This document shows positions 1-64,000 of a stretch of 64,000 nt of DNA, in pieces. Under the pieces are notes generated by a model, which saw only the letters and a program-made list of their open reading frames with translations, was not told the DNA's origin and did no database searches. The DNA is from Lepidurus packardi (lineage: Eukaryota; Arthropoda; Branchiopoda; Notostraca; Triopsidae), in contig JAKZAN010000001.1 in the NCBI GenBank assembly GCA_023053545.1, forward strand, positions 9,878,565 through 9,942,564, given 5' to 3'. How positions within the stretch are numbered: position 1 is the stretch's first letter; the number at the start of each line of letters is the position of its first letter. Both the position numbers and the translations under genes were made by a program.

Positions 1-857
1 TTTATGTATAACGAGAATCTTAATACTAAACAAACCACTAATAATTGATTTTCGTATCGACGGAGTCGCACGGAATAGTTTCCACACCTAGCGCCGGGGG
101 TGTCAGTCCGCCTGTGCTTACCTGGTATCCGATTTTGCACGTCGTCGCACTACGTTTTTCCTTCAAAGAATCCGTAACTCCGCTATAACCATAGACTGCG
201 CTAACTTTGTCTCAAAAAAGCCATCTTGTGCTAAAAATTAATCGGTTGCTAAAGATGGCGTCATATTGCAATAGTATATTTTACTACCGGTGTAAAATAT
301 ATTATAAAATATATATAAATATACTATAAAATATATACAAATATACTATAAAAGATATATAACACTATAAACACAGTATAAGTAGTTATGACGGATATTT
401 TTTTTGGGTAGAACACAATATGCTGCCTGCAGCCAAGTATTGAAAAGATAATAGCGTAGCCTTTCTAATTTCTAATTCTAGTTCACCCGTAATGCTAATA
501 TTGTCCGTATGCATGTAGTAGTAATCGGGATTCAATTGATAGTAAGCCGTTTTGAGACATACGGATTCGAAGAAAGCAAACTGTGGTTTCTTGAAGCGAA
601 TGTAATGAACAATATTTGGTACGAGATACTCGTCGAAACCAGCACCTTGAGAGTTGTTCCTTTAAAGTTCCTTTAAAGTTTGAGAGTTGTCCTTTAAAGT
701 TGGAGTCTCTTGTGTTTGCTATTGAACCGCTTCAACTGACAAAATTACACGAACCTAAACCGTTCTTACAGAAAGCTGTGGTTTCTCCATTAATCTTTTC
801 TCGACTCCACCTTGACCAGGTAATATAATAAAAATAAAAGAACAGTAAGTACCGACT
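1..857. other. Intergenic DNA, no gene seen
   Basis: No coding region with family resemblance or splice logic is visible. The stretch holds the AT-rich tandem repeat listed separately and, at about 657-700, a short direct repeat of the motif CCTTTAAAGTT in three copies. The open frames here are short and look like chance. Confidence 0.5.
285..375. repeat. AT-rich tandem repeat
   Basis: Imperfect tandem copies of a roughly 20-25 base unit built from TATAAAATATATA and AAATATACTATAAAA. The composition is almost purely A and T. No coding potential is seen. Confidence 0.6.
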
Positions 858-1032
858 TGCATTGCGCTTTGTAAACCGTAGTGACCTTTTATTAACTATA
901 TTGGGAGGTTTGCCAAAGTACCCTTTGATATTCTGTCCTTTTAGCTGAGTCTACTTTTGTCACCTTGAAAGTCGGTCCGAAACCTTTGCATTGGGAGATA
1001 CCCTTGTTATTCAACTCTACCTATATACTGTG
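858..1032. mobile_element. Terminal fragment of the P-like element family
   Basis: This segment matches, with many substitutions, the right-hand ~175 bp of the P-like element at 44264-45722. Shared blocks include the stretch beginning GCGCTTTGTAAACCG, the GGGAGGTTTG block, and the final TATACTGTG. No matching left end or clear target duplication is visible, so it looks like a decayed terminal fragment or a very short derivative. Confidence 0.6.
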
Positions 1033-1206
1033 AGAGCGTCTTTAAAATAAAGTTTGCATCGACGTTAGGTAAAGCCTTGGAATGTAGAGTGGTATATGTA
1101 TTTTTTTTATATATTTTAATTGCACAATTAATTACCTAAGACACGAGCCATCAAGTTAGCATCTGTTTGTCATTTTATCAAATATTTGTTTCGTTCTTTA
1201 AACGAA

Positions 1207-4200
1207 TCAGTCATAAGAAATAAAGCTTTTCCGATTACCGGGACGAGGTGTTAATGAGTCAAGTAGCTCCCTGGCTAATCCTCGTGAAGGTGTCCGGTAA
1301 TTAGCCGCATCAGGCGTGGTTTCGCGCGACCAATTTCGCATAAGTTCTGCAGAAGACGATCCCCCAGAGAATGCCGAGTCTTTCTCGCGGCCACCGCTAG
1401 TGGTGAATACTCGCGGAGGAACCGCCGGAGTCACTAGATCCTGCCAACTACGTTTGAGTTCGTAATCCGATAACTTCTTGGGAATATCATAAGAATCTGC
1501 GAGTTTGTTGAGATATGCTGAATCATCAGACTGCAAATCATCTAAATTTCGCGGAGGTCGATGGGCAGGTAAATGTGCCCGTAAACGCGCTACGTTTAGT
1601 TCACTGCCCTCTAATGAGCCCTCATAAGGAAACGAGCGATAAACGGGCTGCAAAGCTCCTTGGGACATGGGCTAATAAATTCAAGATATGGACCAGAAAA
1701 TTTCTAAGATTTTTTGTCATTTACCTTAAAAGAACGAACGACCGTCTGCTTTTTATTTTTCCAGATAATGCAGCCTATGGCAATTAGCAGAATGAGAACG
1801 CAGATACATCCCACCACCACACCAATAATGATCACTTGGCTGTTATCTAAAGATAAAATTCGACTCACTAACAAGTGAACACCTTTGCACTAATTTCGAT
1901 TTAGGTCAATTTCATTGCTTAACTATTTTAAAGATACTATAAATTTTTTCTACCATCTTGTTGTGCAATAAGCACTCCGTCCGTGGTTTGGGGAAGAACA
2001 CTGAGTTGTGAGGCATTCAGGCCGTAAATTTGCAAATTCCCTTGACTAAGTAGTGCCGCTAATTGGTCATAGGCGCTAGCTACATCCGTGGAAGGACTCG
2101 CCTCATTGGACATATCGAATCCCAGGACAACACTTCCTACACATTATTTTGTCAGCTAACTCTTACAAAAATGTCCATTTATGTTTATCGCGATTTTGAA
2201 TTAGAGAATTTTCCTTGTTTTTAAATCAAATAAAATTACCTTCGATTGCGTTCATCCTAACGAAACAAACGGTAGGAATGCGTACCAGTGCTGCTAATTG
2301 GTGGCGAGTGGTGTTGAGGAATTGCACTTTCCTGGAACCTACGGTTTTATTGTACGCTTCTTGAATCCTAAAACGATTAAACCTATATTATCAGGATTCT
2401 TGTTTACGATTTCTTCAAATTACCTTATTTTCAATGGTTTGTTGAACAAAGCCGGGGTTGGCTTTTGATTAGTTGAAGAGCCAGGTTTGACGGTAGTCAC
2501 AGTAATAGCTGATTCCGAAGAAACGCTGCCATCAAAGCGTACACATTGCCGATTCCTGCTACCTGTATAACGAAAACTGTAGCTAAACAAGAAGAACATA
2601 GAAGTCAGGAAGATTTACCAGGGTCCAAACAGCATTGGGAGTCCCAAGCACAATCCGAATCTTTGGAGCACGTGTTTTTCTTGAATACCAGAGTAAGATT
2701 CCGTGGAAGGCTGCATTCGGTACGATTCCAGTTAGGTACTAGATCTTCCTTTTCGTCATCACCTTCAACATACGAACGCTAAAATCAAAATAGTTAAACA
2801 TTAGACATGTATCTAAATTGTTCATGAAAAATGTAAGTAATAGAAAAGTCATTTCTGATGGTAACGCTACGAAATTGTACCCAAAAAGGCTGGCTCCTAC
2901 ATAATTCCGAAGAGAAACAATAGCTGTAACCTTCCTTGCACATGAAACTGCCTTGAGCGATATTCGGTTTAGATACGCAAGAATCGCACGACACACAATA
3001 GACCTATTTCATAGTTATATTTAAACAAATTCAGTCATGAACCGCGTTGTTTTCTTCATTCTAATAATTACTTGATCTGAAGGACACACAGCAGTATTTT
3101 GAGTTTCACTACTCGAGCAGGCTACGCAGGAATATGAACACTAAGTAAGAAGAATTATCGTACTATTAAAAATGTAAAAAATGGGAAGGTAGAACTTTAC
3201 TTCGTTCGAGTCGAAAGTATTCGAAAAACATCCCGCTTGCAAGTTATAGGCCAAACCAGGCACGCTGCACTGGTCCAAAACTGTTTCTCCTGTACCCTGA
3301 AAGCAATAAGTGCAAATTCCTTTATTGGCATTCCAAACAAATGCCTTTTCACACGTCGTAGACTCTTCGCGTGTTTCACCGCAACCCCAAGTACAAATTT
3401 CATCTCCCAAATGGAATACTGAAGGAACGAAATCGGACGGGCACTTGGGAAAACTCTCATCGTAGTGCAATTCGCTGATATTGAAGACTTCCGGAGGACT
3501 CGCAACGCAGCCCTCGCCTTGCAGGTCCAAGCTTTGATTTTCCCCACAGTAGACGTCATTTGCGGGCGGTGCGTTCTGACAACAGTTCGATTCGGGGAGA
3601 AGCAACAATGGTACTTCCAAAGGGCATCGTTGTGATTCGGAATCAATTTTCGGCACGTCGAAAACGCAGTCTTCTTTATCCATCAACCAAATCTGAAATG
3701 CCTCGCATATTTCCCACTTGTTATTTTCCTCCTCTTCTTGGCTTAAATCGTAATTGTAAGAACTGACACATTTAAAAGTCGAAAGATCTAGACTTGTGTA
3801 GGGACTACAGTCAGTGTAAATAAGGGCCAGTATGAGCCAATAGCAGTAATCCAACGACGTCATATGTAAGCAAGCCTCGCTTTCCATGTCGAAGACCATT
3901 CCTTGCAGGTGGTCACAAAGTGACGTCGAATTGCTCAATTGGCAACTGGCAGTACTATTGCAACAATTTCCCTCTAAATCGAAGTGGGTACAGGTGGCAT
4001 TTTCTTGCAGGGGCGAAATACGCTCATTCGCGGGAGTTGTAGTACTATAAGGCACCATGGACGTGGATTGCCTCATGTCATTCGTCGTAACAGATTTACT
4101 GGAGCTAGGATTGCCAAGGGTACTACTTGTGACCGTGAGGGATGTCATCGTTGGAGCTACTGAACTGGACTGTTGCTGCAGTAATAGTTGTAAAGCGGCG

Positions 4201-4480
4201 TGGATATCGGTCCATAATAAACGTATATAGAAATCCAAGCTTGCCTGTGAAGTAGCGAAAATCGCACGGCAAACGTGAATCAAACTTTGGACAAACTTTC
4301 ATGCAAATGAACCCTAGAATTAGTTAGGAATGATTACCAAGGAAGTATCCGTGGAGTTTTGGCCAGTAGAACCATTTAATACGAGAAGTAATAACGCGAA
4401 AAGTCCTGAAAATATACAAATTGAACGATCTAAAGTTTTACGAATGTTTTACCGAAATAAGCTGTCTTTTCGGGCAACAT
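1207..4480 (-). CDS. Cys-rich type I single-pass membrane protein, family not recognised
   Basis: Eleven exons join into an 859-residue frame: 4453-4480, 4338-4405, 3201-4295, 3072-3140, 2881-3003, 2619-2778, 2424-2562, 2240-2367, 1954-2136, 1725-1846, 1207-1671. The chosen ATG opens a signal peptide (hydrophobic core FALLLLVL). A Ser/Thr-rich stretch and a long ectodomain with dozens of cysteines follow, including CC pairs and, in exon 6, a WAP-like pattern (TCSKDSDC..QCC). Before the membrane lies a ~100-residue segment without cysteine clusters. The transmembrane helix is about residues 669-692, followed by a basic stop-transfer stretch and a polar ~165-residue tail ending KSFISYD. By topology it should act at the cell surface as a receptor, adhesion or matrix-binding protein; that is inference. 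Two introns are very short (42 nt at 4296-4337, 47 nt at 4406-4452). I cannot name a family. Exon phases are consistent throughout, so the gene looks intact. Confidence 0.72.
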
Positions 4481-4855
4481 GTTGTGCGTTCGAGGATTCC
4501 GCCAGTCGACGGGAGCCACAATGTACTATTCGACGAAGTCGCGTACCGGGAAACGTATGAACAATTTTGGCGTGTCAAGGCTGATCTCGTCGAAGGTGTT
4601 TGTAGCTATTGGTGTATTGTCATAGCGACGGCGTCAACAAAGGCGTCAATTTGGAACCCAAAGAGCTCGTAACAATGGGGAGGGTGAACTTATTCATAAT
4701 CGATTAAATAGATGCCCTTTGAATTTTTAGAATGACTGTTTATATCCGTACTGATTATTACATGGCATAAGAAATGACCAACTAACAAAACAACAGACGG
4801 AAACCAGAACAATAGGGCGTGTCGGGAGGCCTAAACGTTTAATAAAACTAACATT
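4481..4855. other. Intergenic gap, probable promoter region of the Cys-rich gene
   Basis: 375 bp lie between the ARMC1 stop codon and the start of the next minus-strand gene. Open frames on the plus strand are not supported by any recognisable protein. The region should hold the ARMC1 3' end and the promoter of the membrane-protein gene, but I see no specific motif. Confidence 0.4.
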
Positions 4856-6054
4856 CTACCAATAGAAAGACTTGGAGATGAAGGAGGCAGCAGAGGAGAG
4901 CCATGTGGATGCTGTTTCTTTCAGACCATGCTGTGCCATCGCTTTGTCGCTGACTTCTTCCTCTTCATCGGGCAAATACGCAGGCAAAGATTCATTCGGA
5001 GCAGACTTCTCTTCGGCTAAACGTCCCAACGCTTGCAAAACCTGAGAGAAAAAAAGTGACATTCGCTGATAAGCAACTTCTTTTTTTTTTACTTCTTCAT
5101 TTTGGTCATTGCGAGTTATGAGGAAAGGTCGCATTGTCATGGTGCCCAAAATAGCGTCACCTAAGGCGTCTACTTGTACGTCTGGACGGACACGAATTGT
5201 TAAGCGCTCTTTGCTGACGTCACAGACAATGGAAATGACGCCGCGGATACGGACTAATCGACGCTCTAATAACTCACGATCCTCCTATGAAAACAAAAAT
5301 TAAGCGCTGCATAATTAAGAATGAATGATTTTCTGGACATGAAGAACGATATACCTGAGTTTGCATGCCTGAGACTTTCATGGTAATGGTTTTAGCTTTG
5401 GAGTTATTTTTGAGGAACTGGCGCTGGCCGTTGCTGGGTTTGCCCGCGTCCAGGGTTAAAGCTGCAAAACCCAACGCTTCGACCGAATCTTCACGAGAAA
5501 GAATCCGCTCCACGTGTTGAGGCTGAGGCCGTTCGGTTTCAACGGGACTTTTCTTGACGTAACGATTGTCCGATGCATTACGACTGAACTTGAGAGCCGT
5601 GAAGGTTTCTGCTGCTTGGTTAGAGAGCTCCTTCCCATGGATGTCAGGGCTAAATTATAGGAATAATTTTAGCATAGGGCAGATAACTATCTATATTTGG
5701 AGAACAATGCACACTTGTCAGCTGTTATTTGGAGAGCTTCAAGAACCCCAAATATAGAAGCGAGTTTTTGACAGTGTTTAGGAGTATCGGCCAATAACTG
5801 TAGGGTTTGAACGGCCAATTTAACTACATGAGGATTCTTATCGCCCAGCACATATGCCAAAAACTGAACGCTGGTCTCATCCTAAATATTGTAACAAAGG
5901 GTAAAATTCTTTGTTCATTTATCTTTGTTGAGTTACGGTTCGGTGAAAAGCCGTGAAGACTTACATGGATTAAAGTGCTACGTTTTATTGGATCCTCAGC
6001 AATAGTTTTGTACGCTTGAACTGTAATTAAAGCTGTTTTATCAATAGCTTCCAT
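4856..6054 (-). CDS. ARMC1: Armadillo repeat-containing protein 1 (ARMC1)
   Basis: Five exons (5965-6054, 5715-5881, 5355-5649, 5093-5284, 4856-5041) give 309 residues; human ARMC1 has about 282. The N-terminal half is armadillo-like helices. From about residue 172 a ferredoxin-like, HMA-type fold is suggested (TITMKVSGMQ, then an alternating strand/helix pattern with RGVISIV), but the CxxC metal-binding pair of true HMA domains is absent, as in vertebrate ARMC1. The C-terminus is the family hallmark: an acidic LPAYLPDEEEE stretch followed by WLSSAASFISKSFYW. Vertebrate ARMC1 associates with the mitochondrial outer membrane and affects mitochondrial distribution (family knowledge). Introns are 51-83 nt. 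The start is the first ATG in frame and gives an N-terminus close to the family. Confidence 0.92.
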
Positions 6055-6690
6055 GATTTAGCTTACGCAGTTCCTAAGTTGAACTGAACACAATAAATAT
6101 AAAAATACACAGCAGCAGGTAACCTAAAAAGCTGCAGCTACAAGACTCTTAAGCATAACTACAGGCACCCTAATAGTTTAAGGCTTTGAATCTTTTAGCA
6201 CCATATAAGCTCATTCAAATTTCTATTTTACATATGCGCAGTTTCACTGGTTAACAACAAAACAATAACGGCAGCCATATTAGTTGACAATCTCTACCGC
6301 CATCTGACTTCTGCAGAGGTAGTTTCCGTCTTACGCCATCTCCATTTAACAAGGGGTGCTTTTTATTGTGAACTGATCCGTTCACCAGTTCTTCCGTTGG
6401 ACAGCACTCGTTGACAACAAAACGGACATTCTGCAGGCTGCCGTTCAACTGGCCGAGTTGAACGAGCGTTGGCAGTAAAACGTCCATCAAGCTTAGGGAT
6501 CGTCCAGAGTTCTACTATGCAACAGGGACGCAGTTAAACGGGATGCGGTTTTCGAGTTGCGCGCGAAGCCATCTCGTTGAGCTGTTCACGCTAAAATGCC
6601 CGTCCAGGTGATTCCCGTCCACGTTGAAAATGCCAGTTGGGCCAACTGGCCCACGCAGTTACTCAGATCCCTTCATAATAAAACAGACCC
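6055..6690. other. Intergenic DNA upstream of ARMC1
   Basis: No gene is visible. Open frames on either strand show no family resemblance. The proximal part should contain the ARMC1 promoter. The distal part runs into the TTAGG-rich repeat block. Confidence 0.4.
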
Positions 6691-6691
6691 G

Positions 6692-6782
6692 TTTAGGTTT
6701 GATTAGGTTAGGTTAGCTTAGGTTAGGTTATTAAGTTAGGTTAGCTTAGGTTATTAAGTTAGGTTAGATTAGATTAGCTTCA
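6692..6782 (+). repeat. Degenerate TTAGG array 1
   Basis: Runs of GGTTA with TTAGG, TTAGC and TTAAG variants. TTAGG is the usual arthropod telomere unit. The array is short, degenerate and internal to the window with genes on both sides, so it is interstitial rather than a chromosome end. Confidence 0.75.
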
Positions 6783-7074
6783 CGATTCTCATCAATTTTC
6801 GTTGATGAGAGTCGCTAAAATTTGAATTTTCTTTCACTCCACTAGCTGAAAAAAGAAGAATTCATTGTTGGCCAATGACACAGTAGTGTCATGTTTGACC
6901 CAGGGACACTTTACGTACGTATGTAACTAAATCCGGAGAACGTGTTGAAATTTCCCAACAGGTTCTCCAGTTTCGGAAATCCGAGATAAAAATGACACTA
7001 GTGTGTATTATGGTTTCAAAACGTTCTCGGAAAACGAATGACAAACGGGTGTCACTCGAATTCAAAAATGGTAG
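6783..7074 (+). repeat. ~300-bp hairpin-rich module, copy 1
   Basis: The module starts with a perfect small hairpin (CTCATCAA, loop, TTGATGAG). It also contains an imperfect hairpin around CGGAGAACGTGTTG / CAACAGGTTCTCC and paired ACACTAGTGT palindromes. Closely similar copies begin near 7285 and 7681, each bordered by TTAGG-type arrays. Confidence 0.75.
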
Positions 7075-7284
7075 TTGGATTGTAAATACATTAGTTTAGG
7101 TTAGGTTAAGTTAGGATAGGTTAGGTTAGGTTAAGTTAGGATAGGTTAGGTTAGGTTTAGGTTAGGTTAGTTTAGGTTTGATTAGGTTAGTTTAGGTTTG
7201 ATTAGGTTAGGTTAGCTTAGGTTAGGTTATTAAGTTAGGTTAGCTTAGGTTAGGTTATTAAGTTAGGTTAGATTAGGTTAGCTT
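7075..7284 (+). repeat. Degenerate TTAGG array 2
   Basis: The longest of the arrays (about 210 bp). It consists of GGTTAGGTTAGG runs broken by TTAAG, TTAGC and TTTAGG variants, with internal duplications of a 40-50 base higher-order unit. Confidence 0.8.
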
Positions 7285-7596
7285 CATGATTCTCATCAAT
7301 TTTCGTTGATGAGAGTCGCTAAAATTTGAATTTTCTTACACTCCATTAGCTGAAAAAAGAAGAATTCATTGTTGGCCAATGACACACTAGTGTCATGTCT
7401 GACCCAGGGACACTTTACGTACGTATGTAACTAAATCCGGAGAACGTGTTGAAATTTCCCAACAGGTTCTCCAGTTTCGGAACTCGGAGATAAAATTGAC
7501 ACTAGTGTGTATTATTGTTGCAAAACGTTCTCCGGAAAAAGAATGACAAATGGGTGTAACTCGAGTTGAAAATTGTTGTTGGATTGGAAATGAATT
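7285..7596 (+). repeat. ~300-bp hairpin-rich module, copy 2
   Basis: Near-duplicate of the module starting at 6783, with the same order of landmarks: the CTCATCAA/TTGATGAG hairpin, the ACGTACGTATG block, the GGAGAACGTGTTG hairpin and the closing ATGACAAA..GGGTGT block. Confidence 0.78.
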
Positions 7597-7680
7597 AGTT
7601 TAGGTTAGGTTAGGATAGGTTAGGTTAGCTTAGGTTAGAGGTTAGGTTAGATTAGGTTAGGTTAGATTAGGTTAGGTTAA
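7597..7680 (+). repeat. Degenerate TTAGG array 3
   Basis: Short array of GGTTAGG and GATTAGG units between module copies 2 and 3. Confidence 0.7.
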
Positions 7681-7984
7681 CGATTCTCATCAACGAAAGT
7701 TGATGAGAAACGTTAAAACTTGCACTTTCACTCCACCAGCTGAAAAAAATAAAAATTCATTGTTAGACAGTGACACACTAGTGTAAATTTTTAACTCCGG
7801 GATACGTTACGTACGTTGGTAACTAAATCCGGAGAACGTGTTGAAATTTCCCAACATGTTCCCCACTTTCGTAACTCGGAGATTAAAATTACACTCCTGT
7901 GTATTATTGTTCCGAAAGGTTCTACGCAAAACGAACTACAAACGGGTGTCACTCGAGTTGAAAATTGCTAATTGGATTGAAAAT
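7681..7984 (+). repeat. ~300-bp hairpin-rich module, copy 3
   Basis: A more diverged copy of the module. The initial hairpin is kept (CTCATCAA / TTGATGAG, reversed loop), as are the GGAGAACGTGTTG block and the ACAAACGGGTGTCACTCGAG end block. Confidence 0.7.
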
Positions 7985-8083
7985 GCGTTAGGGTAGGTTA
8001 GCGGTTAGGTTACGATAGGTTAGGCTAGCTTAGGCTAGGTTGTTAAGTAAGTTAGGTTAGCTTAGGTTATGTTACGTTATAGG
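7985..8083 (+). repeat. Degenerate TTAGG array 4
   Basis: Degenerate GGTTAGG-type repeats interrupted on the right by the insertion at 8084-8659. The same array type resumes just after it. Confidence 0.65.
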
Positions 8084-8659
8084 TAGGGTGACCAAATATC
8101 CTTGAGTCCAAAACGGGACATTTGAATTTCAAAACGGTACACATCTTTTTTCATAAAAACGGAAAATGTACTTGACTTACCACTTTAATGAACTTACACT
8201 CCTTTTGGAGATCGTCATTAAAAGTACAGCTTCGTTTTTTATACATTTTACGCGTTAAAAAACTGACACCGCCAATTGGTCAGAAACTACCAATAAGTTA
8301 AGTAGCAGGGAACAAGCCAACACTTTGGCTAGCAACCGTTGCGCTTCTCGCAAGTAACTCGCAAGTGGGGAGGAGTCCGAGACGGTTTTTTCACCCAGTT
8401 TTAGCTTCTACTCTTTCTCAGCCTCGAGAACGGCGAGGGAAAAAACGTCTTGCGAGCCCAAACGGTGATTTCAATCAGCGAGGAAGGCGACGTTTTTAGC
8501 AGTCGGTCTACTACTGCAATTCACGACTTCGACAAAGGACTTCAGTATTGTAGTAGTAATTTATTATTAATAAAAGTGGAAGTAAATTTACTCTTTCTTT
8601 TAAAAAACGGGACAAACCCGGCATTTTGGTAAAAAAAAACGGGACGTTTGGTCACCCTA
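8084..8659. mobile_element. Non-autonomous hAT-like DNA transposon (576 bp)
   Basis: The element has terminal inverted repeats beginning TAGGGTGACCAAA at both ends (13 identical bases, then imperfect with shared CGGGAC/GTCCCG motifs). It is flanked by an 8-bp near-identical duplication, GTTATAGG on the left (8076-8083) and GTTATACG on the right (8660-8667). An 8-bp target duplication fits the hAT superfamily. No transposase is visible, so it would depend on enzyme from elsewhere. It lies inside a degenerate TTAGG array, so it arrived after that array formed. Confidence 0.78.
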
Positions 8660-8870
8660 GTTATACGTTAGCTTAGGTTAAGTTAGGTTAGCTTAGGTTA
8701 TAGGTTACCTTAGGTTAAAATTTGCACCTTCTTTCACTCCACTAGCTGAACAAAGAAAAATTCATTGTTGAAAGTTGACAAACTGGTGCCCCTTTTGACT
8801 CCGGGATACATTACATACGGGTGTAAGAAAATCCGGAGAATGTGTTGAAATTTCCCGAAAAAGTCGCTCC
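8660..8870 (+). repeat. TTAGG array 5 and partial hairpin module (copy 4)
   Basis: A short TTAGG-type array (to about 8717) is followed by a truncated copy of the ~300-bp module that lacks the first hairpin but keeps the CACTCCACTAGCTGAA and CCGGAGAATGTGTTG blocks. Beyond about 8870 the similarity is lost and up to 9180 I see nothing else. Confidence 0.6.
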
Positions 8871-9180
8871 GTTCCCGGCCACTTTCGGTGCCACGTCGCT
8901 CCGTTTCCATTCTGCCCAAAAGAGCGGAGCTTTTACGGGAAGTTCCAGAACACTGCCAATAATACGTACAAATACAAAATGAAAGACATAGAAAATAGTA
9001 TAAATACAAAGCTGCCGCCAACCATATTCATTATTTTTTTCAGGAGTCTGAATAAACTGAACACCACAACACGAATAATGACAACGAAAGGATGCTGGGA
9101 AAAGACGTTTATTTTCAATTCCTCGCGACTAAAACAAGGATACTTACTATTTGACAGCTACTTGTCTGTCTAAAACAGAA

Positions 9181-10742
9181 TTACTCCGCAAACTCACTAT
9201 ACCGACCCCATTTAAGTCGCTCTTTTTGAATTTCCACTCGCTTCCATGACGGAATTTTCAAATCAATGGGCAATGCATTGGGATATTTAAACTCTTTCAC
9301 CGGAGGCTGGAAGGGATTAGATTCTTTCAAACGCTGTACCAGTTTTTCCTTGTTCATTTCCTTCGGATCTTGATATTTGTCCATATACCTAAAAGCGTAA
9401 TTAAACTTGCGCCATTCTTTGAATACTATGTAATTTTACGTGTTGAACGGTTTTCTCTTCGGAAACCACTGTTGTGGCTTGTAATAGGGCTGAGGGAAAT
9501 CATACTCGAACACAGGTTCCTGCATATCTAAACGCACAAAACCCACGTTCCAATAAAAACAAAAAATAAGACCTCCGAAAAAATGCAAAAAACGTACTTA
9601 ATTGTTTATGGTAAACACTCGTAACCGAATCATCCCAATTAGTTTGGTAAAAGGCCAATCCTGCTGGTGTTAACATGTCTTGAAGAGGTCTGTAGAACTC
9701 AAGTGTGCGGAAAGACCTTTCCTTCAGAGTTAAACTAGAATATGAAAAAAATAAATATACCAAGCCATTTTATGCCGAAAAAGGTTTGAAGATTTACCTG
9801 GATAAATCTTTTTTGTACGAACTGTAATCCACAACTCCTTCCTGCTTGAACAAGAGAAACACCATTCGCTGGAAGCCTGTGCCTCGAGCTGGGAAGGGAT
9901 TCAGATAGTCGACCAAGACTTGTCCAGTAGAGAAATCATTTCCACGAATGTTACCACTATACACACGACAATAGGATCAGAATCAAAAACTTTTAAAATA
10001 AGCTAATTACATGAACCAATGAACGTATTCCGAGTCTTTTTCTGTCAGGTGACCATCAGGATTGGTTAGTATTAACGTCCAGAGACTTTCAGGCTCAGTT
10101 TCAAATGAAACTCGGGGTACTTGACGGGCTTCGTTTGGAGTAACTTGGTTTCCGTAGTAAACAGGCATAGCCGAACCATCTGGCTGGTCGTACATAACGT
10201 TTAAATGAACGCGAGGAATAAAGAAAGCTTCTCCGAATAAACTTTCGAAAACTCCGTAATGCTCCGCCACGTTTTTAATTTGATGTGGACCTACGGTGGT
10301 CATCCATGTTTCTCTGACTTTATCCAGTGGTATCTGGACTGTTAAATACACTAGTTTTAGTATCATAGCAATCTAAGGAAGGGAAACTTAATAAAATGGT
10401 TACAGTCAGGACTTTTGATGCTTTTCGACAAACAAGGGTTCGTTCTCAACGCTCTGCGCCACTCTAATCGTTGTTGGAGCTCATTTCTTCTGCTGGGCTT
10501 CAAATGGGGCAAGCCAATATTTACACGAAAATATAAGGAAGGGTCCTTGGCTTTCAGTTCCTCCTCTAAAGAGAATTGTTAAAAATGCAATGTTGAGAAA
10601 ATTCACTGTTGGGACCTTTAAGACGTTGCTGTAGCGAACGAGCTTCGCCAGGAGCTTTCCCTCTCATATAATGTCGAATACTAAAGAAACCGGTGACGCT
10701 TCTAGGCAATAAAAGTGTTGTTCTAATTAAATGTAACTCCAT
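9181..10742 (-). CDS. MRPL38: Mitochondrial ribosomal protein mL38 (PEBP-like)
   Basis: Seven exons (10607-10742, 10404-10565, 10011-10338, 9798-9956, 9598-9734, 9440-9527, 9181-9388) give 405 residues; human mL38 has 380. The N-terminus is basic and hydroxylated, as for mitochondrial import. The centre is a PEBP/RKIP-like domain with family signatures: MPVYYGNQVTP, ESLWTLILTNPDGHL, EYVHWF, FPARGTGFQR and TPAGLAFYQTNWDDSVT. The protein is a structural component of the mitoribosomal large subunit. The start is an ATG; a GTG codon a few positions upstream was not used. Intron 1 is only 41 nt (10566-10606). The protein continues past the usual human C-terminus with a Lys/Glu-rich tail. Confidence 0.93.
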
Positions 10743-11976
10743 TTTCGGTGCAGGCACAATATTCCCACATGTAAAAAGACACGCCCCTTCTTTATCTCCA
10801 GTCGTTGCCTAGCAACGCTGTAGGCGGGCAACTCAAATATATCTTTTTAACATAACTTTCTTTTAAAAAAATGGAAAGAAACAAAGGTACTGGTACAGAT
10901 TGAGCTATCAAATCCGTACAGTATTTGTATCACAGAAGAGAGAATAAGAATAGTCCCAGTAAAATTTAGATTTATAACCTCTTGATATAACGGTGAAGTC
11001 TACGGTTACATAATTACAGAACAAGATTATAGCCATTCTTTGTGGTCCCATCATTAATGTCTTGGAGCTCACAAAGGCTTTAATATTGACCAAATTTACA
11101 TAAAGAGCAAGCAAATCACACTAAGGAAGCTTTTTACTATCCCAAGTTTCCATGGAAACCTTCAAACAGCGAGATGGTCACCTTGGGGTACTTTGTATTA
11201 AAACGGAAAAGTCTTCTTACCTTGGTATTATCATCACATCTTTTTGCACTTACACTTATTAACGTCAGTTGTCTTGTGTCACGAAAGTCTGTGTGCGGCA
11301 CGAATTTACCGATTCCTTTTGTGCAGAATAACGTTCTGTCATAAACAAGTCACAGCGCCGCAATTCAAACATCAAAGCCAGAAAAAAGACGGAAATTCCC
11401 ACACCATTTAGTACAGTAAGGTAAACCGCGAGTGTAACCTGCAAATTCCATCCTTGTTGCTATGTGTAGTTACGTAGTCATGTTTGACTTGATCTCCCCA
11501 AAAGTTGTCCTTAATAAATTTAAAAAAAAATGGTACTTAAAAATTATCTTCTATAAAACGTAATTTATCACAAAATAAATCTCATGTCAGCTTTAAAGGA
11601 ATTTCAGTTTACGGCAGAGGGCCGTATTCAAATAACGTTTCTTGCCCCCCAAGATTCACTTCAGTATGCATTAGGGGCAATAAAAAAATGAAATTGATAG
11701 ATCGGAGAAAAAGGGTCATAGAGGTCATGCGTATAAGTGCTTCACGTCTTTCGGCGGAAACTTGATGTCTCTTGACGCCACGGCTTTCAGTTTGTTTTCA
11801 AGCTTGCACTAAGAGAGTGCTCATTGTTTGCAAATTGTTGCTTGATGCTTCGTTAGAGGAATTTCTGTCATGGCAATGGTACAATCTGCCTACAATTGCT
11901 CATAAAGTGTCAATACGTTCTGAAAACTAATAAATGAGTGTATGTATTACAGGGTGCTTTGGCATTGGCGAGAAAA
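10743..11976. promoter_or_regulatory. Shared intergenic region of two divergent genes
   Basis: About 1.2 kb separates the divergent starts of mL38 (minus) and the thioredoxin-domain gene (plus). Apart from likely promoters and 5' UTR sequence I recognise nothing. A splice-acceptor-like TATTACAG lies at 11945-11952 just before the plus-strand start codon, so the plus gene may have a non-coding 5' exon here. Confidence 0.4.
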
Positions 11977-13678
11977 ATGGCGGGAAAAAAACGCCCGGAA
12001 GTAGTTCAATGGCAGCAAGAAGTTTGCACTAATGATGAATGGGAAGATCTGCTACTGAGAACAGGTTTGACAGGTAAAATATAATAGAAGCGGACTCTTT
12101 TTTAATTTTTGAAGTAAGTTATAGATGTTAAATTATCGGAAAGCACCGTAAGAATATTTGACTATTTGCAATTAAGTAACATTTTGCACCTAATGTCCAA
12201 TGATCAGGCACACCGGTGCGAAAAAACTAATGGCATAAATTGATTGTGTATAACGATAATTTCCTTTTTTATACGTAATTACTACATTCAAAGTTTCCGA
12301 GATGCGTCATACCAATTACGCTAACATTAATAATCTTTCTAAGTTCTTCTATCATTATGTTACGTGTTAGAGTGCTTAGCTAAATTATTTATTTTGCAGT
12401 CGTGGATGTGTACCAAGAATGGTGTGGTCCATGTGTCGCCATGGCTTCACATTTGAAAGAAATGAAATTGCAGCTGGGCGAAGATATGCTGCATTGTGCT
12501 ACGGTGACCTAAAAATACCATGATTTATACTTTTCTGATAATTCTCTTAACCTTTTTGTGCAGGCCAAAGCTGATACCATCAGTCGCCTGCGGAAATTCC
12601 GGGGTCGGAGTGAACCAACCTGGCTTTTCCTAGCTGTAATAAACCTATTCTTTTTTTATTATAAATTGTATGTATGCGTTTTTTCTCTTTCTATAATCAG
12701 AGTGGCTATCCAGTGGCTGTTGTACAAGGAGCAAATGTGCCATTATTACGTCAAATGTTGTTGGCAGAATTGCAGGCTGAAAAACGAGTTTTGGAACAAG
12801 GCGTGGAACGCAAAACGGTAACTTATGTCGATCACGCAATCTCTAGTTTAACTCTAACTGATTTATTTTTGCCTATCTTGTCACGTTCCCAGCTCGATTG
12901 GGAAGCAATCGGTTTTAGTGTTGATGAGGACGAGGCAGAATCATCAGAAAGTAATTTAGTTCTAAGCTCCATCGTCGCTTTTCGATTAATACCAGCTTGT
13001 TTTCAACTTGCGATTTGCTCTTTTTAAGGCAACCCCACTGGTGAAAAAGAGCCCGCGACCTTACTAATTCTGACGTCAGAAGCTATAAATGAGGCTGACT
13101 TGGAGAGCAAGCTAACGCAGTTGTTGGACGAAAAACAATTTCACCTGCTACAGAAGCTATGTCTCGACTCGTCAGCTTTGATTCCATCGGCAGAATTAAA
13201 AGAAGAAGGCAAACATTCCTCCAATTCCCCTGTGGATCCATCGGATATAGAAATAACTGAAAATGGTGAATTTCCCGTAGAACTCTGCACAGAAATTTCA
13301 ACAGAACTATCAAACTCGGAAGGCGAAAATTCGGAGCACGAAAAAGTTAATCACTTGCCTGAATTTGTCACAGCTTTGGGTGAGAAATTCCAAGTATGGA
13401 TAATCGATTGCCAAACCGAGACCCCTTCAAGTCTTCAAATTATCTTAAATGATCTAACGGATCAATATTCGGATAAAAATTCCCCAGACGTTGTAAAATT
13501 ACCCAATTACTTCTTCCTGCCTAACGCCCAAGACACCAACTTCCTTTCTACCCATATCCCACAGCGCCACATTCTTCAAGAAGAACCGACCGAAACCGCA
13601 GTTTTAGCTAAACATACTGATGAAATCGTATCTATCCCTAATCCCGAACTAGTGTTGGAAGAACCAGAAGAAACGTGA
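11977..13678 (+). CDS. NME9: Thioredoxin domain protein of the NME8/NME9 (TXNDC3/TXNDC6) family
   Basis: Six exons (11977-12073, 12400-12503, 12564-12635, 12701-12817, 12893-12950, 13029-13678) give 365 residues. The N-terminal thioredoxin domain has an intact WCGPC (Cys41, Cys44), the VVDVYQEW strand and SEPTWLF around the cis-proline, closely resembling NME9. From about residue 158 a segment (ATLLILTSEAI..) resembles the first strand and helix of a nucleoside diphosphate kinase domain. The rest of that domain, including the NxxH catalytic histidine motif, is not recognisable, and an acidic Ser/Glu-rich tail takes its place. Relatives are axonemal or sperm-flagellum thioredoxins linked to dynein arms (family knowledge), so a role in motile flagella is plausible. 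NME8 versus NME9 orthology is not resolved. Confidence 0.8.
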
Positions 13679-13910
13679 CGTAATTGCTAATATTTTTATC
13701 TTATTTAATTCTGCGTTGGTACTTCCTTGCACCGTGTTTGCACAGCACGAGCACACGATTCCCACGAACTAAACAAAAGTAGGCTGGTGGTAATTGATTA
13801 CATGCCATGGCGAACAAAAGTGGAACAATTCAACAACTGAGATATTTGCAACAGTGCCATTCCTTTGTTTTCCTGTTTTGTTTTTCGCAAGCCAATAAAA
13901 AAAGAGGATT

Positions 13911-14747
13911 TCAGTCGGTTTTCGAGCTGGATTTTGATACCCCACGACGGAAATGCAAAGCCGAGGCAATAATCGCCAAGTTTAGGACCAAACTGACCGT
14001 GTAAGTGATCATCAGTGCCGAGTCGCGTGTCTCAAAGGCCGTTGTTAGCAATCGGGCTAGAGAACAGTTCCGAAAATCAGTGTTTTGTATACTTCTTTTT
14101 TTTAATGAAAGAACTTTACCTATGCAGGTATAAGCTGCGATGCCCCAAGTTAAAACGCTAATGGTTTGGGAACTCCGTGTTGCCCAAATCACCCGGATTT
14201 GGGCTAATTTACTGGCGGCAGCGATAGGCGTGACTAGGAGCTAATGAAATTTGCGGAATTTGTTAATTGGATTCTACTTTTTGAGAAAAACTTACGATTA
14301 AAGTGTCAATAAGGTAAGGTGGCGTGACGTTGAAAGCGAGCGAGTACACGACAGAAGCATAAAGACCTAATGAGGCTATAACTGGCAGTCCCAGGTTCCC
14401 ACTGTATGAAAAATAGAGCCCCAAGAGGAAAACATCCTGGATTACCAAGAATGGGTATTCCAGGTAGGCAAGCAATGCATAGGAGTTGGACACATTGTAG
14501 CAGAGAACGATGGTATACCTTAAATATATATATTTTTTAAATAGATTAAGAAAATATCTGTGTATACGTATGTGGCACTACATTACCCGGTTAATTCAAG
14601 GAGAATGCTAATCAGACTCAACCCAAGAGTAGTTTTAGCCAAGTATAAGTTCTTGATTTGGGGTACTTTTAAAAATAGGCACAGTAAAATAGTGGATAGA
14701 GAAGCAAATGGTACCAGGCTTTCAGTAACAGACATTGTGTATAACAT
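13911..14747 (-). CDS. SLC66A3: PQ-loop membrane protein SLC66A3 (PQLC3)
   Basis: Four exons (14587-14747, 14296-14518, 14120-14240, 13911-14056) give 216 residues; human SLC66A3 has about 202. Successive hydrophobic helices form a PQ-loop protein. The first PQ motif is KVPQIKN; the second loop reads ASKLAQIR, as in vertebrate SLC66A3. Other family matches are LAYLEYPFLVIQDV and SVLTWGIAAYTC. SLC66 proteins are SWEET-like lysosomal or ER membrane proteins, and the substrate of member A3 is not settled. MPDU1 was considered, but the LEYP and QDV motifs fit SLC66A3 better. Two nearby ATGs (14747 and 14735) could serve as start; an upstream in-frame extension is less likely. Introns are 63, 55 and 68 nt. 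The gene is divergent from mL42. Confidence 0.88.
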
Positions 14748-15183
14748 ATTTTGACTTGTCAGTGGCAGTGTTAAGTATGTAATGAATATATTAATAGGTA
14801 GGATTTTCGTTTGACTTGGGAAGAAAAAAATACACGACTGGGCAACTAACGGAAGTCTGAGGTCTTTAAGGTAAATCACTTGCGTGACTTGGCAAAGTAT
14901 AAAATCTAGCTAGCCTATATTATACAATCTAATCTTTTTCAGTAGATTACTATCAAGGGCAATGATCTGATCAAAACGTGCAGAAAATTGCGTAAGACAA
15001 AGACAACATTGTGACCGAAACTGACAGTAACAACGAATCGCAAATCCAGACTAAAATTGCGCCACTTTATGTTTAGAATTTTGTTATAACATTTAAGCCC
15101 GAAACGAAAGAATCGGGATATCGATATGAAGTTTTGGTCTTACCTTCGATTCTCACGGAAAATTTCAATCGACTATTATAAAG
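14748..15183. promoter_or_regulatory. Likely bidirectional promoter, SLC66A3 / MRPL42
   Basis: Only 436 bp separate the two start codons, which point away from each other. No TATA box at a convincing spacing is visible for either gene. Assignment as a shared promoter rests on geometry alone. Confidence 0.5.
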
Positions 15184-15790
15184 ATGGCGGCAAGTGTACT
15201 AACAAGAGTACGTGGAGTTTGCTTCCGTGAATTAACGAATATTAGCTTAGGTCGTAGCTTAAAAACGGGTTTGCAAGGCTCAGCTCTAACTAGCAGAACA
15301 TCGACTACTTGTAGTGCCTTTAATAATGAGGAAGAATACGTCGTAGTTGCTCGAAATGGGACGATTGTTTGCTGGCATCCAGAACCTAAGTAAGCCTTGT
15401 TTAGTATATTAATGTTAAAACACACTTAATAACGTATAATTATAGATACTATACCATACACGAGACCCTTCTATAATATGAGTGCATATTTTCTACAATA
15501 GTTTTTTTATTATACAGGATTTATAAAAAAAAACCTAGTAACGAGATTTAAATATTTTTCACAGATTTCCATATGAAGCCACCCTACCTATGCCAGCAAG
15601 ATCAGCCCAACCTAATTCTCCGTTAAATGTGCAACTCGCCAAAGAAGCGGATGAACATTTTGTCAAAAAACCTGAGCAATTCATTCGCGCTGAGCTTATG
15701 AAAAGAACCCATACCACCAAGCATAGATGGTTTCCTCATGGAGAAAAGAAATTCGCCAAGAAAACCAAGCCAGATCGCGAATATCTGTAA
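15184..15790 (+). CDS. MRPL42: Mitochondrial ribosomal protein mL42
   Basis: Two exons (15184-15389, 15565-15790) give 143 residues, matching the 142 of human mL42. The N-terminus is rich in Arg, Ser and Thr with no acidic residues, typical of a mitochondrial presequence. Family signatures are the NGTIVCWHPEPK..PYE segment across the intron and TTKHRWFPHGEKKF near the C-terminus. The protein is part of the mitoribosomal large subunit. The intron is 175 nt, long for this locus. A poly(A) signal AATAAA follows at 15892-15897. Confidence 0.93.
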
Positions 15791-15891
15791 TTTGTTTTAG
15801 CCAATTAAATTAGAGAAAAGTGCTTACAGAACGATACGGGCGAATGTATTGAAAACAACGTGACTTACCCACGTGTTATACACACTTATAA

Positions 15892-15897
15892 AATAAA
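15892..15897 (+). other. Polyadenylation signal for MRPL42
   Basis: Canonical AATAAA about 100 bp after the mL42 stop codon, upstream of the convergent CDK10 3' end. Confidence 0.6.
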
Positions 15898-15988
15898 GCC
15901 ATAGTCATCATTCACATCTGCTTACTTCTTCTTGGGTAACTGAAACTAAAAAATTGCCACATTTTACGACTAAATTATAAGTATATAA

Positions 15989-17464
15989 TTAATCCCATAC
16001 CAAATCCGAAATAGCGGACAAAGAATCTCCCTCGTTGGCTGGTTTTGGGGCCTGATTCTCTTGGTTCCTGGTCGATTTGATGTTTCTGTGCTGAGGGAAA
16101 CTCGGCATCATCTTGGGGTCACAGGCTATTCAACAATATTTTTATTAGCTGCTTTGAAAATTTCCAGGTTGGACCCAATTTACGTAATGGTTGTTCCCGG
16201 AAGTACGAACTTTGCAAGCATTCCTCGGCAGTCGCCCGTTTACTAGGGTCATACATGAATAAAAAGTTCAAGAGACGCAACCCAGCGGCTGACAAGCCTT
16301 GGAAACGGTGTTTCAAGTTATTATAGGGTTGCTGTTTCAACGTAAAATTCTCTAAGGCAGGCAAAGTGGAAAATTCGGGCCAAATGTTGCTATTGGGCGT
16401 TCCTAGTAAGTCGATCGTGAGCTCCAGTTGGTGAATTTCCGAGCGACCGGGCAACAGGGGTCTGTGAGCCAAAAGCTCGCCTTGTTTTCCATACATAATC
16501 AATCAAAATTAATCAGACTATCTAATAATTACCTAAAATGCAGCCCGCGGCCCACATGTCAATGGCCGTGGTTTGCGTTTTGGACTGCAAAAGTAATTCA
16601 GGAGCGCGATACCATAATGTCACCACTTTTGGGGTCATGGGTTTCAGGGGAATTCCGTACTTCCGGGCCAACCCAAAATCGGCTGCAAAAAAAGGAACAA
16701 ACGTTAGCTTTTTTTTAATCTCTAGGGTTAGAAAGAAAAGGTACCAATTTTGACCGATCCTTTGTCTGTCATAAGCAGATTAGAGACTTTCAGATCGCGG
16801 TGGATGATGAAATTACGATGCAAGTACGCCAGACCGCGGAAAACTTGTAGTATTATGCATTTAACTTGAGCTTCTGTGAATGGAGTCTGCATATTGTCCA
16901 ATAAGCTGGCCAAATCTTGTTCACAGTACTCCATCACCAAGAAAATACTAGATAAAGCAGTAAGTTAGAAGTACTGGACTATTTTTAATACATGATTGTC
17001 ACCTTTCTAAACTCCTGCCAACGACCACTTCTTTCAAAGCTACAATGTTTTCATGTTTGCAATCCAGCAGCAAATGGATTTCACGTAAGCTGCTAACTGG
17101 CAAGCCATCTTTTTCCCTTTCCATGCGGATTTTCTTCAACGCTACCACTTCCCCCGTTTTAGAGTCTCTAGCTCGATCTATAGTGTGCAATGTAATAAAA
17201 AATCTAATTACTGCTCTTTTACAAAACTGATAAAAACCTACAGACGATGCCATATGTGCCTTCGCCTATTCTGTTAAGCTTTTCAAATTCATTAACGGGT
17301 CTGCATTTTCCATACTAAATGAAAGCACAATACAAATTAATTTCCTTTTTATTTTAAAGCCATTTGCTATAAATAATTACTGTATCTTTGTCAGAAATGG
17401 GTATGAGCGATCCATCGACAAGGGATGTCAGAATCCCTTTCTTACCGCTGTCTTGGGACGACAT
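15989..17464 (-). CDS. CDK10: Cyclin-dependent kinase 10 (CDK10)
   Basis: Seven exons (17381-17464, 17242-17314, 17003-17177, 16745-16947, 16533-16682, 16184-16480, 15989-16125) give 372 residues; human CDK10 has 360. All kinase landmarks are present: GEGTYG (45-50), VALKK (Lys67), HRDLKVSN (Asp162), DFG (Asp180), and the activation segment [15 protein letters not shown] with its Thr. The cyclin-binding helix reads PVSSLRE, the family form of the PSTAIRE motif (PISSLRE in human CDK10). CPELMPSFP-like and QHRN motifs follow the catalytic domain. CDK10 pairs with cyclin M and phosphorylates ETS2 in vertebrates (family knowledge). The short N-terminal exon is not conserved in sequence. The 3' end converges on mL42, with 198 bp between stop codons. 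Confidence 0.95.
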
Positions 17465-20212
17465 TCTCACCTAACTGCACTTCGATGAATAATGTTATTT
17501 CATATGAAGTTTAACGTTGCGCGTGGGTCAGTTAGTTTTTCCCATGGGGAGTTATGTCTATTGTGACTTCAAACTGTTGACTGGTAGATTATGAGCTGTT
17601 AACCCGCAAAACTGTTCTTCCTATAGCCAACTAAGCTATTGACACTAAAATAAAGGATTGCCTATTGGTTGCTGGGATCCTAGCGAGAGGTCTGGAAACT
17701 ACAATAAAAGATACTCGCAGAAAAAGGCGGCCGTTGAGCGTTGTTGTTGGCCTGCTCGTGTCTGTTATGCTTTCTCGAATTTGGGCGTTAAATACCATAT
17801 TTTAGAGTTTCTAAACACTACTGTTTTGAGTCATTAGTGTGCTTCATCTTGCCATTCCATTGCAGTCATGAAAAGCGGTAAGTGCAACCATTCTATTCTT
17901 TGATCTGGAAACCCAATTTTTTCTCCCTTCATTGAATTGTTTTGTCAAGTGCCCAATTAGAAGCTGTGTTTAAAAAAAATCTATATGGTATATGATAGTC
18001 CAGCTTCTTGAAGATCATATCTCAATTCATTTATCCAATTATCCATATCATTATCATATCATTTATCCAATTGCCCTTGTTAATGACGGCAACGGTAACT
18101 GTTCCAGGATCTTATCAAGGAAAGGAGTGCACTCAACTCAGCTCAGCTGCTAATCTATGTTATAGTTTTTGGTTGACAACACGCCACTAGACTTGTTCGT
18201 AATGAAGAGCTGGAATGAAAAACTTGAAATCTTGGCCCACATTGAACAATTCCATCCCTCGTACATAATTAACGCCCTCCAAACTCCCCAATTACACGTT
18301 ACGCGATATGCATTTAGAGCTTTCTCCACGCCTGTGTAAATTGACCCCATCCATTCCATTCCTTTATAAGTACCCACCCTACACGGAAAGCCTTTGCTAT
18401 CTCTTGCGTCTTCTTTGCTAAGCATTCCTTCAATTCCCTATTTGCTCCTGTCAGACGGACCAAAGCGATCCATCTCCTGTTTACTACCAAGGGTCTGCAT
18501 AGTTTTAAAAAGCGAACATAAGCTTCACATCAAGCCATGTGGCTCCCCGTTCATATTATTCACCCCCCCCCCCCCCTAATCCTGGGAAAACTCCCTGAAC
18601 TCTTTGGCACGTCTTCCACGGGAAGAGTGCCAAGAACTAGCTAGTCTGGTCTGCTGTTGTCCTCGTCAAATATTACTTACGTCGTCCCAGTCACACCTGG
18701 CCAAACCTGTACTGTTATATTCCATCCCCAAGATAAACTGCTAGTGAGACTTCCGTGAAAAACAATTTTTTGGGCTCCACCCTAAAAGTCCCTTCTACTC
18801 TCCGTGGGTTTCCGTTCTCATTTTCTGCCGGTATGCCTTTAATAACTCTCTAATTAACACTTCTCGGACAGAAAAAGTTTATTTGTGATCCTGGCATGTG
18901 TTGCGAACGTTGTTCAAAATTTACGGTCATGTTTCAAAAACGAGTCTTGGTTGTGCATCCCCATCTAAGGTTTACCAGCAAATTGACCCGTAACCCCTCG
19001 ATCGACACTTTCCCAACTTGTAATTTATTTCTAAAACAGTTTAAAGTGGAATTAAAAGTGAAACTGGGGATTTTCCATAACTTAAACTCATGTTTTTTTG
19101 TGATCTTTTGTTATAGATGTGCAACCCTAAACCTTTTTGAACAAATTAAATTAAATTGTATGCTAATGTTATTCTTTTTTTTTTCTTTTTTTCTGGCCTG
19201 CTTCACCTCATCGCATACGACGTGCACATTGTGATGTAAAAACCGGGAACGACATTTTGGGGGGAAAAATTCCTTTTTTGCCTTATGGGCAAACCGATAT
19301 ATCCGGCACCACCTCAACAGCTGTAAGTATATCTCTGTAACACTTTTCCGTGAGCGTGACTTCATTAGACTTCTCCAGGCCAACAGAAACACTCTCGCTC
19401 GACAGATAACGAGTCTTGAAAGGAAATTAGGCAAGGAGCCCGTCGAAGCTCCGCCCCTTTCTTCGTTTATATATGGCCATAATTTGTTTTTTGTTTCTTG
19501 TGCCTTATCGCATTTAGCCAAAAGCTTCAGTTTTAGAGTCTGAGACAGTCCTAGTTAGGCGCTTCACTTATGTGGTTCTCGGTTTGGGGCGTCGCAGCGA
19601 GACGGGAAAAGAGAAAGGGCCGTTCTTTTTTAGCCTTGAGAAGACATTGAAACGGAACGTTATATAGAGGGTACCACGTACGCCTTCCGGTGCATTTTCT
19701 TGAAGTAGTTGACATTTCTAGTCAAATTTTGCGTTCATTTCGAGTGCTTGGAGATGTCAAGAAAAAAAAACACTTCAGCTTGCAAGTTATACGGTGCTAA
19801 AGGTTATGCAAATTCGGGCGTTTTTAAGATGGGCGTTCTTGGCGAAATTTGATTTATGAATATGAGATCATCGTTATTTGTGTGAATTGATTAGGGATCC
19901 AACTAGTGCCTGTTGCTCCCCAGTTTCTGTGCATATCAAGTCGCTCTATGCATATCAACTTGCCCAAAGTGTTTTACTAAGATAACGACAACAGTAACGT
20001 CTTTCATTTGAAGATTTTAAAGGAAGAAGGAAAAAAGGGACAGTTGTGTGTTGGCGGTCCAGGAGGTCTCCAGGCGATTTTTCACGCTTGACACAAACCA
20101 GTCCCGTGAATATATTAAATGCGAAGGAGTCAAATCTGAAGCTTGTGTGATTTTTTTGTTTGTTCGATTCCTTTTTTGGATTGCGGATTTTACGTATTGT
20201 TGAAAAACAAAG
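17465..20212. other. Long intergenic region between CDK10 and septin 7
   Basis: About 2.7 kb without a supported gene. A candidate tiny exon, ATGAAAAGCG followed by a good donor GTAAGTG, lies at 17868-17877 after a TTGCAG acceptor-like sequence; its phase does not fit septin exon 2, so I did not use it. A run of 14 C is at 18563-18576. The rest is unremarkable and may hold 5' UTR exons and promoters of septin 7. Confidence 0.4.
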
Positions 20213-23200
20213 ATGAGTGCTGAAACGACGAGTTCATCCTCAAGTATCACGCGTCGGGCTTCCTGGCGCGTGCGCGAGGCAAATCAAGGCCCGCCTCCCG
20301 TTTTGAGTCGGGCCCCGCCTCCCGTCGCTCAGCGCCATCGCCGGCTTCCCCTGCAATCTGGCGAATCTGACGACAAGTCCCAGTCAGCACCTTTAGCTCA
20401 TCAGGCGAGGGGTGCTTCCTCTGTGTCGAGTTTGGTGAATTCACTCAACATGTCTAACAACAGTTCCGACCACGCCCCGTCTTCGCTGTCCAGTCTCTCC
20501 AACTCGACGAGTCGATTGGGCGGGTACCGGCTTTCCAGTCTGGATCGTTTGGCTCAGCGCCAACGCCTTTTCGAGCAAACCCAAGTTGCTCCAGGGGGCG
20601 TGGCTACCACAACGGCCACAATTTCTAATACGACGGCTAGTAATTCTACCAGCTCCGTTTTAGCCACTAGTTCAATTTTACACACCGCCACGCCTTCTAG
20701 CATTGCCGCTGTAAGTTATTGTGAGAGAGAAAAAGCGAAAGTAAAACCTTGGAAAATCCGCGAGCAGAAAAATTGGGGGGGGGGGGGGGGGGTAAATGTT
20801 AAAGAGAATAGGAAACAGTAAGGAAAGCAGATGGTCCACTGTTCGGTTCTATATTTACGTAGACTCGTGCCCCTTTTCTTCCCTCTGTAGCAAAAAGGGA
20901 ACACATGGCAGAAGAATTCTCCCCCTCCCTCTCTTTCTCGCGCTGCTCAGTGAGTACCTCAGCTCATTTTGCGTTTGCGTTTTCCACAAAAGTCTCTCTT
21001 TTCGTCCCCCCGGAAGGAACAAAAGGGAAGAGAAGTAGGCGAGTAAACACGAAATAAGATAGGCGTGGATCGATGAAGAACGTTTTACAGACAGGCTCCT
21101 CCCCCATTCCCCAAGCTAGGCACGTGGACTGTGGAACCTCCACAGTCAGCGTCTGGAATGTCTATTAAAAGACGTGGAAAAGCCACTTGAAGTGATTTAA
21201 AGCTTGTTATGCAGCGTTAAATCTTAAGAGGAAGTTTTTTAAAAAGGAAGAAGGAAAAAGTTTAAAGAAACTGAGTCATTCTTTGGAAGTTTTAAGACGT
21301 TTTGCTGGCCTCGTGGACTAGTTAAGTATCGAGGATGGTGAATAGGACCGGAAATGAATTGTTTAATTTTGTTTTTTTCTGCACTTTTTTGAATATCTGG
21401 AATGCTGTAATTGAAGTAACCTGTTTTTTGCATTTTGGGGGGTTTTAGTTGCAGAGCAAGCGCGACTTATTCTTTAAAAGCGAGAGCGAGAAGGGATCGG
21501 TGGCCAGTACAGCCCCTGCACAGGCGCCGGCCAGTGTGACGTCACCGGTAACGGCGAATGGTGCAACAGCCAATGCAGCAAGTAGTCCAGCAACGCCGGC
21601 GACGACGTCTTCCAGTGGAGCGATTGCGAGTTTGAAGGAGAGTTTACTGGCCAGTACCAAAGAGGTGAATACACCCCCACCAGCTACTGCACCGGCATCC
21701 AGTACAAGCAAAGTGGAGGCACTGAAGAGAGAACTAGTGGAAGATAATAGAGAGCGGGAACGTGTTCGAGAGAGAGATAAACTGGCACCAGCTCCTCCTC
21801 CGCCAGGGGGCGGGTCTGCGGAAGCACGCCGCACGCGCGAAGTGGATTATGTGGGATTTGCCAATCTGCCCAACCAAGTGTACCGGCGAGCTGTCAAACG
21901 CGGTTTTGAGTTCACACTTATGGTCGTGGGTAAGTAATTGCTTACTTATTCCATATAATTGATGTTAATTTCATTAGTTCGAATATAGTAACGTTAGTAA
22001 AAGTGTTTTGTACTTCGAATTGATCTGTCCCGAAGAAGGCAGATTGCATTAAGTGTCCATATTATTTTATTTAAATGTATTATAGTTTAATGTAATGAAA
22101 TATTTTAATAAAATTAGGATTAACTAAATTAGTTTTAAATAAGTTTTAATAATAAGTAAAAGCGAATATTCTTAGCGTGCATATTAGTTGCTAAATTAAC
22201 CATACATTTTATTTACAAAATAGTAATTCATTTGCAACTTATTTTTTGAAAGCCAAGAGATTTTGTTACCTAAAATTTAGAACAAGTGAAGTAATGTTAA
22301 GTAGTGCAGTAATGTAGTAGTAAAGTAGTGCTGCTAATTTTCAGTTAAGTTCTCTCTCAAAAACGTGGGTCACTAAGAGTTTTTTTCCCATTTAATGTAG
22401 GTGAGTCTGGATTGGGAAAATCGACGCTGATCAATTCTATGTTCTTGGCGGACATATACTCGCCCGAATATCCTGGTCCATCTCACCGAATGAAAAAGAC
22501 GGTGCAAGTAGAGCAATGTAAAGTCCTTCTGAAAGAAAATGGGGTCAATCTCACGCTAAATGTGGTGGACACACCCGGGTTTGGCGATGCAGTAGACAAC
22601 AGCAACTGGTACTATATCTTTATTTCCGACAATTAGTTATTCCCATGAAACATTTTTAATTGTGTTGATTTATTGAGTAATTTAATACTGTTTTCTTAGT
22701 TGGCAACCTGTCATCGATTTCGTGGAGTCTAAATATGAAGAGTACCTTAACGCCGAGTCGAGGGTCCAGCGAAAGCAGATTTCTGACTCACGGGTTCATT
22801 GCTGTCTCTATTTCATTGCACCTGGGCATGGTTTAAAGCCGCTAGACGTGGAGTTCATGAAGCGCTTGCACGATAAAGTAAACATCATACCGATTATCGC
22901 GAAAGCCGATACCATGACGCCGGAAGAGTGCGTCCATTTCAAGAGACAGGTAATTATAATCGACTTGAAACGTTTCTTTGTTGTATTGAAAAACATTCTT
23001 GTGTTCTCTAATTAAGGTGCTGAACGAAATTGCCCAGAACAAGATTAAGATCTACGAGTTTCCTGAGCCGGACGAGGAAGAAATGCGTAAAGAGCAGAAG
23101 GCCTTGAGGGAAAGGGTCCCTTTCGCTGTCGTGGGTTCCAACGCGGTCGTAGAAATCGACGGACGCAAGCTGCGTGGCAGGAGATACCCTTGGGGTATTG

Positions 23201-25014
23201 TTGAAGGTAAAAGCTTTTTCTAGTTTCACTTTTATTTTACTTTATTTAGCTGTCGTGAGACTAAAATTGTGAAATTTGATCTCTTTTGGATCATTTTAGA
23301 AAATTTATGAATTTAGTTCTAATTGTGTGTTATTCTTTGGTTTTAGTCGAGAATTTGGAGCATTGTGACTTTATTCCCTTGCGCAACATGGTGATTCGTA
23401 CGCACATGAACGACCTGAAGGAAGTGACCAATAACGTGCACTATGAAAACTACCGGTGTCGCAAATTAGCCGGGGTCAATACTTCCGACGGCAAGAGTAA
23501 CCGGATATCTAATAAGTAAGTTCCTTTCCTTTTATTTTGTCATTATCTTTGGCTTTTTCTTCATGTCTTGTACGTAACAAGAGAACTAACCAAACCTGAC
23601 TGGGTTTTTTCTTGTTTTCCTGTACATACATGATGTGTAGTTGCTTTTTTTGCCAATGTGCTAAAGAAAGGTGTGGTGGGTGAAGGGAATTATGCATGGG
23701 TGCTCATGTGTGAAAGAAAGTATGTCTTCCTTAAACCAACTGTGTAGGGTGATGGTCTGTTCAGTCGCTAACAGCACTTTCCCCCTCAGTTTTTGCCCGC
23801 AAAGGATCATGAACCCTTTAATTACGGTCTGGTAAGTGTGTTGGGCCTTTTGTGTGTCGATGAGTATGCGCGTTTCGTACGAACGTAATGTGTTTCCATT
23901 TCCTGACGTCTTGTTTCTTTGTCTCTCTAGCATCTGTATCAGAAGGTCATGGAAGTACTTTCCACGACTAATTATGCTTCGCTTCTCTCGTTTTTTTTAT
24001 TTCCTTGTAGGAATCCTTTGGCACAGATGGAAGAAGAACGGAAAGAACATGAGGCTAAGATGAAGAAGATGGAGGCGGAGATGGAACAAGTCTTCGAGAT
24101 GAAAGTCAAGGAAAAGACGCAGAAGTTGAAGGACTCTGAGGCAGATGTAAGCTTGTTTGGATCTGTTTTATTTTTGTAATCTACTCGCCTCATCACTTAT
24201 TCACAAGGCCAAACTTATTATTCATAAAATTAATATTAAATAATTAGAAAATAGTATTAGAATTTCACAATCAACAGATTTCTGTAATCTTCGATTTTTT
24301 TTTAGTATTTTTCTTGAATTTGAATTAAGTGTTTAGCTTATTGGTTGGTCTAATTACAGCTACAACGCCGACACGAGCAAATGCGCAAATCCCTGGAGAT
24401 GCAAGCGTCCGAATTGGAAGAGAAACGCAAAGCATTGGAAGCTGATCGCGAACACTGGGAGGCAGCCAATGGCATCACTTTACTTGAACTCCGACAAAAG
24501 GATTTAGAAGCCAACTCGAAAGAGTAAGTTAAAGTTTTTACTTTATGACTTAAATTAATTCTGCATGCCAAAGCTTTATTTGGCCATTTGGTTTAGTTTT
24601 CTAATACTTAAAATCTTAAAGTATCCTAAAAAAGAATCACCGAAAAACTTGCATGTTGGTTAATTGTCATAGGGGAGCGTCTGTGGGTACCAGCCACGGT
24701 CCTTTGGCTTCGTTTCGACGCTCGCTTTCTTTGCGGACCGGCTTACCCAAGCCTTAACTTTTTTTAGCATAAAAGGAAAAAGTTCAAACGATCAACTAGT
24801 GTACAACGGACAATACTCCCTGGCCTTGATATTAAATTAAAATGTCATATTTTGTGCACCTATTTTCTAGCTTTAACGTTAATTTTCGGTTGTTGTTTCC
24901 CCACCTTGTGTCAATAGTTAATGCTGGGTTTTGGGTTACGCCCCTTTTTCTTGTTTCTTTTGCAGGCAAGTAGATGGGAAGGAGAAGACAAAAAAGAAGA
25001 AGGGACTCTTCTAG
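20213..25014 (+). CDS. SEPTIN7: Septin 7 (Peanut-type septin) with long N-terminal extension
   Basis: Nine exons (20213-20710, 21449-21929, 22401-22608, 22700-22949, 23017-23206, 23347-23515, 24011-24146, 24360-24523, 24966-25014) give 714 residues. The septin core starts near residue 299 with [14 protein letters not shown]. It has the P-loop GESGLGKST, the switch [11 protein letters not shown], the G4 motif AKADT, the septin unique element ending in NNVHYENYR, and a Lys/Glu-rich coiled coil ([16 protein letters not shown]..) ending KKKKGLF. Septin 7 is the GTP-binding subunit present in all hetero-oligomeric septin filaments. The first ~298 residues are Ser/Thr/Ala/Pro-rich and low in complexity, much longer than in human septin 7. 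Exon 2 has two in-frame acceptors 6 bases apart (TTTTAG and TTGCAG). Intron 1 contains 18 consecutive G. All phases agree. Confidence 0.95.
20711..21448 (+). other. Septin 7 intron 1 with a poly(G) tract
   Basis: 738-nt intron, long for this window, with an uninterrupted run of 18 G at 20775-20792 close after the donor. The next intron (21930-22400, 471 nt) is AT-rich and shows nothing further. Confidence 0.6.
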
Positions 25015-25753
25015 CCGAGATACCCACAAAAAAACACTCTTTTCATCCTTTTGACTTTTCCCCTATTTCTGGCTTCAGTTTTTTTTGCCGATCTACGAAT
25101 CCCAGGAGTCGAAAACAAATTTGACAAGCTTTGATGGTGAAGGAATTGATAAAACAGTCCTTATACTTAACAAACAAAAGGTCCGAAAACTAGCTGTTTG
25201 CACCGCACTATCTTGATTAGTTATTATCTCTAGTATTTTTGGAAGACACAAATGCTCGACATTCCAGTCATTTCAACGGTTTCAAATCTGGGGGGGATGG
25301 GGGGCATTAAAAAGTTTCCTTTCTTTTTTTTGAGTCTGTAACTAATTAAGTCCCGTTAGTGGTAGTTTTTTGGGTTGATTTTTCTGTGGGAGAAAAAATG
25401 CAACGAGTTTTATACTGCTGACCATTATGTCCTTCTTCCCTTTTACACAATGTGCCATGTGTTCGCTTTTTGATTCTGAATGTGAGAAAAAAAGAAAGGA
25501 GATGAATTATAATTGGCTCTCGTATATAATTCCAAAGCTTGTTCCTCTCTCGCGCCCTTTGTTCTATCCTCCTTGTTTTCTTTTTCCTCTTTTTGGTCAA
25601 CTTGCTTGTAGAAAAACTTTCCTGTTTGCTCCATTCCTATATGCGGAACTTATGTCGGACGCCTGCCTTGCTGTGTAGAAGTGGCGAACTTAGCACTGAA
25701 AACGCAAACAAGTGACATTACATTGTACAAGAAATAATTGTATTGAAAAAAGA
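25015..25753. other. Convergent 3' region of septin 7 and the KIAA1143-like gene
   Basis: 739 bp between two convergent stop codons. It should hold both 3' UTRs. Short open frames on both strands are low-complexity and unsupported. No repeat is recognised. Confidence 0.4.
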
Positions 25754-26334
25754 CTAAGACTCTTCATCCTCGTCATTAAATGAAAGTAAAGATTTTCGGG
25801 GTTTCGCGTGCTTTCGTAGAGGTTTTTCCTTTGAGATCTTGGAAGATGTTTCCGCTTCGTTAGTCGACTTCGGAGAAACGGTCAAAGCTTGCAGGTTTGA
25901 CGTACTAACTTCTATTTTGTTTTTATTGGGCTTTTTGAACAGAATTCTTCCATCACCAGGTACTGAAACATGAAGATAATTTAAAAAGTCATTTTACGGG
26001 TTTATTTAAAAAGAGCGAAACACAAAACCTTCGTCTTCCTTGTGTTCGTCTGGTCTAGCCAAAGCTTTAACTTCTTCGAATGTCAAATCTCCTGATTTTA
26101 ATACTACGACTAAGGGCCTTTCATCGTCAGCATCGTCTCGCTCTTCCCTTTCGTCGAAAGACAGTGCTGTTCTCTTTATTTGTGGAAGAATTTTATAAAA
26201 AAAAATTCAGATTTGGACACTATTACTTTGGTGTCGACGTCTGGTCCTTCAGCGTACCCTGCACTTGCTTTTAAGCGTTTTATGAAAGCAGGCTCGTCCG
26301 GTTTTATAAACGCAATATTATTTCTTTTCGACAT
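25754..26334 (-). CDS. KIAA1143: KIAA1143 / DUF4604 family protein
   Basis: Three exons (26227-26334, 26029-26173, 25754-25962) give 153 residues; human KIAA1143 has 154. The N-terminus MSKRNNIAFIKPDEPAFI and the GYAEGPDVDTK segment match the family start. The middle carries LVVVLKSGDLTFEEV, then PGDGRILFKKP, and the C-terminus ends SLLSFNDEDEES, the family tail. The protein is small, charged and probably disordered. Its molecular role is not established. Intron 1 is 53 nt. Confidence 0.92.
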
Positions 26335-26871
26335 CCTTTACGCTTGGTAACTTCTTTTTCCAAACAAATTTATATCCCTAACTAAACTATGAACAGCGAA
26401 CTCAATTCATGATGTTCTTGTTCTGATCCGGTTCTCCAATTGTGTCATTCGAAAAATATAATTATATTAGAAAAGCTTGATACTCGATGAAATTGGGCTT
26501 CACATTATTAAAAAACTAACGTTAAATTTATTATTTTGAGTTGAATTATAAGATGTTCCTTTCTTAACTGAATTATTTAATAGCATATTAGTCAAGAACG
26601 GGATTACTAAGCAATTATACCAAACTGTAAATTTGCGAATATATGAAGGTCCAACGCAGTTTTGCGCATTGTGTAAACTTCTCCAAGGGAACAAGCATGT
26701 TTATTGAAGTACTTTCCAACCTACAATAATTAAACGATCTGCAATTGATCCTGCTGAATTGCAGGTACAATTGCTAAGGAATTACAGCTTTTCCTGCGCT
26801 ACCAAACTATATCCAAATCTGCATCTGACTTTTTACTCTCCCAAATGCCTGGGTTTCTAAATAATTGCAGT
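26335..26871. other. Intergenic DNA between KIAA1143-like gene and TOMM70
   Basis: 537 bp, AT-rich. It should include the KIAA1143-like promoter and the TOMM70 3' UTR. No gene or repeat recognised. Confidence 0.4.
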
Positions 26872-29038
26872 TTACGCTTGGCTTGGCAAAGTGACTCCTA
26901 GTGACTCCGCGACTTTTCGCTGGGCCAAAGCTGCATCCTTCAAGGAGAACAAATGTGACAGCTCGATCTCCGTCCGTGCCAACTCGATTGCTTTATCAAA
27001 CATATCAATTGCGCTCTTCAAATTGCCCCTAAAACAAGAATGAAGCGATCAATTTCCTCCCTTTACTTTCAAATTTTTTCCAATAAAACTCACCGTTGAA
27101 CATCAATAGTTCCCAAAGTTTCATAAGCGAATTCGCACTTGGGATCCAGATCAATAGCTTTAGTAATCATCTTCACAGCTCCTTCTACATCTCCTTCGGA
27201 TTGCAGTTTCAATAAGCCCCGATGAACAAAAGCTGTGGCATTGGTTTTATCCAGCTCGAGAGCTTTTTCGAAGTACTCGTCAGCTTGCTTAAAATCCCCT
27301 TGCTCACTCAACACCTGCAAACAATCCATATTGAAGCATAACAACTAATTTCAAAATAAAGAGAAAAGTTTACTTGCGCGTAAAGTAAAGGACACTCCGA
27401 GCACTTGGGAAATTTCTTCATGGCGTCTTGAAATGCTTGCATAGCTGCCGGTACTTGGTCCATCTCTCGTCGACCAACGGCTGCTCGATAATCCGTGTAG
27501 AGTTTTTGGACGTAGGCCACGGGGAAGTTCGTGTTGTATTTAACAGCTTTGTTGAAATCATCAATGGCTTCTTCAACGCGATCCATTAGGATATTAACTT
27601 GGCCCCGATGATGATACACGTCGCTATTTTCAGCGTCTAACTTTTCAGCGTCATTGAAATCGGTCAAGCTTTCCTGTGGCTTGCCTAATTGCATATTCAT
27701 TGATCCTCGCTTTACCAACGCATTAACTCGGATCTATACAACAGCAAAGCATATAAGCGAGGCACACAATAATTAAGGAAAATATATACCTTAACGTCCA
27801 CTGCATCATTACTGATTAATAAAGACAAATCCTGAAACGCTTGCTCATGCAGTCCCAAGAGAATAGTAAAAGTAGCTTTCAAAAGAATGGCTTCATGGTT
27901 GTCAGCATTTTCGGCTAATTCTTCGTCTAACGCCGGAATTACAGCTTCGAAATCTTGTTTCTTGAGAGCGGCCAAAGCAGCAATTAAACCCCTACAACAC
28001 TTCTTATTTTTTTTCTCTAAGAAAATTTATGAAATAGAAGTTACTTGGCTGGTTCATCGGGATTCATTGACATAGACCGAATGGCTACAGGGTCCTCCGC
28101 AAAGGAAGCGAAATACGTCTTGATAAAGTGGTGGGATGGCATTATTGGTTTCTTGTTAGCCATAGCTTCTTTGGCATGCTGGAGACCTAATTGTCAAAAC
28201 TTTCCGTTACATTTACAAATTTTCGCCAGAAACAGAAAATAACTGTACCTAGTTGTTTAAGTACACGATCTGCTAGCATAAGCGACGACTGGTTTTCAAA
28301 GCCTTCCAAGATACAGACGGCTGTGATATCTTCCAGGCATTTCTGGTTGTTCTTCAGGATTTCGTAGGCTTTGGCACGACGGTTCAAAGCTTTGGTGTAA
28401 GTTTTGTTGAGTTCCAAAGCTTGTGTGCAATCAGAAACCACTTCTTCGTAATTCCTCTAAAGCCAATAAAAGTTATTCGAAGCTCAAGCGATTCAATGAG
28501 GAGTTAACTTACTAACTGCTCATAAGCTGCGGCTTTGTTTTGGTAAAACGTTGAGATATCCAAACGTTTGTCCACTGGACAGGCTAAAATAGCTTCTTGG
28601 TAATGTTTGATGGCCTCCGCATATTTCCCATTTTTGAAACATTCGTTGCCTTTATTCTTCGCGATCTGCGCTTTCTTAAAAGGATCCTTTACTTCCTGCT
28701 CATGGACTTCAGCGGCTGCATCAGAACTCGCCCTTTCTTTCTTGCCTAATAATCACAACATGGAAATTATCTTCTTCTCTTTATTTTATATCCCAGCAAA
28801 ATTTACCGTCCTGAGAAGAATGTGGCTGTTGAGTTTTAGTGGCTTGTTGTATTCCCTGAGAGCCGGCTTTACTTGTCGACTGCTTAGTCTTATTATTTCT
28901 CGTCAAATACCAGTACCCCAGACCTACGGCTAATGGAGTACCTAATGCTAAAGCAATTTGCCATTTCGGTATAGAAGACCATAGACTTTCGTCAGTTCCT
29001 GTTGTTTTTCCCAAATTTACAAACTTGGAAGCCGACAT
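26872..29038 (-). CDS. TOMM70: Mitochondrial import receptor subunit TOM70
   Basis: Eight exons (28807-29038, 28513-28745, 28249-28456, 28045-28186, 27790-27991, 27374-27733, 27094-27314, 26872-27028) give 584 residues; human TOM70 has 608. An N-terminal signal anchor spans about residues 26-45 (WQIALALGTPLAVGLGYWYL). A linker rich in Gln/Ser/Thr follows, then tandem tetratricopeptide repeats: the clamp domain (KGNECFKNGKYAEAI, NKAAAYEQLRNYEEV, ALNRRAKAYE) and the C-terminal preprotein-binding repeats (FNKAVKYN, YHHRGQ, FVHRGLLKL). TOM70 sits in the mitochondrial outer membrane and receives Hsp70/Hsp90-bound carrier precursors. The ATG at 29038 gives a family-like N-terminus; an upstream in-frame stretch lacks a better start. 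Confidence 0.95.
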
Positions 29039-30116
29039 CGTGCTTGCGTTTCGAGGAAAACAAACTCCAGCGCCACCATATCGTTCTTGATAAAAGTTAA
29101 TGGGTTCGCCAAGAGATGACGAAAAGCGCCGACTTGAAATGGAGAAATTCTGTTTAGAACTTTTCAATATATTCGAAATTAGTTGAGTTACTCTTGAACT
29201 ACTGCAATTACAGAAGATTCATAGAAACTACTCGCAATAATTCGAGAAATAATCCCAATTCTTGGAAAACTACTCTATATTTTTCGAAATTACTTTATGT
29301 TTATTAAAAATAAGAATCGAAATTTCTATAAAAAAAAAATAGGAAAGGAGAACCCCCTAAGTCCCAATTTTGGGAAAAATTATCCCTATGTTTCCTGAAA
29401 TTTCTCGGAATTCTTCTATACGAAAAATTATTCCACATTTCTCGAATTTTTTGAAAGTCCATATAAAAAATTTAAATAAGAATAATACAAAAATGTAGGA
29501 AAGAAGGAGAGCCGCCAAATGACACAATTCTTGCGTGAATCACAAAGTAGACGCTCACAATGACTCTAGATTTATCGAAACCACTTGCAATCACTCGAGA
29601 TTCATCCAAACTAAGCAAAGAAAGCATAGAGATTTCCGATTTTGATCCCATTGAGATTAGTCGAAACTACTCATAATGACTTGAAATTATTCGAGATTCA
29701 TGGAAACTACGCATATTGAATGTGACCTGCTCTGCGCCTTTATTTGGCACATAAATGCAACCAACATTAGCATTTCGGCTCAAAATGTTATTTCCAACAA
29801 GGCACATGGGCAGTGATTGGAAAGGGCTGTTTTTCCTTACAAGTCAAAACAGTTCTTAAAACATTTCTTTTTCTTGATAAAAAAAGGCCACTTGCCCCTC
29901 CATCCCAGCTTCCTTAGTTAACAACTAAAAATCCATCACTCTAAAATCTAAAACTTTTTCCTTTTTTCTAGTTTTCTTCTTCAAACCAAAAAAGGGAAAT
30001 GATGAGTTAACAATATGCACTTGAAGACGGTTTAAATGACATAACAAGTTAATCAACACCAGAATTTCCTACTGTGAAAAACAAAGTTTTACAAGAGTCG
30101 TTCATTCGCCCAGATT
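29039..30116. other. Intergenic region with degenerate GAAACTACT-type motifs
   Basis: About 1.1 kb between TOMM70 and USP24. From 29150 to 29710 variants of TCGAGATTCAT and GAAACTACT(C) recur at irregular spacing, suggesting an old decayed tandem or satellite-like repeat. No gene is seen. Confidence 0.4.
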
Positions 30117-33100
30117 TTACGGAGACCCTACGCTAAAGTGGCACTTTTGACTGCTCTCTGGACTTTCATTCTCGGTATCAGCAAAGGTCTCGGTATCCAA
30201 CTCCATATCCGAGACATCCACATCCGTAAATAACGCTGTCGCCTCCTCCAGGGTCACCTTAATATATTAAAATTACGGTTTAAAGAAGTTCTGAGAAGTG
30301 AAACGACGTAACCTACCTGGGCCGAAGTGGTCCGCTGAAAAATTCTTGTGTTAGATTCTTCATTTGATTCCACGCCGGAATTCCAAAGTGACGCCTCTAG
30401 CTTCTCTTTGAGCCAAGTCACCACCCCCTGCCACTTCGCTGGTGCTTGCAGTAAATAATCCTTGGCATGGACAGACCGCGTACCCAACGTAACCACACAC
30501 TTCATTAATTGGTAGGCCCTTCGGCTATCTGTCGTTTGTACTTTCCCAAAAAGACCTAGATTTCAGAAACACAATTATTGATAAGTAATGTGGAAGTTAT
30601 AGCCAAATCTTACTGAGCATTCCCTCAACAGGATTGTCATCATTATCCGCAAAACCATCAATTACGTATTGCAAGCGATCAGAACTCAACTTGTCTTCCA
30701 CAACCACAATATCATATAGCAACTGCGACAGATTTTTCATCTCGCTGGCCGACACTGTCGAACACTGATGCTACAAAAACCAAGAAATCATGTTAGAGTT
30801 ATGCCTTTTTTCTGAGTGAAATTAAAAAAATTTCTAGTACGTACAAACAATAATCACAATATCACTAATACTAAAAATACTTGAATTTACCAAAACTTCC
30901 TTTAGCAGCGCTTTAGTGAATTCGCGGTTATTCTTGGCCACAGCTTTCAACATCTCAACGATTGCAGTGGGCGGGGCCGTTACTTCGCCACAGGCTTGGA
31001 CTGCCTCCTGCAGAAACTGCGGACACCCAGGGCCATACAGTGCCCAAGCAGCCTCCGCTGGGAGAGGCAAACGAGACGAAGGAGTCGCCGAAGACGAGGA
31101 GTGGGAATTAGGGAAAGTTAGATCGCAGGCGGAAATCATGGTGGCCAAGGTGTTGTGTAAATCAACAAAGTCGCGGCTCTGGGCGGGGCTCCAGCGCCGG
31201 GATAATGTGGACGGCGGGGAGGGTAACGGTAGAGGTGATTTGGAGGGCGTGGCTGGTCTAGAAGAGGGCGACATAGCTGTGAAGCGAATACCCACTCTTT
31301 CAGGCCCGAACAGGAACACGAGTAATTTATGGAAGCCTCCTAACTTGAATAAGTGCTGACACTGTGCTGTGCCCTGTTTCAATGAGAAAATAGAATTTCA
31401 TAATTCCGAATACTGTTCAATAAAGTTTCACAGTAGCTTATGTAGATGAGTTTTCTTACCATTTGGGCGTAGGCCAATAGAAGGCCAAAGTATTCAGTGC
31501 AAGTTTTGCAGTTTTCAGGAACGTCTTTGTCCAGCAAAGTCAAAATTGCTTCTATCAGTTTATTCAGATCGTTTTGGCCCTAAAAGATTGTTGTTTCAAT
31601 TGACTTTCAATAAAAGAAATAAAAATACTGTTACTGTTTTGCCCGACTGGTTAAAATAATTCAAGAAGGTGTGCTCTAAAATCTTGGCAAAATGGTGTCG
31701 AACCGTCCTTGTGGGGCTTTCCAACAAAAAAGGCCTATAATAAATTTAACAGTTAAGTTTCCTAAACACGTGTAAGAGAATTCAGACAAACCGTAGATGT
31801 CGAAGGCCATCTGAAGAGGCAAAGTAGTTAATTAACCATTGAGCGGCTTCTAATGGTGCGGTTAATTGTTTGAAGACATCCAACCAGGCTTCCAAAGGGG
31901 CGCTGTCTCGTTGCTTCAGCCTTAAAAAGGTATGGCAAATGAAATTGACAGCTAATGAAAGCAACGGAAGACATAACGCTGGTCCTTCTTGCTGAATTTT
32001 CTCCTAGAAAAAACAAACAAAACTATGAAAACGCATACTAAGAATGCTTTTTAATCGTACCAAATTCAATCTACACAGACGGTGAATAAAATCATAGTAT
32101 TCCGGGCAGTAAACGTCTCTCGAACGCATAAAACGCAAATTATCTTCCCTGACAAGTTGCTGAACTTTGGGGGGGACATGGGCGTCAAAAATCCCTCGCT
32201 GCTCGCCATGCTGCAGCAATTCCGATAACTGACTCAAGCTATCTGAACCCCTTATGGGCTGTAACGATCTTCTGGCCGAACCACTGAATAAAAAAAAATA
32301 TATAAAAATAATGGCTCATATGAAAAAGAAATTAGTCAAATTCAAGCGTGTACCTCAAGCTAGCTCTGAAAGATCGGCTACGTGTAACCACTCCCTTACG
32401 GGGCGTTTTCGGCGTTTTCAACCCATCTTCCACTTGATCGTAAAAGAGGATATAGGCGTTCCAGTACCTCTGACGCGTTTCCGGGAATCCGTTTCCTTAA
32501 AAAATTGATTGTTTTTCCCAAATTCACTTAATTAAGAAAGGAAACTTACGAGAATCGTTTTGCTTGGCTTTATAAGTGCCTCCAAAGCATTCTGCTTCCA
32601 AGGTCCCGTCATTCATATCGAATTCTTCCACGGAAGTGTCGTTGAACTTGAGCCATCTACTAGGGCTGTTTGGATCCCTTGGGTCCCTAAACAAATATTA
32701 GAAAATCACACCAAGAAAAGCAAAAAATAACAATTAATAATTACTTTCGCTCTTTAATGTAGGAGTAGTAGTGGCCAGCACTAGCTTGACCACTGTGTAC
32801 CACAATGCCCACTAACTCATAATTGCAGGTAGAAAGTTTCGCATTTGAGAAAGTAGCTGAAAGACGCTTGTTCTTTGAACTAGACGTGTCACATAATTCA
32901 GAGTGTCTTTCCCGTTCAGCGATACCATCAGCAGTATATGGAGCCATGTCCAGTGTCCAGGGAAACTAGAAAAGCAAAGGATAACATATAACAATTGCAC
33001 AAAACCAATTCTATTAATAATGAATTCCCCCCCCCCATTCATGTTTTTATACGAGCGAAGAAAATGTACCTCAAAGTAGTCGTCGAATTTAAGGGAGCGA

Positions 33101-36100
33101 CCAGCTTCCCAATCATAGTAAAAACGCTTGAGCTGAATGACCAGTGTGGACGGTAATGTCTTGATGCACATCCGCTTGACCGTATTTCGCTAAATTTCGC
33201 GTATTTCAACAAATGACTCTTAACTAATAGTTTATAATGGAAAAATAAATTACTTTCTGACGACACTCCTCGCAGTAATACGCATTATCTCCTTCCAAGA
33301 CCTCACCTTTGACAAACTGGTCTAAAGAATCCACTAAATTGCGTCCTTTGACCGTCAAATTCAAGGCCAAGAAGATCTGCTCTCTTTCGTATCTATTTAC
33401 GTATGAATTACATTTATATTTCAATGTTTAACAAGCTATTTTAAGTTTACCTATGAGGGCACTCCTTACATATCATCTGATCCGAGAAAATGCCTCCAAA
33501 CTTTTTCTGGAAGATCTTATCCTTGCCAATTTTATTCAAATGCTCATCCACACTGTCCACCAAATGAGTAAAAAACTCAAACGCATCTACAATATAACAA
33601 ATTAGTACAAATTAGTTATCTCCGCATAACAATTGCTAAACCGTTACCTTGCTGCTCCCTAACGTTGACTGGCTGCCCACGCATTTTCAAACATTTCCAA
33701 AACTTCTCGGGAACATAATACGACAAGCGGGACTCCATCAGTTGTCCTAGCACCATTTGAAACTGGAAGAACAGACTACAAAAACAGCAAATTTTTAAAT
33801 ACAACCATTAAAAAGTAAAGTAAACAAAGTAAAGTTAGCCAAGTAAACCCACCTTTCTTCATCAACTTGATCTTCCTCCACCGCCAGTATGGCTTCTTTA
33901 ATACCAGGCACCATAAAAAGCTCTTGCAGTACGGAATTCATGTAGCAAGTCGCTCCAGCATTCTTTAAACCTACGTAATTACAAATAGCCCTCCCTTCCA
34001 CTGCTGGTTCGTACTAGACAGACATGAAATAAAAGATTAGGAAAACGCTTCAACAAAAAGGAAAAAATAATTTTACCTCAAATTCTTTGGCCAAATCGGC
34101 GTTATAACGATGGTGCATGGAAACAACTTGTTTGGCCATCTGCTCTAGGTTTTCTCGACAACCCCGCCCCAATTCCATGAGTAAATCATAAGCGGCCAGG
34201 CGCGATTCCAGCTCGCTGCATTTCGGATTGCAAGCAGAAACATCCGGGTTGTTCGTTTGGCTTCCAATACGTTGCAAACTGCTACTCCGTGCTGTGGATG
34301 CCTCCGCAATGAGTTTGGCGGCCGGGAACAGGAAACTGTTGAGCAAATCTGCAATCAGGGCTTTCCCCACCGCCCGTCTATCCACGCATTCGCAGGTCAA
34401 AAGCGCCCTAACGAGTTTCAAATGTCCCGCTAGAAGCGCATTGTCAGCAGCTACCAACGACGTCTGATTATCCCGACGAGAACTAGTAGGTGTGGCCAAG
34501 GGTGCTGGCGAGAAATTAACCAGCCATGCCATTTCATCCTTCAGCATAGCTGACGCATTTTCTCCCAATAGCGCCTTCTGCTCCGATACTAAGAAAAATG
34601 TTTAGTTTAATAAGAAAACTCTTTTGAAATTTTTGTAAAATTTGGATATACATGATAAATTAGAGAGGAGACGGCAACGTAGCTCGAAGTACTGGCCGCA
34701 TTGTTGCAAAAGTCGATGACTGGCCGTACGCGTGCTGCTGGAAGGTACCCAAAGAGGAACGGCAGCTTTGAGCAGCACTTGCGTTAAAAATTGCTTCGCA
34801 GACGGTTCCCCGACCTCCACGAGCGCTAAGCGATGAAATTGCTCACACGCCGCTTCCCGAACTGCAGCACTGGAGCAGCTCAGGAGGATATCCACCACAA
34901 ATTCCTTGACGCACGGCTGTCCGAAGAACCACCCTAAAAATAAGAAAAAAAAGTTAATTTTCTCTTCCAAAAACCATCACGAAATAATTACCAATGCTTT
35001 GGCTCCTAATTTCCAGACAGGTAATAAGTAATGCCAAGGCTTGAGAAGCGATTAGTCCGTCTTGGGGCGAGATTTCCGACTGGCTGATGGGCTGGGAAGG
35101 TAACTCATGGCCTGACGTAGTTGCTGTAGACGCCGCTGAACTCTCTCCTCCACTGCCAGCCGAACTGGAACTGGAACTGCTCTGGCGACTGCGTCTACTC
35201 GCACTTGTGATCATACTGCTGCTAATGGTGTGGTTCGAGAGGATAGGAACGGGGTTGGGCGAATTTAGGTTCCCAGCGGCGGCAGTCCACGCTACGCGGC
35301 ACAGGCAACTCAACATGTGCCCGAACCCTTCTTGACTTAGCGTTTGGAGTACCTGGGTGGCCGCAGGATGGGGCACAATAGGTTTCATGGGAGAAGGAGA
35401 AGCTCTGAGCGGCGAGGGCGTGGCTTTTGAAGGCGGGGTTAAGGTTGGAGGAAGTTTAGTGGGCGTTAACAGCTTCGTGGGTGTCAAAGGAACATGCAAA
35501 GATGATCCAGTGATTGTAGCAGGCAGAACATCGATGGTTTCAGCTTCCCCACATAAAAGAAACCTGAAATTTATAGAACATAGTTACGTATTCAATGAAC
35601 AAAATAATTGTAAGTTAAATTTGACTTGAAAATAAATCAGGTATTTACTTGGCTAACTGAAGCGCAATTAGGTAACAATTTTGACGTAATTCGTAATTCA
35701 CTTCTTCAGGTAGCGCCTCTTTTTGAAGAACGTCAGTGACGAGGCTGAGACCGCCCACATGAAGGAATTGACGCCGGAATTGCTGGGCCCTGCTTAAGCT
35801 AGTAGTGTCGCAAGGCACAAGTTTGCTCGACAACACTTCCAGATGGTATAATAGGCGAAAAGGAGACATGGTAGGGGCTGAGGCGTCGAAAAAGCCTTTT
35901 ACATTGCGAGACGACTGCAAAGATTTGCTTTTCTCCGTTAATCGCGTTGCAGAGGCGGTACGAGTCACTGGATGAGCCACTCCTGGGTACGTCGAGGCAG
36001 TACTGGCCGAACGAGCCAAGCTATGGGGCGTAGCTGTACTGCTGCTCACGGTGGGCGTACATAAATGATCTAGCATGTCTACCACGTGTGCATCGGTGGG

Positions 36101-39100
36101 AATGAGCCTCAAAAGCCTTCGAATTGCTTCAATAATCCTATAATAACATAATATTACAAAAATGCCTAAATTAATTCTAAATTAATGCTAATCTAACTGA
36201 ACGGGTGACAGAATTTACTTGGGATCCCCGAGCTCCGACAACTGATACAGCAGCTCAAAAACTTGTCCACCAGACGCCATGACGACTCCAGGTAAATTTT
36301 TTTCCTGGTCCATATGGAAGCTCAAAAGAGCTGAAGTGGGCGTGGCTGCTGCAGTAGCAGAAGCCTCTTCGGCTGTGGCCGCACCTGCACTTGCGCTAGC
36401 ACTGCTGCTAGAGGGCGCAGGAGTTTGGGGCAATTCGTCCCAGTTTTCTTTCAGCTTTTGAAGAAAAGTCATTCATTAATTTTAAATAATTTCGAACCGT
36501 TTGAAACTGATTTTTTTCCCCTTTACCTCGGCCACTGGACCTGCTGCGCCGCTCACGGTTGCACCAGCTGCCGAGGTTTCGATTAGCCAGGGCTGACCGT
36601 CCCAAGCCCCTAATTGATACAGCAATTTCTGGTCTTTGGCAGATTTATCTTTAGAAGAACTTGCAGAACGTGAACTTGAACCCGACCCTGGTACCAACCG
36701 GAACTGCTCTGCACTTAAACGGAGCATGTTTCCTACCCTGTTTTTCAATCCTCCGACACTTTCATTGGTATGAACCTATTTTTTAAATAAAATAAGGATG
36801 ATTAATTGATATTCTTACGTTCTACACTTAATTAAGAATAGAGTGTCGAAAGTTTTACTTGAAGGTTAAATTCCGTTTTGGCGTCTTCGTAAATTATATG
36901 CAAGGTCAAGGGCTGGCCATGGTAGGAAGCACCATGCGGTAAAATGGTCCGAGGGGCCGGGTGGGTTTCCTCGATGGTGGAAATGTAGCACTCGGCGAGG
37001 CAGAGTAGTCGATGGATATTTTGCAAGCAAGCAGACCTGAAAATGTGTTTAAAAATCGTCTTTATGAGGGAAGATGGGGTTTACTTCTTGGGCGAAGCCA
37101 TATGAGCTACTTCCGCCACTGCCATGGCAGTTAAGGTCTTCGTAGCGCTGTTCATAGCATTGGAAATAATTCCGCTGCCTGACGCGCTCAACATATTGTT
37201 CTGTAAATGTAAAACACACAATTTTAAATTAATTTTCTTTAAAACTTCCAATAATAGATTTTTGCAATGAATTACGAAAGTAAATAAATGTATACCTGCA
37301 AGCGTCTATAGCAGTCGCTGATAAATTTGCGGTGCAACGTCGCGGGGTCTTTCTTGAGTTTGGGTGACAAATGTAGATAGGAAATTTCCAAGATTTGCTG
37401 CATAGCTGCTCGCGCTAATTCCTCTTCCGGTGATTCTAATGCTAGCTGCCAAAAATAATCGATTCCGACAGGGTCCATTTTCTCTATCACCTTTACGATG
37501 CATTACATAATATCGTGAAATAGCAGAAATTAGTTAAAATACAAATAAATGAAAAATTAAGTTTTAAAGTACAGTGGTGACTCGCATAACGAACGCAATC
37601 CGTTCCAGGACGGCGTTCGTTATGCGGGATGCCGTTTCCCATAAATAACTGTGGGAATTATTTTGATCCGTTCCCGAGGCCGGTTCAAAATCGCGAAAAA
37701 TGGTAATTTTGCATTATGACACTGTGCATGCAACTACTTTTTTAAACCTATGAAATCACGCCCTACTGGCTTTGAACTCTTCTTCCTGTTGTTCTAAAGC
37801 TTGTGAGCTTGGTATTGGAGTGGATCTTTTAAGCTCTTCATAGAAGACCATACCTTCCTCACAAATTATTTCCTGCGTGGTTAAATCTCCTCTCATTAAT
37901 CCAAACCAACAGCAACCTGTCCATTTCATAACTAATGGATTCTCTGTGCACCAGTGAATAAATTCTAGACTCCCTTTGTCACCCTAGCTTTAGCTAAAAT
38001 TCTTCCTACTGTTGACTTGATCAGTCCATACTCAGCTGTAAGATCCACAATTTTAGCTCCTGAATCTTTTTTGTCTTCAATTTCTTGCTTCATTTAAATA
38101 GTAAGTACTTTTCTACTCTTCCCACTAACAGTCTTCCTAGGTGCCATTTTGACAACACTAAAATAAGCACTGAACTTTCTACAATTTCAAATATAAAAAA
38201 CAGAACAGAGCGCGTGTGCAGTTCGTAATGAGGAACCGCGTTCGTATTGCGGAACGTTTTCCGACCCGCGCTCGCATTCGTAATGCGGAACTTTCGTTAT
38301 GCGAGGCGTTCGTTGTGCGAGGCATCACTGTATATACAATTAAAATTACCGTTCCATCGCGGTTCATGTACTCATCCGCCATGTTGACGCAGGTAAAATA
38401 ACGTTTGAAGCATTCGAACCCTTTCGCGGTGATGAGGGCGGGGTCTAGCTTTAATAATTTATCTTTAAACAGCGAAGCGCAACAATCTGGCTGCAAATCA
38501 CCCCAGCACTTGGAAAACCACTCGAAACACAGCTAAAAACAAACGAATTTATTATATTTTTCGCTTTGAAAATATAATCAAGTAGATTACTTCGCGATCG
38601 GCCAGGCAGACATGAGGTCCAGTCATGAGCGTTTCCCAGATTTCTTTGCTTCTCATCCAGCTGAGATACAAACCAGCTTCTTCCAGGATAAACGTCAGCA
38701 AATCCAAATGCGCTTCCATAAACTATTAGAAACCAAATAATGTATTTTGCATTCATCTTCGTTGTATTTTACTTTGGAACACGAACCTGTTGATGAATAT
38801 AACGTCCATCCACTTTCACTTCCGGTCCCAGTGGTTGTGACAAAGCTTTAGCAGCTTGCACAGCCTGGCCATGGCATTTGCTAAGCGAAGTTGTTAATAA
38901 GCGTAGCAAATCGTTGCTGCTATTCAGCTCCATCAACGCGGCCTACGTAAAACAACAGAAACCAATAAGGAAATAATAATAAAATAAATACAATTCACCT
39001 TATCTGGTTTGTGGTACACGCCTGTGCCTTTTGTAATGGATTTGGCCAGTAGCAAGAGATGCTGGAGTGCTGGTAATGTACCAGTATTTTTCTTAACGCT

Positions 39101-41176
39101 GTCGATACAGCGCTGGATGTAAGTTTTGCGGACTTGGTCTTTTGAAGGCAATTCCGCGAGCACATTCAAGTGTTCTTCCAGTGCCCGTTCCACCAAATGC
39201 TCGGGCAAAGCAGGGCCGTGGGCCAAATCCCACAATACTTCGAGTACTTTGCCGGCCGTTTTATTGAGCCGGGATTCTTTGCCAATTTGCCCCAATAAGG
39301 ACAGCAGTTTATCCCGCAGTCGATCATTGGCAGTCTGCCATTTCTATTAATAAGCAAAAATCAATCGAGGTAGCCAAAATAACGCAAATTAATTTTTAAC
39401 ATGGTTTTAAGAAAAGGAAAGTTACTTCTTGAACCAAGCTGAAGAGATGCTGACAAACACAAGGAGTGAGTTTGGAAGCAGCGGCTGCTAATAAGCTATG
39501 AACGTTATCTAACGCATGGGTGCTTTTATCAGCCAACGCCCAAATGGCGCCCACTTCTTCTGCGTTCAAGCGAGGGCCCAAAAATTCCACTAAACCTTTA
39601 ATTCGCTCACTGTACTGTACGTGGTCCAGATTTCCTAGAAAATGTACGGAATTAGAGAACACTATCGATAAAAAAATAATGGCAACTTACCTTCGAGGGC
39701 GATGGAGAGCACTTTGCTGTTGGACATCCAATCTGCGATTTTCTCAGAGGGAATTGCGGATTTTTTAGGCGAGGAAGCTTCTGCTTCTTCTATCATTCGA
39801 GACACTTCTTTGAGGGCGTTCATCCGCGTATGGAAGTAGGGAGTTTTCAACATCCGAAGCACGATATCCAGTCGCAATTGATGAATCCTGTCCAGCATGT
39901 CGCTCCATAAGCTCCGACAGAGCAGCTGCAAAGATACTAGTAAATCCAAGACTGCAGTAATATCCTAAAAGAGACAATAACGTATAATTTATCCAAACTC
40001 ACTAAAATAGCAAAATATAAGGTGACGGAAGACAAGGCAAATTACCCTGTTTTTCAAATCTGCGTCTTCCAAGGCAGAAACAAAGCTCACAGCCCTTTCC
40101 ATGCAGTTGGACAGAAGGGAGCAAATCACACTGCTGTTGAGTAATTCAGCACAGAGTCCTAAGGGCATTAAAAGCGCTGACATGAACATGGCATCCAAAT
40201 TCTCGCGCTGAAAGGCTTCCTGGATTAACCCAAAGCCATGTTTGAGCCCAAATTGGTTTAGCAAATCCACCAACCACCCAAAAGGATCCTTTCCCCACCA
40301 AAGGAAAGATAACATTTGTTTCTTTCTTTCATTAACTGAAACCTACTTGCGTGAGACTGACGGGACTTACAGCGAAATGTTGGTTTTGACCTAACATTTC
40401 GTCCCATTGGGCTTCATCAGGTAACTGCGAACGGTTCTTTATGTTCCATTCACTCTCACGGTTGCACATCTATTTGAGAAGGAAATAAAATAAAAGGAGA
40501 TTAAAGGGAGAGAGAGAAAAACGAACTTACTAGAGTGAACGTGGAGGTTAACATGGGCACGGGAATGTTGCCCTGTTTCATATGTGCAATAACCAGATCC
40601 ATAAACAATTCCAACATGCTAAAAATGCCTTGCTGGATGTCCGGGCCCCATTTATGGACTGCGTTAGTTGACAGGAGTTTGGCGAAGGCTTCAGGCATGC
40701 AACGGTCTACAAACCGGCGATAATTCTCGTCGCTGTCAGCTGTGCCGTTTTCGACCAAGCGGATAGAAGCAACAAGACATTTCCATAGTGACTCGTCTTT
40801 CTTGTACGGGATGGACCATTGGTCGGTGAAAACGCGCGTTTCGAGCTCGTACAAATTCGTTTCTGGGAAGTTTTCATCCATGGCCTAATTACCAAGAATG
40901 GGCTTAACGAGTAAAGCTAGAATATTACATTTTTACTTGACCGCTGTTTTCATCGTCATAATTCAAAGGTCCAGCTGATGGAACGATACGCGCATCAGTT
41001 GTGTCTAGGGAAACGTCGTCCATAGTACCGTACGAGGGCAACTGCTGGTCATTGGTCAAAATAGCCACTGCTTCACTCAGGTCATTCTTTGCTAATCTAA
41101 GGGCGCGTTTGACTTCACTGATGTCCGGAAATCCCATGCTCATAAGCGTGGAGATGTGATCGTCTTCGACATCCAT
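30117..41176 (-). CDS. USP24: Ubiquitin carboxyl-terminal hydrolase 24 (USP24)
   Basis: A gene of roughly 35 exons. The N-terminus is a UBA domain (exon 40937-41176: [32 protein letters not shown]). Long alpha-helical repeats follow, then a ubiquitin-like segment near 36.5-37.0 kb ([19 protein letters not shown]). The USP catalytic core has the Cys box NAGATCYMN (catalytic Cys codon 33945-33947), two CxxC zinc ribbons (CKEC in the exon near 33450-33590 and CEEC in the exon near 33255-33395), and the His box [17 protein letters not shown] (His codon 32771-32773). After it, helical repeats end in the family FQRTTSAQ motif and an acidic tail with stop at 30117-30119. USP24 removes ubiquitin from substrates such as DDB2 and MCL1 in mammals (family knowledge). 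Ser/Ala-rich low-complexity stretches are inserted near 35.0-36.5 kb. Not every splice site was resolved, notably the exon beginning near 40306. One intron carries a Tigger-like element. Confidence 0.95.
37572..38330 (-). mobile_element. Tigger/pogo-like element (759 bp) in a USP24 intron
   Basis: Terminal inverted repeats start CAGTGGTGACTCGCATAACG on the left and, read inward from the right, CAGTGATGCCTCGCACAACG. The target duplication is TA on both sides (37570-37571, 38331-38332), as for Tc1/mariner-pogo. On the minus strand it retains a short interrupted frame starting [13 protein letters not shown], then [18 protein letters not shown], which resembles the CENP-B-type helix-turn-helix of Tigger transposases, followed by a C-terminal-like piece. 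The DDE catalytic core is missing, so this is an internally deleted copy. It begins about 18 bp downstream of the USP24 splice donor. Confidence 0.85.
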
Positions 41177-41510
41177 TTCTTCCCCGCTTGAAAAGCTGAC
41201 TCGGCGACGTTTATGAATTTTGGAAGACGTGATGAGACTACTGCTTTAAATTAAAAATTCAAAGAACTGTAAAATACACGTAATAAAATTTAAGCAATAG
41301 ATCTATTTTAAGCACACAATTTCTTCATTTTTCGCTCAAAACACGCTGCTGCACGCGTGTTTACTACGCTTTTGGGCGTGGGCGGGTTTCCGGATGCTGG
41401 GAGGAATCAGATCGCGAATAGCTTCAATCATTGAATGCTGCTGGTCAGTCTAAAAAACAAAGCTTGCTTGATGAAAAACTTAATATACTATGTAAGGGCC
41501 CTTGTTTGAC
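41177..41510. other. Upstream region of USP24
   Basis: 334 bp between the USP24 start codon and tRNA-Ala copy 1. It should hold the USP24 promoter and 5' UTR, possibly with a 5' exon near 41330-41450 (a basic open frame on the minus strand). I see no defined motif. Confidence 0.35.
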
Positions 41511-41583
41511 GGGGGTGTAGCTCAAATGGTAGAGCGCTCGCTTAGCATGCGAGAGGCACGGGGATCGATACCCCGCATCTCCA
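41511..41583 (+). tRNA. tRNA-Ala (AGC), copy 1, intact
   Basis: 73 nt without the CCA tail. The acceptor stem pairs GGGGGTG with CATCTCC and includes the G3:U70 wobble that identifies alanine tRNA. D-arm GCTC/GAGC, anticodon stem CTCGC/GCGAG with loop TTAGCAT (anticodon AGC), and T-stem CGGGG/CCCCG are all intact. A-box and B-box positions are conserved, so it should be transcribed by RNA polymerase III. Identical in sequence to copy 5. Confidence 0.95.
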
Positions 41584-41654
41584 GGTTTTGTTTGCTTTTA
41601 ATCTTTCTTAACATAATAAACACCTTATGAGTATGTCCGTGGAAAGATAAACTA

Positions 41655-42341
41655 CAGTGAAAACCGCTTATCACGAAACATTTGGAATCTCGGAGGAACG
41701 AAATGATAGTTTTGCTGAGACAAAATATTTTTGGACGACAAAATACTTTTGTCTTCTTAACATCTGTCTCCCTCTGCCAATGGGAAGCGTTGTAGAGTCT
41801 CTAGAAACCTAAGTTCGCAACATCCCCGACTTAAGTTCAAATTTTTATTTTTCTCGACCCAACAGTCTGTGGGCAGTCAAAACATTTCAATTTTATTTAA
41901 TCTGTTAAAGTGCTTTAAAATGTATTATTTGTGCTTTAAAATGTATAGACTGTCAATGTACTAGTATAAACTTGAATATGAACTCTGTTATCACGTGTTG
42001 CGAATGACCTTTTCAGGGACGTTGGTCTTGGCTAATTTGCATGTTTGGGAGTAAGTGGCGGATTCTTGGCAAAGGGCGAGGTCGGGTCAATGAAGGACCA
42101 ACTTTGAAAGAAGCATATTCGCTAAGAAAGGTCGCCAAGTGGTATAAAAAGACAAGCAAATGTAAAAAAAGGGCTGTCCAGTTTTGGACAGTAAAGGAAA
42201 TAAAGCTTTTGGAAAAGGCGAACCGCGACAAACGACAGGTTTTTTTATTAACTATGTTTTTTTACAATCTTTTAGCACGAATTCCTTTTAACACGAAAAA
42301 TATTTCGGGCCCTTCGATTTCGTGTTAAGCGGTTTTCACGG
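41655..42341. mobile_element. Decayed pogo-like element between tRNA copies
   Basis: The left end reads CAGTGAAAACCGCTTATCACG after a TA; the right end, read inward, has GTGAAAACCGCTTAACACGAA. The inverted repeats are about 20 bp, and the terminal bases on the right are altered (CACGGTG), so the TA duplication cannot be confirmed there. The interior has open frames without recognisable transposase motifs. The CAGT start and pogo-style ends suggest a second Tigger/pogo family. Confidence 0.6.
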
Positions 42342-42404
42342 TGCTTTTTTTAAACCGGGTGCGTACCATTCGAACTGAGTGGATGAACCCCAGCACCACC
42401 TAAC

Positions 42405-42477
42405 GGGGGTGTAGCTCAAATGGTAGAGCGCTCGGTTAGCATGCGAGAGGCACGGGGATCGATACCCCGGATCACCA
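42405..42477 (+). pseudogene. tRNA-Ala (AGC), copy 2, degenerate
   Basis: Same length and anticodon loop as copy 1, but three base changes break pairing. The anticodon stem is CTCGG/GCGAG (one mismatch). In the acceptor stem GGGGGTG faces GATCACC, so position 70 is A (G3:U70 lost) and the 7-66 pair is G-G. Loss of G3:U70 would prevent normal alanylation, so I call it a tRNA pseudogene. Confidence 0.75.
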
Positions 42478-42556
42478 GGTTTCTATTTCTGTTTAATTGT
42501 TCTAAACAACGACGTTGTAATTTCGGCCTGCACGAAGCGTTTACTTTCGATGCCTG

Positions 42557-43150
42557 ATGTCCAAGACACCAAGCTTGTCCACCTTACGCGAACTGCTCGA
42601 CACCCGCAACGTCCATGTCCGAAACTTAAGCTCTCTCGGAGTAACTACAGGCCATTTCAGCGCTCTACTTGGCCCTGTTTTGCTTTCAAAACTCCCGCCA
42701 GAAAACCGTCTCTTATGTATTAGTCACGCCAAAGCAGATTCGAGTAACGTAGACCTACTTCTAGATTCCTGAAGGAAGAACTGGACTCAAGAGAGCGCAA
42801 CCAGTCATTTGATCGAGCCGAACCTGAAGCTCACCTGAAACCTGGACCGGAGACCGAAGAAGGAACCACAGGCGCCTTAGCACCACCGCAACCGGAATTT
42901 CGAAGAATTGCCTTTAATGCACAGTCACACCATTTTCAGCCATCCTAAGCTCATTTTGGAAAAACGCGCATTTTTGAAGAAGGAGGCCGATGCTTTAATT
43001 GTACAAGGAAGGGACACCGAATCAGCGAATGCTCAACATCACAATCAACGTGCAAGGGCCTTCACCGTACCTCAATTTGTGTAAGAAACCCTAACCCAGA
43101 ACCGAAACCTGAACATGTTTTGTGTACTGGTTTCGAAAGATTCGCTACTA
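42557..43150 (+). pseudogene. BEL/Pao retrotransposon Gag fragment
   Basis: The first frame (42557-42772) reads like the Gag region of BEL/Pao elements: LRELLDTRNVHVRNLSSLGV, then LGPVLLSKLP. A shifted frame supplies a CCHC zinc knuckle, CFNCTRKGHRISEC (about 42989-43036), followed by a second Cys/His cluster (CKGLHRTSIC) typical of the same family. Stops and frame changes separate the pieces, and no protease, reverse transcriptase or LTR is recognised. It is a dead fragment. Confidence 0.7.
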
Positions 43151-44210
43151 ATTAACTGTACTGATTTTGCACGAGATTTTAGAAGTCTAAAGTTATGATT
43201 TGGTACACATTCGGCCATTTTACCACGAGGAATACGCTGTGGAACACGACTTGGCAACGCTGCGCTCACCAACGCACACCAACTCCGGCGTTTGGAACTA
43301 CAGCCGCTCCCTTACAACGTTGCCTTTTCAGGTTTTTATTAAGCTTTTGGACAAAATCGTGCACCTTATTGCGCAAATGAGAGCTAGAATGTTTCCAGCA
43401 TCGACAATGAGTATACCTGTAAGCTTTCATTAGGATACTTTAAGTCCATCATGCAATTTTTTAAAAAGGCAATCGTCTTAGTTTCGTTAGTTATGGCAAA
43501 ACACACGGACAAATCGTCCTACAACCTAGTCCAAATTGTTTACCCAACATTACGTTCTGTACACTTGGAAGAGCCTCTAGTTCTCGTGGTATTTTGGTCT
43601 TATTTTTCGTCTTCTTGAAGCGTACAATGCATCATTTGATAACCAGGACACTAGCATATCTAATTAGTAATTTTGGGCTAGAGTTTTGTCTGCACATGAC
43701 GCGAAAAATAAAGAGCAGAAAAGTGGCTAAACTGTCCTGTGCACTATGTGCACTGCGTACAGTGCTGTACACGAGATTCTAATTTCCAAATGACCCATTC
43801 TAACACTGGACTCTTAATAGTCTAAATTCAAACATGAATATTGTTTATCAAATTAATCTACTTCAAAAGTTCCATTGAGAATATTTTATCCAAAAAATAC
43901 AGTGCTGAACATAACTATAATCGCCATTTTACATTAAAAAAGGAAATGCAATTACTAAGAAAGATGATCCTGATTTGCTGGTTGACACTGGGTTGGGCGA
44001 TTTGCCAAGCCGCGACTTTCGATATAACTGCGAGTTGGACGAAGCTAGTCTCAAGATTAAAATACCAAATTGGTTCTTAAAAGGAAAATTTGGATCAAAC
44101 GCAGAATATTAGCAAACGTACAAAATTATTTCAAAGAAATTGAAAATAAATCTTTAGTTCTGAAAAAAGATGAATAATTTCTGTTTGAATGGATAACCAC
44201 ATGATCCACC
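43151..44210. other. Intergenic DNA, possibly more retroelement debris
   Basis: About 1 kb with short unrelated frames. A frame at 43946-44080 starts with a hydrophobic, signal-like stretch but ends after 44 codons and is not supported. Nothing else is recognised. Confidence 0.3.
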
Positions 44211-44263
44211 TTAAAGCTCCTGTATACCTCATCTTATTGATAGGAAAGAGTCACAGTTGGCAC
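44211..44263. mobile_element. TTAA piggyBac-like MITE, copy A, left part
   Basis: This begins TTAAAGCTCCTGTATACC and continues ATTGATAGGAAAGAGTCACAG, the family end seen at the right of copy B (49366-49868) in inverse orientation. It is interrupted at 44264 by the P-like element and resumes at 45723. Confidence 0.7.
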
Positions 44264-45722
44264 CACAGTATAAAGGTTTCACAGTATGGTAACTGGGGGT
44301 ATCTTCCAATGTAAAGGGATTAACACGATTTTCTCGGTCTCAAGGGGATGTGGGGGTAACACGGAACATAGGAGGGATGGATTCACAGACTTGCCCATCC
44401 TACCCCAGAAGTAGGCATTCCAAATCTACTACAAGAAGGGTTCGAAAAGAGAACAAAACATTCACAAAACGGGGGACTGGTGACCTTTCTCTCGAGGGAG
44501 TTTGGGGCTGACGTAAGATTCGACTAGCATTGCGCGATTTTGAAAGTTTTTCTCCCGGAAATGATTATGCTGGATCTTGGTATTAAAGTCTTACGGTAAA
44601 AGTCTTTCACTTCGCATTGCTTGCTAATCCGCAAAGAAAGACAAGCACTTGCTACGTTCTACTGTTTTTAATTTCAGACCCGGTCTCTTCAGACTCGGTC
44701 TTCCGTTCCGCTTTTGTCTTTAGAAGATTTTCAAGAAAACGCCAAATTTCGCGAGGGAACAGAGGCGATAAGAGAAGAAGTTGAGTGGCATCCGGACGAG
44801 TTAAAGGAGACGGGTTTTGTTTACGTTGTTGGGTATTTTTTGCGTAAAATTTTTCAGCGCCATGATTGTCAGTTTTGCAAGTCTCGTACTGTACAGTGTA
44901 ACCCAGCATCCGCTCATACGTACACCGAGGAAAGGGCGTACAGTAAGCGACCTTCATGTGGAAGCTTAATAGTCCCGAGCGAGGCCTTTTTATTCAGTAT
45001 CTTTTTAAGTGTGAGTCCGCTTTTCAGGAAACTTATCAGGAATCCTTTTGTGAGCCAGGGATAGTTAGTGTTATTGTTGCTAAACTTAAACTGCTTGGTT
45101 TATCGGAATTGACATGCGAAGCTTTTCCAGTTGATTATTTTTTTAATTTGTTCGTTCGAGTTAGGATTTACTATACACTTAAAGAAGAAAATGTTGCTGT
45201 AGCAGAAAGAGCCGTAGTTAAACGTGTTAAGAAAAATACTAAACTTGCAAAAGTTAGTAACATTTAGGAATAGTTGTAAAGTACCAATGTAATGGATAAC
45301 TCGTATATAGACATAAATAGTCATAACAACACATATAGACATTAATATACATGGGTATTTTATAGTATATGGGGTTAAACCTGTATACTATAAAACACCT
45401 ATGTATGGGTTGCAAAATAGACTGCCTCCTCGTGGTGCAACCTGGGTAACGCGAAATAGTCTATAATGTGTAAACGTGTTGTGCTTTGACCTAGTTAATT
45501 CATCTTTTATTTTAAGCTCACATAGTTTAAAGCAATAGATTTAAATTACGCGCTTTGTAAACCGTCGTGACCTTTTTTGAACTGCACTGGGAGGTTTGCG
45601 AATGTACCCTTTCATTTTCTGGCCTTTTACCTGAATATTACTCGGGGGACCGAGAAGGTCGTCAGAAAACCTTAACATTGGAAGATAGCCCTGTTAGCAT
45701 ACTGTGAAACCTCTATACTGTG
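44264..45722 (+). mobile_element. P-element-like DNA transposon, internally decayed (1459 bp)
   Basis: Both ends read CACAGTATAAAGG / CACAGTATAGAGG inward, and similarity of the terminal inverted repeats extends about 80 bp. A perfect 8-bp target duplication, GTTGGCAC, flanks it (44256-44263 and 45723-45730). The inside carries a C-terminal transposase-like remnant on the plus strand (44714-45267) split by one frameshift. Together, 8-bp duplication, ends starting CA and that remnant fit the P superfamily. The THAP DNA-binding and catalytic parts are missing, so the copy cannot move by itself. Confidence 0.72.
44714..45267 (+). pseudogene. Frameshifted C-terminal P-type transposase remnant
   Basis: The first frame (44714-45064) contains VVGYFLRKIFQRHDCQFC, resembling the AGY-x-x-RK..C..C stretch near the C-terminus of P-element and THAP9 transposases, then SLIVPSEAF. 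The second frame (to 45267) carries the matching continuation FKCESAFQETYQ and a last helix with VRVRIYYTLKEEN and a Lys-rich end. A single-base shift around 44990-45010 separates them. The assignment is by pattern; no database search was possible. Confidence 0.6.
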
Positions 45723-46139
45723 GTTGGCACTGATAGTTTTTATTGTTTTGCGTAAGGCTTGCGTAAGAAAGTAAGAACAGAAATAGACAGTTAATTGCCG
45801 GCTAAGTTTCAACGTTTGTTATGCTTCTGAAAAGTACGACTTGTCACCACACTTTGCTGTAGCACCACAATGTATCAAATCAAGTAGTCAAACTTTCGGA
45901 ACAAGATTTCTCGAAAATGGCTTGTCAGATTTTGAAAGCAAACTAAAACAAAAATTGTATTTTACTAGTAACTAGTGCACAATCAAAGGAAAGATTTTTA
46001 AGTAACGTATTTCTCATAGTTACAAACTTCATTTGCATATTGCTAATTAACTACCCACTAGAAAAAAAATCGTGCATTGATTGTACACTACTTGTTAGCC
46101 AACTCAGTAACATTGTAAAAGCATTTTTTCATCAAATCA
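45723..46139. mobile_element. TTAA piggyBac-like MITE, copy A, right part
   Basis: This continues the MITE interior: CACTGATAGTTTTTATTG, then the GCCGGCTAAGTTTCAACG block and the ATGCTTCTGAAAAGTACGAC block, ending near AAAAGCATTTTTTCATCAAA. The same blocks occur in reverse order in copy B. The terminal TTAA end is missing here, so the copy is truncated on the right. Confidence 0.7.
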
Positions 46140-46597
46140 CGACAGTGTAAAATATTTTCGGATCCCCTAAGTTGTGTACGATAAATCTTTATTCGCATTC
46201 TGAAATCCATAAGGCAGGATAAGGTTTAAGTTGTTGATTTTGTTACAGAATGAATCTGTACCATGCACTTGGTATGAGGTCATCTACATGCCCTCTATTG
46301 GTATGTAACCTTGAGGGCAGCTTTGCCTAATGAAAGGTCAGTTGAGTAAGGAAAAAGGGAGAGAGAGGCAGTCACAGATGAGCCTGTGTCCAGTTAGCAT
46401 TTGGTACCCACGCTTGTAGTCAAACGAGATCTTAGCAGAATATTAAAGACTAGAAGTCATACCAGCACACTTTATGTTTTATCGCTCAATTGCTCAATTG
46501 AGTACCTGTTCGATGCTGGGCGTTATCTAAATTAAATATATGTTTTGAAAAGTTCTATGACTTGAAAACGCTGAGCGTGATTGTAAGCCTATACCAC
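46140..46597. other. Intergenic DNA between transposon remnants
   Basis: About 460 bp with no gene, tRNA or repeat I can recognise. It lies between the truncated MITE copy A and a terminal fragment of the P-like family. Confidence 0.35.
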
Positions 46598-46890
46598 AGT
46601 ATAAAGGTTTTCACAGTATGGTAACTGGTGTATCTTCCAATGTAAAGGGATTAAGACGACTTTCTCGGTCCCCAGAGTAAATTTAAGGTAAAAGACCAGA
46701 ATATCGAAAGGTACATCCGCAAACCTCTCAGTACATTCGCAACCTCTCGTAATTTAAATCTATTGCTTTAAAATTTTTTAGCCTAAAGGAAATGGTTAAT
46801 TAACTAGATCAAAACACAATACATATAGATTATTTCACGCTACCCAGGTTGCACCACGAGGAACCAGTCTATTTTCCAACCCATACATAC
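46598..46890 (-). mobile_element. Second terminal fragment of the P-like element
   Basis: Beginning CACAGTATAAAGGTTTTCAC, this segment is the inverted counterpart of about 45400-45722, the right ~300 bp of the P-like element. Shared blocks include ATCTTCCAATGT, TTTCTCGGTCCCC, AATTTAAATCTATTGCTTTAA and GGTTGCACCACGAGGA. The similarity stops near the CCCATACAT block. With the full element it forms a ~300-bp inverted repeat separated by ~0.9 kb. Confidence 0.75.
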
Positions 46891-47029
46891 CCTATCACCC
46901 TATACCTAAGCTAGTTCTCTACTGGTAATAACTATCTCTGGTCCTCCACAGTCTACTAACTGCGCCTGCTGTTCGACCAATCCCAATCCGGCAAATTGCT
47001 TTTTTTTTTAAACCGCAACACCACCTAAT

Positions 47030-47102
47030 GGGGTTGTAGCTCAAATGGTAGAGCGCTCGCTTAGCATGCGAGAGGCACGGAGATCGATACTCCGCATCTC
47101 CA
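47030..47102 (+). tRNA. tRNA-Ala (AGC), copy 3, slightly diverged
   Basis: The anticodon arm is intact with AGC, and G3:U70 is kept. The T-stem is CGGAG/CTCCG, a compensated change relative to copy 1. The acceptor stem reads GGGGTTG, giving one T5-T68 mismatch. It could still be functional; the single mismatch leaves that open. Confidence 0.75.
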
Positions 47103-47250
47103 AGAGTTACGTTTTCTTAAATATTTCTTAACATACGTACATTTCCAGTGCGGAGCTTCTCGGAAATACGAATGACTTTTTTGTGACTGACTTTTTTGTA
47201 ACTGATGCGTGCCATCCGAACCGAAACCTTTTGGATGGGGCTTCATCTTA

Positions 47251-47323
47251 CGGGGTGTAGGTCAAATGGTAGAGCGCTCGCTTAGCATGCGAGAGGCACG
47301 GGGATCAATACCCCGCATCTCCA
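47251..47323 (+). pseudogene. tRNA-Ala (AGC), copy 4, diverged
   Basis: The anticodon arm and T-arm are intact. The first acceptor position is C opposite C72, and the D-stem reads GGTC against GAGC with one mismatch. The A-box is altered at the same place (TAGGTCAAATGG). The copy is probably weakly expressed or a pseudogene. Confidence 0.6.
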
Positions 47324-47433
47324 AATTAATTTTTGTTACTTTCAATATTTAGGATAATTAAAATTTAAAACTGTCAATTTTTCTAAAGTTAAACCACAGG
47401 GATCTCTAGTAGCTACATGAAATACTTTTCAAC

Positions 47434-47506
47434 GGGGGTGTAGCTCAAATGGTAGAGCGCTCGCTTAGCATGCGAGAGGCACGGGGATCGATACCCCGCA
47501 TCTCCA
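47434..47506 (+). tRNA. tRNA-Ala (AGC), copy 5, intact
   Basis: Identical over 73 nt to copy 1, with G3:U70, anticodon AGC and all stems paired. A run of T follows within 20 bases (TCTTTTTTTC), a good RNA polymerase III terminator. Confidence 0.95.
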
Positions 47507-47779
47507 TTCGTTTTGTCTTTTTTTCTGGCGCCTTCTTTTATACCAGCGTCATCTAATGCCGATAGCTTGTACTCGGTGTTTCATTGTATAGTAATAAGAA
47601 CATGTAAACAAATCCCACGTTGGAAGTTTTAATTCAAAAGACAACCTGTCGACGTGTTTAACGTGTTCTTACTAGTTCAGAGATATTTATAAAATGTATA
47701 CTTTCTAGTGAACATAAGCCACTTTCTAAATCCGTGACAGATAGGGTGACATTAAGAGGAAATCAATTTTATTTTAAAA

Positions 47780-50168
47780 ATGCATAAGCAAATTCGATTG
47801 CTTCCGAGAATCAGAATATCTTTTTCTGATTGCGTTCGGTTTGTCCATAATTTTAAAAATCCTGTTCTAGGTAAGGCGATAAAGTATCCCTTACAATTAT
47901 TTATCCAAGAAAATTTAGATCAACAATTAAAACCTTCAGATATAGTAGAGCTAAAACAGAATTCTTTAAGCCAAGACAAACGACTCACGCCTATTAATTT
48001 CGACGCCAATTTTATAAAGACTTGCGCGGAAGTTAATGGTTTCAGCTTAGCGAAACAATATTTACACTACCTTCAATCAACCGGCCAGAAAATCAACAAC
48101 GCTGTACTAAATCGCTATATCAGTATCTGTTACCGGAATCCGGCAGATGTTGACAGCTCAGAAATTCTACGCTTGTGTCAACAATTAAAGTCCCAATCGC
48201 CGATATTAGACCAGTCAACAGTGGAAGCGCTTATTTTGGGTCTAAGTCTAACACCTGATTGGAGGTGCTGTCTACAGTTACTCACAGAGATGGAAAACGG
48301 CAGAATTTTAAAAGGCACTTGTTTTAACGCTGTTGTAAAAGCCGCTCTTCGAAACAGTGACTTGGAAACCGCCTTCCAATTCATGAGCCATGTGATGGAA
48401 GTCGATAAAAAAATTGACGAAGACATTTACGAATCCTGGCTAGATATCTGCCACGAATCCGATACCGAACGATTAATCCAGTTCTGGTCAGACCACGAAA
48501 TCTTGCCTAAGATTCAAAGCATCCGTAAGCTGCAACAGAAGTTAGACGCTCGAAAGGCTACGACCTTGGTCACCATCTCAGCCGAGTATGCATACAATAG
48601 AAGGTATTTTTACTGACCTAAATTCAAAAATTAGGGGTACCTGTCCAGCTTGTAAAGGGAAACTAAAACCTAATCGACTAAGTGAGACGGAGTTCGCTCA
48701 ATTACGTTCCTCTTTTCTGGAACGGGTTTTAAAAGGGAAAGACGTATTCCGCGGATCCACACCGAAAGAACTTGAGATCTTCCGTAGATATATTGCAGAA
48801 CACGCTCCTTTCGATACCGTCGTAGATGGATTAAATGTGGCGTACGTCCATGGGAGGAACAACAATAAGGCTGCTCAGGTAGAAAGCTCATGAACATCGA
48901 GCTTAAATTTTAATATTATTGTTTTTCTAAGTTGGTTAATCTAGTGAAGCATTATCCTAGCAAGCAGAAGCTCCTCATCTTGGGCAAGAAACACATGTTG
49001 AAATGGCCTGCAAGAGATATGCGCTTGGTTAGAGAACACGCCCTCTTCTTCGCCACCGATGATTTGTAAAAAAAAACAAAGGAGAACAGATTTAGTTAAA
49101 TCTATTGTGGATTAGGTCAAAGGATGATCCTTTCCTATTGTACGCGACCTTGACTAGTGGTCCTAGTACGTATTTTTTGTCGCGTGATTTGATGCGAGAC
49201 CACGCCTTTAAATTGGAGGATCACAGTTTGTCGCGTTTGTTCCGTAAATGGCAAAAAGCTCGGCAGTTGCAAATCACTTCTATGGACGCTAACAGTATTA
49301 ATATCCAAGTCCGTTCTATTTTATAAATTATTATATCTTATTATTCTCAAATAAACCAAAATACTTTAAGGCTTCCGTATATCTTAGCTTGGTATAGGCG
49401 ATTTGATGAAAAAATGCTTTTACAAGGCTACTGAGTTGGCTAACAAGTAGTGCACAACAAATGCACAACTTTTTCTAACGAGTATATGTATGTATTAGCA
49501 ATATGCGAATGAAGTTTGCAACTTTGAGAAGTACGTTACCTAAAAAGCTTTCCATTGGTTGTGCATTAGCTGCTAGTAAAAGAAAACTTTTGTTTTAGTT
49601 TGCTTTCAAGTCTGGCAAGCCGTGTTCGAGAAATCTTGTTCCGAAAGTTTGACGACTTGATTTGGTACATTGTGCTGCTACAGCAAACTGTGGTGACAAG
49701 TCGTACTTTTCAGAAGCAAAACAAAAGTAGAAACTTAGCCGGCAATTAGCTGTCTATTTCTTTTTTTACTTCTTACGCAAGTCTTACACAAACGCAAAAC
49801 AATAAAAACTATCAGTGTCATCTGTGACTCTTTCCTATCAATAGTCTAAAGGTATACGGGAGCCTTAATAGCGCGTTCCACTGTCTGCACAGGTGCAATA
49901 TTTTTACACTCCAGTGTGTGTACAGTGTGTAAACATATACATTTTTGACACACTGAGTGCCAAAAATATTGCACCAGTGCAGCTAGTGGAACGTGTTATA
50001 AGTGTAGAGTTTCTAAACGAAACTTTTCTTTGCAAACCATAGAAACCTCCCCTCCACTGGCCCGTAGCTCAGAAAACGGCTGAAAATTCCTGGCATATCC
50101 CTTACGATAGCGGCGAGGACCGTTATAGCTACGAACTGCCTCTTCACTGGTTATGTGCAGGAGTTTAG
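47780..50168 (+). CDS. PRORP: Mitochondrial protein-only RNase P catalytic subunit (PRORP/MRPP3)
   Basis: Five exons (47780-48603, 48635-48878, 48932-49065, 49116-49308, 50043-50168) give 506 residues; human PRORP has 583. It cleaves the 5' leader of mitochondrial pre-tRNAs, in animals together with TRMT10C and HSD17B10. A basic presequence and helical PPR-type repeats fill the first half. The zinc site has CPAC (Cys278, Cys281) and, in the last exon, WHIPYD (His483) and WLC (Cys503). The metallonuclease domain carries VDGLNVAY (Asp339), FATDD (Asp399, Asp400) and SRDLMRDH. Intron 1 is only 31 nt (48604-48634). Intron 4 is 734 nt and filled by two mobile elements; its donor GTCCGT is weak. 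Without splicing there, the frame stops at 49326 and lacks the second zinc-ligand pair. The gene is convergent with dynein, 111 bp between stops. Confidence 0.9.
49366..49868. mobile_element. TTAA piggyBac-like MITE, copy B, full length (503 bp)
   Basis: Flanked by TTAA on both sides, with short inverted ends TTAAGGCTTCCGTATA and, inward from the right, TTAAGGCTCCCGTATA. It contains no coding sequence. TTAA duplication and TTAAGG-type ends fit non-autonomous piggyBac-like elements, although other TTAA-using superfamilies exist. It lies within PRORP intron 4. Confidence 0.8.
49869..50000. mobile_element. Short palindromic foldback MITE (~132 bp)
   Basis: The left arm GCGTTCCACTGTCTGCACAG.. 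with GGTGCAATATTTTT pairs with a right arm ending ..CTAGTGGAACGTGTTATA, so almost the whole segment can fold into a long imperfect hairpin around TGTAAACATATACA. It abuts the TTAA MITE, and both sit in PRORP intron 4. Confidence 0.7.
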
Positions 50169-50279
50169 ACGTTATTGTGAAGCTGAATAATGTCATGTAT
50201 TAAGATTTTGCAAAGGTTTACACATGGACATTAACAATAATCTAAAACCCGACCGAATATTATTAACTGCAAGGAATTA

Positions 50280-64000
<13,721 letters not shown>

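Follow-up and report, generated by a model that had tools for sequence, protein, structure and literature searches.

The window, meaning the whole 64-kb stretch of Lepidurus packardi DNA that was analyzed, carries on its forward strand a five-exon gene identified by its sequence as an animal PRORP (MRPP3, the mitochondrial RNase P catalytic subunit), whose product would be expected to act as RNase P together with TRMT10C and SDR5C1. The neighboring gene, on the minus strand, encodes the cytoplasmic dynein 1 heavy chain (DYNC1H1). The five PRORP exons join in phase into 506 amino acids with zero internal stops, using the following features of the window.

47780..48603, plus strand: PRORP exon 1, amino acids 1-274 plus 2 nt, PPR region (basis, PDB alignment).
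48604..48634, plus strand: intron 1, 31 nt.
48635..48878, plus strand: PRORP exon 2, with zinc ligands C278 (48642-48644) and C281 (48651-48653) and catalytic D339.
48879..48931, plus strand: intron 2, 53 nt.
48932..49065, plus strand: PRORP exon 3.
49066..49115, plus strand: intron 3, 50 nt, donor TTT/GTAAAA.
49116..49308, plus strand: PRORP exon 4, with catalytic D404, D405 and D425.
49309..50042, plus strand: predicted intron 4, 734 nt, donor CAA/GTCCGT, acceptor CCATAG/A.
49309..49326, plus strand: continuation of exon 4 when read unspliced, five codons (VRSIL) and a TAA stop at 49324-49326.
49350..49355, plus strand: AATAAA hexamer, at chance level.
49366..49868, plus strand: element A, a TTAA-flanked MITE, body 49370-49864, TTAA at 49366-49369 and 49865-49868.
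49869..49998, plus strand: element B, a hairpin MITE, body 49871-49996, TA at 49869-49870 and 49997-49998.
50043..50168, plus strand: PRORP exon 5, with H483 (50094-50096), C503 (50154-50156) and the stop TAG, second half of the central domain.

The predicted protein matched the Pfam PRORP model (PF16953) with E = 1.4e-72 (244.6 bits, against a curated cut-off of 39.1) across residues 273-503, which covers model positions 2-242 of 242. Chains of the human mitochondrial RNase P catalytic subunit (PRORP) were its best solved relatives (best E = 5.9e-52). Human numbering of the ligand and catalytic residues was taken from PMC4415599. The catalytic aspartates D339, D404, D405 and D425 aligned with human D409, D478, D479 and D499, and the zinc ligands C278, C281, H483 and C503 with human C348, C351, H557 and C578, reported as zinc ligands in that source; all eight of the human residues checked had an identical counterpart here. 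The PPR region, the bipartite CCHC zinc/central domain, the NYN metallonuclease with four aspartates and the ending WHIPYD...WLC are common to this protein and to animal PRORP/MRPP3 (human PRORP; PDB 7onu, 8cbk, 4xgl, 4rou). It is an ordinary gene, its protein is an additional member of the PRORP family, and the understanding of RNase P is unchanged.

The frame that begins at 49116 ends at the stop 49324-49326 with the tail VRSIL and without the His and Cys ligands, as the sequence-only reading had stated; it was also correct in placing an exon at 50043-50168, in phase (phase 0) after the donor at 49309, that completes PRORP. Exon 5 alone (41 amino acids) was compared with PDB sequences at E ≤ 1 and gave four matches, all human PRORP chains (best E = 2.2e-4). 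When the whole assembly was searched in six frames with the Pfam PRORP model, this exon was again matched (E = 9.4e-5). In the alignment, the last residue of exon 4 (Q465) corresponds to human Q540 and the first of exon 5 (K466) to human R541, and the exon 4/5 junction aligns without a gap to Arabidopsis PRORP1. As the human central domain is given in PMC4477676 as residues 334-356 plus 545-583 (strand beta1 plus strands beta8-10), exon 5 is, on this alignment, the whole second half of that domain together with a few residues.

The first zinc half is present as the CxxC of C278 and C281. For the second half, PMC5039416 gives the signatures (W/Y/F)HxPx and (W/F)xCx2-3(R/K), and these were found as WHIPY and WLC, both in exon 5. 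This ending had been described as exactly that of the family, which holds for WHIPY and WLC but not for the residues beyond the last cysteine, where x2-3(R/K) is absent and the chain terminates WLCAGV. The short AGV tail, lacking the R/K of the published signature, is a difference from animal PRORP/MRPP3; lineage-specific variations of the signature are described in the same source. A failure to splice had been said to cost two zinc ligands. Both are indeed lost in the unspliced reading, but the statement was too narrow, since the second half of the central domain disappears entirely, with all four catalytic aspartates retained. At the start of exon 5 (KPPLHW, 50043-50060), a pair of prolines falls opposite the PPP motif of plant PRORP1 (534-536) in the alignment, a motif described in PMC4477676 as plant-specific; plant PRORP1 thus has PPP where this protein has PP, and human PRORP lacks the motif at that place.

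Candidate splice pairs for intron 4 combined any GT or GC donor within 49240-49326 with any AG acceptor no further than 50094, and the frame had to be open into WHIPYD. Nine in-frame open pairs were obtained. Full length was kept by 49309/50043 only; the other eight gave shorter products and cut into the stretch aligned with human and Arabidopsis PRORP. The yardstick for the donors was one neighboring gene, DYNC1H1, taken from a spliced alignment of its minus-strand sequence to the human protein. This alignment contained 22 introns, of which 50443-50515 was dropped (no AG acceptor) to leave 21; a hand-read intron at 62569-63539 (971 nt) was then added to give 22 donors, and the acceptor comparison uses 21.

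Position +3 was A or G in 22/22 DYNC1H1 donors and C in 0/22. Donor 4 of PRORP has C at this position, which is found in none of the other three PRORP donors. In the 22-donor matrix, donor 4 (CAA/GTCCGT) scored 3.49, under all 22 leave-one-out scores (lowest 4.39), and in the 21-donor matrix it scored 3.76, with one of the 21 DYNC1H1 donors lower. It nevertheless ranked second best of the 17 GT sites within 49116-49344, and the PRORP intron-3 donor was far weaker on the same matrix measure (-0.85). The earlier description of GTCCGT as a weak donor is therefore right in that the site is off-consensus, with C at +3, but donor 4, atypical as it is, is not the weakest in PRORP. DYNC1H1 introns longer than 300 nt (n = 4) had donors of 5.07-9.46 with A at +3, and next to these the weak donor of the long intron 4 is conspicuous. 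Its acceptor, at 50043, was lowish (3.48), with 4 of 21 DYNC1H1 acceptors scoring lower.

If the junction 49295/50068 were used instead, the protein would be 13 amino acids shorter and would keep both zinc ligands. This junction is in frame and open, and its donor (ACA/GTATTA) has the usual A at +3 and scores close to donor 4 (3.22 vs. 3.76, 21-donor matrix). However, a single residue would stand in place of 14 that can be aligned to both human and plant PRORP, and the acceptor at 50068 scores 1.76 against 3.48 for that at 50043, which makes its use extremely unlikely.

An AATAAA near 49350, ahead of the first MITE, had been read as a possible poly(A) signal for a shorter message. The hexamer is present at 49350-49355 and begins 24 nt past the early stop, and the first AATAAA past the full-length stop lies at 50396, with none in the 227 nt between. 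However, AATAAA occurs 153 times in the 64-kb window (98 on the plus strand and 55 on the minus strand), so one near a stop is unremarkable. It fails to separate the full-length from the truncated reading and was rejected as evidence for a short form.

The production of two mRNA forms in quantity, with intron 4 often retained or the message ending at about 49350-49370 to give a protein of 470 amino acids beside the full-length one, is considered improbable. It would fit the atypical donor 4, the in-frame stop inside the first 18 nt of intron 4 and the spacing of the hexamers after the two stops; the retained intron would also be the last of the gene, so presumably no downstream junction would flag the message for decay. 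Set against this are the abundance of AATAAA on both window strands, the undecayed state of exon 5, and the role of the zinc site, zinc being reported in PMC4415599 to stabilize the entire central domain of human PRORP. A minor truncated form of 470 amino acids from intron 4 retention is quite possible, but one that is both regulated and functional is unlikely as the evidence stands.

Intron 4 departs from the other three in length (734 nt vs. 31, 53 and 50 nt) and consists largely of two MITEs, both as had been claimed from the letters. Counted each with one flanking duplication (499 + 128 nt), elements A and B make up 627 of its 734 nt and leave about 107 nt. Element A has short terminal inverted repeats, close to GGCTCCCGTATACC, and shares its TTAA flanks, the shortness of its repeats and its many copies with piggyBac-type MITEs; we take it to be of this type, the superfamily being read from the TTAA flanks alone. 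It is a multi-copy element (40 places scored of 737 candidates), with related places on all six large contigs. Of its 39 other scored places, 29 were examined; 22 of them had both ends recognizable, and TTAA was present on both sides in 11 of these 22. Counted by end, TTAA was seen in 17 of 23 cases on the left and in 18 of 27 on the right. Several copies have about 50 nt extra near 49400, so the window copy seems to be deleted there.

Element B is presumably a Tc1/mariner-like, TA-flanked hairpin MITE, and has the TA flanks, the long inverted repeats and the near-whole-element hairpin of that group. It too is multi-copy (40 scored of 184 candidates); 29 of its 39 other scored places were examined, and 26 had both ends recognizable, with TA on both sides in 12. 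Over nearly its whole length, the window copy is predicted to form a single hairpin (-76.3 kcal/mol, z = -11.65). For the region 49290-50062, the predicted fold had -229.6 kcal/mol, compared with a mean of -170.3 for 20 shuffles, and in this structure element A has its two ends paired together and element B makes a hairpin of its own. It is very unlikely that the palindromic elements and the off-consensus donor turn intron 4 into a switch, in which co-transcriptional folding of the MITEs would pick between full-length PRORP and a protein whose catalytic site is complete but which lacks the second half of the zinc domain; if they did, an intron built by mobile elements would tune mitochondrial tRNA processing.

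The introns of DYNC1H1 (n = 21) had a median length of 72 nt and a range of 55-1349 nt, with 18 of 21 between 55 and 130 nt. The 61 nt between donor 4 and element A (49309-49369) were unmatched elsewhere in the assembly at E ≤ 0.001, very common words being skipped in this search, and a remnant of another repeat was ruled out for this segment on that basis. As the remainder of about 107 nt falls in the usual DYNC1H1 range and these 61 nt are unmatched, the comparison favors insertion into an existing intron over the creation of an intron by the elements. At the other extreme of length, PRORP intron 1 (48604-48634, 31 nt) is below the minimum (55 nt) of the 22 DYNC1H1 introns examined.

Of the 22 DYNC1H1 introns examined, the longest two, 52512-53860 (1349 nt) and 62569-63539, also contain copies or fragments of element A, as does the sequence upstream of PRORP at 45725-46138. 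These long DYNC1H1 introns resemble PRORP intron 4 in carrying element A but differ from it in having donors with the usual A at +3. Because element A occurs in them too, the setting of intron 4 is not very unusual, and the oddity that is left is the off-consensus donor on a long intron.

The two genes converge, their stop codons being about 110 nt apart (50168-50280); the DYNC1H1 end is not cleanly resolved. Upstream of PRORP, three tRNA-Ala(AGC) genes or gene-like copies were present within 478 nt (47029-47506), 273 nt before the PRORP start, with more tRNA matches at 41511-41583 and 42405-42477. Outside the window, COX1-family genes with stop-free frames were seen at three loci on small contigs (L065, L066 and L067, on contigs C52, C214 and C43); these contigs of the assembly may be bacterial. 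They contrast with many COX1-like inserts containing in-frame TGA, seen at a further locus (L068) and elsewhere on C1, C2, C4, C5, C6, C21 and C38, the large contigs included, which are probably mitochondrial in origin. At L068 there is also a frame of 347 amino acids that stays open with mitochondrial codes 4, 5, 9 and 13 and that we take to be ND2; together with the TGA codons it points to an invertebrate genome, perhaps that of an arthropod.

A second complete PRORP elsewhere, which the sequence-only reading had named as one of the cases that would tell against it, was not found in this assembly by six-frame searches, in which a far-diverged copy could escape. When the Pfam model was run in six frames against the 108.6-Mb assembly, all four matches at E ≤ 10 were exons 2-5 of this gene, and queries made from exon 2 (E ≤ 0.001) and from exons 3-5 (E ≤ 1) matched this locus alone. 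No intronless (processed) PRORP copy was found in the assembly with a query of 150 amino acids; this query crosses the exon 4/5 junction, and a spliced copy would therefore align across it.

The age of the element A insertion was gauged by comparing the window copy with the column majority of 29 other copies. It differed at 50 of 482 sites (10.4%), a value biased downward by the drawing of the 29 copies from the best matches to the window copy, and ranked 11 of 30 in divergence (range 9.2-19.2%). The insertion looks old, of about the same age as the compared copies, this being a relative age only. Had exon 5 been severed from the rest of PRORP over such a span, it would presumably have decayed. 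Identity to human was 43% (16/37) for exon 5, compared with 34% (27/80) for exon 2, 41% (18/44) for exon 3 and 51% (33/65) for exon 4. The apparent age of element A, taken with the continued conservation of exon 5, thus points to a working splice.

The same observations bear on whether the gene is being lost, with splicing over the MITEs having failed and exon 5 left as a relic. Only the long intron and the atypical donor speak for this. All exons are open, the gene is the sole PRORP found in the assembly, and loss of the PRORP enzyme is reported to be lethal in Drosophila (PMC10941002); moreover, divergence within the family marks the insertion as old, yet exon 5 resembles human PRORP about as closely as the neighboring exons do. 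Gene loss is scarcely credible on these grounds.

The best explanation, to which we assign a probability of roughly 0.86, is that intron 4 is spliced from 49309 to 50042 to give the full PRORP of 506 amino acids, and that the MITEs are old residents of its last intron. The intron probably started out ordinary, at about 107 nt, and would have grown to 734 nt when the TTAA-flanked MITE inserted, with the TA-flanked hairpin MITE adjoining. It is most likely still removed, and full splicing would yield the 506-aa protein with its CCHC zinc site of C278, C281, H483 and C503. The palindromic elements A and B may fold out of the pre-mRNA and so hold the splice sites close. Occasional retention of intron 4 through the atypical donor would give 470 amino acids with the four catalytic aspartates; this protein would lack the second central-domain half and is more likely a faulty by-product than a regulated form.

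The useful outcome is a warning for annotation, as intron 4 carries MITEs like other introns nearby and the PRORP family is known. A gene finder that halts at the first stop would report a PRORP missing half of the zinc-binding domain, and such a short annotation could mislead, in that the lineage would wrongly be inferred to have lost the zinc site. The locus also offers a small, testable case in which a probably essential gene tolerates palindromic elements in its last intron, behind an off-consensus donor.
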